From: an uncultured Silvanigrella sp.
GTDB taxonomy: Bacteria > Bdellovibrionota_B > Oligoflexia > Silvanigrellales > Silvanigrellaceae
NCBI GenBank assembly: GCA_903933385.1
Contig: CAIZJW010000090.1
Location: 1-57,175 of the forward strand
DNA: 57,175 nucleotides
Direction of reading: 5' to 3'
The notes under the pieces: model-generated
The model's database searches: none
What the model was told of the DNA's origin: nothing
The model's input: only the letters and a program-made list of their open reading frames with translations
Shown: positions 1 through 57,175 of the stretch, in pieces
Layout of the letters: every line of letters starts with the position of its first letter
How positions within the stretch are numbered: position 1 is the stretch's first letter
Program-made: the position numbers and the translations under genes

Positions 1-1734
1 GAGCACCGAGGGAGGCACATAAACTCCAGGAACTTCATTGGCCATGAATTCTGCATTGCGCACACTCATCAGTGGCCAGATGCCAGCGATGATTGGGATG
101 TTGAACTGAGATGAGAAATCGAGAAATCTCAGCAGACTCTCCGAGTCAAACACCGGCTGCGTGATAGCCCATTGAGCACCTGCCTCAACCTTGTAACGGA
201 ATCGTTCAAATTCCTTACGAAGATCGGGAGCCACTGGATTGGCACCAACACCGATCGAAAAACCAGTGGCACGACCAATGGATGTTCCGCCGAGGTCGAA
301 TCCGGAATTCAAGCGAGAGGCCATGTTCACCAAACCAATTGCATCAATATCGAAAACAGCCGTGGCTGTAGGGTAGGGGCCAAGCTTTGGAGGATCGCCT
401 GTGACGCACAGGATATTTCGCAATCCTAAGCCTGCTGCACCAATGAGATCGCTTTGGATGCCCAGAATATTTCTGTCGCGGCAGGCATAGTGCAAGACAG
501 TTTCTATTCCTACCTTTTGCTCAATGAGACAAGCCGCTGCCAGTGCTGACATGCGAGCACTGGCGCGCGGGCCGTCGGGAATATTGATGGCCACGACGCC
601 AGCGGCCTTGCATTGCGCCGAACGTTCGAGAAGCTTTTCTGTGTCGAGCCCTTTGGGGGGCAACAGCTCAACAGAAACGACAAATTCTCCGGCCGCAATT
701 CCTCGACTCCAACGAGACGACAGATCGGGAACAGTTGGACTTGAATTTCTTGTGACCAATTCAATCAGAGAGCCTCCGCCAGACGCTTCGCCCCCACGAA
801 AAGCAGCTCCCTGTCTGACAGCGCCCGCCATGGCTCGGATGTGCTGGGGAGTTGTTCCACTGCAACCACCGAGAATTCTAACGTCTTGAAGCAACGCCTG
901 ACGAGCAAACTCACCCATATATTCAGGGCTCGCCATGTAAATGAGACGGCCATCCACCTGCCGAGGCAGACCCGCGTTCGGCTTAAGAATGAGTGGCTTT
1001 TCAGTCGCGCTTTTGAGGCGCTTGGCAAGCTCAAGGAGTGGGGCTGGACCATTGCCCCCATTGACACCAACGGCATCGGCTCCCCATTCATCGAGTTTGC
1101 GCACGAACCACTCAGGCTCAGTGCCATAAAGTGTTTGACCTTCATCGTTGGTGGTCATCATCGCAACGACAGGGTAGTCGCCGAGCAATTTCACAGCACG
1201 AATCGCCTGGTGAATTTCATTGAGATCGGCAAAGCCTTCGAGAACAAAAAGATCGACACCACCCTGTTGTAGGGCTTTGGCTTGTTCAAAAAAGAAATCT
1301 TTTGCTTCATCGAAAGAGGTTGGTCCCCAGGGCTCAATCCGCACTCCGAGCGGACCAAGACAACCAGCAACCCAAACGACATCACCCGCCACAGCACGAG
1401 CGATTTGCGCGCCTTGCAGGTTGATCTCAAAAAGCTGCTGGTCGAGGCCATAGTTCTTGAGCTTGATTCTGTTTGCACCCCAGGTGTTGGTGGTGATCAC
1501 CTGGGCTCCAGACTGGATGTATTGCTTGTGGATCGATGAAATGAGATCAGCTTGAGAGAGATTCACCTCATCAAATGAACGATTGATGAAGATACCCTTT
1601 TCATAAAGCTGTGTTGCAACACCACCATCAAAAAGAAACGCCTGACGCTCCTCGTTCAGGAGTTTTTTGAAGCGCGCAACTCTCTCTCCGGGAAAGCTCG
1701 TAGAGCTCTCCCCATGGGAAGAAGTAAGACTCAT
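1..1734 (-). CDS. Bifunctional homocysteine S-methyltransferase / 5,10-methylenetetrahydrofolate reductase, C-terminus cut by window edge
   Basis: My translation of the minus strand from the ATG at 1734 stays open for 578 codons to base 1, so the end of the gene is outside the window. Residues about 30-320 are a homocysteine methyltransferase (TIM-barrel) domain; about 350-578 match MetF-type methylenetetrahydrofolate reductase, as in the YitJ fusion family. The pair would make methyl-THF and methylate homocysteine to methionine in the cytoplasm. The zinc site is degenerate: the first family cysteine is Gly226 (G-V-N-G-G), and the later Cys-Cys pair is Cys291-Ser292. A GGAG sits 8 bases before the ATG, inside a possible hairpin. 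Family assignment is firm; activity of the methyltransferase half is uncertain. Confidence 0.9.
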   Translation of the reverse strand, partial: MSLTSSHGESSTSFPGERVARFKKLLNEERQAFLFDGGVATQLYEKGIFINRSFDEVNLSQADLISSIHKQYIQSGAQVITTNTWGANRIKLKNYGLDQQLFEINLQGAQIARAVAGDVVWVAGCLGPLGVRIEPWGPTSFDEAKDFFFEQAKALQQGGVDLFVLEGFADLNEIHQAIRAVKLLGDYPVVAMMTTNDEGQTLYGTEPEWFVRKLDEWGADAVGVNGGNGPAPLLELAKRLKSATEKPLILKPNAGLPRQVDGRLIYMASPEYMGEFARQALLQDVRILGGCSGTTPQHIRAMAGAVRQGAAFRGGEASGGGSLIELVTRNSSPTVPDLSSRWSRGIAAGEFVVSVELLPPKGLDTEKLLERSAQCKAAGVVAINIPDGPRASARMSALAAACLIEQKVGIETVLHYACRDRNILGIQSDLIGAAGLGLRNILCVTGDPPKLGPYPTATAVFDIDAIGLVNMASRLNSGFDLGGTSIGRATGFSIGVGANPVAPDLRKEFERFRYKVEAGAQWAITQPVFDSESLLRFLDFSSQFNIPIIAGIWPLMSVRNAEFMANEVPGVYVPPSVL

Positions 1735-1790
1735 AAGGTGCTCCGGGTTCTGCCTCGGCCTTTCAATGCCGAGCGGCGCCGACGAGCATC
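1735..1790 (-). promoter_or_regulatory. Possible SD-sequestering leader structure before the methyltransferase/MTHFR gene
   Basis: Read on the minus strand, TGCTC (plus 1784-1788) can pair with GAGCA (plus 1739-1743), which overlaps the GGAG ribosome site. Inside lies a hairpin CTCGGC/GCCGAG (plus 1768-1773 and 1754-1759) with an 8-base loop. This would hide the ribosome site and could act as a translational switch for a methionine or folate gene. I could not match it to SAM-I, SAM-II, SAH or THF riboswitch cores from memory. The structure is seen by eye, not computed. Confidence 0.4.
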
Positions 1791-2126
1791 AAGTAAACTT
1801 TTGGCTCTTGCAAGCTTCTAGCAAAAGAGCATCCCAAATGGCCCAGACATAGCCCACTTGAGGTCTGCAAGAATTTTAAATGCATCAAAAAACACTCTGT
1901 CCCCCCATTGGCTCGGGGTTTCAAACTGGCAACAATACAAAGCGTCCAATTGCAGCGGCACACTTGGAGCCCTGCGAAGGCGTGGAGAAGAGCCAACCAA
2001 AGGGAGCGAGTTTTTTTTGACCCGAAGTCATGGACCCGGCGCCAAGGCTTCGGAATAATAGATGAGCGTCCTCGTGCTAACCCGCGTATATTATGCACTT
2101 TATTTGTGCAGATAATGGGTGGAGAG
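1791..2126. other. Divergent intergenic region, no gene recognised
   Basis: This stretch separates two divergent genes. A TATATTAT string near 2087-2094 could be part of a promoter for the rightward gene, without a convincing -35. A small hairpin TGCAC-tttattt-GTGCA lies at about 2093-2109, just before the rightward ribosome site. No RNA gene or convincing small ORF was seen. Confidence 0.4.
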
Positions 2127-3134
2127 ATGAAAGTTTTTTACGATCCGGTTCAAAAGACTCATGTACTGTCGCATGAGATCATTGCCGGCAAAAGATTTCG
2201 CCACCACGAACGCAGGGCTCGTATCGACATCATTCGACGCCACCTGCGTGCGAATGGGCAATTTGAATTTATCGTGCCGGAAGCACTTCCCATGGAAGCT
2301 GTGCTTGCAGTGCACGATGAAGCCTATGTCAGATTTCTCGAAAGTTCTCAGATGCTCTCCAAAGACGAAGTCATCTGGCCCTACGTCTTCCCCTGCGACA
2401 GACGAGTTCCTGTTTATGAGCCGGTGACGGTCTTTACCGCCGGCTATTATTGCTTCGACGTGGGAACACCGATCATGAGCGACACGTGGCAGGCGGCCAT
2501 CGCTGCTGCTTCGGGCGCCTATGCGGCTGCCCAGCACCTGAAGAAAACGGGGGAGGTCTGCTACGCACTCGCACGTCCGCCGGGACATCATGCAGCAGCA
2601 GCTCTTTTTGGTGGTTACTGTTACCTCAACAACGCAGCAATCGCAGCACAATATTTGTCTCAGTATGGCAAGGTTTTGCTGATCGATTTCGACTATCACC
2701 ACGGCAACGGGACGCAGTCAATTTTCTACGATAATTCCGATGTTTTTTACGTCAGTTTGCATGGCAATCCTGCAATAGAATACCCCTATTTTACGGGCTA
2801 CTCACACGAAACCGGAATCGATGATGGGGCAGGCTTCACTCTAAACTGTCCGCTCGAGCCACACTGCGGACCAGAAGAATATTTTGAAGCGTTCAAAACT
2901 TCGATAGACACAGCAATGAAGAAAACAGATCCCGCATTCATTGTCTGTTCCTGTGGCTTCGATGTCGCCGACAAAGATCCTCTTGGACACTTTGGCCTGC
3001 TTCCAGAAAACTTTCATTCCCTCGGACAAATCATTCGATCGCTCAACAAGCCAACAATGCTCGTTCAAGAAGGTGGATATCTTGTTGAACGGCTCGGACT
3101 CAACGTGGAAGCATTCCTCACCGCCTTCCTCTGA
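2127..3134 (+). CDS. Histone deacetylase-family zinc deacetylase (acetylpolyamine amidohydrolase type)
   Basis: This 335-residue protein has the arginase/deacetylase fold and should hydrolyse an acetyl-amine, probably acetylpolyamines or acetyl-lysine. Visible residues: the His pair in PPGHH (154-155), zinc ligands Asp189 and His191 in DFDYHH, Asp279 in CGFDVADKD, and Tyr318 in the C-terminal GGY. The opening MKVFYDP is typical of the acetylpolyamine branch. The ATG at 2127 follows GGTGGAGAG closely, so the start could be slightly different (ATG 2115 is in frame). It ends 6 bases before the convergent RNase J gene. No acetate or polyamine gene is adjacent, so the substrate is open. Confidence 0.88.
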   Translation: MKVFYDPVQKTHVLSHEIIAGKRFRHHERRARIDIIRRHLRANGQFEFIVPEALPMEAVLAVHDEAYVRFLESSQMLSKDEVIWPYVFPCDRRVPVYEPVTVFTAGYYCFDVGTPIMSDTWQAAIAAASGAYAAAQHLKKTGEVCYALARPPGHHAAAALFGGYCYLNNAAIAAQYLSQYGKVLLIDFDYHHGNGTQSIFYDNSDVFYVSLHGNPAIEYPYFTGYSHETGIDDGAGFTLNCPLEPHCGPEEYFEAFKTSIDTAMKKTDPAFIVCSCGFDVADKDPLGHFGLLPENFHSLGQIIRSLNKPTMLVQEGGYLVERLGLNVEAFLTAFL

Positions 3135-3140
3135 ACGCGG

Positions 3141-4790
3141 TCAGATTCTATGCACAAACATTGTAACAACGCACTTATAACCCACTTCGGCTTCAAGTTC
3201 CCGACGGACAGCAATGCGTAGCTCTTCAGAGAGCGACTCTTCCGTCCAGTTCGACTTGCGCTGTGACCTTTGCAACTCACGAAATGAACCGATGAGAGCA
3301 TCCTTAACTCTATTTGGCCTCGTATTGACGCCACGAACGAAAATCTTAGGCTCCCCGAGCATCCGACTCAGCGAGTTGTCTGTAACAAGGGAAATTTCCA
3401 CTATTCCATTTTTTGCAAGCATCACACGGTTTCGCAAAACATCGCTTGAACCAGAAACCACCCGCTCGCTTCCCACAAAATCCCGACCAACATCCCAGCG
3501 ATCGGTGACACCAAGAGCCTCAGGAGCCACCGTGAGAACATCGCCATTCTCAACGAGATGACAGCACTCTGCAGGAACACCCGACGCCATTGCGACGTTA
3601 ATATGCTGCACCAAATTTCGATATTCGCCGTGTAATGGCATGAACATTTTTGGCTTCACAAGTGCAATGCAGTCTGCCAAATCCTGGGAATAACCATGTC
3701 CACTGACGTGAACATCTGCTTCCTTACCCGTGAGAACTCTGCAGCCGAGTCTCCAAAATTGATTGATGAGAACCCCAATCGACTTTTCATTTCCAGGAAT
3801 AGAACGTGCCGACAGAATAACCAGATCGTTACCATCCAGGCGTATGTTGTCCATCGTTCCAAATGCCAACCTGTTAGCACCCGAAAAAACTTCTCCCTGT
3901 GTTCCAGTGCAAAGCACACAGACTTCGTGCGGCTTATAGAGCTTCAATTCTTCCTGTGAAATGACAATATTTTCGTCGATGTCGTCAATCATTCCAAGGC
4001 GTCTACAAATTTCATAATTTCTAATCAGCGATCTTCCGAGCAAAACAACCTTACGACCAGTTGCATGTGCCGCGTGAAATGCGCTCTTGACGCGCCAAAT
4101 ATTGCTAGCAAAGGTCGCAACAACAACTCTCCCCTTCACACCATCAAAAAGTTTCAGCAAACTTTCGGCAATCTGTTTTTCTTCGCGATCCCTTCCAGGA
4201 ACGAAGACATTCGTTGAATCGCCTGTCATCAGCAACGTTTCACGACCAGCGGTGATCTTCGCGAGATTGTCGAGCGTGACTGAACCCTCCGGCGCAGAAC
4301 GATCGACCCGATAGTCACCCGTGTGGAGCAAATTTCCATATTTTGTTTCGAAGTAAAGGCCACAAGCATCGGGAATACTATGATTGACGGGGAATGGTGT
4401 GACCGACGCCTGGCGAAATGTTGTGCGGTTCCAAACTTGCCAAATGTGAATCTCAGGAGCTGGCAGTTCAAGTCCTCTAAATTTCTCTTTAATTAACTCG
4501 GCAGTGAATTGCGTTGTATAGATTGGCGCCGGAAATTCGCTATAAACAAAAGGCAGCGCACCAATATGATCTTCATGGCCATGAGTGATGAGCCAAGCTG
4601 CAGGCTTAATGCCGCGCTCACGCACGCAATCGAGAGAAGGAAAAATAAGATCCATGCCAGGGAGATGCTCATCTGCAAAAAGCGTTCCGCAATCTACAAA
4701 AAACCAAGAGTCATCAACTCGCCAGAGAGTGAGATTCATACCAATCTCACCACATCCCCCAAGGGGAATTACCTGAAATGCTTTGTTCAT
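3141..4790 (-). CDS. rnj: Ribonuclease J (MBL-fold / beta-CASP RNase)
   Basis: A 549-residue RNase J-family enzyme, which acts as an endo- and 5'-to-3' exoribonuclease in RNA maturation and decay. It begins with the typical V-I-P-L-G-G-C-G-E-I-G-M-N stretch and carries the metal motif HGHEDH at 70-75, then beta-CASP and a C-terminal domain, so length is normal. The ATG at 4790 is preceded by AAAGG six bases upstream; longer readings lack such a site. It starts 13 bases after the AgmX-like gene ends, so it is probably the last gene of that envelope operon, an unusual position for an RNase. Confidence 0.92.
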   Translation of the reverse strand: MNKAFQVIPLGGCGEIGMNLTLWRVDDSWFFVDCGTLFADEHLPGMDLIFPSLDCVRERGIKPAAWLITHGHEDHIGALPFVYSEFPAPIYTTQFTAELIKEKFRGLELPAPEIHIWQVWNRTTFRQASVTPFPVNHSIPDACGLYFETKYGNLLHTGDYRVDRSAPEGSVTLDNLAKITAGRETLLMTGDSTNVFVPGRDREEKQIAESLLKLFDGVKGRVVVATFASNIWRVKSAFHAAHATGRKVVLLGRSLIRNYEICRRLGMIDDIDENIVISQEELKLYKPHEVCVLCTGTQGEVFSGANRLAFGTMDNIRLDGNDLVILSARSIPGNEKSIGVLINQFWRLGCRVLTGKEADVHVSGHGYSQDLADCIALVKPKMFMPLHGEYRNLVQHINVAMASGVPAECCHLVENGDVLTVAPEALGVTDRWDVGRDFVGSERVVSGSSDVLRNRVMLAKNGIVEISLVTDNSLSRMLGEPKIFVRGVNTRPNRVKDALIGSFRELQRSQRKSNWTEESLSEELRIAVRRELEAEVGYKCVVTMFVHRI

Positions 4791-4803
4791 TAAATACCTT
4801 TTA

Positions 4804-6558
4804 TTATCTTGCGATCCGCTCGAGGGTTTCTGTGTTCTCACGAACAACAAAACGGAACGGAAACGAAATTGTAATTGTGCCATTCACTGGACGTGGCAAA
4901 TTCCACGCCCTGATTTTATTTTCTAAACATTTCAAGAACTGCGAATCGCCAACACTCGAATTCGCAACTTTCGCACGAACAACCCGCCCATTGCCGGCAA
5001 TTGTCCAACGCCACATAACCGCGCCCCCAAGGCGTGGATTGCGGCTCAAGGCAACATCATAGCAGCTTTTCACTTCCGCGCTTCTGCCGCGAACATATGC
5101 CTCTACCTCACGCATGTCTATTTTTGGCACTGGCTTCTGCACTGGTGGCGGAGCAAGCGTCCCCAAAGACAACTTTGCATTTCTCAACAAATCGTCTTCG
5201 CTGCCCGACAAATTTTGATCAAATGACAAATTGAGCACACTAGGAAGTGTCAGAGAATCCTCCGACCAAACAAGCGCTGCTTCATTTTCACTGGAAGAAC
5301 TTTCCACACTCGCATCAGGTTTATTTGTTTTCTGTTTTCCGCGTGCCAAAGATGCAAAGCTCTCCGCCGCATGAAAATTTTCACGTTCTACACTGAACGA
5401 CTTTTCAGCGAGCCTGAAAAACAAACCAGGCTCCTTCGGTGGATCAAAAATCTGGCTTATTTCAGCATTCATAGTTCCGAAGTGCCCCTTGAGATAGGCG
5501 TGTTCGGTTTCAATCAGAGACACAACTGCGGCGTGTGTGCGATTGAGTTTCTCAAGCTTGGCGCGCACTCTTTCCGACAGCGAACCTCGCTCTCCACCGC
5601 TTACAACGACCTTCATTGGAGCATAGGATGTCTGACCCTTTATAAAATTTCCTGGTGCGGCCAAGTCGCGCTGCTGCGCCACCTGCTTCCATTCCTGGTC
5701 GAGGGCATCCTGCAGACCCTTACGCCGCAGGGCGACATTTTCAGGAGAAGAGAAGCCCCGCATCTGCGGTAAAGTTGTCTCGTATTTCAATCCGGAGTCC
5801 TCGGCACCCCACTTTTTTCTCAACTCATCAACCCAAATCAATGACTGAGATACAATCTGTGGACTATCGAATTCCTGACCAAAAACCCAAGGCAGGATTT
5901 GAAAATGATCTGCATGAATTATCTCTGCAGCTAGAAAAGGAGAAAGATCGCTCATTGACTTGAATTCTTTCAAAGGTGCTTTGTTGAGCCACTGAACCGC
6001 TGGCACCGTCACCATGATTGTGGCAAGCACTCCGAAAAGAAAACCTGTCTTTTCGAGCGTGGACTGAGTCTCTGGAAGCGCAAATGGAGCCTTGGGCGCA
6101 CCTTTAATTTTTGCCTTAATCTGTCGGGGCTTTAATTTTTCAACCCTGAAAACGACCGTGTAACCTGCGATTTCAAGGGCACCCCGACTCCCCAAGGGAA
6201 TAGGCACCTCCAGTGGCTCAAGAATCGATGCAAGCTCTTTGAGTGCGCCACGCGGGGCAATGAAATCTCTAACCTCTCCGAAACGCTGTCCGTCGGAAAC
6301 AAAACCATCAATGCGAGGGTCGAGATAAACCTTCGCTCCCCACTTGGTCACAGAGAAAAGCAAAATATCATTTGGAAACATTGAAAATGGTAATGGCAGC
6401 TCAATACTTTGTGACTTTCCGAGACGCACGCGACATGAACGACCGAGAGGGGTCTGGAACTCACACTGCAACGCAGGCCCCTGAAACACTTGAATTCTGA
6501 GAACAGGAGTATTGACGGCGGCTGAGCGCAACAATCCACCGAAGCGCTTAGAAAGCAT
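4804..6558 (-). CDS. TonB-like energy-transduction protein with AgmX/PglI C-terminal domain
   Basis: A 584-residue protein with an N-terminal domain of about 140 residues like those of deltaproteobacterial AgmX/PglI proteins (G-F-V-S-D-G, then R-G-A-L-E-I-A-G). A transmembrane helix follows near 171-190, then a long periplasmic part rich in charged and Pro residues. The last ~90 residues form the AgmX/PglI (TonB-like) domain with the signature V-K-S-C-Y-D and a TISFPF ending. It probably carries force from the ExbB/ExbD motor encoded upstream to outer-membrane or cell-wall partners. The start overlaps the ExbD-like stop by one base (TAATG), implying coupled translation. The exact partner is unknown. 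Confidence 0.82.
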   Translation of the reverse strand: MLSKRFGGLLRSAAVNTPVLRIQVFQGPALQCEFQTPLGRSCRVRLGKSQSIELPLPFSMFPNDILLFSVTKWGAKVYLDPRIDGFVSDGQRFGEVRDFIAPRGALKELASILEPLEVPIPLGSRGALEIAGYTVVFRVEKLKPRQIKAKIKGAPKAPFALPETQSTLEKTGFLFGVLATIMVTVPAVQWLNKAPLKEFKSMSDLSPFLAAEIIHADHFQILPWVFGQEFDSPQIVSQSLIWVDELRKKWGAEDSGLKYETTLPQMRGFSSPENVALRRKGLQDALDQEWKQVAQQRDLAAPGNFIKGQTSYAPMKVVVSGGERGSLSERVRAKLEKLNRTHAAVVSLIETEHAYLKGHFGTMNAEISQIFDPPKEPGLFFRLAEKSFSVERENFHAAESFASLARGKQKTNKPDASVESSSSENEAALVWSEDSLTLPSVLNLSFDQNLSGSEDDLLRNAKLSLGTLAPPPVQKPVPKIDMREVEAYVRGRSAEVKSCYDVALSRNPRLGGAVMWRWTIAGNGRVVRAKVANSSVGDSQFLKCLENKIRAWNLPRPVNGTITISFPFRFVVRENTETLERIAR

Positions 6559-7121
6559 TAGTGCGCCTCCATTTGCTGATTTTTTCGCTGCCCCGTGACG
6601 GCGTAGTTTAATGTGTCAAAGCCGACATTCACGAGGCTTTTCGCGAGGGGTTGCACGCTCTCAAGGGGTACATTTTTATCAACCCAGAGAATTGCCGAAC
6701 TCATTCCAGGTGAAATCTTCTTTCTCAGCATCGCCGAGAGCTCCATCTGCTCGGCTCTCTTCTCCAGAAAAACAACAACGAGAGATTTTTCATCCGGAAG
6801 GAGAAATGACTCTCCTGTATCAAAAACAACACGTGCTTTTCCCGATTCGCGCGCGGCTCTCACGGCCAACGACAATCCCACAGGTCGGACAGGCAACGGC
6901 TTTGTGAACTGAACAGGAGAATCGTGTAAGGGTAAATTCAAACCTTCTATGAGAAAAAACTCACCACGAATCTTCAGAGTGAGAATGAATATCAGCCACG
7001 TTAGAAAGGCACAGAAACCATAAGCCAACAAAATGGCCTGTGTGGGACGACCGGTATGCCGATTCAGGCTCGGGTGTCCAACCCTCCACGTACCAAAATG
7101 TTTAGTGCCCTGGGTAAACAT
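6558..7121 (-). CDS. ExbD/TolR-like biopolymer transport protein, second copy
   Basis: A 187-residue protein with one membrane helix near 29-49 and a periplasmic domain ending in V-D-K-N-V-P-L-E-S-V, typical of ExbD/TolR. It should form the stator with the ExbB-like protein of this operon. The ATG at 7121 has AGAGGA five bases upstream; a longer reading would overlap the gene before it and was rejected. It lies 10 bases after the first ExbD-like gene. Sequence is divergent, so the family call rests on topology, the short motif and gene order. Confidence 0.75.
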   Translation of the reverse strand: MFTQGTKHFGTWRVGHPSLNRHTGRPTQAILLAYGFCAFLTWLIFILTLKIRGEFFLIEGLNLPLHDSPVQFTKPLPVRPVGLSLAVRAARESGKARVVFDTGESFLLPDEKSLVVVFLEKRAEQMELSAMLRKKISPGMSSAILWVDKNVPLESVQPLAKSLVNVGFDTLNYAVTGQRKNQQMEAH

Positions 7122-7131
7122 CCGATCCTCT

Positions 7132-7689
7132 CTAAAGGGGATTTGCCAATTCAACAGGAACAACTGAAGGAACCACTCCTTCAGCATTAAATAGCTTCAA
7201 ATTTATCTTCTCGAACATCTCAATCACTTCAGCGATCTGGGAGAAGTTCAAGCTTTGCTTGTTGAGCGATTGGCCAATTGCAATATTCCTCACAGGTTCT
7301 CTCAGATTGCGGCTTGACCACTCCTGAATTGAATCAAACATCAAACCGAGAGATGCCGGGTCGCCAGTTTTCAAAAGAAGTTCACCCGATCTGACTGGAG
7401 CTGAGATGTCTGCAATACGCCCCAAAACAATTCCATCCTTGCTCCAAAAAATCGCCGGAGTCTCATCATCGAATTGCATCGGTGAGGCGGAATCTGCTTT
7501 GGGCAGACTCGGATATTTGAATACGATTGTTTGAACTTCACGAGGAAACATCATCAGTATTTGCGAACCCGCAAGGGCTGCGCCCACGGCTGTCATCACT
7601 GCCAGAATTCCAGCCCAAGCACCCCAGGCGAGATCAAATGATCTCTTCCTCGTCAGGAACGGGGTCTGAGCGCTCCGCACTTGCCACAT
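7132..7689 (-). CDS. ExbD-like membrane protein, first copy
   Basis: A 185-residue protein with a short cytoplasmic N-terminus, one helix near 22-45 and a periplasmic domain. Its size and place between ExbB and a second ExbD-like gene suggest ExbD/TolR, as in Glt/Agl-type motors that pair two ExbD proteins. No strong ExbD motif is visible, so the call is mainly from context. The start overlaps the end of exbB by 56 bases and has GGGAGG about 8 bases upstream. Confidence 0.68.
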   Translation of the reverse strand: MWQVRSAQTPFLTRKRSFDLAWGAWAGILAVMTAVGAALAGSQILMMFPREVQTIVFKYPSLPKADSASPMQFDDETPAIFWSKDGIVLGRIADISAPVRSGELLLKTGDPASLGLMFDSIQEWSSRNLREPVRNIAIGQSLNKQSLNFSQIAEVIEMFEKINLKLFNAEGVVPSVVPVELANPL

Positions 7690-8425
7690 CCTGATAGCCT
7701 CCCTTTACGCCATGTCCATCGTCGTCGTGCCCATCTGAATCACTGTGACCATCGCTCGCAACAACCTGTGAAGCACCAACCGGTTGAGCAAAAACAGGCT
7801 GCATTTCCGGTGCCAATAGATTGAGTATCACTGTCAGACTGTGCTCCACTTCGCCTTCGAGTCGGCTTGCCATTGCGTCCAGGACTCCATAGGGAATCAT
7901 TAAGAACACAGATGCTGCTAACCCTAATGCAATGGGTGTCAGTGCCTGGCTGAGGCCACGGCTGAATGCGAAACTTTTCAAGCCCAACTCAAGTCCATCG
8001 ACCATTTGAAAACTTTGCCAAACACCATTCACAGCTGCCAAGGCACCGAGAAGAACAGCAACGGCTGCAAGGTTAGGAAGCTGTGAAATGCGACGGCGTA
8101 TGCGTGGCATGAACGACAGTGTTTCTTCTGAAACTACCATACGGACACGAAAATTCTCATTCTCATAGGCTTCAATTGCTTTCGCAGTTATCATTGGCAA
8201 GCCAGTATTTCCAGATGCAGCACAATACTGCCGGGCGCGATCGAGGTCGCCAGCAGAGAGCATGCGTCGGATCGTTGAATTGAATTTGCTAAAATTCAAT
8301 CGATACGTCAGCTGAAGCACAATGAAGCGCTCAAATACAATCACCCAACCCACGGCGAAGATCGCCAAGATGATATAAGGGATTGGTTCACGGGAACGGA
8401 ACAGCTCGAACATTTCCTGAATCAT
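7634..8425 (-). CDS. MotA/TolQ/ExbB-family proton channel protein
   Basis: A 263-residue inner-membrane protein with helices near 17-36, 118-136 and 161-181 and a large cytoplasmic loop, the ExbB/TolQ plan. The conserved TolQ-like segment around helix 3 (L-T-P-I-A-L-G-L-A-A) is clear. With the two ExbD-like proteins it should use the proton gradient to drive the AgmX-like protein. Residues 224-240 form a His/Asp-rich tail (several D-G-H units) not normal for ExbB. The ATG at 8425 overlaps the preceding stop (ATGA), with GGAG 7 bases upstream. Confidence 0.88.
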   Translation of the reverse strand: MIQEMFELFRSREPIPYIILAIFAVGWVIVFERFIVLQLTYRLNFSKFNSTIRRMLSAGDLDRARQYCAASGNTGLPMITAKAIEAYENENFRVRMVVSEETLSFMPRIRRRISQLPNLAAVAVLLGALAAVNGVWQSFQMVDGLELGLKSFAFSRGLSQALTPIALGLAASVFLMIPYGVLDAMASRLEGEVEHSLTVILNLLAPEMQPVFAQPVGASQVVASDGHSDSDGHDDDGHGVKGGYQDVASAERSDPVPDEEEII

Positions 8426-8745
8426 GGAGCATCTCCACTTCTGGGCTCAGAAGACAAACTCGAAGAATTGACAAGATCTTCTTGGGAATTTTTGACCTGA
8501 TTTTCATCTGTTTTGGTAAACAACTCGATATCTGCCAGAATGCTTCTCAATTTTTCCTCTGCTGCGCTCTCACTCTTTTTCGAGAGCCACAAATCAGAGT
8601 GTGAGACCTCAATGGGCACTTCCGACAACAAAGATGATGACTGGTCGCCGCGAATCACAAAATCGCCCGACGCAAGCGCTGCGCGGGAAATCAATAATGA
8701 CCCCAACACACACAACAACATTCGTATTTTCATATGGCAGCCCAT
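8422..8745 (-). CDS. Small exported protein, first gene of the ExbB/AgmX operon
   Basis: A 107-residue protein of unknown family. It has a signal peptide (M-K-I-R-M-L-L-C-V-L-G-S-L-L, likely cut after A-L-A) and a polar mature part rich in Ser, Glu and Asp, probably helical in E-K-L-R-S-I-L-A-D-I. The ATG at 8745 has GAGGAA five bases upstream and is preferred over the internal ATG at 8733. Its stop overlaps the exbB start, so it probably works with that complex in the periplasm. No function is assigned. Confidence 0.72.
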   Translation of the reverse strand: MGCHMKIRMLLCVLGSLLISRAALASGDFVIRGDQSSSLLSEVPIEVSHSDLWLSKKSESAAEEKLRSILADIELFTKTDENQVKNSQEDLVNSSSLSSEPRSGDAP

Positions 8746-8818
8746 AAAAGTTCCTCATCCCGCCAACCTCAAGGTAACAGGAGTGAAACTTCGCAATTAC
8801 TGCAGCATTTACCTATTC

Positions 8819-10075
8819 TTATTGTGCAAGCTGCACGAATGCGAACGACGGAGAAAATCCGCGCCTGAGACTATCGACTGTCACTCGATAGGCACAAATT
8901 TCAGCGATGTCGGAGAATTGATGATCTGTATTTCCGCGCACCGACTCACGGCTTTGAATCAGATCAACGGAACGAGCGACTGCATCTTGGCGGCTTTGCT
9001 CCAACGCCGCAATGAGGAAGCTCCCTGAGCCAGCATAAAAATCAAGACACCGCTGGGGGCCATGACGACTCTCATCGTGAGAAACCATCGACAAAAGTTC
9101 GGTCAGTAGGCCTACGGGCTTCGGAAAATCAAAGACCCGCTCACTTCCAAAAACTAATTTAAGTTCGGCCTGCGCATCTTCGTTTGTTGGCCACGCGGTT
9201 CCGTCGTCCTCGGCATGCCGACGCTTGCGTTCCGATTCAAGAACGCGACGTCGCAAGCCAAAGTTCTTCGTAATAAAACCAGTTTCAGTCCAGAGCTCCT
9301 GCTGAATTCTGAACTGTCCAACAATGCGCGCTTGTTCTGAAACAACACCCTGGGCAACCACGAGTGGATCAAGGAGAGAAAAACCGAGCGACCGATTTTT
9401 ATAGAGGCCAGGAGCGTATTTTCCATCGGGGCAATGCGCAGGCATGCCCGCTGGAATAAGCCGCTCTACGTTCTTGTTCGAGGCATTCAAAACTGGCCGT
9501 GTGCTTTCTTCGGTTTCCATGCCCAACAACCTCGGGCAAAGACGAGCATTGCGGGCGAAAACAAGAACATATTCAAGCGAAGAACTCATGTGTTTGTCGA
9601 GAAAACTCGGCTTCCTTTTGCGGCGCCATTTTATCGTACCGAGATGATTCTCTTGGCCGAATATCTCTCGAAGGATGGTGAGAAGATGACATGCTTCATT
9701 GTCATCGATACTCACAAAAAAAACACCCGTTTCCGCGAGAACATCCCGAGCTAAAATCATCCTGGGGTAAATACTATTTAACCAAGTCGCAGATGAGGCT
9801 GCGCCGCCAGATAGATTTTTATCGTTATAAGTGAGCGCGCTGCCAGTATTGTAAGGGGGGTCAATATAGATCACATCGTAGCGATGCCCAGAGTCACGCA
9901 GCAACTTCAAAGCATCAAGATTGTCTGCGGCTATGACTCGATGGTTAGCACTTTCAAACTTCGCCTGATTGCTCGAATCAAATGACGCAGAAATCCAAGT
10001 GTCCCAACTCCTTTCAACAGGAGTGGAACACAGTGCTGCTGACTTTTCTTTTCCAGGCCATACCAATTCGAGCAT
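8819..10075 (-). CDS. Beta-class DNA adenine methyltransferase (type III Mod-like), apparently orphan
   Basis: A 418-residue DNA methylase. The catalytic motif DPPY lies at 72-75 (V-I-Y-I-D-P-P-Y-N-T-G), before the AdoMet-binding motif L-D-F-Y-A-G-S-G near 344-351; this order defines the beta class. The W-L-N-S-I-Y-P-R-M segment is typical of type III Mod enzymes. It is shorter than usual Mod subunits and has no Res or other restriction gene nearby, so it may be a regulatory or solitary methylase. GAGGAG lies 9 bases before the ATG at 10075. Target site unknown. Confidence 0.85.
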   Translation of the reverse strand: MLELVWPGKEKSAALCSTPVERSWDTWISASFDSSNQAKFESANHRVIAADNLDALKLLRDSGHRYDVIYIDPPYNTGSALTYNDKNLSGGAASSATWLNSIYPRMILARDVLAETGVFFVSIDDNEACHLLTILREIFGQENHLGTIKWRRKRKPSFLDKHMSSSLEYVLVFARNARLCPRLLGMETEESTRPVLNASNKNVERLIPAGMPAHCPDGKYAPGLYKNRSLGFSLLDPLVVAQGVVSEQARIVGQFRIQQELWTETGFITKNFGLRRRVLESERKRRHAEDDGTAWPTNEDAQAELKLVFGSERVFDFPKPVGLLTELLSMVSHDESRHGPQRCLDFYAGSGSFLIAALEQSRQDAVARSVDLIQSRESVRGNTDHQFSDIAEICAYRVTVDSLRRGFSPSFAFVQLAQ

Positions 10076-10124
10076 GCAGAGTGCTCCTCAGCACCTGTTC
10101 GCAACGGAACGGAGTGACGAAAGA

Positions 10125-10403
10125 TTACTCTTCGTCATCGAAGTCGGCGTCTGACTCAACTTCTTCCCAGCTAAATCCGTTGGCAACAATGACGATCTCA
10201 TAATAAGTATTGTTGCGCTTGACGAGGTCGCCAGTGAAGAAACACTCCTGACCATCAACTGTCAGGACGTTAGGAACCTCTTCATCTTCGTTATCGACAT
10301 CATAGCCCGCGTCACGGTACACAGTGACCACTGTTTCAACGTCAATGAGATAGTATTGTCCGTTGCCGAATGCTTTTTCCACCAGAGCTGCAGGTGCTGT
10401 CAT
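10125..10403 (-). CDS. Small acidic hypothetical protein
   Basis: A 92-residue strongly acidic protein ending in a run of Asp/Glu (E-S-D-A-D-F-D-D-E-E). The core has alternating hydrophobic residues (Y-Y-L-I-D-V-E-T-V-V-T-V-Y) suggesting a small beta-rich fold. AAGGGA lies 8 bases before the ATG at 10403, supporting it as real. I do not recognise the family. Its start codon overlaps the start proposed for the divergent cyclo-ligase gene. Confidence 0.65.
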   Translation of the reverse strand: MTAPAALVEKAFGNGQYYLIDVETVVTVYRDAGYDVDNEDEEVPNVLTVDGQECFFTGDLVKRNNTYYEIVIVANGFSWEEVESDADFDDEE

Positions 10404-11139
10404 GTTTAATTTCCCTTCATTTCGCGGTTTTCAGACGCACTGCTGGCTTAACGTAGAACAGTCCGGCGGACAAGAACGGCCAGACAAAGCAGCATTGCGC
10501 AGAAGTTTGCGGCAAGAAAGAGAAAACCACAAGAAAAACAGTGTATTAAAGAATTTACCATGGGGGCAGGAGCACGTTGCCCGCCTCGGTGAATTTTTTG
10601 GGACATGGCTCCCTGCGAGCTCTCCTGGAGCTCGCGAGTGGCCATCTTCTTGGTTCGGCTATTTTCCCATCGGTTCGGAGCTCAATCTGCTTGGACATCG
10701 CCCCATGGAGGGATGCTACCTCCCGCAAGCACAAACTGACGGTTCATTGCTCTGGTACTCCTGGTCATCAAGTGTCGAATTGTGGCCCAAAGATTCCAGA
10801 TCACTTCCCATCCCACCCGAAGAAACTCTTTTGAGAGACTTCAATCCAAATCCAAACTCTCCTTGGATGGTCATAACTCCTTGCCTTGCAGTTGATTTGT
10901 CTGGAACCCGCCTTGGATATGGAGGGGGTTTCTACGATCGATTTCTTTGCCTCAACAAAGAATCCGTGCTCTCAGTAGCCTGCGTTCCCTCGCAGCTTCT
11001 ATTGGGCGAGCATGCATTACCCAAAGAACAACACGATGAATCGGTTGATATTATTGTCACCGAGAATAGGGTTGTTGTTCTTGCGGAGAAGAAAGCCGAA
11101 AAAATATTGCGTCAACTGCTAAAAATGGACCGAGGATAG
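10402..11139 (+). CDS. 5-formyltetrahydrofolate cyclo-ligase
   Basis: A protein of about 245 residues in the MTHFS/YgfA family, which converts 5-formyl-THF to 5,10-methenyl-THF using ATP. The signature G-T-R-L-G-Y-G-G-G-F-Y-D-R is clear in the C-terminal half, and the basic K-A-A-L-R-R-S-L-R-Q-E-R segment fits the family N-terminus. The start is uncertain: the only in-frame ATG (10402) overlaps the start codon of the divergent gene and gives ~27 extra residues; a TTG at 10495 lacks a ribosome site. The 3' end overlaps the convergent GNAT gene by 28 bases. Confidence 0.88.
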   Translation: MFNFPSFRGFQTHCWLNVEQSGGQERPDKAALRRSLRQERENHKKNSVLKNLPWGQEHVARLGEFFGTWLPASSPGAREWPSSWFGYFPIGSELNLLGHRPMEGCYLPQAQTDGSLLWYSWSSSVELWPKDSRSLPIPPEETLLRDFNPNPNSPWMVITPCLAVDLSGTRLGYGGGFYDRFLCLNKESVLSVACVPSQLLLGEHALPKEQHDESVDIIVTENRVVVLAEKKAEKILRQLLKMDRG

Positions 11140-12053
11140 AGAAGTCCAAGGTTGAAAAACTTCGAAATTTCTTCTGTCGATTTTTCTAGCCCCTGCACCA
11201 GACAAAGAGGCTGCGATTGCCTCTTTTGCAGCAAAGGACTGAGGAGAGAATTCCATAAACCTGGTGCCAATAATAGGTGCTCTGAAATATCGGGATACTC
11301 AAAACTGAAACGAGTTAGAAATTCGAGTGCGCGATGATCGTTATCCGCAAAAAAGCTATGCATGACGCCCTGAAAGTCTATTCCTTTACCAATGAAGCCA
11401 CCTGCAACAATTCTTCCATGTGCATCTTCCAACCAACTGACTAAGAGTCCTTGGATTTTGCTGACATCGATAAATTTCGACCAAGTTGCATGACTTTCAC
11501 CTGACTTTCGCCCTCGCTCTAATGCCTGCCATATTTTCACTAATTGCACTTGCTCTAGCGATGAAATTTCTCTTGGCTTCTGAAGTCGAACATCTTGTGT
11601 GAGGTGTTTTTGAAGGCAAGGAAGGCGCAGAGTGAAAAGACTCTCTTCGCCAACGCGAGTGAAACCTAGATTTTCATAAAAAGATGGTTTGTCGGAAAAT
11701 AAATAAACAAAATCATACCGGCGCTGCAGATGAAGTTCGGCGCAGACCCAGCGAAGCAAATCGCTTCCAACACCGACTCCTTGATTGTCAGGATGAACCG
11801 CAACACTTCCGATGCAGGCTCCGCGCAAAAAAACGGGCTCCGACCAAAATTCGCTATCAACGCTGCACATCCCAATAATCTTTCGGGAACTATCACGTGC
11901 GAGCGCAATAGAGGCTGATGACTCTGGAAGAAAGATGTGTGGGAAGTTGTGGAGATAATCACGCACAGCAAAAGCGCTGTCGAGAATTTCTCCTAGGACA
12001 TTCAGGTGAGGAGGGCGATGGAATGAACAGGTTGTCATCGCCTCCATCTTCAC
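11112..12053 (-). CDS. GNAT-family N-acetyltransferase with C-terminal extension
   Basis: A 313-residue protein. Residues about 15-150 hold a GNAT domain with the acetyl-CoA loop D-N-Q-G-V-G-V-G-S-D and the C-terminal F-Y-E-N-L-G-F-T. The remaining ~160 residues resemble no domain I can name and may be a second degenerate GNAT fold. The GTG at 12053 overlaps the psd stop (GTGA), indicating coupled translation; ATGs at 12047 and 12038 are alternatives. Being last in the mlaF-uvrA-psd unit may suggest an envelope or lipid link, but substrate is unknown. Confidence 0.82.
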   Translation of the reverse strand: MKMEAMTTCSFHRPPHLNVLGEILDSAFAVRDYLHNFPHIFLPESSASIALARDSSRKIIGMCSVDSEFWSEPVFLRGACIGSVAVHPDNQGVGVGSDLLRWVCAELHLQRRYDFVYLFSDKPSFYENLGFTRVGEESLFTLRLPCLQKHLTQDVRLQKPREISSLEQVQLVKIWQALERGRKSGESHATWSKFIDVSKIQGLLVSWLEDAHGRIVAGGFIGKGIDFQGVMHSFFADNDHRALEFLTRFSFEYPDISEHLLLAPGLWNSLLSPLLQKRQSQPLCLVQGLEKSTEEISKFFNLGLLYPRSIFSS

Positions 12054-13003
12054 CTCATTGCCACCGCAAGTCGCTCACCCATTTTGACCAAAGTTTCGCG
12101 CCCATTTTGGGAATTTCTAACAAGGTCGTCGTCGAAACGAATGGCACCTTGCTCAAAAAAGAGGACACAGGTACTCCCGCCAAACTTAAAGTAACCCTTC
12201 TCATCACCGCGTTGAACCTGTGTTCCGGCGCGATATGTTTGCACAATCGAACCAACAAAGAGCGCGCCTATTTCCATGAGAAGCACAGATCCGACTTCAT
12301 TCGACTTTAGCTCGCAGAGCGTTCTCTTGTTCAGACAATACACAGGTAAACCCTGTTCGAGTGCGTACGGACTCACACTGTGCAAAAGTCCAGGAACTGT
12401 TTTGGTGATCCCCACTTTACCAGAAACTGGAAAGTGAAAGCGATGATAATCAGCCGGACAAAGCCTTAAAATAGCGCATGAACCATTGCGGTATTTGTCG
12501 GCAAGTTCCTGGTTTTTGTTAAACAATTCAAAGAGTGGAATTGGGGCCCATTTTACGTATGAAACAGTTTCATCGTCGATCTTTGGAAACACCAACAATC
12601 GACCATCCCCCGGAGATGCAATGGCCTTCTCTTCTTGAGTGACCTCGCGCGCACCTTGGCGCAACTTGCGAGCAAAAAAATCATTGAAGCTGACATACTC
12701 AACCAAATCTTTGCTGCACTCAGTGATATCTATACCCAGCGCTTCAACAAAATCTTCAATTTTGTGTTTGCTGGCAGCCGAGTCGTTGTAGGCCCCATAG
12801 AGATTGCTGAGGAATCGGTTGGTCAGAATGCGCGTGGTGACCGCAAGTCCTGCAGGATGGCCGTAAAATACTTTCATCACATCATCGCCATAAACCTTTT
12901 CAATAAAGGTTTCTTGCTTTTTGCGATCGACGACGCTGATCTGCTTCGATTCAACTCCAAGAATCCGCGACAATGAAAATTCGCTTCCACCCAACAGCGC
13001 CAA
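12050..13003 (-). CDS. psd: Phosphatidylserine decarboxylase proenzyme
   Basis: A 317-residue pyruvoyl enzyme that makes phosphatidylethanolamine from phosphatidylserine at the inner membrane. The self-cleavage motif is F-K-F-G-G-S-T, with Ser277 expected to become the pyruvoyl group. The PADYHRFHFP segment and H-S-V-S-P-Y are also family hallmarks. The start is a TTG at 13003, only 3 bases after the UvrA-like stop, with GGAGGG 9 bases upstream inside that gene. No phosphatidylserine synthase is in the window. Confidence 0.93.
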   Translation of the reverse strand: MALLGGSEFSLSRILGVESKQISVVDRKKQETFIEKVYGDDVMKVFYGHPAGLAVTTRILTNRFLSNLYGAYNDSAASKHKIEDFVEALGIDITECSKDLVEYVSFNDFFARKLRQGAREVTQEEKAIASPGDGRLLVFPKIDDETVSYVKWAPIPLFELFNKNQELADKYRNGSCAILRLCPADYHRFHFPVSGKVGITKTVPGLLHSVSPYALEQGLPVYCLNKRTLCELKSNEVGSVLLMEIGALFVGSIVQTYRAGTQVQRGDEKGYFKFGGSTCVLFFEQGAIRFDDDLVRNSQNGRETLVKMGERLAVAMR

Positions 13004-13006
13004 TGT

Positions 13007-15901
13007 TTAGCCCTCCGACTCAATAGCTTCTTCTCGTTTCACAATACGACCGCCATCGCTCCCGCTTCCCGGACCCAACATCACAAGCTGATCGGCATAA
13101 TTTTGGAAGGCCGAGTGATGCTCGACCACCACAAAGGTATGCCCTTGCCTGGTGAGATCCTGCAAGGTTTTGAGCAACTGACCCACGTCCTTTTCAGACA
13201 ATCCTCGGGTCGGTTCATCTAGTATACAGAATAGTCTTCGGGAACCTTTTGTCAGAGCTGCGCACAAACGCAAGCGCTGCGCCTCTCCCCCTGATATAAA
13301 GGAGGTGGGAACTCCCAAAGGAAGATGACCCAATCCAAGCCTCACTGCGATTTGCAGGGGCTTTGCAAAGCCAGCCTCTCGTCCGAGTTCAGCGCAGCAA
13401 TCCTCAAGGCTAGTTTCAAGCCACTGCTTTATTGTTTTGTCGCGCCATTGAACGGTAAGCACATCGCGCCGGTATCTTCCGCCGCGACAGTCGGGACATT
13501 CCTTATCTACTTCACCAAGAAAAAACAGATCTTCACGAATGAACCCCTTGCCACCGCACTCTTCACACGCTCCCGCGCCATTGAACGAAAAGTCGCTCGC
13601 CATCAAATCCTTTTGCTTGGCATCCGCGGTTTGTGAGAATTGCTTACGAAGGATATCCATAAGACCAAGCACGGTTGCCGGAACACTCGTAATCGACCGA
13701 TGCATGGCACGTTGTTCAACACTCACGACATCGTGAGTTTCAAAGAAATCCTTAGGAACAACAAGCTCGTTCCAAAGCCCTCGTCCTTCATCAGAATCTA
13801 TTCGGTCATTCGACTTTTGACCCGTTTCATTCAGCCACTCGATCGCGGCCTCAAGTCCAGCATGAATTAAAGTCGATTTGCCTGCGCCACTGGGCCCACC
13901 GACGACAGTCAATTGACCAAACGGAACATCAAGATTCAAATCCCTACAATTGTGCATAGAAAACCCGCACAACTGCATGGAAAATGCTGTTGGCTTTGCC
14001 TTTACTTTCCCAGTGTCGACAGAAATCTCCCGGCGCTCAACAGCAGCTATCGAAAGATTCTCAGGATCCATATGAACAGATTCGGGCTCACCAGAGTCGG
14101 CTTGCGCTAAAAGTTCTCCGCCCCGAGTGCCTCCTCCCGGACCAAGCTCTATCCATACATCCGCCTCTCGGATGAGCTCTGGATCATGTTCAACCATAAG
14201 CACCGTGTTACCCAGGTCGCGTAAATCCTTCAGACATGCAACCAACTCAGGAATCTCGGCGCGCCCCAATCCAACACTCGGTTCATCAAGAACATAAAGT
14301 GCATCAGTGAGGCCATTGCCAATCACGCGGGTCAGAAGAACCCGCTGGTACTCGCCACCACTCAATGTTCTGCATCGACGCGACAGGGTGCTCGAACCCA
14401 AACCAAGACGCACAAGAAGATCAACCTTCCTTTGCAGCTCACCCCAAATTTCTCTCAGACCAACAAGCCTGTGCCGATATCGTGGATCACCGTTCACGGA
14501 TTGCATCCAACTTTGGACAATAGTGATTTCACCATGCATCAGATCGCTGTACCTGGTGCTCATGCACCTGGCTTGACGCCCTGCAGGCCCCAAACGCGAA
14601 CCCATGCAATCTGTGCAAGTGACATAGCGCCTGTACTTAGCAAGAAGGATACGCGATTGTTGTTTGTATCTTTCAGCCTCAAGAGCAGAAAAAAAGTCTT
14701 CTATGGCAACAAATTTTGATTTTTTCCGAGCTGTTTTGTCTTCGCTCGAATCGCCCGGAGAACCGGACCAAATAATTTTTCGATGCTCTTTGCTGAGCTT
14801 GTTCCAAGGTGTACCCACCGGAATTCCAAGACTGCGACAGGCTGAAAGCAACTCATCATTCATCCAACCAAATGAATCGGACGCCCAAGGCTTTATCGCT
14901 CCTTGATTCAAACTCAAGCGAGGATCCGGAACTATTTTTGCCTCATCAAGAACGGGAACGTTTCCCAGTCCCCGGCAGGTTCGGCATGATCCCAAGACGC
15001 TTTGCCAATCAAGGTCAGAGGATTGAATTAAGTTTGTTGTTTCGTTGCAGGTTTGGCAGAACGGCTGAACTCGGAAGACATGCTCAGGCGAAATTTTTTC
15101 AGTCTCAGGATCATAATTCAACATCTGCAATGTAGAAAAACGATTTGAGAAACGAACCTGACTCCACACCGAATCAGCACGATTGCGCAGTTCATCGGCA
15201 GCCGTATCAGAGGCAACTCTATCCAGAACGACAAGAATTTCTGAAGGCGATCTTTCGATGGCTTTCCCGTCGAGTTTGAGCTCATCAATTTCAACCAAGC
15301 CGCCATCAATAACTATTTTCGTAAAGCCTTCGAGAACAAAACTTTCGAGAGTTGACTTGCGCTCCTTTTGCGCATCCGGAAGTCGAAATGGAATTGCTAG
15401 AATTTTATAAACTTCACGAGAAGCGTCCACAGCAAATGCTGAATTCAACTTTTCAATCAGCTCGCTAACAGCATGGGTTTCCGCTGCAGAGCCGCATTTC
15501 GCACAGCTTTCATCCATGAGAGTGACAAAAGAAATTCGCAACGGATCAAAAACATCGGCGCTTGTTCCAATCACAGAGCGCGGATCTGTTGAGCGATTCG
15601 TTTGTTTCAGTGCAACAGCAGCCGGAACATTTTCAATTGAATCAAAATCGCCCGCGGGAAGACCCTGAAGAAATTGTCTCTCGTAGGTTCCGAGTGTTTC
15701 CAAAAAACGGCGCTGTGCTTCAGCATAAATCGTGTCAAAAACAAGCGAGCTCTTGCCGCTTCCAGAGACCCCCGTCACGGCAACCCATTTGCCCAAGGGA
15801 ATTTCTAAATTCAAATTCTTTAGATTGTGTGTTTTTACTCCATCACATTTGATGGAGTTATTTTGAGAGACCGGAGGGCGTTTTTCCGTGGACCTAGGCA
15901 T
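13007..15901 (-). CDS. Divergent UvrA-family ATPase (excinuclease ABC subunit A-like)
   Basis: A 964-residue protein with the full UvrA layout: Walker A G-V-S-G-S-G-K-S at 44-51, an ABC signature L-S-G-G-E-Y-Q-R, a second Walker A G-P-S-G-A-G-K-S-T, zinc-finger pairs (C-E-E-C-G-G-K-G and C-P-D-C-R-G-G-R-Y), and a second signature I-S-G-G-E-A-Q-R. It departs from standard UvrA at places normally fixed, such as D-E-P-S-V-G-L-G where His usually follows Leu. It may be the cell's UvrA or a paralogue such as UvrA2. The ATG at 15901 overlaps the MlaF-like stop by 8 bases; longer readings are rejected. Sharing an operon with lipid genes is odd. Confidence 0.85.
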   Translation of the reverse strand: MPRSTEKRPPVSQNNSIKCDGVKTHNLKNLNLEIPLGKWVAVTGVSGSGKSSLVFDTIYAEAQRRFLETLGTYERQFLQGLPAGDFDSIENVPAAVALKQTNRSTDPRSVIGTSADVFDPLRISFVTLMDESCAKCGSAAETHAVSELIEKLNSAFAVDASREVYKILAIPFRLPDAQKERKSTLESFVLEGFTKIVIDGGLVEIDELKLDGKAIERSPSEILVVLDRVASDTAADELRNRADSVWSQVRFSNRFSTLQMLNYDPETEKISPEHVFRVQPFCQTCNETTNLIQSSDLDWQSVLGSCRTCRGLGNVPVLDEAKIVPDPRLSLNQGAIKPWASDSFGWMNDELLSACRSLGIPVGTPWNKLSKEHRKIIWSGSPGDSSEDKTARKKSKFVAIEDFFSALEAERYKQQSRILLAKYRRYVTCTDCMGSRLGPAGRQARCMSTRYSDLMHGEITIVQSWMQSVNGDPRYRHRLVGLREIWGELQRKVDLLVRLGLGSSTLSRRCRTLSGGEYQRVLLTRVIGNGLTDALYVLDEPSVGLGRAEIPELVACLKDLRDLGNTVLMVEHDPELIREADVWIELGPGGGTRGGELLAQADSGEPESVHMDPENLSIAAVERREISVDTGKVKAKPTAFSMQLCGFSMHNCRDLNLDVPFGQLTVVGGPSGAGKSTLIHAGLEAAIEWLNETGQKSNDRIDSDEGRGLWNELVVPKDFFETHDVVSVEQRAMHRSITSVPATVLGLMDILRKQFSQTADAKQKDLMASDFSFNGAGACEECGGKGFIREDLFFLGEVDKECPDCRGGRYRRDVLTVQWRDKTIKQWLETSLEDCCAELGREAGFAKPLQIAVRLGLGHLPLGVPTSFISGGEAQRLRLCAALTKGSRRLFCILDEPTRGLSEKDVGQLLKTLQDLTRQGHTFVVVEHHSAFQNYADQLVMLGPGSGSDGGRIVKREEAIESEG

Positions 15902-16691
15902 ATTTGGTTTCTTCCTGCTCAGTGCGGCCGCCGGGTTTGTATCCCCGCACATCCAAGAAGTGAGTGATCCACGGATCGTGCAAGTTATGCAACTCTTCCC
16001 AGGTTCCTTTTGCAACAAGGCGACCCTCATGCAAAATCGCCACCTTGCTTGCGAAGGTAAACGCGACCTCAACGCTCGAGGTAACACACAACAAACTGCT
16101 TCCAATTTCAGCAGCTAACTTGTGAATCATGTCTATCACGACCGCTGAAGTGACGGGGTCAAGTCCGGCCGTCGGCTCGTCCAACAGAGCAAGATCAGGA
16201 GATGTTGCAAGTGCGCGAACAATTCCAACCCGTCGCCGCATGCCACCTGAAAGCTCGCTCGGCAACTTACGCGCAGCAGCGGGGAGATTCACACTGGCGA
16301 GCATCCGATGAACTCGCTCTTCCATGTCATAGGCCGTCAGGTTGGTCATGTTTTCCATGGCAAAAAGAATATTCTCGCGCACTGTCATGAAGTCAAAAAG
16401 TGCACCGAGCTGAAAAGCCATGCCAACTCTTCGCAGCAACGCATTGCGCTCCTCGCGTCCGAGCAGTGCGATATTTTCCCCAAAAAGCGAAATATGGCCT
16501 GAGTCAGGAGAAATCAAACCAAGCAAACCCTTAAGCAGGGTGCTTTTTCCACATCCGCCCGGACCAAGAATAGAGAGGTGTTCACCCGGATGGACCGTGA
16601 GATTCACCCCCGATAAAACCGAACGACCTTCGTACGACTTGTGAAAATCCACAACATCGACAATAGTTCCGGTTTCATTGGTGGATTGCAT
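15894..16691 (-). CDS. MlaF-like ABC transporter ATP-binding protein
   Basis: A 265-residue ATPase with Walker A G-P-G-G-C-G-K-S-T, signature L-S-G-G-M-R-R-R and Walker B L-A-L-L-D-E-P. The segments F-Q-L-G-A-L-F-D-F and S-G-G-M-R-R-R-V-G are typical of MlaF, the ATPase of retrograde phospholipid transport. No MlaE permease or MlaD/MCE protein lies next to it, so it would have to join a membrane part coded elsewhere. It leads the operon with uvrA-like, psd and GNAT genes. The ribosome site before ATG 16691 is weak. Confidence 0.88.
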   Translation of the reverse strand: MQSTNETGTIVDVVDFHKSYEGRSVLSGVNLTVHPGEHLSILGPGGCGKSTLLKGLLGLISPDSGHISLFGENIALLGREERNALLRRVGMAFQLGALFDFMTVRENILFAMENMTNLTAYDMEERVHRMLASVNLPAAARKLPSELSGGMRRRVGIVRALATSPDLALLDEPTAGLDPVTSAVVIDMIHKLAAEIGSSLLCVTSSVEVAFTFASKVAILHEGRLVAKGTWEELHNLHDPWITHFLDVRGYKPGGRTEQEETKYA

Positions 16692-16863
16692 TTGAACACC
16701 ACACTTTCTGGAGACAGACCTGATTCAACATTTCACAACCTTTTGAAGGGGCGAAATGAGAATGACTGGATGAAGTCTGACATGTGACTCACCTGGGCTC
16801 AAGACAGCCGCCAATGCAACCGACTCAAGTGGAACGTGTGTGACGCCTGTCGAGGAGTCGAAA

Positions 16864-18012
16864 GTGAGTTTTTTAAAAGAGTTGAGCCGAAAGAACCCAA
16901 AATTTGCACCAGTTGTGAGCACACTTGTCTGTGTGGGCATTGGTTGGGAACGAGCCAAGTCGTTTGCGGAAGCCCAGCAAACGAACCCGCCCGCAAACGG
17001 CGAAAGCAAAACCGAATCCGAAAAAAGCGAAGCGAAAGAGCAGGGTCTCGCTACAAAAAAATTAGACCTCCCACTTCCCTCACCGACCGCTGAGGCTTCA
17101 GCGATCATTGAAACCAGCAAACCGCCACCAGAGGGTAAAAAAAATAAGAATTCTCGGCTCATTCAGATGGTTCCTCTAGAACAGAGGGCAATTCAAAAAT
17201 TTGAGTCAATCAAAACCAAACAAGAGGCCTGTGCGATTTTAGAGGGAAAGGTGTTGACCTATTATGACGCCGCCTCACTCATCGTGGGATGCGTGCAGCG
17301 GCCTATCGAAGACCCAGATCTCCTCAATGATTTGGTTTATAAGCAAAGAAAAGCCGTTGCAGAAGTCCCTGCACACGTTTACCGGATCATACCATTTGGC
17401 GAGCCCTGGGCGGCACAACAAAATCAGGCAATGACTGGCTCAAAGGTTTGCAGAGAGCTCAACGGCCAATATGTCACCTCAACTGGCACGGATTATTTTT
17501 TCATTGAAGCCTGCAAGAAGAGGCCATTTTCAAGTTATGTGGAACTTCAATCACACAACAGGCGCAATGCTCCTGTTCTCACAGTCTCACCCGAGCAGTT
17601 AGAGAAATTGGGTGAGGGCAAGCCCACTGATGGTAGTTACGAGAAGGAAGTCGGTGCCCTCTATAAAATTGTGGGCGACTCCGCCTTGAGCACGCTTGGA
17701 AGTGCAGATGGCCGTTCAAAGCCAGTGCGGTCTGCCGCAGACATTGAGGCCTTGCCTATGATTTCCGGCAAGGAAAAAATAGATGGCAAAAAACTGTGTG
17801 CTCAATTCAATCACAAAGTGATCTCTTTCTATTCTCAACTCTTTTTTATTACCAACTGCCAGAAGCGGCCACTCAAAGAGCTGCCCATCTCGATCCAGCA
17901 GCGATTCTCGGAGCGGGGAGCATCAATAATCGATATGACTTCGGCCCAACTCGACTCCATTCCTACGGGGAAGGAACTTTCTGAAGATGAGGCTCTGGCA
18001 CTCATCAAATAA
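16864..18012 (+). CDS. Exported protein with three cysteine-pair repeats, family not recognised
   Basis: A 382-residue protein. Three modules each hold a cysteine, 19-20 residues, then C-x-x-R-P: Cys123/Cys143, Cys196/Cys217 and Cys312/Cys332. Segments after or between modules also repeat (S-P-E-Q-L-E-K-L-G-E-G-K, S-A-A-D-I-E-A-L, S-A-Q-L-D-S-I-P-T-G-K). The N-terminus (basic, then A-P-V-V-S-T-L-V-C-V-G-I-G) looks like a signal peptide or anchor, followed by a polar linker of about 70 residues. Each pair could form a disulfide in the periplasm. The GTG at 16864 has GAGGAG six bases upstream, better than the in-frame GTG at 16840. Function unknown. Confidence 0.78.
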   Translation: MSFLKELSRKNPKFAPVVSTLVCVGIGWERAKSFAEAQQTNPPANGESKTESEKSEAKEQGLATKKLDLPLPSPTAEASAIIETSKPPPEGKKNKNSRLIQMVPLEQRAIQKFESIKTKQEACAILEGKVLTYYDAASLIVGCVQRPIEDPDLLNDLVYKQRKAVAEVPAHVYRIIPFGEPWAAQQNQAMTGSKVCRELNGQYVTSTGTDYFFIEACKKRPFSSYVELQSHNRRNAPVLTVSPEQLEKLGEGKPTDGSYEKEVGALYKIVGDSALSTLGSADGRSKPVRSAADIEALPMISGKEKIDGKKLCAQFNHKVISFYSQLFFITNCQKRPLKELPISIQQRFSERGASIIDMTSAQLDSIPTGKELSEDEALALIK

Positions 18013-18037
18013 TCTGAACAATGCGGCTTTTTAAATG

Positions 18038-18086
18038 AGTAGAAACGAAAAAGGGCGAATGATTGTCGCCCTTTTTCGTTTCTACT
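18038..18086. terminator. Strong bidirectional terminator
   Basis: A perfect 21-bp inverted repeat (18038-18058 with 18066-18086) with a 7-base loop. A-runs on one side and T-runs on the other make it work in both directions, between the convergent repeat-protein and OmpA-like genes. Confidence 0.9.
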
Positions 18087-18102
18087 TATCTTCTATAATT
18101 AT

Positions 18103-19014
18103 TCAATAAACCGCGGTTTTACTTGGCAACATTCTAAGGACCACAACATCACTCGCTTCGTCTGCTGCAACGAAACCCGGAACATATGTATCAGAACCCA
18201 TACCCACAGATATAACCTGCTCAGGGTTGAGCGAAAATTCATAGCGAAGATAGCGCTCGATACTTTTCGCTCTCTGGACTGTTTCTTCTCGGAGTTTTGT
18301 TCTCGACCCACTGCGACGCGCATGAACCTCAATCAACAAACGGCCTCGTGCCTCGGCAAATGTACCGCTGATTAAATGACGCAGCGATTCCTCGCCCATT
18401 TGAGTTAACTCGATGGCAGTTCCACTTGTCGAGCCACCAAAAAGCGACTCCACAGCAATTGTCACCCGCGGACTGATTCCACTCTTTTGAGAAATTTCTT
18501 TTCTGCGCACGACAACCAAATCACCGACCATTGGCGTCGGATGCAAATTCCCCGACGACACGAGCTCATCTCTCACCCCTCGCTCCACCGAAACACCGCG
18601 TCCTGAGAGTGACAAAAGCCCTTCCACCAATTCACCATTTCGCGAAACGACCTCACCCTGGCCCAAGGCAACCCAGCGTCCAGGAGGCAGGCAACGCAGA
18701 ACATCAAACTCCGCACCAGACTGCAATTGGCGCGGGAGAGCAACAATTTCAGCCTCTTCCGCGCCCAGGCGCAGTGGCCACATCACCCGTACCTGACCAT
18801 CCTCTGAGCGCTCGACACGGGTCACAGCAACAGGTTGGTCGGGGAGCGCGCTCATTGCTTCGGGCGCACACCCAGGAGTGCTCACAAAAGCGAGCCCATT
18901 TTCGCTCCATGAAATAGTAATTAATATCAGAGCTTTAAGCGCAAAACCAAAAAGCCACTGGCGGCCTTGTGGTGTGTTTTGAATTCCGTTCTTGAGTCTG
19001 TCTTCAAGCCTCAT
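18103..19014 (-). CDS. OmpA-family C-terminal domain protein, exported
   Basis: A 303-residue protein with a hydrophobic N-terminal segment (F-A-L-K-A-L-I-L-I-T-I) that is a signal peptide or anchor. The last ~110 residues fit the OmpA/MotB peptidoglycan-binding fold: L-I-E-V-H-A-R-R-S-G, R-A-K-S-I-E-R-Y-L and V-I-S-V-G-M-G-S. The middle is predicted beta-rich and unassigned. It may tether the envelope to peptidoglycan. GGGGAG lies 6 bases before the ATG at 19014. It is divergent from trmB. Confidence 0.72.
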   Translation of the reverse strand: MRLEDRLKNGIQNTPQGRQWLFGFALKALILITISWSENGLAFVSTPGCAPEAMSALPDQPVAVTRVERSEDGQVRVMWPLRLGAEEAEIVALPRQLQSGAEFDVLRCLPPGRWVALGQGEVVSRNGELVEGLLSLSGRGVSVERGVRDELVSSGNLHPTPMVGDLVVVRRKEISQKSGISPRVTIAVESLFGGSTSGTAIELTQMGEESLRHLISGTFAEARGRLLIEVHARRSGSRTKLREETVQRAKSIERYLRYEFSLNPEQVISVGMGSDTYVPGFVAADEASDVVVLRMLPSKTAVY

Positions 19015-19165
19015 TATGGCTCCCCTTCTGGGCGCTCAGCGTGCGCCCCGCATTTGCCGACTCATCGGTTTGCAAAACACCGTCATAGCTGCAAAATTTT
19101 CAGCTTTCACGGCGCTTTTGACCCAAAAGCAATGCGCAATTGAAGACATGAGAGAGGAAGAAGTA

Positions 19166-19858
19166 ATGAGACAGGCGGGAATGTTAGTCGAGCGCATGAA
19201 AAACGGAGAAGCCGCCCCAGAGAAACACTTCAATCCTTATCTCTACGAAGCCCTTGAGCACCAAGGGATCCTGATGACAGGAAGCGAATGGGCGCAGCAC
19301 GCTGCTAATCCCTTTCCCGACACCAACCAACCACTCCTTGTTGAGGTTGGTTGCTACATGGGAAAAAACGTTCTCGAATTTGCACAAAACAATCCCAACT
19401 GGAACGTTCTTGGGATCGACATCACTTATAAAAGAACCGTTAAAGCCGCTCGCAAAATAAAATCGTTGGGCATGACCAACGCAAAAATCCTGATCAGTGA
19501 CGCGCGACAAGCATTGGCCGAGCTCCCACCAGGCTCGCTCAAAGGTTTATGCGTCTTCTTCCCAGACCCATGGCCCAAGAAAAAGCAAAAAAAGAATCGC
19601 CTTCTCCAAGAACCTTTCCTGAAATTGCTCGCAGAGAAACTCGACCCCAAAGACGGCTTCTTCTGGTTCAAAACCGACAGCGAAGATTATTTTCAATGTG
19701 TAAAAGAGCTCACAACTCAATTGAAATGGGGCGAATCCGCTCCGGACGTCTTACCTCAAGGACTGGAGCCTCTTCCCTACACCACGGTCTTTGAGGCACT
19801 CTTCATGGGAAAAAATTTACCCATCTACCGCCGTGTCTTCACTCCTCCTCAAGGCTGA
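19166..19858 (+). CDS. trmB: tRNA (guanine-N7-)-methyltransferase
   Basis: A 230-residue AdoMet enzyme that makes m7G46 in tRNA. The AdoMet loop V-E-V-G-C-Y-M-G-K-N-V and the hallmark F-F-P-D-P-W-P-K-K-K are present, as is the C-terminal F-K-T-D-S-E-D-Y. The ATG at 19166 has GAGGAAG at the right distance and gives a normal length; in-frame starts further upstream run into the divergent gene's leader. It heads a probable operon with the CDF gene (45-base gap) and queG. Confidence 0.93.
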   Translation: MRQAGMLVERMKNGEAAPEKHFNPYLYEALEHQGILMTGSEWAQHAANPFPDTNQPLLVEVGCYMGKNVLEFAQNNPNWNVLGIDITYKRTVKAARKIKSLGMTNAKILISDARQALAELPPGSLKGLCVFFPDPWPKKKQKKNRLLQEPFLKLLAEKLDPKDGFFWFKTDSEDYFQCVKELTTQLKWGESAPDVLPQGLEPLPYTTVFEALFMGKNLPIYRRVFTPPQG

Positions 19859-19903
19859 CGACAAGGCGCATGGGTTCGTCGGCGGAAAGCGGGGACAAAC
19901 CCA

Positions 19904-20917
19904 ATGGCTCTGAATCACGAACATCCATTGAGCCCAGACAGCGGCAGCGAAAGCCAGGCAGCACAAACCGCGGCTCAATCTATGAGTGGAGCGCGACGTG
20001 CCGCGTTGCTTGCCGCAGTTGGTGCTGGAGCACTCGCTCTTTGTAAATTGATCTTGTTTTTCATGACTGGGTCAATGGTTGTTGCGCTCTCAGCTTGGGA
20101 CAGCACACTTGATGTGTGCGTCAGTGCGCTGAATCAAAAGGTCATTCACTATGCTAGGCAGAGGCCCGATACGAATCACCCCTATGGTCACGGCAAGGCT
20201 GAATCGATGGCCGCTCTGGCGCAAGGCGCTCTGATTCTCGGGGGGGCTGTCTTGATAATCATCTCAAGCGGACAAAAGCTCTGGGAAGATCTTCATGGAC
20301 AACCCACACCCATGGGACACTCTTGGACGACAGCCGCATTTTTTATCATTGCAGCCGCAGCCAGTGTCATCATCACGCGTGGATTGAAGAGAGCATCAGA
20401 AAAATACAACAGCCCAGCATTAGCAGCAGATTCAGAACATTACCGAACTGATGTCATCGCAAATCTTGCCAGTGCTATCTCAATTGCAGCTATCGCCATG
20501 ACCGGGAAATCATGGCTCGACCCTCTCCTTGCGGGAGTCTTTGCTATCAACATTGGATGGGGAGGCTTCAAGCTGCTTTCCACAAGCATAAATGAATTGC
20601 TCGACCACGATCTTCCTGACCACTTCAAAGAAGAAGTTCTAAAGGTCATTGGTGAATGCAACGCACTCATCATAGATGTTCACAATTTTCGAGGCAGACG
20701 CAGCGGTCACAAATACTTTTTTGATTTCCATGTCACCCTCCCTGCCGAATTAGATTTTAGGTTGGTTCACGAAATTACCGAATCCATTGAAAAGCGCATT
20801 GAAGACAAGTTTGATGCTGATGTTGTGGTGCATGCCGATCCGGCAGAAGACACTCCTGGAAAAATTAGAACTGCACCCGGCGTGCACCGCACACTTCATG
20901 CCGCGACCAAAACCTGA
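19904..20917 (+). CDS. Cation diffusion facilitator (FieF-like divalent metal exporter)
   Basis: A 337-residue inner-membrane metal/proton antiporter. Motifs: S-A-W-D-S-T-L-D-V (helix 2 metal site region), the N-H-P-Y-G-H-G-K-A-E signature, and D-S-E-H-Y-R-T-D-V (helix 5 His/Asp site), followed by a cytoplasmic domain with several His. The usual first Asp of the helix-2 pair region is preserved within W-D-S-T-L-D. Metal is likely Zn, Fe or similar. It sits between trmB and queG, with a 14-base gap to the latter. Confidence 0.9.
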   Translation: MALNHEHPLSPDSGSESQAAQTAAQSMSGARRAALLAAVGAGALALCKLILFFMTGSMVVALSAWDSTLDVCVSALNQKVIHYARQRPDTNHPYGHGKAESMAALAQGALILGGAVLIIISSGQKLWEDLHGQPTPMGHSWTTAAFFIIAAAASVIITRGLKRASEKYNSPALAADSEHYRTDVIANLASAISIAAIAMTGKSWLDPLLAGVFAINIGWGGFKLLSTSINELLDHDLPDHFKEEVLKVIGECNALIIDVHNFRGRRSGHKYFFDFHVTLPAELDFRLVHEITESIEKRIEDKFDADVVVHADPAEDTPGKIRTAPGVHRTLHAATKT

Positions 20918-20931
20918 AGAAAGCACCGCCA

Positions 20932-22116
20932 TTGCAATTCGCAAAACCCCATATTCTTCTCGAAGAGCAACTTCGCAATGCTGGCTTGGATTGGGCCTCG
21001 GTGTTGAATACCTCAGATTGGCAGAAATTCTGGGAAGCGGGCGAAGCGCCCCCTGAATTTGAAATGGATTTTAAATTCATAGATGAATGGCTAAAAAGTA
21101 ATGCGCACGGAAAGATGCATTTCCTTGAAAAAAATATCGAAGTCAGAAAAGATCCCCGGAAAATTCTGAAAAATGTTTCCTGCATTATTTCACTTATTAT
21201 TCCATACGCGCCAGGCCATTCTGTGCGTCGGGAGAAAACTCAAGAGGCCGATGATTTTGAATCAGGTATTATTCAAAATACCGCTCGGTACGCGCGAGTG
21301 CCCGACTATCACCGTGTCATTAAAAAAGAACTCGATGCTTTGATGCAGCATTGGCAGAAGAATGCCCTCGCCACAAACATCATCCAAGCCCCCGTCCAGT
21401 GGCGCGTTGCAACTGATTCTCTTCCCTTTCTCGACCGAGCTCATGCACGCGTTGCGGGTTTGGGCTTTATAGGGAAGAACACGATGCTTATTCGGCCGGG
21501 TGTGGGGAGTTATTTCTTCGTTGCTCATATTCTTGTCAGCGCGCCATTTCATGCATTGGCTGACACTGAACAAAGAAAACCATTGGCGGCCGAAGCGATT
21601 TCCGAACTCTCTTGTGGCGACTGCACCCGATGCATCGATGCCTGTCCAACGGGCGCAATCAAAGCACCAATGTTTCTCGACGCAACGCGATGTCTCTCAT
21701 ATTTGACAATCGAACATCGAGAAACAATTGACGAAGAGTTCCTCCCGCATCTTGCATCACAATTCTATGGTTGCGACATTTGTCAGGACGTTTGCCCTTA
21801 CAATCTAAAAACAATACCTTTGAACACAATCCTAAGTTTTCGCAAAACCAATAAATACTTTTCCGAAGTCACACTGAAAGATGTTGCGTGTATGTCTCAA
21901 CAAAACTACGAAAAATGGTTTGGCGGGACTGCTATGACAAGAGCAAAATATGGTGGCCTTGTACGAAACGCCCTCTATGCACTTCACGCTTTAAAAGACA
22001 AAAGTATAAACGATATCTTAGTGACTAGAAAAAACGATCCGGACACACTCATCGCTGCAACGGTTGCTCAGATCCGTGCGCTCAATAAAGATCAGAGCGA
22101 CCCCGACCAGCAATAA
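20932..22116 (+). CDS. queG: Epoxyqueuosine reductase
   Basis: A protein of about 394 residues that performs the last step of queuosine synthesis, using cobalamin and two [4Fe-4S] clusters. Cluster motifs are C-G-D-C-T-R-C-I-D-A-C-P-T-G-A and G-C-D-I-C-Q-D-V-C-P-Y-N. The A-G-L-G-F-I-G-K-N-T segment is also typical. The likely start is a TTG at 20932, 14 bases after the CDF gene, with only a weak GAAGAAAG site, so it may differ. Tgt, another queuosine enzyme, is at 45295-46404. The 3' end overlaps the convergent HtrA gene by 35 bases. Confidence 0.92.
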   Translation: MQFAKPHILLEEQLRNAGLDWASVLNTSDWQKFWEAGEAPPEFEMDFKFIDEWLKSNAHGKMHFLEKNIEVRKDPRKILKNVSCIISLIIPYAPGHSVRREKTQEADDFESGIIQNTARYARVPDYHRVIKKELDALMQHWQKNALATNIIQAPVQWRVATDSLPFLDRAHARVAGLGFIGKNTMLIRPGVGSYFFVAHILVSAPFHALADTEQRKPLAAEAISELSCGDCTRCIDACPTGAIKAPMFLDATRCLSYLTIEHRETIDEEFLPHLASQFYGCDICQDVCPYNLKTIPLNTILSFRKTNKYFSEVTLKDVACMSQQNYEKWFGGTAMTRAKYGGLVRNALYALHALKDKSINDILVTRKNDPDTLIAATVAQIRALNKDQSDPDQQ

Positions 22117-23227
22117 ATTCTTGGGGCATGCGACCAATGGTCATTTCCAGTTGATCAGTCTTGCTTTGGCGAAAAACTCCAACGGAGAGCTTTTTGCCTG
22201 GCGACATCCGTCGCACAATGGTTCGAAAATCTGTCACATCGAACACACGTTTGTTGTCCATGGAAACCAAAACATCACCTGTTTGAATTCCGGCGATTTG
22301 TGCGGGTGACCCTTGCACAACATGAGTTACCAAAAGCCCAACAGATTCGGAATTTGCTCCTTCGGGTCTGACATTGCTCAACCCCAATCCAAACCAAACC
22401 ATTTTCGACAACCCAATGGGTCTGCGCAATGCATCCAAAATGGGACGAGCAACTTCCGTTGGAATGGCAAATGAAATACCGCGTGCATCGGAAAGCAATG
22501 CAGTATTAATGCCAATCACGTCACCCTTTAAATTAAAGAGTGGACCGCCTGAATTTCCGGGATTAATTGCCGCATCGGTTTGAAGAAAATCATCGAAAGG
22601 ACCTTCGCCAATGGTTCTGCCTTTGGCCGATAGAATGCCCGAAGTCACTGTGTGTCCGTATCCAAACGGATTGCCGATAGCGAAAACTCCATCACCAATC
22701 CGAACTTTTCCGCTGGATGCAAACTTTAATGGGCGCGCTTTTGGCCATGGATTCTCAAGCTTCAAGAGAGCCAAATCGGCCTGCTTGTTCATGCCAATCA
22801 ATTTTGCACTCAAACCCCAACGCTCGTGTGCTGGAACAACTTCAATGCTCTGGGCATCTTTGACGACATGGTAATTTGTAACAACGAAAGAGTTCGATTG
22901 ATAAAAGAACCCGGATCCGCGCGAGCGGGGAATTTCTTTCTGAATCACCTCAAGAGGCGAAACAAAGAGTTTAAAGAAAGGATCAGAAGCGGCCGGCGAT
23001 CGACCATCGGAGGGTATCTCGCGGCCGGCATTTTCAGTTTTGATCGACTCAAGTTTATCGCGGGTTCTGATGTTTACAACACCCGGCAAAACCCGATCCA
23101 CGACATCGGCTATTGAAACAACTTGTGCTGAAGAGGCCAAACCCGATGAGGCACAGAGCAGCAGAACTGATGATCTTCTCAACCAACTCGTTCGTGCGCC
23201 CAGCCTCTGCCAAGTTCCCAGCCACAT
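22082..23227 (-). CDS. HtrA/DegP-family periplasmic serine protease
   Basis: A 381-residue exported protease with signal peptide (R-R-S-S-V-L-L-L-C-A-S-S-G-L-A), a trypsin-like domain and one PDZ domain, so closer to DegS/HhoB than to two-PDZ DegP. Catalytic residues: His120 (T-N-Y-H-V-V), Asp151 (A-D-L-A-L-L) and Ser226 (G-N-S-G-G-P). The role is envelope protein quality control. The ATG at 23227 has GGAGG 9 bases upstream; the longer open frame lacks a ribosome site and would hide the signal peptide. Confidence 0.92.
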   Translation of the reverse strand: MWLGTWQRLGARTSWLRRSSVLLLCASSGLASSAQVVSIADVVDRVLPGVVNIRTRDKLESIKTENAGREIPSDGRSPAASDPFFKLFVSPLEVIQKEIPRSRGSGFFYQSNSFVVTNYHVVKDAQSIEVVPAHERWGLSAKLIGMNKQADLALLKLENPWPKARPLKFASSGKVRIGDGVFAIGNPFGYGHTVTSGILSAKGRTIGEGPFDDFLQTDAAINPGNSGGPLFNLKGDVIGINTALLSDARGISFAIPTEVARPILDALRRPIGLSKMVWFGLGLSNVRPEGANSESVGLLVTHVVQGSPAQIAGIQTGDVLVSMDNKRVFDVTDFRTIVRRMSPGKKLSVGVFRQSKTDQLEMTIGRMPQEFIAGRGRSDLY

Positions 23228-23390
23228 CTTGATTGCCTCCGCCAGATGACCCGAATATAAAGGTCCAACATGGGCCATCTTGGCACAGGAGGGGCGAGCC
23301 ACAGTCACCGCCCGCCAATCACATGACAAACAAACACCAAGTGGATATGGTTCTGTGCACAAGCATCTGGGGCTGCAAAAAGGACAGATT

Positions 23391-24161
23391 ATGAAAAATT
23401 TCTTGAATCTCTTGTGGATGGCATCCTTGGGCTTTGTTTCGAGCAGCTGCACTTCTGTGCCCCCCACAAGGGAAGGTCTTCAGAGCGAATTTTTGGCATT
23501 GAATCCGGCACGTATTGCTGCTTTTCCCCCGATGCTTATGGCTCACCCCGTAGAGAAAACCTCTATCGATCCTGCAGCTGTTGTGACATCACAAGTTCAA
23601 AGTCTCATTGAATCTGAGATTCTTGCAGCATTCAAGAATCAACCCAATGTGAATGGTGTTTCTTTTCAAACTGTCCGAAATTCTCTCAAGACCGCCCCTC
23701 GTCTTGCCGGTGATATTGATTCAGAGCTCAAATCAATGGGTCAACTCACCAACAGCGGATCAGCGCGAGAAACACTCCTGCTCACCAGAGAGTGCAGATC
23801 GCAAAAGAGTTTTCTTGATTTTTATAAACATTGCGTGAATCAATCGAACAAATGGACGTCTTTGCTCAATCAGTTTTCTGCGGCAGTTCAAAATTCCGAT
23901 TCAATTTTATTGCCTATTCTCACATCTTTAGAAAAGACCACCGAGAAAAATGCATACGTAGTTCGAGTTGGGGTGACTCTTCTGCTCATCGATACCAACA
24001 GTGGAAAATTGATCTGGGGCCGCGATTCAATTATGCGCGCTGAGTCTCCCAGCGGCGTGCGACAGTTTGCAGAGGTCAACGTTCTTCTCGACAAAATTTT
24101 CGTCGAGTCATTCTGGTCAGAGTTTCCTGGGCGCCGTGCCAGGTCAGAGCAAAATAATTAA
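23391..24161 (+). CDS. Putative lipoprotein, family not recognised
   Basis: A 256-residue protein with a lipoprotein-type signal ending V-S-S-S-C-T-S, so Cys20 may carry lipid and anchor it to a membrane. The C-terminal half has a beta pattern with [14 protein letters not shown], reminiscent of outer-membrane assembly or secretion lipoproteins, but I cannot name a family. AAGGA lies 6 bases before the ATG. It ends 7 bases before the mutase gene, so they may share a transcript. Confidence 0.75.
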
Positions 24162-24168
24162 CGAGGAT

Positions 24169-25797
24169 ATGACGACCGTGAGCGAAAAAACAAAGCAATC
24201 GAAAATGCGCTCTGAAGCATTTGTAACGGCCTCGAACGCGCCAGTAGAATCTCTGTATGACGAAAATAGCTTGGGGAGCTTGGAAACTTTTCTCTCGGAA
24301 CTCGGAGAGCCCGGCAATTATCCCTTCACGCGTGGTGTCCATCCGTCGATGTACCGCAGCCAATTCTGGACCATGCGCCAGTACGCGGGATTCGCTACGG
24401 CCGAAGAATCCAACGCACGTTACAAATATCTTCTCGAACAAGGTCAAACAGGCCTCAGCGTTGCCTTCGATTTACCGACTCAAATTGGTTACGATTCCGA
24501 CTCCGATCAAGCGGCCGGAGAGGTTGGAAAAGTAGGTGTTGCCATCGACACCCTTGCCGACATGGAGATTCTTCTTCAGGGAATTCCTCTCGACAAAATC
24601 TCGACCTCAATGACCATCAATGCATCAGCGAGCGTTCTACTTGCGATGTATATTGCAGTCGGCGAAAAGCAGGGCGTTTCTGCCGAAAAACTTCGCGGAA
24701 CAATTCAAAATGACATCTTGAAAGAATACATCGCGCGCGGAACATATATTTTTCCACCCCGTCCATCGATGCGAATTATCACTGACATTTTTGCATACTG
24801 TAAAACAGATGTGCCGCAGTGGAATACTATTTCAATCAGCGGATACCATATTCGAGAGGCGGGCAGCACAGCAGCCGAAGAGGTTGGCTTCACTCTTGCA
24901 AACGGCATCGCTTATGTTCAAGCAGCAATCGACGCAGGTTTAGATGTAGATGATTTTGCACCGCGCCTGAGCTTCTTCTTCAATGCATTTACAGACCTTC
25001 TCGAAGAGGTTGGAAAGTTTCGCGCAGCGAGGCGCCTCTGGGCCAAAATTATGCGCGAACGATTCGGCGCAAAAAATCCAAAGAGTCTGATGCTACGTTT
25101 CCACACACAAACCGCTGGTTCTACGCTCACAGCTCAGCAAGCTGACAACAACATTGTGCGTGTGACCATACAAGCACTCGCGGCAGTTCTGGGTGGAACA
25201 CAAAGCCTCCACACCAATTCGCGCGACGAAGCGCTGGCGCTTCCCAGTGAGGAATCAGCTCGTATTGCTTTGCGCACACAGCAAATCATTGCGCATGAAT
25301 CAGGGGTTGCCGAAACAGTCGATCCACTCGCAGGCTCGTATTATGTAGAAGCAACCACGCAACGTATTGAACTCGAAGCCGCATCACTCATTCAGAAAAT
25401 CGACGACCTGGGTGGAGTGGTTCCAGCAATCGAACAAGGGTTCATTCAGGCCAGCATCCAACGCTCGGCCTATACGTACCAAAAAGACATAGAAAACCAG
25501 AACCGAATCATTGTTGGGGTCAACAAGTTCGCAATCACCGAACCGCCACCCAAGGGACTGATGCGCATCTCGAAATCCGTTGAAGAAAATCAGATTCGTA
25601 AACTGCACCAAGTTAGAGCACAGCGAGATTCCGTTCGTCTCGCTGCAGCACTCACTGAACTCAAAACCGCGGCCGAGGCCGACGCAAATCTCATGCCTTT
25701 CATTCTTGAAGCTGTGCGTGCCTATGGCAGTGTCGGCGAAATCTGCAACACCCTCAGAAGCGTTTTTGGTGAGTATAAAGAGAATGTTGTGCTCTGA
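24169..25797 (+). CDS. Methylmalonyl-CoA mutase catalytic (substrate-binding) subunit
   Basis: A 542-residue protein matching the catalytic barrel of methylmalonyl-CoA mutase, which interconverts methylmalonyl-CoA and succinyl-CoA. Tyr72 in R-Q-Y-A-G-F, Arg190 in K-E-Y-I-A-R and His227 in S-G-Y-H correspond to Tyr89, Arg207 and His244 of the Propionibacterium enzyme. These favour methylmalonyl- over isobutyryl-CoA. It ends without the B12-binding DxHxxG domain, and no separate B12 subunit is in the window, so a partner must be elsewhere. Start ATG 24169 has GAGGA very close; in-frame GTG 24178 is an alternative with better spacing. sucC/sucD lie downstream. Confidence 0.92.
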
Positions 25798-25815
25798 GAT
25801 GCAACCAAGAACAGG

Positions 25816-25873
25816 GAGCGCCCCCAAGCGCTCACGCCACGCCAAACCTCTTTAGGAAGCGCTCAGAGCTTCC
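25816..25873 (+). other. Two hairpins after the mutase gene
   Basis: GAGCGC/GCGCTC (25816-25821 with 25828-25833) and GGAAGC/GCTTCC (25855-25860 with 25868-25873) form short perfect hairpins. Neither is followed by a T-run, so they are weak terminator candidates or protein sites just before the groES promoter. Confidence 0.35.
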
Positions 25874-25877
25874 CTCC

Positions 25878-25905
25878 TTGACAGCCGGGCAACCCCGCTT
25901 AGCTT
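25878..25905 (+). promoter_or_regulatory. Probable groESL promoter
   Basis: TTGACA (25878-25883), a 16-base spacer, then TAGCTT (25900-25905). The dnaJ promoter has the same -35, spacer length and almost the same -10 (TAGTTT), which supports both. Confidence 0.6.
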
Positions 25906-25943
25906 GAACGACGTCCTGGAGAACAGGAAGTGATTCATCAATT

Positions 25944-25969
25944 GGTATGGCACCTTATTGTGCAGTACC
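25944..25969 (+). promoter_or_regulatory. Imperfect inverted repeat, possible groESL operator
   Basis: GGTATGGCAC and GTGCAGTACC flank a 6-base centre; the 10-base arms match at 8 positions. It lies between the promoter and groES, where HrcA binds CIRCE in other bacteria, but it is not the CIRCE sequence. Confidence 0.35.
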
Positions 25970-26015
25970 CTCACTTTTTGTTATGGGAAACGCACAAATC
26001 TTTAGGAGGTTTTTT

Positions 26016-26306
26016 ATGAAAGTTCGCCCTCTAGCAGACCGCATTCTGGTGAAGCGTGTTGAGGAAGAAACCAAAACGGCAGGCGGTATCCTAATCCCTG
26101 ACAATGCTAAAGAAAAGCCAATGGAAGGCGCGGTTGTTGCCGTTGGTGCAGGAAAAGTTCTCACCGACGGAAAAGTTCGCCCAATGGAAGTGAAGGTCGG
26201 AGATCGCGTTTTGTTCAGCAAGTATAGCGGCACTGAAATCAAGCTTGAAGGAACAGAGCATTTGATCCTTCGCGAAGACGACATTTTGGGCATCGTCAAC
26301 AACTAA
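26016..26306 (+). CDS. groES: Co-chaperonin GroES
   Basis: A 96-residue GroES, the lid of the GroEL folding chamber in the cytoplasm. It has the family opening [13 protein letters not shown], the mobile loop T-A-G-G-I-L-I-P and the ending D-I-L-G-I-V. An AGGAGG lies six bases before the ATG at 26016. groEL follows after 46 bases in the usual order. Confidence 0.98.
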
Positions 26307-26349
26307 ACCCTCACTCAAATTTGACTCTAATTCGTATACACGGAGATAA

Positions 26350-27993
<1,644 letters not shown>

Positions 27994-28046
27994 GGTCACC
28001 CTTTGTTCAAAGGGGGTAAAAGCCCTTTGGTAACATTGATATTCCC

Positions 28047-28079
28047 GGGGCCCCGCGATAGCGAGGGCCCTGTTTTTTG
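28047..28079 (+). terminator. groEL terminator
   Basis: A G+C-rich stem (GGGCCC pairing with GGGCCC plus CGC/GCG with one bulge, about 28048-28070) is followed by TTTTTT at 28073-28078, the form of a Rho-independent terminator. A small CCCTTTG/CAAAGGG repeat precedes it at 27999-28014. Confidence 0.85.
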
Positions 28080-28101
28080 TGTAAGGTTTTTAGGTACACC
28101 G

Positions 28102-28138
28102 ACCAGGATACGCTTGAGTGGATCCCGCTCAACCTGGT
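28102..28138 (+). promoter_or_regulatory. Structured leader before sucC
   Basis: TTGAGTGG (28114-28121) pairs with CCGCTCAA (28125-28132) over a 3-base loop, with one wobble. ACCAGG (28102-28107) pairs with CCTGGT (28133-28138) below it, leaving a 6-base bulge on one side. It ends 28 bases before the sucC start. It could be a regulatory RNA element or a protein operator. Confidence 0.45.
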
Positions 28139-28166
28139 TGCAATTGTCATCATCGAGGAGTCTGAG

Positions 28167-29330
28167 ATGAACGTCCATGAGTATCAGGCCAAAGACCTGC
28201 TAGCCAAATTTGGTCTGAACATCCCCAAAGGGAAACTCTGTCACACTGCAACAGAAGCAGAGTGGGCAGCTCGCTCGTTCGGTCCTGAAGCACTCAGTGT
28301 CGTTAAGGCACAAATTCACGCCGGTGGCCGCGGAAAAGGCGGTGGAGTTAAGTTGGCACGCACTCCCGAAGAAGCCCATGACTGGGCTCAAAAAATCCTC
28401 GGCATGCAGCTTATCACTCCACAAACAGGCCACCAGGGAAAGAAAGTACATAAAGTACTTGTGGCTCAGGGCTCGGACATTGCCAAAGAATATTATCTGA
28501 GTTTGGTTGTGAATCGCGAGACCGATGCGATCGGTGTCATGGCTTCCACCGAAGGCGGCATGGACATCGAAGAAGTTGCCGAAAAACATCCAGAAAAAAT
28601 TGTGACTGCCAATATCGATCCAACCGTGGGACTCATGCCGTTCACTGTGCGCACCATGTCTGCTCGACTTGGATTCACAGGGCCATTGGCGAAGGAATTC
28701 GACAAAACCATTCGTGGGTTGTTCAATGCATTCATGGCCTACGACTGCTCGATGATTGAAATCAATCCGCTTGCAATAACCAAAGATGGTCAAATGCAAA
28801 TTCTCGACTGCAAAATGGCATTCGACGAAAACGCTCTCTTCCGTCACCCAGAAATCCAAGATCTGCGTGATTACGAAGAAGAAGACGCACGTGAACTAGA
28901 GGCATCTAAGTTTGGCCTCAGTTATGTTTCGCTCGAAGGTAACATCGGCTGCCTTGTGAATGGCGCAGGCCTGGCCATGGCCACGATGGACATCATCAAA
29001 CAAAAAGGCGGCCAGCCAGCAAACTTCCTTGACGTAGGCGGTGGTGCGAACCAAGAAACCGTTACGCAAGCATTCCGCATTATTCTTAAAGATGCGGCTG
29101 TGCGCGGAATTTTTGTCAACATCTTTGGCGGCATCATGAAATGTGACGTCATTGCAAATGGCATCGTTGCCGCCGCCAAAGAGCTTGGACTCAAAGTTCC
29201 ACTTGTTGTTCGACTTGAGGGTACAAACGTTGAACTTGGTAAGAAAATTCTTGGCGACTCGAATCTAAATATTATTGCCGCCAACTCAATGAGTGATGGC
29301 GCGGAAAAAATTGTTCACGCAGTGCGCTGA
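28167..29330 (+). CDS. sucC: Succinyl-CoA synthetase beta subunit
   Basis: A 387-residue ATP-grasp protein, essentially the same length as the E. coli subunit. It joins SucD to interconvert succinyl-CoA and succinate with ATP or GTP in the TCA cycle. Seen: M-N-V-H-E-Y-Q-A-K start, [11 protein letters not shown], the E-I-N-P-L motif and the G-G-I-M-K-C-D stretch. GAGGAG is 6 bases before ATG 28167. sucD follows after 53 bases. Confidence 0.97.
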
Positions 29331-29383
29331 ACAATTTTCGACAACTCTTCACTGCACGATTTTGAATTAAAAGGACTCCTCAC

Positions 29384-30259
29384 ATGAGCATTCTGGTTGG
29401 CAAAAACACCCGTCTCATCTGCCAAGGCATCACCGGCAGCGCCGGTCATTTCCACTCTGAAAAATGCGCAGAATATGGCACAAACTTGGTCGGTGGCGTG
29501 ACGCCGGGCAAGGGTGGAACCAAAACACTCGATCGCCCCATTTTCAACACCGTATACGAAGCACGCAAAGAAGTGGGTGCAAATGCAACCATGATTTTTG
29601 TGCCGCCGCCCTTCGCCGCAGATGCGATTCTTGAAGCTATCGACGCTGGCATCGAACTCATCGTGGCCATCACCGAAGGAATACCTGTTCTTGACATGCT
29701 GCGCGTTAAAAAGGCGCTTGGTCATGCGAACGGCCAAAGCCGTCTGATTGGCCCTAACTGCCCTGGCGTCATTACACCTGGCGCATGCAAAATAGGAATC
29801 ATGCCTGGGCACATTCACAAACCAGGCCGCGTTGGAGTCGTTTCTAAATCCGGTACACTCACATATGAAGCCGTTGGTCAGCTCACCGCCCTGGGTATTG
29901 GCCAAAGCAGTTGTGTCGGAATTGGTGGCGACCCGCTTCACGGCACAAGCTTTATCGACGTTCTCGACCTGTTCAACAAAGACCCAGACACCGATGCTGT
30001 CATCATGATCGGCGAAATCGGCGGGACCTCGGAAATTCAAGCCTCCGAGTGGATCAAAGCAAACATGCAGAAGCCAGTCGTTGGATTTGTTGCTGGCCAA
30101 ACAGCGCCTAAGGGCAAACGTATGGGCCACGCCGGTGCAATTATTTCCGGCGGCAAGGGCACGGCAGCAGAAAAATACGAGGCAATGAAAAACTGCGGAA
30201 TTCACACAGTTCTCAGTGCCGGTGAAATTGGCGAAACTCTCAAAAGAGTTCTTCGCTGA
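29384..30259 (+). CDS. sucD: Succinyl-CoA synthetase alpha subunit
   Basis: A 291-residue CoA-binding subunit. It shows the I-C-Q-G-I-T-G start, the G-P-N-C-P-G-V-I segment, S-K-S-G-T-L-T-Y-E, and the phospho-histidine in M-G-H-A-G-A-I. AAGGA lies 8 bases before ATG 29384. It forms an operon with sucC and is followed by a terminator. Confidence 0.98.
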
Positions 30260-30279
30260 AAACAAAATTCACATAGAGT

Positions 30280-30319
30280 AAAAGAGGTGAGGCCATCCGG
30301 TCTCACCTCTTTTTATTTT
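30280..30319 (+). terminator. sucCD terminator
   Basis: AAAAGAGGTGAG (30280-30291) pairs with CTCACCTCTTTT (30302-30313) and a T-rich tail follows. Confidence 0.9.
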
Positions 30320-30337
30320 TCGGGAGATGTGTTGAAA

Positions 30338-31555
30338 ATGCCGGACACCGAAAAGACCAACAAATCCAGAAGAAGATTTCTGAATACACTCGGAGTCGCA
30401 AGCATGGGTGGATTCTTTGATTCAAAATTTTCGAGTGCACAACCAGGAAACAAGGGCACATCGGCAGCAACCACAATCGATAATGCGGTGAGCGCGTCTG
30501 TGGCTCGCGCAGCGCGACTGGCGCGCAAGGAGGGTTCACCTCAGTGGAAAGATGGTAAGTTCCGAAATGGACTTCCAGAAATAACAAAATTTACCGAAGC
30601 CTTTCGCAAATTGATTTTTTCAGGTGCGAAAACTGCGCCAGACCAAGAAATTCCCACTGTGAAGAAATCAAAGAAAGATTTCGAAGGCGCATCTGACTCA
30701 GGATTTCGTGTGACCTGGCTCGGACATTCTACACTTCTTGTAGAACTGGATGGCTGCCGTTTTCTCACTGATCCGGTCTGGGGTGAACGCGCCTCACCGC
30801 TTTCCTTTGCCGGCCCCAAAAGATTTTTTCCAGCTCCTCTGCCACTCAACGAGCTCCCCCGCTTGGATGCAATTGTTTTGTCGCACGACCACTATGATCA
30901 CCTCTGCCGAGAGACGGTGGAACATCTAGCGACTCTCAATATTCCTTTTATTGTTCCTCTGGGAGTTGGAGATAGGCTTGAGGAAATGGGCGTACATCAC
31001 ACTCTCATTCAAGAATTCGATTGGTGGGAAGAAACCACCGTTGGCAAAGTCAAACTAGCGTGCGTTCCGGCGCGACATTTTTCTGGTCGGACTCCCTTCG
31101 ACCGCAATTCAACATTGTGGTGCAGCTGGGCATTTCTAGGACAGAAGCAACGGATGTACTTCAGTGGCGACACAGCATATTTTCCCGGCTTCAAAGAGAT
31201 TGGCAACAGGTATGGGCCATTCGATGTCGTGGCCATTGAATCTGCAGCCTACAATTCTGCATGGCCTGATGTACACATCGGACCAGAGCAAGCTCTTCAG
31301 GCGTGCATCGATCTCAAAGGGAAAACATATCTTCCAATCCACTGGGCTACTTTTAGTCTTGCAACTCACAGCTGGACAGAACCCGGCGAAAGACTCATTG
31401 CAGGAGCCGCTCGTATGAATATCAATCTTGTTTTGCCGCGGCCAGGTGAGAGTTTCGATCCAGAATTCATTCCCGATTCACTCAGAAGAAAATGGTGGCC
31501 CGATCTCCCTTGGGAGAGCGCAGAACAAGCACCTGTCATCTCTTCGGGACTCTGA
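30338..31555 (+). CDS. Tat-exported metallo-beta-lactamase-fold hydrolase, NAPE-PLD-like
   Basis: A 405-residue protein. The N-terminus S-R-R-R-F-L-N-T-L-G-V (Arg11-Arg12 pair) is a twin-arginine signal, so the folded, metal-loaded enzyme is probably exported. The MBL metal motif is HDHYDH at 183-188. The surrounding W-L-G-H-S-T-L-L-V-E, L-T-D-P-V-W-G-E-R-A-S-P and F-S-G-D-T-A-Y match the N-acyl-phosphatidylethanolamine phospholipase D/UlaG-like group. A lipid or phosphodiester substrate is likely but unproven. ATG 30338 lies 11 bases after GGAG; TTG 30332 would be better spaced. Confidence 0.85.
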   Translation: MPDTEKTNKSRRRFLNTLGVASMGGFFDSKFSSAQPGNKGTSAATTIDNAVSASVARAARLARKEGSPQWKDGKFRNGLPEITKFTEAFRKLIFSGAKTAPDQEIPTVKKSKKDFEGASDSGFRVTWLGHSTLLVELDGCRFLTDPVWGERASPLSFAGPKRFFPAPLPLNELPRLDAIVLSHDHYDHLCRETVEHLATLNIPFIVPLGVGDRLEEMGVHHTLIQEFDWWEETTVGKVKLACVPARHFSGRTPFDRNSTLWCSWAFLGQKQRMYFSGDTAYFPGFKEIGNRYGPFDVVAIESAAYNSAWPDVHIGPEQALQACIDLKGKTYLPIHWATFSLATHSWTEPGERLIAGAARMNINLVLPRPGESFDPEFIPDSLRRKWWPDLPWESAEQAPVISSGL

Positions 31556-31603
31556 ATCGGGTCGCCAACTCGTCAGAACATTCAATGTATTCGCTTCACC
31601 CGA

Positions 31604-33430
31604 TCACTTCACCACCCAGGATGCATCGGCACCACCATGCTCCAAAGCTTTCGCATCGACTGCAAATATCCTTCCGAGTTCTTCACGAGCCGCCTTTGAA
31701 CCTGAGACAAAATCATTTCTCTGTTTGTAAACCTTATGCAAGTCGGCGAGAACACCTGCGTCGTAGTTATGAAAAATCTTTGCAACTTTGCGGGCTGCAT
31801 GCGGATGACTTCCAAGCGAGACAAGAACCTTTTCTCCGAGTGCAAGTGCCGCGTTGAACGTCTCACGCTCAAAATCATCAATCCCTAAATCCTTTAGCTC
31901 ATATGCGTGGATCATGTCGAAGGCGCGCGCCATCACTCGAACATGTGGATAGTGTTTTTTAATCTGCTCGGCAGCACGCAGGCATCCTTCACGATCATCT
32001 ATCGCCAAAACCACTACCTTGGCATGTTCTATTCCCGCAGATTCTAACAACGAAAGTTCCGTTGCATCGCCATAGTAAACCTTAAATCCGAACGGCCTAA
32101 CTCTATCGAGAATGTCGGGGCTGTAATCCACAATTGTAGCGGCTAAGCCCTGCGTATGAAGAAGCCGGGCGACGATTTGACCAAATCTTCCCATTCCCGC
32201 GATTATCACTGGATCATGATCTGATTTAATTTCATCTGCCGGCCTTTTTTGCTGCGTGTTCTTTTCTTTAAGAAATCTCTCCGCAGCTTTGAGTAAAAAC
32301 GGAGTCGTGAACATCGAAAGTGCAACAACCAATGTAAGTTCGGAGGCCTGATCAGGCGTCAGTGCACCAAAGCCCCGCGCGGTTGTAAAGAGAACAAAAG
32401 CAAACTCACCGCCCTGAGACAAAAGCACTGAAAAGAGCCACCCATTTCGACTATCGTGCTTAAAAATACGGGCACATATTTTCAAAATGATGATTTTGCT
32501 CAAGAGAAGAAGACTTACGATTGAAAGAATCTGGAACGGCTTTGAGGACAATATGGAAAAATCCATCGAGCTGCCGACGGCTGTGAAAAAGATCCCAAGA
32601 AGAAGGCCCTTAAATGGTTCAACATTGCTTTCTAATTCGTGACGATATTCACAGTCAGCAAGAACAACCCCTGCAAGAAATGTCCCTAGGGCCATAGAGA
32701 GACCGACACTATCCATAAGCAAGGCAACGCCCACGACAATCAAAAGTGCCGTTGCGGTAAAAATCTCTTTTTGTCTTGTTTTTGCAATCCACCTAAACAG
32801 CGGCTTCACAACAGTTCTGCTGGCAATCACAAGCCCCGCAACAATAGCCAACGCAAGAGCTGTCCGAATGATTGGCGACATCGACTGGCTTTGAGCCGAA
32901 GCCGAGTCAGCACTATGACCCAAGAGCGGAAGCACCGCCAAAATGGGAATAATGGCTAAATCCTGAAACAACAGGACCGAAAATGAATCCTTCCCAACAG
33001 AGGACTGCGCAAGACCTCGTTCTGCTAAGATCTGCAATACAATTGCTGTAGAGCTCATCGCAAATCCAAGCCCTGCCACAAGTGCCGCAGAGGTGTTCCA
33101 CCCCCAAGGAATCATACACAGCGTGATCACCGCTGCACATAAAATGACCTGCAACGATCCAAGTCCAAATATGCTAGTGCGCATTGACCAAAGGCGACGA
33201 GGCTCAAGCTCTAAGCCCACAAGAAACAGCAACATGACCACGCCGAATTCGGCGACATGCATGACGTCATTTGAGTTGTTGAGTAATTTAAGCCCAAACG
33301 GTCCAATGATTGCGCCCGCAACCAGGTACCCCAGCACACTCCCAAGACCGAGTCGCTTTGCAATAGGAACGCTGACAACCCCTGCAGCTAACAACGCCGC
33401 TATCGTTCCCAACAGTGCTTGTCCGCTCAT
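31604..33430 (-). CDS. kefC: Kef-type K+/H+ antiporter (CPA2) with TrkA-N domain
   Basis: A 608-residue inner-membrane protein. About 390 residues of membrane helices form a Na+/H+-exchanger domain; near 407 begins a RCK/TrkA-N domain with G-M-G-R-F-G-Q binding nucleotide. This is the KefB/KefC plan of K+ efflux systems that protect against electrophiles. ATG 33430 has GGAGAA 6 bases upstream and overlaps the stop of the kefF/G-like gene (ATGA). The gene pair supports Kef function; whether glutathione adducts gate it cannot be seen. Confidence 0.9.
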   Translation of the reverse strand: MSGQALLGTIAALLAAGVVSVPIAKRLGLGSVLGYLVAGAIIGPFGLKLLNNSNDVMHVAEFGVVMLLFLVGLELEPRRLWSMRTSIFGLGSLQVILCAAVITLCMIPWGWNTSAALVAGLGFAMSSTAIVLQILAERGLAQSSVGKDSFSVLLFQDLAIIPILAVLPLLGHSADSASAQSQSMSPIIRTALALAIVAGLVIASRTVVKPLFRWIAKTRQKEIFTATALLIVVGVALLMDSVGLSMALGTFLAGVVLADCEYRHELESNVEPFKGLLLGIFFTAVGSSMDFSILSSKPFQILSIVSLLLLSKIIILKICARIFKHDSRNGWLFSVLLSQGGEFAFVLFTTARGFGALTPDQASELTLVVALSMFTTPFLLKAAERFLKEKNTQQKRPADEIKSDHDPVIIAGMGRFGQIVARLLHTQGLAATIVDYSPDILDRVRPFGFKVYYGDATELSLLESAGIEHAKVVVLAIDDREGCLRAAEQIKKHYPHVRVMARAFDMIHAYELKDLGIDDFERETFNAALALGEKVLVSLGSHPHAARKVAKIFHNYDAGVLADLHKVYKQRNDFVSGSKAAREELGRIFAVDAKALEHGGADASWVVK

Positions 33431-33981
33431 GGCAGTTCTCCAGTTGAAATATAATTGGATAAAAGTTGTTGATAGGTGCCACACGCCTCTGCAATTTCGG
33501 CATCACCTAAACCGCGTGCTCCATGAATGACCATGGGTGCTGCATATTTCATTCCACAAAGATGAGCTGTTTGATCAAAGGGCGAGAAAAATGTGTTTAT
33601 TGTGTGGCGATTTGATCCCGTGGGAGAATAAGCCTCAGCCGGACCTCCAGCGGTGACGGCACTCAGGAGGGTTTTGCCATGGAGCTTCGTGCCACCGCTC
33701 CCGTAAGCCCATCCGTGTTCTAAGACTTCATCGATCCACAGCTTCAGAAGTGGGGGACAAGAATACCAATAGACAGGATGTTGAAAAACGATCAGATCAT
33801 GTTCTTCCAGGAGAGCCTGCTCTCGCTTTACATCAACAAGATAGTCTGGATATATAGCATACATGTCTCTGACTGTAACTTGATTCATTCCAGCCACTGC
33901 CGCGGCAAGAGCCTTGCCAGCGTGAGATGCTTTGTGGGTTGGATGAAAAAATAAAACAAGTGCTCTGCGCTGGGGTGACAT
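33427..33981 (-). CDS. Kef ancillary quinone oxidoreductase (KefF/KefG-like flavodoxin fold)
   Basis: A 184-residue flavin-binding NAD(P)H dehydrogenase of the KefF/MdaB group. Features: F-H-P-T-H opening, F-Q-H-P-V-Y-W-Y-S-C-P-P and V-T-A-G-G-P-A-E-A-Y. Such proteins bind KefC/KefB and are needed for full activity. GGAG is 8 bases before ATG 33981. It overlaps the antiporter gene by 4 bases. Confidence 0.9.
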   Translation of the reverse strand: MSPQRRALVLFFHPTHKASHAGKALAAAVAGMNQVTVRDMYAIYPDYLVDVKREQALLEEHDLIVFQHPVYWYSCPPLLKLWIDEVLEHGWAYGSGGTKLHGKTLLSAVTAGGPAEAYSPTGSNRHTINTFFSPFDQTAHLCGMKYAAPMVIHGARGLGDAEIAEACGTYQQLLSNYISTGELP

Positions 33982-34041
33982 GACGTTTTCTCCGATGCAA
34001 TTTTTTTAAAGAGTATCAGCACACATGCAGGTCCAACAATT

Positions 34042-34650
34042 ATGAACAATTGCTGTCAGTCAAAATCGTGTGAACTCGAGAAAATGCAAAAGAAACAGGC
34101 CAAAGTGCTTTGGGTTGTTCTGTTCGTGAATCTCACAATGTTTTTTGCCGAGACCCTAGGCGGCCTGATGTCGCAATCTCTGAGTGTCTCAGCTGATTCT
34201 CTCGACATGCTAGGCGATGCGCTCGCATATGGGAGCAGTCTTTATGTGATAAGCAAAGGCTTGAAGTCGAAAGCTCTCTCCGCAATGACGAAGGGAATCA
34301 TCATGATTCTCACGGGTCTTGGTGTGTCAGCCCAGGCTGTATACCGGGTGATCAACGCCACACCACCATCTTCCCAACTCATGACTCTCTTTACTGCAGC
34401 GGCGCTCGCTGCCAATATTTTCTGTTTGCTGCTTCTCACTCGCTACCGACAGTCAGACATCAACATGTCGTCGGTTTGGATGTGCTCACGAAATGACATC
34501 ATCGCAAACGTCGCTGTTCTTGGTGCAGCAGGTCTTGTCTCGTTTTTAACCAGTCCGATGCCCGATCTCATTGTCGGAATTGCGATCACGCTACTTTTTT
34601 TATCTTCGGGTATTCAGGTCATTCGGCAGGCACGCGCGGCTTTGTCATGA
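34042..34650 (+). CDS. Short CDF-like cation transporter, membrane part only
   Basis: A 202-residue protein with about five to six membrane helices. It has a CDF-like helix-2 site S-A-D-S-L-D-M-L-G-D and a helix-5 site changed from H-x-x-x-D to C148-S-R-N-D152. The cytoplasmic C-terminal domain of CDF exporters is missing. The N-terminus M-N-N-C-C-Q-S-K-S-C is cysteine-rich and could bind a soft metal. Metal is unknown; the cysteines hint at Hg, Cd, Zn or Cu. The ribosome site is weak. It diverges from the Kef pair after 60 bases. Confidence 0.75.
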   Translation: MNNCCQSKSCELEKMQKKQAKVLWVVLFVNLTMFFAETLGGLMSQSLSVSADSLDMLGDALAYGSSLYVISKGLKSKALSAMTKGIIMILTGLGVSAQAVYRVINATPPSSQLMTLFTAAALAANIFCLLLLTRYRQSDINMSSVWMCSRNDIIANVAVLGAAGLVSFLTSPMPDLIVGIAITLLFLSSGIQVIRQARAALS

Positions 34651-34715
34651 CGCACTCATTGCTCAAAGAAAAAAACTCTGTTGCCATTGTCATTCCAAGT
34701 TAGAAATATGGGCGT

Positions 34716-35393
34716 TTAGGTTGGCTCGTCATCCCAAAAAAGCGCTCTTCCGAAAATGACAACCCCTCCTTCCTGCGGCGGCCGATCCAAAGCATAGGTC
34801 ACCATCGCACGTGCAACCTCACTTGCATAAATTGGCATAAATTCGGCAATTTTCTGCTCCGAGAAATTCTCTAATACTGGGCGCAAACGTGAAAATAAGC
34901 TCCCAGCGATCCACTCTCCGAACCTGAACTCCTGGCGTTGCCCCAAAAGAAGTGATGGCCGAAGAATAACGTAACGAAGCCCACTCGACATAATAGTTTT
35001 TTCCATGGCTGCTTTGGTGCTCAAGTAAAGACCACGAGGTTTGTCGGCACCCACAGACGAAACAGCACAAAAGATCGGATAAGAGGGAGCCACAGCCGCC
35101 AACAGGCGCCGCGGGTATTCAAAATCCACCTTAGCAAACTCTTTGTCTGAACCAGCTTTCTTCCGTGTCGTGCCTAGGCAGCAAAACACCGCATCGAACT
35201 TCTCTTGCGCGAGCTTTTGAAAATCTTCTTCACGGTCATAATCAAAGACACGAAATACAATCTGATCACTCGAAAATCCTAAAGCCGGAATCTGCCGCAC
35301 TAACGCAGTCACATGAACATTGCTGCGTTGCGCAAGGAGCTTCAAGAGCTCGGTTCCCACTAAGCCAGTTCCACCTGCGACAAGAATCTTCAC
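34716..35393 (-). CDS. NAD(P)-binding TIP30/HTATIP2-like oxidoreductase
   Basis: A 225-residue atypical short-chain dehydrogenase. The start K-I-L-V-A-G-G-T-G-L-V-G binds the dinucleotide; C-L-G-T-T-R-K-K-A-G-S, a S-S-V-G-A and L-R-P-S-L-L-L-G-Q-R are typical of the TIP30/Y-wnB-like group. I choose GTG 35393, since GGAG lies 9 bases upstream; the ATG at 35402 directly abuts it. Substrate unknown. Confidence 0.85.
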   Translation of the reverse strand: MKILVAGGTGLVGTELLKLLAQRSNVHVTALVRQIPALGFSSDQIVFRVFDYDREEDFQKLAQEKFDAVFCCLGTTRKKAGSDKEFAKVDFEYPRRLLAAVAPSYPIFCAVSSVGADKPRGLYLSTKAAMEKTIMSSGLRYVILRPSLLLGQRQEFRFGEWIAGSLFSRLRPVLENFSEQKIAEFMPIYASEVARAMVTYALDRPPQEGGVVIFGRALFWDDEPT

Positions 35394-35430
35394 TGAGGTC
35401 ATCTCCGTGTTTAAAAAGGGCTCTTATAAA

Positions 35431-35459
35431 AGAAAAACCCCGTCGCAGAACCGACAGGG
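35431..35459 (-). terminator. ssb terminator
   Basis: On the minus strand CCCTGTCG pairs with CGACGGGG (plus 35452-35459 and 35438-35445), followed by TTTTT and more T. It lies just downstream of ssb and inside the leader of the TIP30-like gene. Confidence 0.85.
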
Positions 35460-35490
35460 CTTTTCAGAAGACTCGTTCCAACGCACCGCC

Positions 35491-35991
35491 TCAGAACGGA
35501 ACATCGTCGTCGAGATCAACGCTGCGATTGGTTGTTCCATTGGCCGCAGGGCGATTGCTGCCTGCGTTGTCATAGGAAGGTCCACCACCGAAGAATGGAT
35601 TCTCGGAGCCGACATCTCCAGCATAATCATTGCCCGGCGCAACTTCGGCACCACGGCCTGTTCCTGAATCAAGGAACTGAATATTGCTCGCAACGATTTC
35701 AGTTGAATAACGCTTTTGACCTGATTGCTGATCATCCCAGCTACGAGTTTGCAGCTTGCCTTCGATGAAACAGGAACGGCCTTTCTTCAGATATTTTCCT
35801 GCAAGTTCAGCCTGACGGCCCCAAACAACAATACGATGCCACTCAGTGCGCTCTTCTTTGTTGCCATCCTTCATCCAGCTTTCGCTTGTCGCCAAACGAA
35901 GACTACAGACAGCTTGTCCGTTGGGCGTCATGCGCACTTCTGGGTCTTGTCCGAGTCGACCAATCAAAATCACCTTATTTACACCCTGCAT
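35491..35991 (-). CDS. ssb: Single-stranded DNA-binding protein
   Basis: A 166-residue SSB with an OB fold over the first ~110 residues ([22 protein letters not shown]) and a Gly/Asn-rich linker. It ends in the acidic tip D-D-D-V-P-F that binds partner proteins in replication and repair. AGGAGA lies about 9 bases before ATG 35991. A longer open frame upstream has no ribosome site. Confidence 0.97.
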
Positions 35992-36298
35992 ACTCACTGT
36001 CTCCTGCTCAAATTGTCTGATTGCACACTTAAATCGCATCTGAAGCCGGGTCAACACCGGCGTGCCCATTGAACGGATTCCGATCCGAGGCGAAAAAATT
36101 CGACCTGAGCAATGTCAGAGACTTGACGTGGGTGCCCTGGGACTGCCCCTTTCTCGGAGTTCAGGCTAAACTTCAAGAAGAACAGGCCGACACCAGGATG
36201 GTTTTGCTTGCTGCCAAACCTTTCGGCTGGTAAGCAGACGACCGTGAGAACACTTGACTTAGGTCATGTTCCTGGTCTGGTGGGTAAGGAGATTTGAA
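35992..36298. other. Divergent intergenic region between ssb and lpxC
   Basis: No gene was recognised. A partly paired hairpin (36205-36211 with 36230-36236, plus CC/GG inside) lies about 60 bases before the lpxC start. No clear -10/-35 pair was seen for either gene. Confidence 0.4.
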
Positions 36299-37264
36299 TT
36301 GAATCAGAGAACTGTGGCACGGACCATCCGCCACACTGGGATCGGACTCCACTCCGGTCGGCCAGTTCATCTCGAAATTCATCCAGCCGCAGCGCACTCC
36401 GGCATCCGATTCATTCGCACCGACCTCAGCCCCCATGTTGAAATCGTTGCCCATCCTCATTCGGTTTTTGATACAGCCTTGGCGACTCGTCTTGGTACAG
36501 AAAAAGCTTATGTTTCCACGGTAGAACACCTGATGGCCGCACTCTTTGGCCTTGGCATCGACAACGCTCGCGTGTGTGTAGATGCTGCAGAAATGCCTAT
36601 CGTAGATGGCTCTGCAGTTCCTTGGCTCATTTTGCTGGACGAGGCAGGAGTTGAAGAACTTGAGGCTGCGCGCTCAATTCGGGTCATCAAAAAGCCACTG
36701 GAAGTTGTCGACCCCCGCGACCCAACTCGATTCATCCGAGTTGAACCAAGCAAACATCCACGCATCACCTACTCAATCGACTTTAGAAACAATGCACTCA
36801 TTGGATCGCAGAGCCTCACACTCTCGCTCACGGGCCGTAGTTTTTGTGAAGCACTTTCTCACGCACGCACCTTCTGCACAGCTGAGGAAGTTGATTTCAT
36901 GAGATCCCGCGGTCTTGCACGCGGGGGAAGTCTTGAGAATGCAATTGTTGTGAGCCGCACTGAGGGACTCCTCAATTCTTCTGGGCTCCGGGCTCCTGAT
37001 GAATTCGTGCGCCATAAAATTCTCGACTGTATCGGAGACCTGGCCCTGCTTGGAACTCCAATCTCAGGGCATATCATTGCTCACAAGGCAGGCCACGACC
37101 TCCACACGGCTCTTGCTAAATTGCTCATTGAAGAGTCAGATGCCGTTGAAATAAGAACCGTCACAGCAAAAAATTCTCGCAGTTCGCTTGCTCGCTTGCT
37201 CGACTTCCCAAGCAGTCTCTCCGAAGTCCCTGACTTCTCCAGCCTCTCTCTCGTCACCGGCTAA
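36299..37264 (+). CDS. lpxC: UDP-3-O-acyl-N-acetylglucosamine deacetylase
   Basis: A 321-residue zinc deacetylase for the committed step of lipid A synthesis, proving a lipopolysaccharide-type outer membrane. Seen: R-H-T-G-I-G-L-H-S-G near the start, T-V-E-H-L-M-A-A-L, F-V-R-H-K-I-L-D-C-I-G-D-L and a late H-K-A-G-H. The start is TTG 36299, with AAGGAG 7 bases upstream, giving the usual N-Q-R-T-V start; longer readings lack a ribosome site. Confidence 0.96.
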   Translation: MNQRTVARTIRHTGIGLHSGRPVHLEIHPAAAHSGIRFIRTDLSPHVEIVAHPHSVFDTALATRLGTEKAYVSTVEHLMAALFGLGIDNARVCVDAAEMPIVDGSAVPWLILLDEAGVEELEAARSIRVIKKPLEVVDPRDPTRFIRVEPSKHPRITYSIDFRNNALIGSQSLTLSLTGRSFCEALSHARTFCTAEEVDFMRSRGLARGGSLENAIVVSRTEGLLNSSGLRAPDEFVRHKILDCIGDLALLGTPISGHIIAHKAGHDLHTALAKLLIEESDAVEIRTVTAKNSRSSLARLLDFPSSLSEVPDFSSLSLVTG

Positions 37265-37299
37265 TTGGTATCTCACCCAACACTTATGAATGAATTCTC

Positions 37300-37327
37300 T
37301 TGACATGCTGTTGCTGTGGCTTAGTTT
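37300..37327 (+). promoter_or_regulatory. Probable dnaJ promoter
   Basis: TTGACA (37300-37305), 16 bases, TAGTTT (37322-37327). It mirrors the groESL promoter, including CTTAG at the -10 edge, suggesting shared control of the chaperones. Confidence 0.6.
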
Positions 37328-37375
37328 TCTCATGCCCGCAAGCCGCTCAGGCTTCCACGTCGGTGAGGACTTATC

Positions 37376-38515
37376 ATGGCCCAGCAAAAGCGCGACTATT
37401 ACGACATACTCGGTGTCGCTAAAACCGCAGCCGCAGACGACATCAAGCGCGCCTATAGAAAGCTCGCTCTGCAGTACCATCCGGACAAAAATCCCGGAGA
37501 CACATCGGCAGAAGATAAATTCAAGGAGGCTGCGGAGGCGTATGAAATCCTCAGCGACTCCGACAAGCGTCGCCGATACGATCAATTTGGTCACGCAGGA
37601 GTGCAGGGCCCAGGTGGAGCAGGTGGCTTCAACAACGTAGATGACATCTTCGAACATTTTGGTTCCATTTTTGAAGACATCTTTGGCTTCGGTGGCATGC
37701 CAGGTGGCGCAGGACGACGACGCGGGGGCGGAAACCGAGCACGACGCGGTGCCGATCTGCGGTATGATCTCCAAATCAGCTTCAAAGAATCTGTACTCGG
37801 CACAGAAAAGAAAATCGAAATCCCACGCCGCTCGCAATGTACTTCGTGCGAAGGGACCGGCGCTGCAAAAGGAACAAAACCGGTTGCCTGCAACACCTGT
37901 CGCGGACAGGGTCAAGTGGTTATTCAGCAGGGATTCTTCAGCTACGCAAGCACATGTCCCGATTGCAGCGGATCAGGGAAACGTATTGCAACACCTTGCG
38001 GAGACTGCCGGGGCACCGGTCACATAACCAAAACCAGTACAATTACAGTCAAGATCCCCTCCGGGATCGATTCAGGAATGCGCCTGCGCGTCACAGGTGA
38101 AGGCGAAGCCGGCGCAAACGGCGGTCCTTCGGGAGATCTTTATGTCTTCATAGACGTCGCCGAAGACAGCAGATTCAAGCGTGAAGAGTTTGATTTGATT
38201 TTCCCCCTCAAACTCGGCGTAGCACAAGCCATTCTTGGAACAGAAATAGTCGTCGATTGCTTTGAAGATGAACCTCGGAAAATTGATATTCCGGCAGGTG
38301 TTCAACCCAATCAACGCCTGGTTATCCAAGGTGCAGGAATTCCAAAATTGGAAAAATATGGCCGTGGTAAAGGCGATCTCATTATAGAAATCTCAGTTGA
38401 AATTCCTACCAAGCTCACAAAGGACGCGGAAGATCATCTAAGAGCATTTGCTGAAAAACACGGAGAAGCCGTCAAGGGACAGGGAAGTGGTTTCTTCGAC
38501 AGAATTTTTGGATAA
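37376..38515 (+). CDS. dnaJ: Chaperone DnaJ
   Basis: A 379-residue DnaJ. The J domain has the HPD motif (Q-Y-H-P-D-K-N) near residues 33-38, followed by a Gly/Phe region, four C-x-x-C-x-G-x-G zinc repeats ([20 protein letters not shown]) and the C-terminal substrate domains. It stimulates DnaK ATPase. GAGGA is 7 bases before the ATG. dnaK and grpE are not in the window. Confidence 0.98.
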
Positions 38516-38534
38516 TCGTCGCAAGTCTGTGGCC

Positions 38535-38562
38535 AAGGCCAGGGCAGTTGCTCTGGCCTTTT
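38535..38562 (+). terminator. dnaJ terminator
   Basis: GGCCAGGGC (38537-38545) pairs with GCTCTGGCC (38550-38558), one wobble, 4-base loop, followed by TTTT. Confidence 0.8.
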
Positions 38563-38598
38563 CATTCTTAAGCAACGTTTAAAAAGGATCTACCTCAC

Positions 38599-40068
38599 AT
38601 GACACTGCATCTACTCAACACCTTGACGGGCCGCAAAGAACCATTCCGTCCGAATAGCTCGCAGGTGAAGATGTACTGTTGTGGCGTAACTCCCTACAGC
38701 AATACTCACATTGGACACAGTCGAACTTTTTTTTCTTACGACTTGCTCTACCGCACGCTCGTTGATCAAAATTACGACGTTCAATGGGCACGCAACATCA
38801 CCGACGTTGACGACAAAATCATAAAAAAGGCGAACGATGAGGGCGTGAGTTGCGAGGAAATCGTCAACAGATATGTGGGCGAACAAGACGAAATGCTCAA
38901 GCACTTCAATCTTCATCGCCCTCAGCATGAGCCCAAAGTCACCGAAAATATTCCTCAGATTATCGCAATGATTCAAAAACTGATTGATGGCGGTTTTGCA
39001 TACGCGTCCACAAGTGGTGTGTATTACCGCGTCAGGAAATTCTCTGGCTACGGCAAGCTCAGTAAAAACAACATTGACGATCTTCAAAAAGGCGTGCGCA
39101 TCGAGGTCGATGAATCGAAGGAAGATGCTCTCGACTTTGCCTTGTGGAAACTTGCTAAGCCTGGAGAAATAACATGGCAAAGCCCCTGGGGTGACGGACG
39201 GCCAGGGTGGCACATCGAATGTTCAGCTATGATCCACTCACTTTTTGGTGACACAATTGATATCCATATGGGCGGACGGGATCTCATTTTCCCTCACCAT
39301 GAAGCAGAAATAGCTCAGTCTGAAGGTGCATCAGGGAAGCCACTTTCATCATTTTGGATCCACGCAGGCATGGTCACCCTCTATGGTGATAAAATGTCTA
39401 AAAGTACTAACCACTACGTATCAATCGCAGATTTTCTCACAAAATATCCTCAAGAAGTTCTTCGCCTCACATTCCTTTCTATTTCTTACGCGCAGCCACT
39501 CGATTTCACCATGGAGCTCGCTGACGAGAACTTCAAAAAACTCGCGAAAATCTATCGTTTTGTGGAGCTCATGGATCGCTATGCGCAAGAACCAGTTTCC
39601 AGCACCAATGTAAGCACAATAGAAGTGCTCACAACGCTTGATTCTCTAGTTCAGAAAATGCGCTCTGCACTTTCAGACGATCTCAACAGCGCGGCAGCTA
39701 TGGGGATCTTTTTCGAGACTGTTCGGAGCATCAACAGTGGGCTTGCTGCGAACGAAAAGGCAGGCAGAACGCTACACGAAGCCGACAAAAATCGTCTTGC
39801 AAACCAGTGGCCCCTTGCCAGGGCTTGGCTGACACAAACACTGGGTCTCGTGCAGATGACCCCATCGGAATTTTTCACCAGCCTTGCAAAGTATCGTCTT
39901 GGTGGTCAACTGAGCCCAGATGACATCGAAAAGAAGCTTAACGATCGTCATGCAGCCCGCGCTGCCAAAGAGTGGAATGCGGCAGACGTAATCCGTGACG
40001 AACTTCTCGCTCAAGGGATAGTTATCCAGGATACGCCCCGGGGAACTCGCTGGACACTTCAGATTTAA
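38599..40068 (+). CDS. cysS: Cysteinyl-tRNA synthetase
   Basis: A 489-residue class I synthetase that charges tRNA-Cys. HIGH is at 37-40 and KMSKS at 265-269. Zinc ligand regions are visible: Cys28 in Y-C-C-G-V-T-P-Y, then H-I-E-C-S and F-P-H-H-E-A-E. The length is normal. AAGGA lies about 10 bases before the ATG. tRNA-Arg follows after 51 bases. Confidence 0.97.
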   Translation: MTLHLLNTLTGRKEPFRPNSSQVKMYCCGVTPYSNTHIGHSRTFFSYDLLYRTLVDQNYDVQWARNITDVDDKIIKKANDEGVSCEEIVNRYVGEQDEMLKHFNLHRPQHEPKVTENIPQIIAMIQKLIDGGFAYASTSGVYYRVRKFSGYGKLSKNNIDDLQKGVRIEVDESKEDALDFALWKLAKPGEITWQSPWGDGRPGWHIECSAMIHSLFGDTIDIHMGGRDLIFPHHEAEIAQSEGASGKPLSSFWIHAGMVTLYGDKMSKSTNHYVSIADFLTKYPQEVLRLTFLSISYAQPLDFTMELADENFKKLAKIYRFVELMDRYAQEPVSSTNVSTIEVLTTLDSLVQKMRSALSDDLNSAAAMGIFFETVRSINSGLAANEKAGRTLHEADKNRLANQWPLARAWLTQTLGLVQMTPSEFFTSLAKYRLGGQLSPDDIEKKLNDRHAARAAKEWNAADVIRDELLAQGIVIQDTPRGTRWTLQI

Positions 40069-40119
40069 TCGCTGGAACTTGAAAATGTTGCAATTTAACG
40101 GCACACTGCAACGCAATGC

Positions 40120-40196
40120 GGGTCGTTAGCTCAGCTGGATAGAGCAACGGTCTTCGAAACCGTTGGTCAGGGGTTCGAATCCCTTACGGCCCGCCA
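40120..40196 (+). tRNA. tRNA-Arg (anticodon TCG)
   Basis: A full cloverleaf is visible: acceptor GGGTCGT (40120-40126) with ACGGCCC (40186-40192), an anticodon stem ACGGT/ACCGT around loop CTTCGAA with anticodon TCG at 40154-40156, and T-loop GGTTCGAATCC. CCA is encoded at 40194-40196. TCG reads the arginine codon CGA. Confidence 0.97.
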
Positions 40197-40200
40197 TTTA

Positions 40201-40231
40201 AAAAACCCTCGAGTGACGCTCGAGGGTTTTT
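40201..40231. terminator. Bidirectional terminator
   Basis: A perfect 13-bp inverted repeat (40201-40213 with 40219-40231) with A- and T-runs on either side. It serves tRNA-Arg and the convergent regulator gene. Confidence 0.92.
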
Positions 40232-40244
40232 CTTTTGCGGCGAC

Positions 40245-41153
40245 TCAGAATCCTGATTCCTGAAGATGCGGAAATCGAGAGAGGATAATGCGCTCAATTT
40301 CAACGGCCGTCTCTTCGAGAGCCTTGCCGGTCACATCCAAAATTGGCCAACGTTTGTTGCGTTTGAAGATTTCTCTCGACCATTCGAGCTCGTCAAAGAT
40401 TTTTGCCGAATTGGCATAATCGCCCTGGCTCGAACTTCCCAAAGCTTCCACACGTGCTGTGCGGATTTCGGTGAGGCGGAGCGGGTCAATCACCAAACCG
40501 ATAACCTTGTTCTGATCAACAGAGAAGATTTCTGCTGGCAATTCTGCCCCAGGGACCAGTGGAACATTTGCAACCTTGTATCCCTTGTGGCCCAAGTACA
40601 TGCTCAACGGAGTTTTGGATGTACGCGAGATTCCAACAAGAACAATGTCAGCATCATTCAAATCATGAAGAGCGACGCCGTCATCATGACGCACTGTATA
40701 CTCAACAGCCCAAACCCTCTTGAAATAGTCTTGGTCGAGCTGCCGCAACAAACCTGGAATTGCACTTGGACGGCGGCCAAGCTGCGTCGATAACGTTTCC
40801 AAAAGTGGAAAAAGGACATCAACAATGTGAACGCCGAGCTGCATTCCCCGGGAAATGAGATACACACGCAATTCTGGGTCAACAATTGTAGCAACGATAG
40901 TCGCTTTTTCGTGCAACGCGCGCTGCAATAGATGCTCAAGAACTTCTCGAGTTCTCACTTTATTAAAACGCTCTATTTGAATTTCTGCGTTTTCAAACTG
41001 AACCCGAACTGCCCGAACAATGCTCATGGCTGTTTCACCGGTGCCGTCAGAGACAGTGAAAACGGTAGGAGCCACTTTTTCCTGATTGTTCGATTCCAAT
41101 TCCACAAACGACCCCTTCAGTTGTGGGAAGGACACACAGTCCAAATTTTCCAT
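40245..41153 (-). CDS. Pyruvate,phosphate dikinase / PEP synthase regulatory protein (DUF299)
   Basis: A 302-residue bifunctional kinase/phosphorylase that switches PPDK or PEP synthase on and off at the pyruvate-PEP node. Seen: the V-S-D-G-T-G-E-T-A opening motif and the P-loop-like G-I-S-R-T-S-K-T-P-L-S that binds nucleotide. GGGGAGG is 8 bases before ATG 41153. The target enzyme is not in the window, so PPDK versus PEPS is open. Confidence 0.93.
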   Translation of the reverse strand: MENLDCVSFPQLKGSFVELESNNQEKVAPTVFTVSDGTGETAMSIVRAVRVQFENAEIQIERFNKVRTREVLEHLLQRALHEKATIVATIVDPELRVYLISRGMQLGVHIVDVLFPLLETLSTQLGRRPSAIPGLLRQLDQDYFKRVWAVEYTVRHDDGVALHDLNDADIVLVGISRTSKTPLSMYLGHKGYKVANVPLVPGAELPAEIFSVDQNKVIGLVIDPLRLTEIRTARVEALGSSSQGDYANSAKIFDELEWSREIFKRNKRWPILDVTGKALEETAVEIERIILSRFPHLQESGF

Positions 41154-41354
41154 ATTACAGGCCTCCCCATCGAACTCATCCCCAAGCTCGGAGAATGAAT
41201 TAACATTAATTAATCATTCCAGCCGTTTATCACGCCAAATACGAACTTCCCATGGGGGGAAGCACAAGCGGATTCACAGGCGGTTTCGGAGTTTCGCCCG
41301 TGATTCGGAAGCCTGCAAGGATTTTGAACTGAAAGGTAGGCCTATTGGTGCGGT

Positions 41355-41873
41355 TCAGCCGGCGCGGTTGGCTGGATTGGGCGCGCTTTGCTCTGCCACT
41401 TTGGGAGACTCCGCAGGTGGCTCGTCTTCCCCAGTGAGGACGGCCGTGAGAACCTCAGCGAAGGTTTCACGACTATCTTTTTTTGAAAAAACCGCGTCCG
41501 GAAGATGGCCTCCAGGTGCCTTCAACTCAGTGATTGCATCCACGCCACCGAGTGCACTGACGTAAATAATCACCGCCTGGCTTTTACTCTCACGAAGATA
41601 ACCAAGAGTTTCCACCCCATGCATCACAGGCATGATAACGTCGAGTGAAATAATATCTGGCTGGAGCCTGTCCACAAGCGCAAGACACTCGAGCCCATGA
41701 GCGGCCTCACCAACAACCTGCATGCCCAAGCTCAAATAAATTTCGCTCAGTCGATGCCGCTGCGAAACGCTGTCATCGACAACCAACACTCGTCTACCCA
41801 CGAGAGCATTTTGTTTGTCCACCCCTCGGCTCGCAGGATTGCGATCGCTTGCAAATGAAAGTCGAACGGCCAT
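41355..41873 (-). CDS. Receiver-only (CheY-like) response regulator
   Basis: A 172-residue protein: ~25-residue N-terminal extension, a receiver domain at about 27-150 and a short Pro/Glu-rich tail. Asp33-Asp34 form the acidic pocket and Asp78 in S-L-D-V-I-M-P is the phosphoacceptor. No output domain or kinase gene is adjacent. GGAGGA lies 6 bases before ATG 41873. It starts 59 bases after cobS and may be co-transcribed. A chemotaxis, motility or scaffold role is possible. Confidence 0.88.
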   Translation of the reverse strand: MAVRLSFASDRNPASRGVDKQNALVGRRVLVVDDSVSQRHRLSEIYLSLGMQVVGEAAHGLECLALVDRLQPDIISLDVIMPVMHGVETLGYLRESKSQAVIIYVSALGGVDAITELKAPGGHLPDAVFSKKDSRETFAEVLTAVLTGEDEPPAESPKVAEQSAPNPANRAG

Positions 41874-41932
41874 GGTCTCTCCTCCAAGTCGCAATGTCGT
41901 CGGACACGCTTCTGAGGAACTTAAACCTATAT

Positions 41933-42748
41933 TCACAAAATCCTGAGAAATCCGATTGTTAAAAAAACCTCAGAAATGCAGACAACTGCGCCGAGGAGGT
42001 CGCCGTTGAGTGCTTCTGTTCTGCGCACCAACAAATGCAACACCAGCGCCGATAGCGTCCAAGCAGCCAAAACGACCCACAGCGCCGAAACTAAATTCAC
42101 CGCAAAGATTTCAACGCTAAGCAAAGGGGAACCGAACGAGTGCAGAACTTGCGATGCAAAAAGCAAGAAGCTCATGCCAACAACGAGGGCCAAAAGCAGT
42201 ATCCATCGAGCCACGCGTCCATTTACATTCTGCATCACATGCGAGGAACGCGGCGAAACTGCATGTGCAACGCGGGGAGAAAAATAGAGACCAAGACCGA
42301 GAGAGATTGCTCTAGAAAACAAGCAGACAATTGCAGCAGTGGCGATTTCCACCTTTCCCTCAGCAACTGTTGCGTAACGGAACAGCCAGAACACCGCGAG
42401 CGCACTGACACCAAAAGTTCCAAGTCGTGGGTCTTTGAATGTTGAATGAATCTTGTCGAGGGATTCACCGGAGTTGAATTTAGAAACCCCCAATGAATCT
42501 GCAGTATCCGCAAGCCCATCTTCATGGAAAAATCCTGTGAGCATCGAGAGTCCAAGCCACCCAAATATCGGCGCCCAAAATCGAACTTCTGAACCTAAAA
42601 GAACAGCGGCTATGCAAGAAAAAACCAAAAAAACAAACGTCTGAAGACAAGGCCCCAGGAAAACGCCTGCCGCTCTATAAATTCTGGCATTTGCCAGAGG
42701 CCACCGAAAAAAGAAGCTCCATCCCGAAACAATAAAATCAATAACCAT
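41933..42748 (-). CDS. cobS: Adenosylcobinamide-GDP ribazoletransferase (cobalamin synthase)
   Basis: A 271-residue inner-membrane protein with about six helices that joins cobinamide-GDP to alpha-ribazole, the last steps of B12 assembly. Signature F-F-H-E-D-G-L-A-D-T-A-D is clear, with F-K-D-P-R-L-G-T-F-G and L-N-G-D-L-L-G-A. No other cob gene is near, so it may serve salvage. It begins 15 bases after the HD gene. The window's mutase and QueG need cobalamin. Confidence 0.93.
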   Translation of the reverse strand: MVIDFIVSGWSFFFRWPLANARIYRAAGVFLGPCLQTFVFLVFSCIAAVLLGSEVRFWAPIFGWLGLSMLTGFFHEDGLADTADSLGVSKFNSGESLDKIHSTFKDPRLGTFGVSALAVFWLFRYATVAEGKVEIATAAIVCLFSRAISLGLGLYFSPRVAHAVSPRSSHVMQNVNGRVARWILLLALVVGMSFLLFASQVLHSFGSPLLSVEIFAVNLVSALWVVLAAWTLSALVLHLLVRRTEALNGDLLGAVVCISEVFLTIGFLRIL

Positions 42749-42763
42749 GTGAATTATACTCGT

Positions 42764-44347
42764 TCACAGGTCATCATTTGTCCGAGGACTCACAACCTCA
42801 GAGGAGACCCGTTTTTGAACTTCTTTAGCATCAATTGCTCTTCCAGTGTCGTCTTCCCGCGCAACGAAGATGCGCCGGATGACAACTTCTTCATCAAGCC
42901 TATTTACCAATCGTGAATGCATTTCAATCGGTTCAAGAAATCGCAAGCCGTGAACATCTTTTATGACAACTTTAAGCTTGTTTCGAGACTGTCTCTCGCG
43001 GCCTTTTGGGGAGAATCGAGTCAAGCTCGTACTACTCTCGAGCATCTCACTGGGAATACCCTGGGTGCGCAGCAGATTAACAGTTGCCGGACACAGAGAG
43101 GGCGAGGTTGCCAGTTGTGCCACAGGTACATTTTCCTCGTAGACCCTCTTCCAGAGTCGCCGTCCGAAAAGAAGATCATTCAATAACCTAATGCCTCTGC
43201 TCTGCGGATCAGATGTCTTACTTTTCGCGTAGTCTAGGAACGACGCGTCATCGAGTGCGAGAAATTCTTCCAAACGCAAAGGCAACGAAAAACGATTCAG
43301 TGATTTATGTGCTGCCTCTAACATCGCCTCACAAGCGGTCGCTGTTTTATGAAAATAAACCTGCTGATACATACTCCAGCGCGCGCGTAAATAATCTTCG
43401 AAAGCTGCGACTCCACTGCGACGAATTGCAAGATGAAAATTGGTGGTTTCCATGTCTCGATAAAAACACGCAGAATCAAGGATTCTACCCGCATCGAATA
43501 AACCGTATACCACTCCGCATTCACGCGAGTCGCGCAACAAATAATCCATCCTATCGACGTCGATCTCACCGCTGACAACTTCATGCAGCAGAGTTTGCAA
43601 GCCACTTTGATGAACAACTCCCACATCGCGAGGCTGCACATCCAAATCTAAAACAGCGCACACATCCTGGCCCATTTCTGGGGTCAACTCGATTTGACGT
43701 CCAGAAAAAATCCTGTCGACGATCATCAAGGTGTAAATTTCATGCCGAATACGGCCATCCATGGCATGCGGATGTTTTGCGCGCTGTCTGGCAATCTTCT
43801 TTTGAATAGCCTCGACAAGGTAGGAAGAAAGAGAAAGAGACTCAACTGCTTGTGCAAGCTCATTCCAGGTCGGCATAAATCGCTCGAGACTGTGACTGAA
43901 CGGAGCATGCCCCACGTCATGCAAGAGTGCAGCTAATCGCAGAACCTGTGCGATCTCTGGATCCCTCAACCACGCAATTGCTCCGCGTGTTTGCGTCAGG
44001 CTTCCATGATGGAGCTCTGTCAGAACATGCGATTTCTGCACTGTAACGGGCAGATGCTCCAAGGAATTCTTCAATGCTTCAAGAACTCTTTCCTGATTTG
44101 AAACTAAAGAATTCAGAAGAACTCCCGCCATGTGCATCACACCCAGTGCGTGAACAAAACGGGTATGTGTCGCGCCAGGAAATACGTACTTGATGAAAGC
44201 GGTTTGCTGAATTCGACGCAAACGTTGAAACTCTTCGCTATCGATGACAAGTTTTTCAACCAACGTAAATGAAATCGTATCGTGCAACGGGTCGCGCACT
44301 TTTCCGACAAACATCAAAGATTGAGAAATAGAAGAATTTTCCAACAT
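42764..44347 (-). CDS. HD-superfamily phosphohydrolase (dNTPase-like)
   Basis: A 527-residue protein with V-R-D-P-L-H-D opening, R-F-V-H-A-L-G-V-M-H and L-A-A-L-L-H-D-V-G-H-A-P-F-S-H, the metal-binding HD set of the COG1078/SAMHD1-like family. These hydrolyse dNTPs or related nucleotides. The C-terminal third is less conserved. It leads a probable operon with cobS and the receiver protein. The start is ATG 44347 with GGCGGAA upstream. Confidence 0.88.
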   Translation of the reverse strand: MLENSSISQSLMFVGKVRDPLHDTISFTLVEKLVIDSEEFQRLRRIQQTAFIKYVFPGATHTRFVHALGVMHMAGVLLNSLVSNQERVLEALKNSLEHLPVTVQKSHVLTELHHGSLTQTRGAIAWLRDPEIAQVLRLAALLHDVGHAPFSHSLERFMPTWNELAQAVESLSLSSYLVEAIQKKIARQRAKHPHAMDGRIRHEIYTLMIVDRIFSGRQIELTPEMGQDVCAVLDLDVQPRDVGVVHQSGLQTLLHEVVSGEIDVDRMDYLLRDSRECGVVYGLFDAGRILDSACFYRDMETTNFHLAIRRSGVAAFEDYLRARWSMYQQVYFHKTATACEAMLEAAHKSLNRFSLPLRLEEFLALDDASFLDYAKSKTSDPQSRGIRLLNDLLFGRRLWKRVYEENVPVAQLATSPSLCPATVNLLRTQGIPSEMLESSTSLTRFSPKGRERQSRNKLKVVIKDVHGLRFLEPIEMHSRLVNRLDEEVVIRRIFVAREDDTGRAIDAKEVQKRVSSEVVSPRTNDDL

Positions 44348-44734
44348 TCGAATTCCGCCTATACGTCAAACGCTATTGAGACCAATAGACACAAAAAGCG
44401 ATTGTTGAAAGCATGCGAACAAGCAAGGGCTTTTCTGCGCGTGCCTCATGGGAAAGCAAAAACGATTGACATGCGCAACCGCGGCGTGGTACCCAACCCT
44501 TTACCTTTGTGAAAGGGGTCTCCTTACTTTCCAAGCAAGTTCAACATGAATTTAGAGGTTTCCCAACAAAAAGACGTTCCCTCGTTGGCACGTCTCCGGG
44601 CCGCCCCTCCGCTATTGTTCGAACGAGTCAAAGACGGTGCGGAAACCTTGGCAAGGGTTTTGCTAAACGAGCTCGGGTGGCGATGGTACTCCATCCACTG
44701 GGTCGTGAACCACTTCTCCCGGAGGGCTAGAGAA
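44348..44734. other. Divergent intergenic region before carD
   Basis: A TTGACA at 44466-44471 lacks a good -10 partner. A small CCCTTT/AAAGGG hairpin lies at 44497-44517. The carD reading frame stays open upstream to about 44546 but has no ribosome site, so it is not taken as coding. Confidence 0.4.
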
Positions 44735-45235
44735 ATGAGTTCAGAGAGAGTAATGTTTGGGGTTGGCGAAAAGGCAGTTTATCCCTGCCATGGCGTCGGC
44801 ACTATTGAAAACATTGAAAGCTGTGAGATCGCAGGAACCAAGCAGGACTTCTACGTTCTGAAGATTCATGCGACCGGAGCTAAAGTGATGGTTCCCACAC
44901 GCGCAGCACAAACCGTAGGATTACGGGCTGTTATCTCTCCTCGTGAAGTTGAGAGAATTTATGACATTCTCAAGTCACCGTCGAAAAAATCGACAGCCAC
45001 TTGGAATCGGCGCTTTAGAGCTTTGAACGAAAAGCTCAACACGGGAAACCTTGTTGAAATCGCAGAGGTTCTTCGCGACCTCTCGAGTTTAAGGAACGAC
45101 AAAGATCTTTCCTTTGGCGAGAAGAAGATGCTCGAGCGAGCACGCGCCATGATCGTCTCCGAGATCTCGGCGGCAAAAAACCTGGATCGCTGCTCGGTTG
45201 AAACAGAGCTCAATCACATATTGCTTCCCATCTGA
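44735..45235 (+). CDS. carD: CarD-family transcription regulator
   Basis: A 166-residue CarD/CdnL-like protein that binds RNA polymerase beta and stabilises promoter complexes. The N-terminal domain has V-Y-P-C-H-G-V-G-T-I; the helical C-terminal domain contains F-G-E-K-K-M-L-E-R-A-R. GGAGGG is about 10 bases before ATG 44735; ATG 44753 is an alternative. CarD is typical of Actinobacteria, Myxococcota and related groups. It is followed by a strong terminator. Confidence 0.93.
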   Translation: MSSERVMFGVGEKAVYPCHGVGTIENIESCEIAGTKQDFYVLKIHATGAKVMVPTRAAQTVGLRAVISPREVERIYDILKSPSKKSTATWNRRFRALNEKLNTGNLVEIAEVLRDLSSLRNDKDLSFGEKKMLERARAMIVSEISAAKNLDRCSVETELNHILLPI

Positions 45236-45250
45236 TTTCAAGATGGGTCC

Positions 45251-45290
45251 AAACAAAAAAGCCATCAGGTGACTGATGGCTTTTTTGTTT
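45251..45290. terminator. Bidirectional terminator between carD and tgt
   Basis: A perfect 18-bp inverted repeat (45251-45268 with 45273-45290), loop GTGA, with A6 and T6 runs. Confidence 0.92.
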
Positions 45291-45294
45291 GTGC

Positions 45295-46404
45295 TTAATC
45301 TTCGGCGTGAGACAGAAACCAAGCGCTAAAAGAATCAAACGTTCCAGCCATGATTTCATCACGACATCGCTCCATAAGTCGCTCGTAAAACCAGGTGTTG
45401 TGATAACTCACAAGCCGCCAGCCGGTCGGTTCGTCACACTTAATCAACTGATGCAAATAGCCGCGAGAATACCTGCGACACACAAAACAGCCACACGAGG
45501 AGTCAATACTTTCCTCAGCGATCGCTAGAGCGGCACGCCGTAATTTTACTTTCCCACTGAACGTGTAAGCAACACCCTGCCGGGCATGATTTGTAGGAAT
45601 AATACAGTCGAACATGTCTATGCCTGCTCGAATACTTCTCACCAAATCATGAGGAGTACCAACACCCATAAGATATCGAGGCTTGTTCGCAGGAAGAAGT
45701 GCAGCAGTATATTGCGTGAAATGTTCTCTTTCATCATCAGTTTCGCCTACGGCAAGACCACCGATGGCATAGCCCGGAAAATCCAACTCAGTGAGTGCCG
45801 CTGCACTTTCTTTGCGTAGATCTTCAAAAATCGCTCCCTGGACAATTCCAAACAAAGCATTCTCGTGATTTTTTTGGGCTGACTTGCATCGCTTGGCCCA
45901 ACGATGTGTTCGCTCCATCGCTCGAGCAGCAATGTCGCGTGCGCTCGTTGAGGGAACGCAAACATCGAGAACCATCATAATGTCAGAGCCAATTGTCTCC
46001 TGAAAGGCAATATTACTTTCAGGACTAAAAAAACGGCCAGCCTGATCGAGGTAGCTTTTAAATTCAACACCTTGTTCGCTAATGACGCGCTGATGCGGGA
46101 GTGAAAATATCTGAAATCCACCGCTATCGGTGAGAATGGGGGCATTCCAGTGAATCAAATTGTGATAGCCACCGCGCTGCTGCAAGGTCAGCGCACCCGG
46201 ACGTAAATAGAGATGATATGTGTTTCCAAGGATGATCTGAACGCCAATCGATTCAAGATCGACATGGTCGAGGGCTCTCACAGAGCCAAATGTCCCAACT
46301 GACATAAAGACGGGTGTCTGAATCACTCCGTGAGAGGTCGACACAACTCCCCTGCGGGCAGAGGTGTTTTTATCCTGACCAAGTACCTGAAATGAAAAAG
46401 CCAC
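45295..46404 (-). CDS. tgt: tRNA-guanine transglycosylase
   Basis: A 369-residue enzyme that swaps guanine 34 for preQ1 in tRNAs. Active-site segment L-T-D-S-G-G-F-Q-I, second Asp in M-F-D-C-I-I-P-T, and zinc ligands C-G-C-F-V-C plus His in V-S-Y-H-N-T are present. GTG 46404 follows a run of six G at 7 bases and gives the usual N-terminus; the longer open frame would overlap the M14 gene by 92 bases. QueG at 20932 completes the pathway. Confidence 0.95.
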   Translation of the reverse strand: MAFSFQVLGQDKNTSARRGVVSTSHGVIQTPVFMSVGTFGSVRALDHVDLESIGVQIILGNTYHLYLRPGALTLQQRGGYHNLIHWNAPILTDSGGFQIFSLPHQRVISEQGVEFKSYLDQAGRFFSPESNIAFQETIGSDIMMVLDVCVPSTSARDIAARAMERTHRWAKRCKSAQKNHENALFGIVQGAIFEDLRKESAAALTELDFPGYAIGGLAVGETDDEREHFTQYTAALLPANKPRYLMGVGTPHDLVRSIRAGIDMFDCIIPTNHARQGVAYTFSGKVKLRRAALAIAEESIDSSCGCFVCRRYSRGYLHQLIKCDEPTGWRLVSYHNTWFYERLMERCRDEIMAGTFDSFSAWFLSHAED

Positions 46405-46465
46405 GCTTGAAGCCCCCCGCGTTTCACACAGGTGCTTAAACTCAAGCAAGCTCGGAAAATCAAGA

Positions 46466-47779
46466 TTATTCTTGGCAGCAGGTTGTTGCGGTTGTGCCCG
46501 TTTGGGTTTGGAGCGAGAGAGTTTCGAGACGTGCCAGAACACTGCGTTTGAATTCATATTTCACAGCAGCGCGCAGTCCCGGGAAGAATTCACGCCAATA
46601 TTTGTCTGCAAAGCGAGGGTTTGTGCTCGAAAGTTCAAGGGTCACGGTTGGCATGTGCCGTTCATTGCCCGCATAATTTCCAAGCGAGCCCGGGTAAAAT
46701 GCAAAATCAAGGACTTTGTAATTGTTGGAATTCCGCGAAACTATGTAAGCAAGGTCGCGTGCTTTTTTCTCAAAATCTGAAAGATTTTGACGTTTGTTGT
46801 CTCCTGGACCATCGTAGTCGAGAAACCCAAGCGGAGCATGAATGGAAACTAGCTTATCTGGTTGGAAGTGGCTCATGAGGTCAACCTGAAATCGGGTGCC
46901 TTCTTCAGTTTCGGGTGCCGCACCAGGAAAATGCCTTGGGTCAGAACTCCGGCGCTTCTTCCACCAACTTACAGCAGTCGACCACCAATCTCGGGTCGCA
47001 AAATTTCGATTTAGGTCGATGCCATTTGCATTAGTTCTGCGCGCAGGGAACATAAAAAATCCATCTGGGTTCACCAGTGGAGCGACTACAACCCTATGTT
47101 GCGCAAACAAACCTGGGTCTTTGTAGAGTGCCTCGGCAAATCGGAAGGCCAAATTGATTGGGGTCAGCTCATCAGGATGAACACCCCCAAGAACCAGCGT
47201 GCTTTCATCCGGTGGTGGTTCGCCACGGCCCCAAGTCAGACCAGAATAATCCCAATAGATGAGTGGATACCCCTGTTCTGAAACCCGGTCATAGGTCCAG
47301 GGTAACGAACTACATGGGCTTCTTTTCCAACCCAAGGTTCGGTATCGTTCGTCAACGCGCTCACACAGCGCACTTATTCTTTGAGCCTTACGCACCGCAT
47401 CTGCAGACCCAATGGCATCGAAAACAGACACGCCCACCATGCTATCGAGACCAAATAATCTTCGACTCACAATCTTGAACTCGGTCATAATCGAGCGGTC
47501 GTTTTGAGTGGCGTCCTGATTCTTGGCAGGTGCGACAGATCCCAAGGGAGAGGAATTCACAATTCCTGGCGCAATAGGCGAAGGAATACTGTCGGTGAAA
47601 GGAAAATAGAGCTCCTGCGCACTCGCGGGCGAACCCGAAAAGATAGCAGAGGAAAGCAACACAAGAGCTGCTCCCATTCTTCCAAGCGCCTTCTGTGGCA
47701 ATGATCCACCCTTCCAGCCGGGTATGCTGAACCGACCCAGTGTGGTCGACCCGTGCTGAAAGCGTCTCTCAAAACGCAT
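46466..47779 (-). CDS. M14-family zinc carboxypeptidase/amidase, exported (MpaA-like)
   Basis: A 437-residue exported peptidase. The N-terminus has a signal peptide (L-V-L-L-S-S-A-I-F-S-G-S-P-A-S-A). M14 metal residues: H-P-D-E in G-G-V-H-P-D-E and His in S-I-H-A-P-L-G; substrate Arg in N-G-I-D-L-N-R-N-F; catalytic Glu in V-T-L-E-L-S-S. The layout is close to murein peptide amidase MpaA, so peptidoglycan peptides are a likely substrate. AAGGAG is 6 bases before ATG 47779. tgt follows after 61 bases. Confidence 0.9.
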   Translation of the reverse strand: MRFERRFQHGSTTLGRFSIPGWKGGSLPQKALGRMGAALVLLSSAIFSGSPASAQELYFPFTDSIPSPIAPGIVNSSPLGSVAPAKNQDATQNDRSIMTEFKIVSRRLFGLDSMVGVSVFDAIGSADAVRKAQRISALCERVDERYRTLGWKRSPCSSLPWTYDRVSEQGYPLIYWDYSGLTWGRGEPPPDESTLVLGGVHPDELTPINLAFRFAEALYKDPGLFAQHRVVVAPLVNPDGFFMFPARRTNANGIDLNRNFATRDWWSTAVSWWKKRRSSDPRHFPGAAPETEEGTRFQVDLMSHFQPDKLVSIHAPLGFLDYDGPGDNKRQNLSDFEKKARDLAYIVSRNSNNYKVLDFAFYPGSLGNYAGNERHMPTVTLELSSTNPRFADKYWREFFPGLRAAVKYEFKRSVLARLETLSLQTQTGTTATTCCQE

Positions 47780-48010
47780 GAAATTCTCCTTTTCACACAC
47801 CACAGACCCAGGTAAGAAGCACAGTGGTTGGTCGAACTTTTCGACTGCTGTTGATTTCCCCTGGTCCGCCGGGCGGCGTCGTTCGATTCCATCATGCGAA
47901 GCGAACAGATTCAAGGGAATACCGTCAACAGGCGTCACAAACTCTCCAACCATTGGTCTATTCGGTTTCAAAACGAGTTTAGCGGAGCTCTTCTTATAAG
48001 AGGAATGAAA

Positions 48011-48268
48011 ATGAGTGTCATAGGCGTCAACACATCCACCCAACGTCAAGCAATCCAGCGCTTTATTGATGAAAAAATTGCACCAGGGGTCCAATCGCAC
48101 GGCGGAGACGTCCTCGTCGAGGGACTCGAAAATGGAATCCTCACACTCAGTTTGTCGGGGGCGTGTGGCAGCTGCAATGTTCAAGCCTATACCTCTGAAT
48201 CTATTGCTAATTATATCCTCGAAGAATTCCCTGAGCTTGACGACGTCGTTGTTAGTGACCCATCCTAA
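48011..48268 (+). CDS. NifU-like C-terminal domain protein (Fe-S scaffold)
   Basis: An 85-residue NifU/NfuA C-domain protein that can hold an Fe-S cluster for transfer. It has Q-S-H-G-G-D-V-L-V-E and the cysteine pair C52-G-S-C55 in G-A-C-G-S-C. ATG 48011 has AGAGGA six bases upstream, better than ATG 48005. Clients in this window could include QueG. Confidence 0.9.
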   Translation: MSVIGVNTSTQRQAIQRFIDEKIAPGVQSHGGDVLVEGLENGILTLSLSGACGSCNVQAYTSESIANYILEEFPELDDVVVSDPS

Positions 48269-48322
48269 GGCGCATCGATGGGGTAGGAGCCCCAAAACCC
48301 GACCCAAGGATGGGACAAAAAA

Positions 48323-49954
48323 GTGAACGCATTCCTAAAAATACTCGAGCAATTGTTGACCTCCATGTTGCCCGAACACTGGGCACGGCAGCGCTTCTTT
48401 CCTTTCCCCGCTCCCCCCAGTGGTCCAATTGAACTGTTCGATGCTTGCGTTTTTCATCAAGATGCCAGCGGTGCTTTGGGCATGGCCTGGCTGAGATGTC
48501 CCGGACAGAGCGAGCTCATGACTTTTCCCTTCCGTATTGCTCGCTACAGTCAAGACGGCGACCTCATCATGCTCCCACCTTGGAGTCTCCGAGAGGCATC
48601 CACTGACGCTCTTTTCTACTCAACCTGGAAACAGGCCTTTGCTTCCTCGGGGCGAATGACCACCATGCGCGGCGGTGCTCTTCAGTGCAGACAGTTCGAT
48701 GCTCAATCGAGCTTCAACATCGTCAACCTCTGGACCGACAACAAAAACGCCTGCACGCGGGTTGAAACACAGCACCTGTGTAAGATTTTCAGAGTTCTCG
48801 ACCCAAACCAGCCCCACTCGGTGGAGGCTGACATGCTCGAATACCTGAATGTGCAGAATCATTTTCTGCAACACCCTGAATTAACAACTCGCTACGATTT
48901 CATAGCGGCAAATTCAGACTTGCAACTCCCTGTCGCAATAGTCACACGCTACATCCAAAGCAATGCAAAATTATGGCAGGATCTGACTGCAAAAATTCAA
49001 CATGCGCGATACCCAGAACCAATGCGCGAGAGATCTTCACGACTCACCTGGTATACAATTACGGAGACAATCAGCGGACTCGGACGAATGCTCGCCGAGT
49101 TCCACATCGCCATGTCCCATTGCCGTGACAACGCCCTCATTAATCCGGAAGCCAATACCAGTGCAGCGCGCGATCGGTGGGTCGAAATCACACAGCATAA
49201 ACTCAACGAACGCATTTACCTGGTTCGCAATCTTGCTGCTACGCAACATGGATTCGAGAAAACACTCGATGACCTGCCTCAGTTTGCATATGCGCTCTTT
49301 GAGAAAGTCAGGCAATCAGAACACCTGGGATTGCTCATTCGTATTCACGGTCACGCACATTTAGGACAAGTTCTTATTGGTGAAGAAGGAATTTATCTCG
49401 TCAATTACGAAACCGACAGCCTCGACGATGAAGAATACCGATTACAAAAGCAAACCTGCCTCAAAGATCTTTCGGCAACTCTGTTGAGTCTCCAATTTGC
49501 TTGGCTCACAACTGATCGCAGTGAGGAATTTCCTGTATTTCGCGACATTCTAGGAGCGCAAAGCGACTTCGGTCAGCATGTTATTAAGAGCCTTGAAAAC
49601 TTCGCGACACCCGTGCGTTATACTCCAACCCTGGATGAGCTTGAAAACACACTTGTCAAATCATATTTGCAATCGATTGCAGAAGACTCAACGGGTGTGG
49701 AATTGCTTCCCGAAAAACCCTCGGATCTCGAAAGTCTGTTTGACCTTTGCATACTCATGAGAGTGTTAAAAGAAACAATTCGCGACCTGCAGCATCAGAA
49801 CCCTCGGCACAAAACCGACCTTAAAATTCTCTCTGATTTGGTCCATGGTAAAAATCAAAAACCAAACTTTGAACCCTTTTTTAAGTCACCCGCACGCTCG
49901 CCAGGTTCAAGCAAAACTGACCAAAACTATGGCGTTGATCCAGATTTCTCCTAA
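48323..49954 (+). CDS. Maltokinase-like protein, probable pseudokinase
   Basis: A 543-residue protein with maltokinase (Pep2/Mak) layout: N-cap region with R-Q-R-F-F-P, kinase-like K-I-F-R-V-L with Lys154, G-L-G-R-M-L-A-E-F-H-I-A near 253-263, and R-I-H-G-H-A-H-L-G-Q-V near 340-350. Active maltokinases have H-G-D and D-F-E-G here; this protein has H-G-H (His344) and N-Y-E-T (Asn361). So the catalytic and metal-binding Asp are both lost, each by a codon one base away. No treS, glgE or glgB is near. It probably binds rather than phosphorylates something. The N-terminal match is weaker. Confidence 0.75.
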   Translation: MNAFLKILEQLLTSMLPEHWARQRFFPFPAPPSGPIELFDACVFHQDASGALGMAWLRCPGQSELMTFPFRIARYSQDGDLIMLPPWSLREASTDALFYSTWKQAFASSGRMTTMRGGALQCRQFDAQSSFNIVNLWTDNKNACTRVETQHLCKIFRVLDPNQPHSVEADMLEYLNVQNHFLQHPELTTRYDFIAANSDLQLPVAIVTRYIQSNAKLWQDLTAKIQHARYPEPMRERSSRLTWYTITETISGLGRMLAEFHIAMSHCRDNALINPEANTSAARDRWVEITQHKLNERIYLVRNLAATQHGFEKTLDDLPQFAYALFEKVRQSEHLGLLIRIHGHAHLGQVLIGEEGIYLVNYETDSLDDEEYRLQKQTCLKDLSATLLSLQFAWLTTDRSEEFPVFRDILGAQSDFGQHVIKSLENFATPVRYTPTLDELENTLVKSYLQSIAEDSTGVELLPEKPSDLESLFDLCILMRVLKETIRDLQHQNPRHKTDLKILSDLVHGKNQKPNFEPFFKSPARSPGSSKTDQNYGVDPDFS

Positions 49955-49998
49955 GACCAAGTTTCATAGACAATTTGAAAAACCACGAGATAAGCTAT

Positions 49999-50027
49999 TT
50001 GACAGGGACTTAGGCTTTGACAATACT
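49999..50027 (+). promoter_or_regulatory. Probable ndk promoter
   Basis: TTGACA (49999-50004), a 17-base spacer and AATACT (50022-50027), 59 bases before the ndk start. The -35 is a full consensus match and the -10 matches 4 of 6. Confidence 0.55.
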
Positions 50028-50086
50028 GCGGCCTCGAACCGCGGCCTAGTGATTGAACTTGGTCGAGACAACGAAAGGAATTTACG

Positions 50087-50512
50087 ATGGAAATGACTTT
50101 TTCGATCATCAAACCCGATGGTGTGCGTCGCAACTTGGTTGGCAGTATTCTTGGCATGATGGAATCGGCCGGCTTGCGCATTGTCACAACAAAAATGATT
50201 CACATGTCGCGCCGCGAAGCTGAGCAGTTTTACGCTGTCCACAAAGAGCGCCCATTCTTTGGCGAACTCGTTGAATTCATGTGCTCTGGCCCAGTAGTTG
50301 TTTCCGCGCTGGAAGCCCCAAATGCTGTGGTCAAATACCGCGAATTGATGGGTGCAACCGATCCCAAGAAAGCTGACAAAGGCACAATCCGCGCGGTGCA
50401 CGCCCTGAGCATCGGCGAAAACACAGTCCACGGTTCCGACTCCAAGGAAAACGCGGCAATTGAATTGGGCTTCTTCTTCTCTGGGACAGAGCTTGTCAAT
50501 CGCGCGGGCTAA
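50087..50512 (+). CDS. ndk: Nucleoside diphosphate kinase
   Basis: A 141-residue enzyme that balances NTP pools. It has [11 protein letters not shown] and the phospho-histidine in [15 protein letters not shown] is 7 bases before the ATG at 50087. It has its own promoter and terminator. Confidence 0.98.
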
Positions 50513-50557
50513 CGTACACTGATGGGCTGCGGCACCTTCCGCAGTTAAGTTTTGAAG

Positions 50558-50592
50558 GGGAGGGGTGTCTTTGTGACCCCCCTCTTTTGTTT
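50558..50592 (+). terminator. ndk terminator
   Basis: GAGGGG (50560-50565) can pair with CCCCTC (50579-50584) with weaker pairs inside, followed by TTTTGTTTT. Confidence 0.7.
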
Positions 50593-50618
50593 TCGAATTT
50601 CTTATAAGAGAGACGGCC

Positions 50619-53054
50619 ATGGCTAATAAGGATATTTTGCTGACGCCAGAGATTGTGATTGATATTTCAACCGAGCTCAATCTGAGCAAATCCCCGGTTG
50701 AAAGCACTCTGAAGCTCATCCTTGACGACTGTACCGTCCCGTTCATCGCACGCTATCGAAAAGAAGCGACCGGTGGTCTTGACGAGGTTCAAATTCGCGA
50801 TATCCGCGATCGATTTGAATATCTCATCGCTTTAAGTGAGCGCAAAGACACCATCCTCAAGTCAATCCAAGAGCAGGGTAAATTGACCCCCGCACTCGAA
50901 GCCCGAGTGAAGGGTTGTAAAGTAAAGGCAGAACTTGAAGATCTCTATCTGCCTTACAAACCCAAAAAACGAACACGCGGTCAGATAGCCAAGGAGCGCG
51001 GTCTTGAGCCGTTAGCACTGGAAATCTTGAAACAAGACCCAGCACTTGAAGATCTTCTTTCCCTTTGCGTTTCGTACGTAGGTCAACACGACGAAGTGAC
51101 CACCCTCGAAATCGCTATCCAAGGTGCAAAAGATTACATCGCCGAGCATATCTCGGAACGCGCAGAAGTGCGCGGCGAACTTCGACAATGGATCTACGAT
51201 AATGCGACGTTCGTTTCTGTTGTGCGAGATGAGCACAAAGAGAAAAAAACAAAATACACAAACTATTACGATTTCCGCGAGCCCGTGAGTTCAATCGCAG
51301 CACACCGGCTGATGGCTTTACGCCGTGGAGAAAAAGAAGAAATAATCAAAGTCACTGTTGAATATGATGCAGAAACAACGATGGCAATGATCTCAGATCG
51401 GGTCATTGAAAGTAAAGCAACAACGCCCGTCAAAACCCTTCTCGCAGAATGCGTCAAGGATGCTTTTTCGCGCCTACTCTCGCCAAGCATTGAAACAGAA
51501 TTGCGCCTAGAAACAAAGAATCGTGCCGAAGAAGAAGCTATTTCAGTATTCGCAAAGAATTTGAGATCGCTACTACTTCTGCCTCCAATTCCCAAGAAAA
51601 TTGTCTTAGGTGTCGACCCGGGTATCCGCACAGGTAGTAAACTTGTCGTGGTTGATGAAACTGGAAAACTCCTCGACCATTCAACCATCTTCCCCGACCT
51701 AGAATCCCCCGCGACATCGCCCAAGAATCGTAATGCCTCGGAAAAAGCTATCGATTTTATAACAAAATATAAAGTCGAGTATGTCAGTGTAGGCAATGGA
51801 ACTGCTGGTCGGGAACTCGACGATTTCTTTCATCAACTCATTGAGTCCAACAAGTCATTGGGAATTAAAATTCTCGTGGTGAATGAGGCTGGAGCGAGTG
51901 TCTACTCAGCAAGTGATGTGGCTCGCGATGAATTTCCTGATCTGGATTTAACCTACCGCGGTGCAGTGAGTATTGCCCGCAGGCTTCAAGATCCTCTTGC
52001 CGAGCTTGTAAAAATTGAACCAAAAAGCATTGGTGTTGGTCAGTATCAACACGATGTGAATCAGAGCCGTCTCAAAAAGCAGCTCGATGAGGTTGTGGAA
52101 AGCTGCGTTAACTACGTTGGAGTTAACCTCAATACTGCGAGTCCAAGCTTGCTCTCTTACGTTGCGGGTATTGGTCCAACTCTCGCAAAAAATATTGTCC
52201 GGCATCGCGAGCAAAAAGGGATTTTCAAAGACAGAAATGCTCTTTTTGAGGTTATGGGATTCGGTCCAAAGGCATTCGAACAAGCGGCAGGATTCTTGCG
52301 AATTCCTGAGGCGGGCAACCCGCTCGACAACACTGCGGTTCACCCTGAAGCGTATCGAGTCGTTGAACGTATCGCTGGCGATCTCAATAAATCGGTGGCG
52401 GAACTCATCGGACAACGTGACGTGTTAAACACACTCGATCTCAAACGTTATGTCACCGATGAAATCGGCGTTCCAACACTGCAAGACATCGTCAAAGAAA
52501 TGCTCAAACCCGGACGCGACCCGCGCGCAGATGGCGTTAAACACACGTATAACCGCGAAGTGAGAGACCTCAACAGTCTGCAAGAAGGAATGGTTTTGCA
52601 GGGCACTGTTACCAACGTTACAAACTTTGGAGCGTTTGTTGATATCGGTGTGCACCAAGACGGCCTCATTCACATCAGCGAACTTTCAACTCAATTCATC
52701 AAGGATGCGTCGCAGGCCATTGCGGTCGGCGATCAAGTCAAAGTCAAAGTGATTGGAGTCGACAAGGAGCGCAAACGAATCAGCCTCAGCCGCAAAGCGG
52801 TCGAAGAAGGCGTCGGAGCGACCCTCGGCTCACGTCCGGTGCAGCGCGCTGGAGCCTCGTCATCTCAAGGCCAACAAGGACCACGCAGCATACAGGGTTC
52901 AACCCCCGGCAATCGCCCCGCGGCTTCGTCGGGTTCGCCAACACCCGGACCACGCCGGCCGCAGGGACGTGAAGAACGTCCGGCTGTAGCTCAGGCCACG
53001 GGCCCGGCTTCATTGCAGGACCTCCTGAAAAAGTTTAACAACAAGCGCATTTAA
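50619..53054 (+). CDS. tex: Tex-family RNA-binding transcription accessory protein
   Basis: An 811-residue Tex/YhgF protein: N-terminal helical part (V-P-F-I-A-R-Y-R-K-E), a YqgF/RNase H-like domain with V-L-G-V-D-P-G-I-R-T-G, a helix-hairpin-helix region near 500-560 (Y-V-A-G-I-G-P-T-L-A) and an S1 RNA-binding domain near 650-720 (V-T-N-F-G-A-F-V-D-I-G). About 80 disordered Gly/Ser/Pro/Gln residues follow, a longer tail than usual, ending in a helical D-L-L-K-K-F. It binds RNA and affects transcription. mtnP follows after 23 bases. Confidence 0.95.
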   Translation: MANKDILLTPEIVIDISTELNLSKSPVESTLKLILDDCTVPFIARYRKEATGGLDEVQIRDIRDRFEYLIALSERKDTILKSIQEQGKLTPALEARVKGCKVKAELEDLYLPYKPKKRTRGQIAKERGLEPLALEILKQDPALEDLLSLCVSYVGQHDEVTTLEIAIQGAKDYIAEHISERAEVRGELRQWIYDNATFVSVVRDEHKEKKTKYTNYYDFREPVSSIAAHRLMALRRGEKEEIIKVTVEYDAETTMAMISDRVIESKATTPVKTLLAECVKDAFSRLLSPSIETELRLETKNRAEEEAISVFAKNLRSLLLLPPIPKKIVLGVDPGIRTGSKLVVVDETGKLLDHSTIFPDLESPATSPKNRNASEKAIDFITKYKVEYVSVGNGTAGRELDDFFHQLIESNKSLGIKILVVNEAGASVYSASDVARDEFPDLDLTYRGAVSIARRLQDPLAELVKIEPKSIGVGQYQHDVNQSRLKKQLDEVVESCVNYVGVNLNTASPSLLSYVAGIGPTLAKNIVRHREQKGIFKDRNALFEVMGFGPKAFEQAAGFLRIPEAGNPLDNTAVHPEAYRVVERIAGDLNKSVAELIGQRDVLNTLDLKRYVTDEIGVPTLQDIVKEMLKPGRDPRADGVKHTYNREVRDLNSLQEGMVLQGTVTNVTNFGAFVDIGVHQDGLIHISELSTQFIKDASQAIAVGDQVKVKVIGVDKERKRISLSRKAVEEGVGATLGSRPVQRAGASSSQGQQGPRSIQGSTPGNRPAASSGSPTPGPRRPQGREERPAVAQATGPASLQDLLKKFNNKRI

Positions 53055-53077
53055 GGCTGTGTTGAGGGAGAGATACT

Positions 53078-53965
53078 GTGGAAAGAAAAACTCACCTAGG
53101 TGTGATTGGTGGCTCAGGTCTGTATGATCTTCCAGGCCTGACAAACATTAAAGAACACTCTCTCTCAACCCCCTTTGGCCAGCCAAGTGATGTGATCATC
53201 TCGGGCGAGATCAACGGACGCCCGGTGGCATTTCTACCCCGTCATGGCAAAGGTCATCGCTTCACGCCGTCTGAAGTCAATTATCGGGCAAATATATATG
53301 CACTGAAATCACTTGGCGTGACTCATATCCTGAGTGTGAGCGCGGTTGGCAGTCTGCAGGAACAATATGCGCCGGGCACGGTTGTCATCCCCAAGCAGAT
53401 ACTCGACAAAACCGTTGGATTAAGGGAGCGCACATATTTTGGTCGTGGTGTTGTAGGACACGTCAGTTTGGCCGACCCATACTGTCCAACGCTTCAGGAA
53501 AAAGTATTTGCTGCTTGCCGTGAAGAGAGTGTTATCGTTCACCACGAGGGCACCTATGTTTGCGTTGAGGGGCCACGATTTTCCTCGCGCGCCGAGAGCC
53601 ACGCTTTTCGGGCTGAGGGCTGCGGAATCATTGGCATGACAGCAATGCCAGAAGCCTCGCTCGCACGTGAAGCCGAAATCCCCTATTGCACTTTGGCCTT
53701 TGTCACCGACTACGACTGTTGGCGAGAAAATGAGGAGGCGGTTTCAGTTGAAGCTGTTCTCGCTGTCCTCAAGAAAAACGTTGATGCCTCAAAGCGCATC
53801 GTGCGCAAAGTGCTCGAATCACTCCCGGAACATTCCGACAACCCTCTCTTTAATGCTGCGCAATTCGCACTGATGACCTCACCCGAGATCATTCCAATTG
53901 AAACCAAACGAGCATTATGGCCTCTGTACGGAAAATATTGGGGTGCATCCACGGTGCAACACTGA
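53078..53965 (+). CDS. mtnP: S-methyl-5'-thioadenosine phosphorylase
   Basis: A 295-residue purine phosphorylase that splits methylthioadenosine, a by-product of polyamine synthesis. It has I-G-G-S-G-L-Y, L-P-R-H-G-K-G-H and E-G-P-R-F-S-S-R-A-E-S. The start is GTG 53078 with GGGAG 8 bases upstream. The C-terminal end overlaps the gloB-like start by one base (TGATG). Confidence 0.95.
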   Translation: MERKTHLGVIGGSGLYDLPGLTNIKEHSLSTPFGQPSDVIISGEINGRPVAFLPRHGKGHRFTPSEVNYRANIYALKSLGVTHILSVSAVGSLQEQYAPGTVVIPKQILDKTVGLRERTYFGRGVVGHVSLADPYCPTLQEKVFAACREESVIVHHEGTYVCVEGPRFSSRAESHAFRAEGCGIIGMTAMPEASLAREAEIPYCTLAFVTDYDCWRENEEAVSVEAVLAVLKKNVDASKRIVRKVLESLPEHSDNPLFNAAQFALMTSPEIIPIETKRALWPLYGKYWGASTVQH

Positions 53966-54804
53966 TGCGGCGTGGACGTTTTCAAATTCAGATTTATGCG
54001 GATCTTGTTTTACATGTAGTCCCGGGCTTCAAAGACAATTACTTCTATTTACTAGAAAACACTGAATCTCATGAGGCCGCTGTTATTGACCCCGGCGAAG
54101 CCACTGCAATTTCAGAAATTTTAATCTCAAAAGATCTCGAATTAAGTCACGTGATCCTGACCCACCATCACACCGATCATGTCGGTGGCGTGGAACAACT
54201 CCATCAGAAATGGCCAAAAGCTGTTTTCGTGTGCTCGCCCTGGTTCAAGGCCAAACCCTCTTGGAGCGAACTCTTTTTGACCCGAATGGCGCCCGCACAG
54301 CAGTTTTGTCTTTGGAAACACTCAATTCAGGTGCTGGATGTTCGGGGTCACACGCTCGACCACATTGCTCTCACCCTGAGCGAAAAAAAATCGAACCAGC
54401 CAAGTGACGTTTTTGTTGGCGATTCACTCTTCGGAGCGGGATGTGGTGGATTATTTGAGGGAACTCATTTCCAAATGCTTGAGGCTCTCAAGACACTCCG
54501 CAAGCTGCCTGAAAATATCAGAATCTGGTGTGCGCACGAGTACACCATAAAAAATCTTCGCGTTGCAATCATGTTGCAGGAAAACAACTCAGCTCAAAAA
54601 GAACGCCTCCAACGCCTGGAGCACTTCATTGAGAAGGAACAAGTCGAACCTCACGACTGGGTGACAATACCCCTGAATATGAAAGAGGAGCGAGCAACCA
54701 ATCCGTTTCTTCGGTGGGATGAACCATCACTGCAAAAAGCGATTGACACTCACGATGATCTTACCACATTCACCCATGTCAGAACCTTTCGAGATAAGTT
54801 CTGA
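53965..54804 (+). CDS. Hydroxyacylglutathione hydrolase-like MBL protein (glyoxalase II family)
   Basis: A 279-residue MBL-fold enzyme. Metal motif T-H-H-H-T-D-H-V-G-G, then D-V-R-G-H-T-L-D-H and C-A-H-E-Y-T match GloB, which frees D-lactate from lactoylglutathione. The N-terminus V-V-P-G-F-K-D-N-Y-F-Y-L is typical. ATG 53965 overlaps the mtnP stop, so translation may be coupled; ribosome site weak. Confidence 0.9.
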   Translation: MRRGRFQIQIYADLVLHVVPGFKDNYFYLLENTESHEAAVIDPGEATAISEILISKDLELSHVILTHHHTDHVGGVEQLHQKWPKAVFVCSPWFKAKPSWSELFLTRMAPAQQFCLWKHSIQVLDVRGHTLDHIALTLSEKKSNQPSDVFVGDSLFGAGCGGLFEGTHFQMLEALKTLRKLPENIRIWCAHEYTIKNLRVAIMLQENNSAQKERLQRLEHFIEKEQVEPHDWVTIPLNMKEERATNPFLRWDEPSLQKAIDTHDDLTTFTHVRTFRDKF

Positions 54805-54835
54805 AAGGGCACTCAAATCCAAGGAAATTCGCCAG

Positions 54836-55228
54836 ATGGCAAACCTTTTTGATTCCGTTAAAGTTTTCAAGTGGCCACACAAAGAACCGCCTAACGAAAC
54901 GAATGTAGCACTTGAAATGGAACGCCACGGCTACAAGGTTTACGATCTTCAGACAATTCCTCCGTGGTTTGAACGGTCACGGCATACGCACGATTTCGAC
55001 GAAATTCGTGGCGCGGTGTCAGGGGTCACTACATTTCACTTTGATGAAGGGCCCGTGACACTTGAGGCTGGCGATATCCTTTTAATACCAGGCGGAATCC
55101 CCCACGCTGTTCAAACGCACAACGACAAACCCTTTACCGCATACAAAGGGTCGCTCTCGGGCGTTCGATCTGTGACTGAATTGGGAGACGGCCGGGGAAG
55201 TCTTGAAGATCTTCACAAAGAGAAATGA
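54836..55228 (+). CDS. Small cupin-fold protein
   Basis: A 130-residue single-domain cupin: H-T-H-D-F-D-E-I-R-G and P-G-G-I-P-H-A-V carry the two cupin motifs with His/Glu metal ligands. Substrate unknown. AAGGAA is 8 bases before ATG 54836; an earlier ATG (54776) overlaps the gloB-like gene. The stop overlaps the next start (ATGA). Confidence 0.82.
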   Translation: MANLFDSVKVFKWPHKEPPNETNVALEMERHGYKVYDLQTIPPWFERSRHTHDFDEIRGAVSGVTTFHFDEGPVTLEAGDILLIPGGIPHAVQTHNDKPFTAYKGSLSGVRSVTELGDGRGSLEDLHKEK

Positions 55229-55914
55229 GTTTGACGATGAATTATTATTTTTTCGATCTTGATGGAACTCTCGAAGACAGTCGGCAAGACATGGTTCTAG
55301 CGGCGCAAAATGTGCGGGCGAAACTTGGGCTACCTGAAAGGAACTTCGATGCACTCGTGCCTCACGTCAACAAAGGCATGCGCGAGCTCTATCTGAACTG
55401 CTTCGATGATTATCTCGCGACTTTTAAGGGAGCAATGAGTTCAGAAAAGCTTTCTCAGATCGAGGCTTTTTACAATCAGGAATATGGCGGTCATATTGCG
55501 GTGCACACTGTGCTTTATTCCGGAATTCGAGAAATTCTTCAGCACGCAAAAAACACTGGGCGCACAGCTGTCATCACAAACAAACCAGAGTCCCTTTCCA
55601 AAAAACTTCTCGATTCGTTAGGAGTCTCCCAGTTCATTGACCTCGTTGTTGGGGGCGATACCTGTGCAGAAGCAAAACCGAGCGCCTTGCCGCTCCGACA
55701 CGCACTCAAAACTCTTGGCGGATCAGTCGAGTCTGATCGAGTCTTCATGATTGGAGATAGTCAAGGAGACTCTAAAGCCGGTGCGGATTGTGGCGCTCGT
55801 ACGGTCTGGTGTGCATGGGGATATCAAAGCCAATCTCCCACTCAGCCCGCCCCCCACCATATCGCAGCAACTCCCCAAGATCTCTTCGAAATTTTTAATA
55901 ACGCACAGGCTTGA
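55225..55914 (+). CDS. HAD-family phosphatase (phosphoglycolate phosphatase-like)
   Basis: A 229-residue HAD hydrolase. Motif I F-F-D-L-D-G-T-L-E-D-S holds the nucleophile Asp; motif II V-I-T-N-K-P and motif IV I-G-D-S-Q-G-D follow. Gph-like layout with a small helical cap. The true substrate could be another phosphate. Start ATG 55225 overlaps the cupin stop; ATG 55237 is also possible. Confidence 0.85.
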   Translation: MSLTMNYYFFDLDGTLEDSRQDMVLAAQNVRAKLGLPERNFDALVPHVNKGMRELYLNCFDDYLATFKGAMSSEKLSQIEAFYNQEYGGHIAVHTVLYSGIREILQHAKNTGRTAVITNKPESLSKKLLDSLGVSQFIDLVVGGDTCAEAKPSALPLRHALKTLGGSVESDRVFMIGDSQGDSKAGADCGARTVWCAWGYQSQSPTQPAPHHIAATPQDLFEIFNNAQA

Positions 55915-56001
55915 GTTTCTTCTTGATTGGTCGGACGAAATGGGGCATCCCTCCGCCCCACGGCCGTTCAACTGCAAGCGAGTTTCCAGGGAGTGTTATT
56001 C

Positions 56002-56484
56002 GTGACCCAACTCAACCATGTCCAACGTGAAGATGCCTGGATTTACGATCTGCGGCTTCTAAACGGGCGCATACGAGGACTCAAGGGAGTCCCGTTGGTC
56101 AGAACGCGCGTTGTCTCCTCAGCGGATTGCCGAGGTTGGTCATACCGGTGCCCAGCAGGGGATCGGGTCACTGAAGAACTGAGAAGCTGCTTGCGCGAGT
56201 TTTATAAAGTTCTCGACAAAGATCCCGCCGCACCGACGCTCATTCATGCAAGTGCAAGACTGTGGCTGCGTCTTATGACAATTCGTCCTTTTATGGATGG
56301 CAACCGCCGCACTGTGCGCGCATTCCTTGCGCGCTGCTTCACTCAGCAAGGCTTATCGATAAAGAATTTCAGTCCCTTGCGAAAATTCCCAACCACAGGC
56401 CGGCTCAATGAAGATTTAGCCCAGTGTCAGCTCGCCCTCGGCCGTTGCTTAACCGTTCACCAATCCAATTCCCTCAACAACTGA
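56002..56484 (+). CDS. Fic-domain protein with degenerate active-site motif
   Basis: A 160-residue protein with a Fic-like helical core (T-L-I-H-A-S-A-R-L-W-L-R, then the motif region, A-F-L-A-R-C-F). The active loop reads R95-P-F-M-D-G-N-R102-R-T-V-R where Fic enzymes have H-P-F-x-D-G-N-G-R-x-x-R. The catalytic His is Arg and a conserved Gly is Arg, each one base from the expected codon. AMP transfer is therefore unlikely. GTG 56002 has GGGAG 8 bases upstream. No toxin-antitoxin partner is seen. Confidence 0.72.
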   Translation: MTQLNHVQREDAWIYDLRLLNGRIRGLKGVPLVRTRVVSSADCRGWSYRCPAGDRVTEELRSCLREFYKVLDKDPAAPTLIHASARLWLRLMTIRPFMDGNRRTVRAFLARCFTQQGLSIKNFSPLRKFPTTGRLNEDLAQCQLALGRCLTVHQSNSLNN

Positions 56485-56624
56485 AAAAAATTGCTGAACA
56501 TGGAAGAGACGACAGTGGTTGGACCTTGATTCTGACGTCATGGTGGAAGGGTGCTGCTTTTATTCGCCCGTTCTGCAGCACGAAGCGCACTTTCGACGTC
56601 GAAAAATCAAGAAAGGAGTTCGCA

Positions 56625-57175
56625 ATGAAAGACTTATTCTTCAAGGTTTTGACTGGTGCGATGCTCTGCTCCGCCGCAGCCGCGCTTGTGACAGAAGCAC
56701 AAGCGCAACCGATGTATTGGCAACCCTGGTCATCCCCGGGTTTTATTAACCCTCCAGGAAGTCTTGTCGTTGGTGGGTGGTGGAACTCGCCTGACTTCGG
56801 ACGCACTGACCTGCGCATTTGTCGCCTCTCAGATAACCTTGGCCGCTGGTCATACGGCGGATTCTATTCGGGAAGCTGCAACTACTACTCGCGCCCCCTT
56901 GGCCGCGGTCACGTTGTGAGCATTGGTTTTGACCTTTTGGGAGGCGACTCACATCCTCGCTGGATTTCTTCAAACCACCGCAATCATCGCAATTGGAATC
57001 TTCTCGAAGGGCCAACGAACGGAGAGACTTATGGTAATCCTGGCCTGATTCCTTCTCAGCAAGTCACAGCTCAGCAGGGTGAAATTGAATCTTTGTGTCG
57101 AATTGTCCAGGGCGATGGAGCTTACATTGGCACGATTATCGACGGCTCGTGCTTTGCCGCCTGGCAAGGATTGGA
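56625..57175 (+). CDS. Secreted protein with DM9-like repeats, cut by window edge
   Basis: My translation from ATG 56625 stays open to the window end (183 codons). It has a signal peptide (L-C-S-A-A-A-A-L-V-T-E-A-Q-A). The mature part holds two related stretches, L-R-I-C-R-L-S-D-N-L-G-R-W and L-C-R-I-V-Q-G-D-G-A-Y, each followed by G-x-C, like the DM9/DUF3421 repeat that can bind sugars. AAGGAG is 6 bases before the ATG. Function is inferred weakly. Confidence 0.7.
   Translation, partial: MKDLFFKVLTGAMLCSAAAALVTEAQAQPMYWQPWSSPGFINPPGSLVVGGWWNSPDFGRTDLRICRLSDNLGRWSYGGFYSGSCNYYSRPLGRGHVVSIGFDLLGGDSHPRWISSNHRNHRNWNLLEGPTNGETYGNPGLIPSQQVTAQQGEIESLCRIVQGDGAYIGTIIDGSCFAAWQGL

Follow-up and report, generated by a model that had tools for sequence, protein, structure and literature searches.

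A maltokinase-related predicted pseudokinase encoded beside an Nfu-type gene in the Silvanigrellaceae

The locus and its neighbours

The window (the whole stretch of DNA analysed, 57,175 nucleotides in length) comes from an uncultured Silvanigrella sp. and carries a gene for a predicted protein related to maltokinase (Table 1). Its frame is free of internal stops over all 543 codons, as had been reported in a first-pass annotation of this DNA, and the GTG start is considered correct because the orthologues begin with an identical MNAF. The GC content of the gene equals that of the window (0.49), which gives no sign of a recent foreign origin. No Rfam elements were found near the gene.

At all 13 loci, the gene directly upstream on the same strand encodes an Nfu-type Fe-S carrier, and 3-81 bp separate the two (54 bp in the window). 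Consensus scans of the + strand found no terminator-like site between these two genes, and they are probably co-transcribed. Downstream, the usual order at the family loci is ndk followed by tex. At one locus (L054, G003:C40), ndk is displaced by approximately 5 kb: about 4.9 kb of extra DNA (10710-15578), absent from the other loci with ndk downstream, separates it from the pseudokinase gene. In the G004 genome, ndk is found elsewhere and its product is 45% identical to that of the window. In G014, a genome of a sister family (L087, G014:C16, 1073-1719, - strand), the Nfu and ndk genes are adjacent, with two bases between the frames and no kinase gene. This apparent empty site is compatible both with insertion in the ancestor of the family and with loss from G014, whose genome is small.

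The neighbours are thus Nfu, ndk and tex, and not the TreS, GlgE or GlgB genes that mark the GlgE-pathway context of maltokinases, which bears out the earlier statement that no trehalose or glycogen gene is nearby. When the protein's own genome was searched with a TreS-maltokinase fusion as query (E 1e-10), the protein itself was the only TreS-type match.

Table 1. Features of the pseudokinase locus (positions in the window; residues of the window protein unless marked Mak)
Feature	Position	Strand	Basis or remark
Nfu-type Fe-S carrier (NifU-like domain)	48011..48268	+	PF01106 E 8.5e-15; CGSC motif
Predicted maltokinase-fold pseudokinase gene	48323..49954	+	543 aa, GTG start; TIGR02457, hhalign, orthologues in 13 genomes
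N-terminal region, in place of the maltokinase cap subdomain	48323..48700	+	Alignments; boundary approximate; outside the TIGR02457 match
P-loop-equivalent residues 139-144	48737..48754	+	Mak Ser136 = Lys141
K154 codon, equivalent of the ATP-phosphate Lys149 of mycobacterial Mak	48782..48784	+	Invariant
Catalytic-loop equivalent HGHAHLGQ, residues 342-349	49346..49369	+	His344 in place of catalytic Asp
NYE for DFE, residues 361-363	49403..49411	+	Asn361 in place of Mg-binding Asp
RVLKETIRD, residues 480-488, equivalent of KAxYExxYE	49760..49786	+	Lys483/Arg487 for maltose-binding Tyr416/Tyr420
Nucleoside diphosphate kinase (ndk), usual downstream gene	50087..50512	+	PF00334, synteny

Homology, distribution and selection

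The curated maltokinase model TIGR02457 matches the window protein from residue 123 onward (E 5.6e-25), with 88 bits against a cut-off of 375; by this rule the protein is a relative of maltokinase and not a member of the family. No significant match was obtained in a Pfam scan, and the only PDB matches are maltokinases. An hhalign comparison of 12 orthologues with five TreS-fused maltokinase domains gave a probability of 99.5% (E 9e-23) over 373 columns. An AlphaFold model computed from a two-sequence input has a pLDDT of 31. The likeness to maltokinase (Mak/Pep2, EC 2.7.1.175; TIGR02457; PDB 4o7o, 4u94, 5jy7) comprises homology of the kinase domain and a cap region in the same place. In the orthologues, this N-terminal cap holds many family-specific invariant residues, among them the motif DGDLI...PWS (residues 78-88).

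Orthologues are present in 13 of the 14 genomes of the window's family (Silvanigrellaceae), the window included, as 12 full-length copies and the fragments of a thirteenth in genome G013. The absence from the remaining genome, G005, was rejected as a true loss: its tex match does not begin before residue 369, and it lacks both ndk and the matching Nfu gene, so that a gap in the assembly is the most likely cause. All assembled family loci contain the gene. Outside the family, no orthologue was found in 43 genomes, and the rest of the relatives set and of the order yielded none. A family profile searched against 58 genomes of the phylum gave just two further matches, neither of which was accepted: L030 (G056), which is encoded beside glgB, carries HGDLHLGQ and DFEGE and is thus an ordinary maltokinase, and L031 (G040, E 2.5e-4), which sits in a pilin-like frame, was taken as chance, as was a weak match on G000:C111 (E 0.17). 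Among the plasmid matches, which show 19-33% identity, are annotated TreS-maltokinase fusions, and the five matches inspected all have HGD and DFE; no phage relatives were found in viral contigs. One public metagenome-assembled genome labelled Betaproteobacteria (VGHE01000004.1, L017) falls in the window's genus, and its label is probably wrong.

The frame is intact in all 12 full-length orthologues. Pairwise Nei-Gojobori dN/dS ratios, a check proposed in the annotation, range from 0.02 to 0.12 where dS is measurable (0.06 for G000-G001, with dS near saturation), and selection on the gene is purifying.

Active-site residues

Maltokinase residues are numbered here as in Mycobacterium vanbaalenii Mak. 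The first-pass annotation had read His344 as standing for the Asp of HGD and Asn361 for the Asp of DFE. Three separate alignments (HMMER [phmmer], hhalign and MAFFT) agree on both assignments, none placing the catalytic Asp elsewhere; the codons are CAC (49352-49354, within IRIHGHAHLGQ) and AAT (49403-49405, within VNYETD). The accompanying description of both catalytic Asp as replaced holds for the window's genus but not for the family, in which just one is lost everywhere, and its wording merges two roles, namely the catalytic base (Asp305) and the Mg-binding Asp (Asp322). At the equivalent of Asp305, the three genomes of the window's genus have H, the eight of g2 and g5 have N, and g3 has R; N also stands in the G013 fragment that covers the site, and D in six of six true maltokinases. 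None of the 12 full-length copies has Asp here, nor does the covering fragment, so that the refuting case named in the annotation, close relatives that keep HGD and DFEG, was looked for and not found. The orthologues share the loss itself, but not always the residue that replaces the Asp, and most keep the Mg-binding Asp. A sequencing error or private mutation was rejected, as the loss is common to the orthologues. Asp305 is invariant according to Fraga et al. (PMC4306142), and its equivalent is nearly invariant in the wider group according to Scheeff et al. (PMC2860764). The equivalent of Asp322 is N in the window's genus and D in all other full-length orthologues; the G013 fragment reads NFD at this site, and so also has Asn. 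By parsimony, the common ancestor of the family had already lost the catalytic Asp, and loss of the Mg-binding Asp followed in part of the family.

Other residues of the maltokinase active site are also missing. The equivalent of P-loop Ser136, which contacts the gamma-phosphate, is K (R once) in 12 of 12 orthologues, compared with Ser in five of five maltokinases, and the equivalents of the maltose-binding residues Tyr416 and Tyr420 are K (T once) and R (K once), respectively, in every full-length orthologue. The earlier suggestion of a sugar sensor is not supported in the maltose sense, since both of these essential Tyr are replaced; binding of a nucleotide, the alternative offered with it, or of an anion may still apply. 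In the published mutagenesis of maltokinase (PMC4306142), the Asp339Asn mutant of the Mycobacterium tuberculosis enzyme, which is the window's own Asp-to-Asn change, had its activity abolished (Fraga et al.), mutation of the P-loop Ser drastically lowered activity, and mutation of Tyr416, Tyr420 or Lys413 practically abolished it. These mutant data imply that the window protein should be unable to phosphorylate maltose.

Unlike these losses, much of the remaining framework is shared with maltokinase. Invariant in 12 of 12 orthologues are K154 (Lys149; the Lys of KIFRVL, whose retention had been pointed out in the annotation), R157 (Arg152), E168 (the Glu of the Lys/Glu pair), H261 (His245), H342 and the HG of HGD, H346 (His307) and D382 (Asp343). 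The kinase-fold motifs (Lys, Glu, VxH His, HGx loop and RDVA Asp) can all be aligned and are invariant save for the lost Asp; judged by these motifs, the protein is predicted to belong to the APH/ELK kinase-fold superfamily. D365 and D368 are also invariant across the family. The former occupies the site of maltokinase Glu326, and the latter is family-specific, with no counterpart in maltokinases.

These two acidic residues raise the possibility of an atypical kinase whose catalytic acid has migrated to D365 or D368 and whose substrate is phosphorylated or otherwise anionic and not maltose. Such an enzyme would account for the invariance of both residues, for the persistence of Lys, Glu, Gln and the Mg-binding Asp in most members, and for a substrate pocket that is remodelled yet conserved. 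However, D365 merely substitutes for Glu326, the Mg-binding Asp has given way to Asn in the window's genus and the G013 fragment (the change that abolishes Mak activity; PMC4306142), and the catalytic position is occupied by H, N or R, a variation that suggests release from catalytic constraint. We regard a migrated acid as unlikely. Still less likely is an AMPylase resembling SelO, in which ATP would be flipped, the DFG Asp would act as the base and AMP would be transferred to a protein such as Nfu. SelO likewise has a kinase fold without the catalytic Asp, with Mg-binding and other nucleotide-binding residues kept (PMC8097203), and the Lys/Glu pair and Mg site are kept in g2 and g5; the DFG Asp, however, is essential in SelO (PMC8097203), and although its equivalent is Asp in g2, g3 and g5, it is Asn in the window (N361), its genus and the G013 fragment. 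Pfam and NCBIfam scans brought up no SelO family.

Two copies stand out. The G004 copy (L007/L055) is the most degenerate of the full-length set, with an HGR loop, DFG for DFE and Ile at the equivalent of Arg334. The G013 copy (L016/L029, L015/L028) is strongly diverged, with HGNLNLWE and NFDD, and is split across two contig ends; the G013 genome is small and 72% complete.

Could the gene simply be decaying, as a maltokinase relic left after loss of the GlgE pathway? The lack of TreS in its own genome, the loss of several active-site residues and the more degraded copy in the small, incomplete G013 genome would fit such a history. Against it, the frame is intact in 12 of 12 full-length copies, structural residues are invariant, the gene is kept at every assembled family locus, and the dN/dS values already contradict it, making decay extremely improbable.

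Predicted role and related systems

The annotation's proposal of a pseudokinase, or repurposed fold, is supported by the family-wide loss of the catalytic Asp together with purifying selection on the gene, and by this combination the protein is classed, from its sequence, as a predicted pseudokinase. The best-supported statement on mechanism is a negative one: canonical phosphotransfer is not expected. The window protein is very likely not a kinase, and it probably acts by binding and not by catalysis. Our preferred reading, which we consider fairly likely, is that of a conserved non-catalytic offshoot of maltokinase, maintained throughout the family, that binds an anionic ligand or a partner, probably with the Nfu carrier.

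Three active-site positions have turned basic in the window protein (K141, K483 and R487), beside K154 and R480, and this remodelled cleft may bind an anionic small molecule or nucleotide; we put the chances of anionic-ligand binding at about even. In the window's genus, binding would probably take place without Mg: with more basic residues in the cleft, an anionic ligand could be held in the absence of the metal, and Asp361Asn would thus be tolerated. Most of the family, on the other hand, keeps the Mg-binding Asp, and residual or other nucleotide chemistry may occur there.

The protein would then serve as a ligand-sensing regulator or as a scaffold, with the Nfu-type carrier as its most likely partner. 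A pure protein scaffold that binds no ligand and serves Nfu or some other partner would agree with the tight linkage to the Nfu gene (13 of 13 loci) and with a cap rich in family-specific invariants. Nevertheless, all 12 full-length orthologues retain the ATP-phosphate Lys and its Glu, which goes beyond the needs of a scaffold; because this pair is invariant, ligand binding is favoured, and a ligand-free scaffold seems rather unlikely. The constant Nfu neighbour suggests the partner and offers a testable function for the predicted pseudokinase. We propose the Nfu pathway tentatively, as the adjacency may be one of operon convenience and the pseudokinase diverges much faster than Nfu or ndk: the window's copy is 34-42% identical to those of other genera, compared with 51-73% for Nfu and mostly 73-79% for ndk. 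The fullest version of our preferred reading, in which a lineage-specific pseudokinase derived from maltokinase would sense an anionic metabolite or nucleotide and regulate the Nfu carrier encoded by the adjoining gene, is doubtful as a whole; if true, it would link energy state to Fe-S delivery.

Little work has been done on bacterial pseudokinases from the small-molecule kinase branch, of which the spore kinases are an example already known (PMC2860764). These bacterial spore kinases (BSK; CotS/YtaA/YutH) belong to the APH superfamily; in some classes the catalytic Asp has disappeared independently but the His/Asp pair that stabilizes the fold remains, and these are predicted pseudokinases (PMC2860764). 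In contrast to the window's family, they occupy another branch of the superfamily and occur in spore formers, and no CotS/BSK family appeared in Pfam or NCBIfam scans of the window protein. The bacterial Ser/Thr pseudokinases ActPs1-3, GLW and DLHK are also conserved families whose function is not known, but they derive from the protein-kinase lineage and not from the small-molecule APH/maltokinase lineage seen here (PMC12599244). In the literature searched for 'maltokinase' and 'pseudokinase' together, no maltokinase-derived pseudokinase was found. The orthologues described here form a natural series of growing active-site decay within one gene, and cultured organisms are among the close relatives, provided that the family is Silvanigrellaceae.
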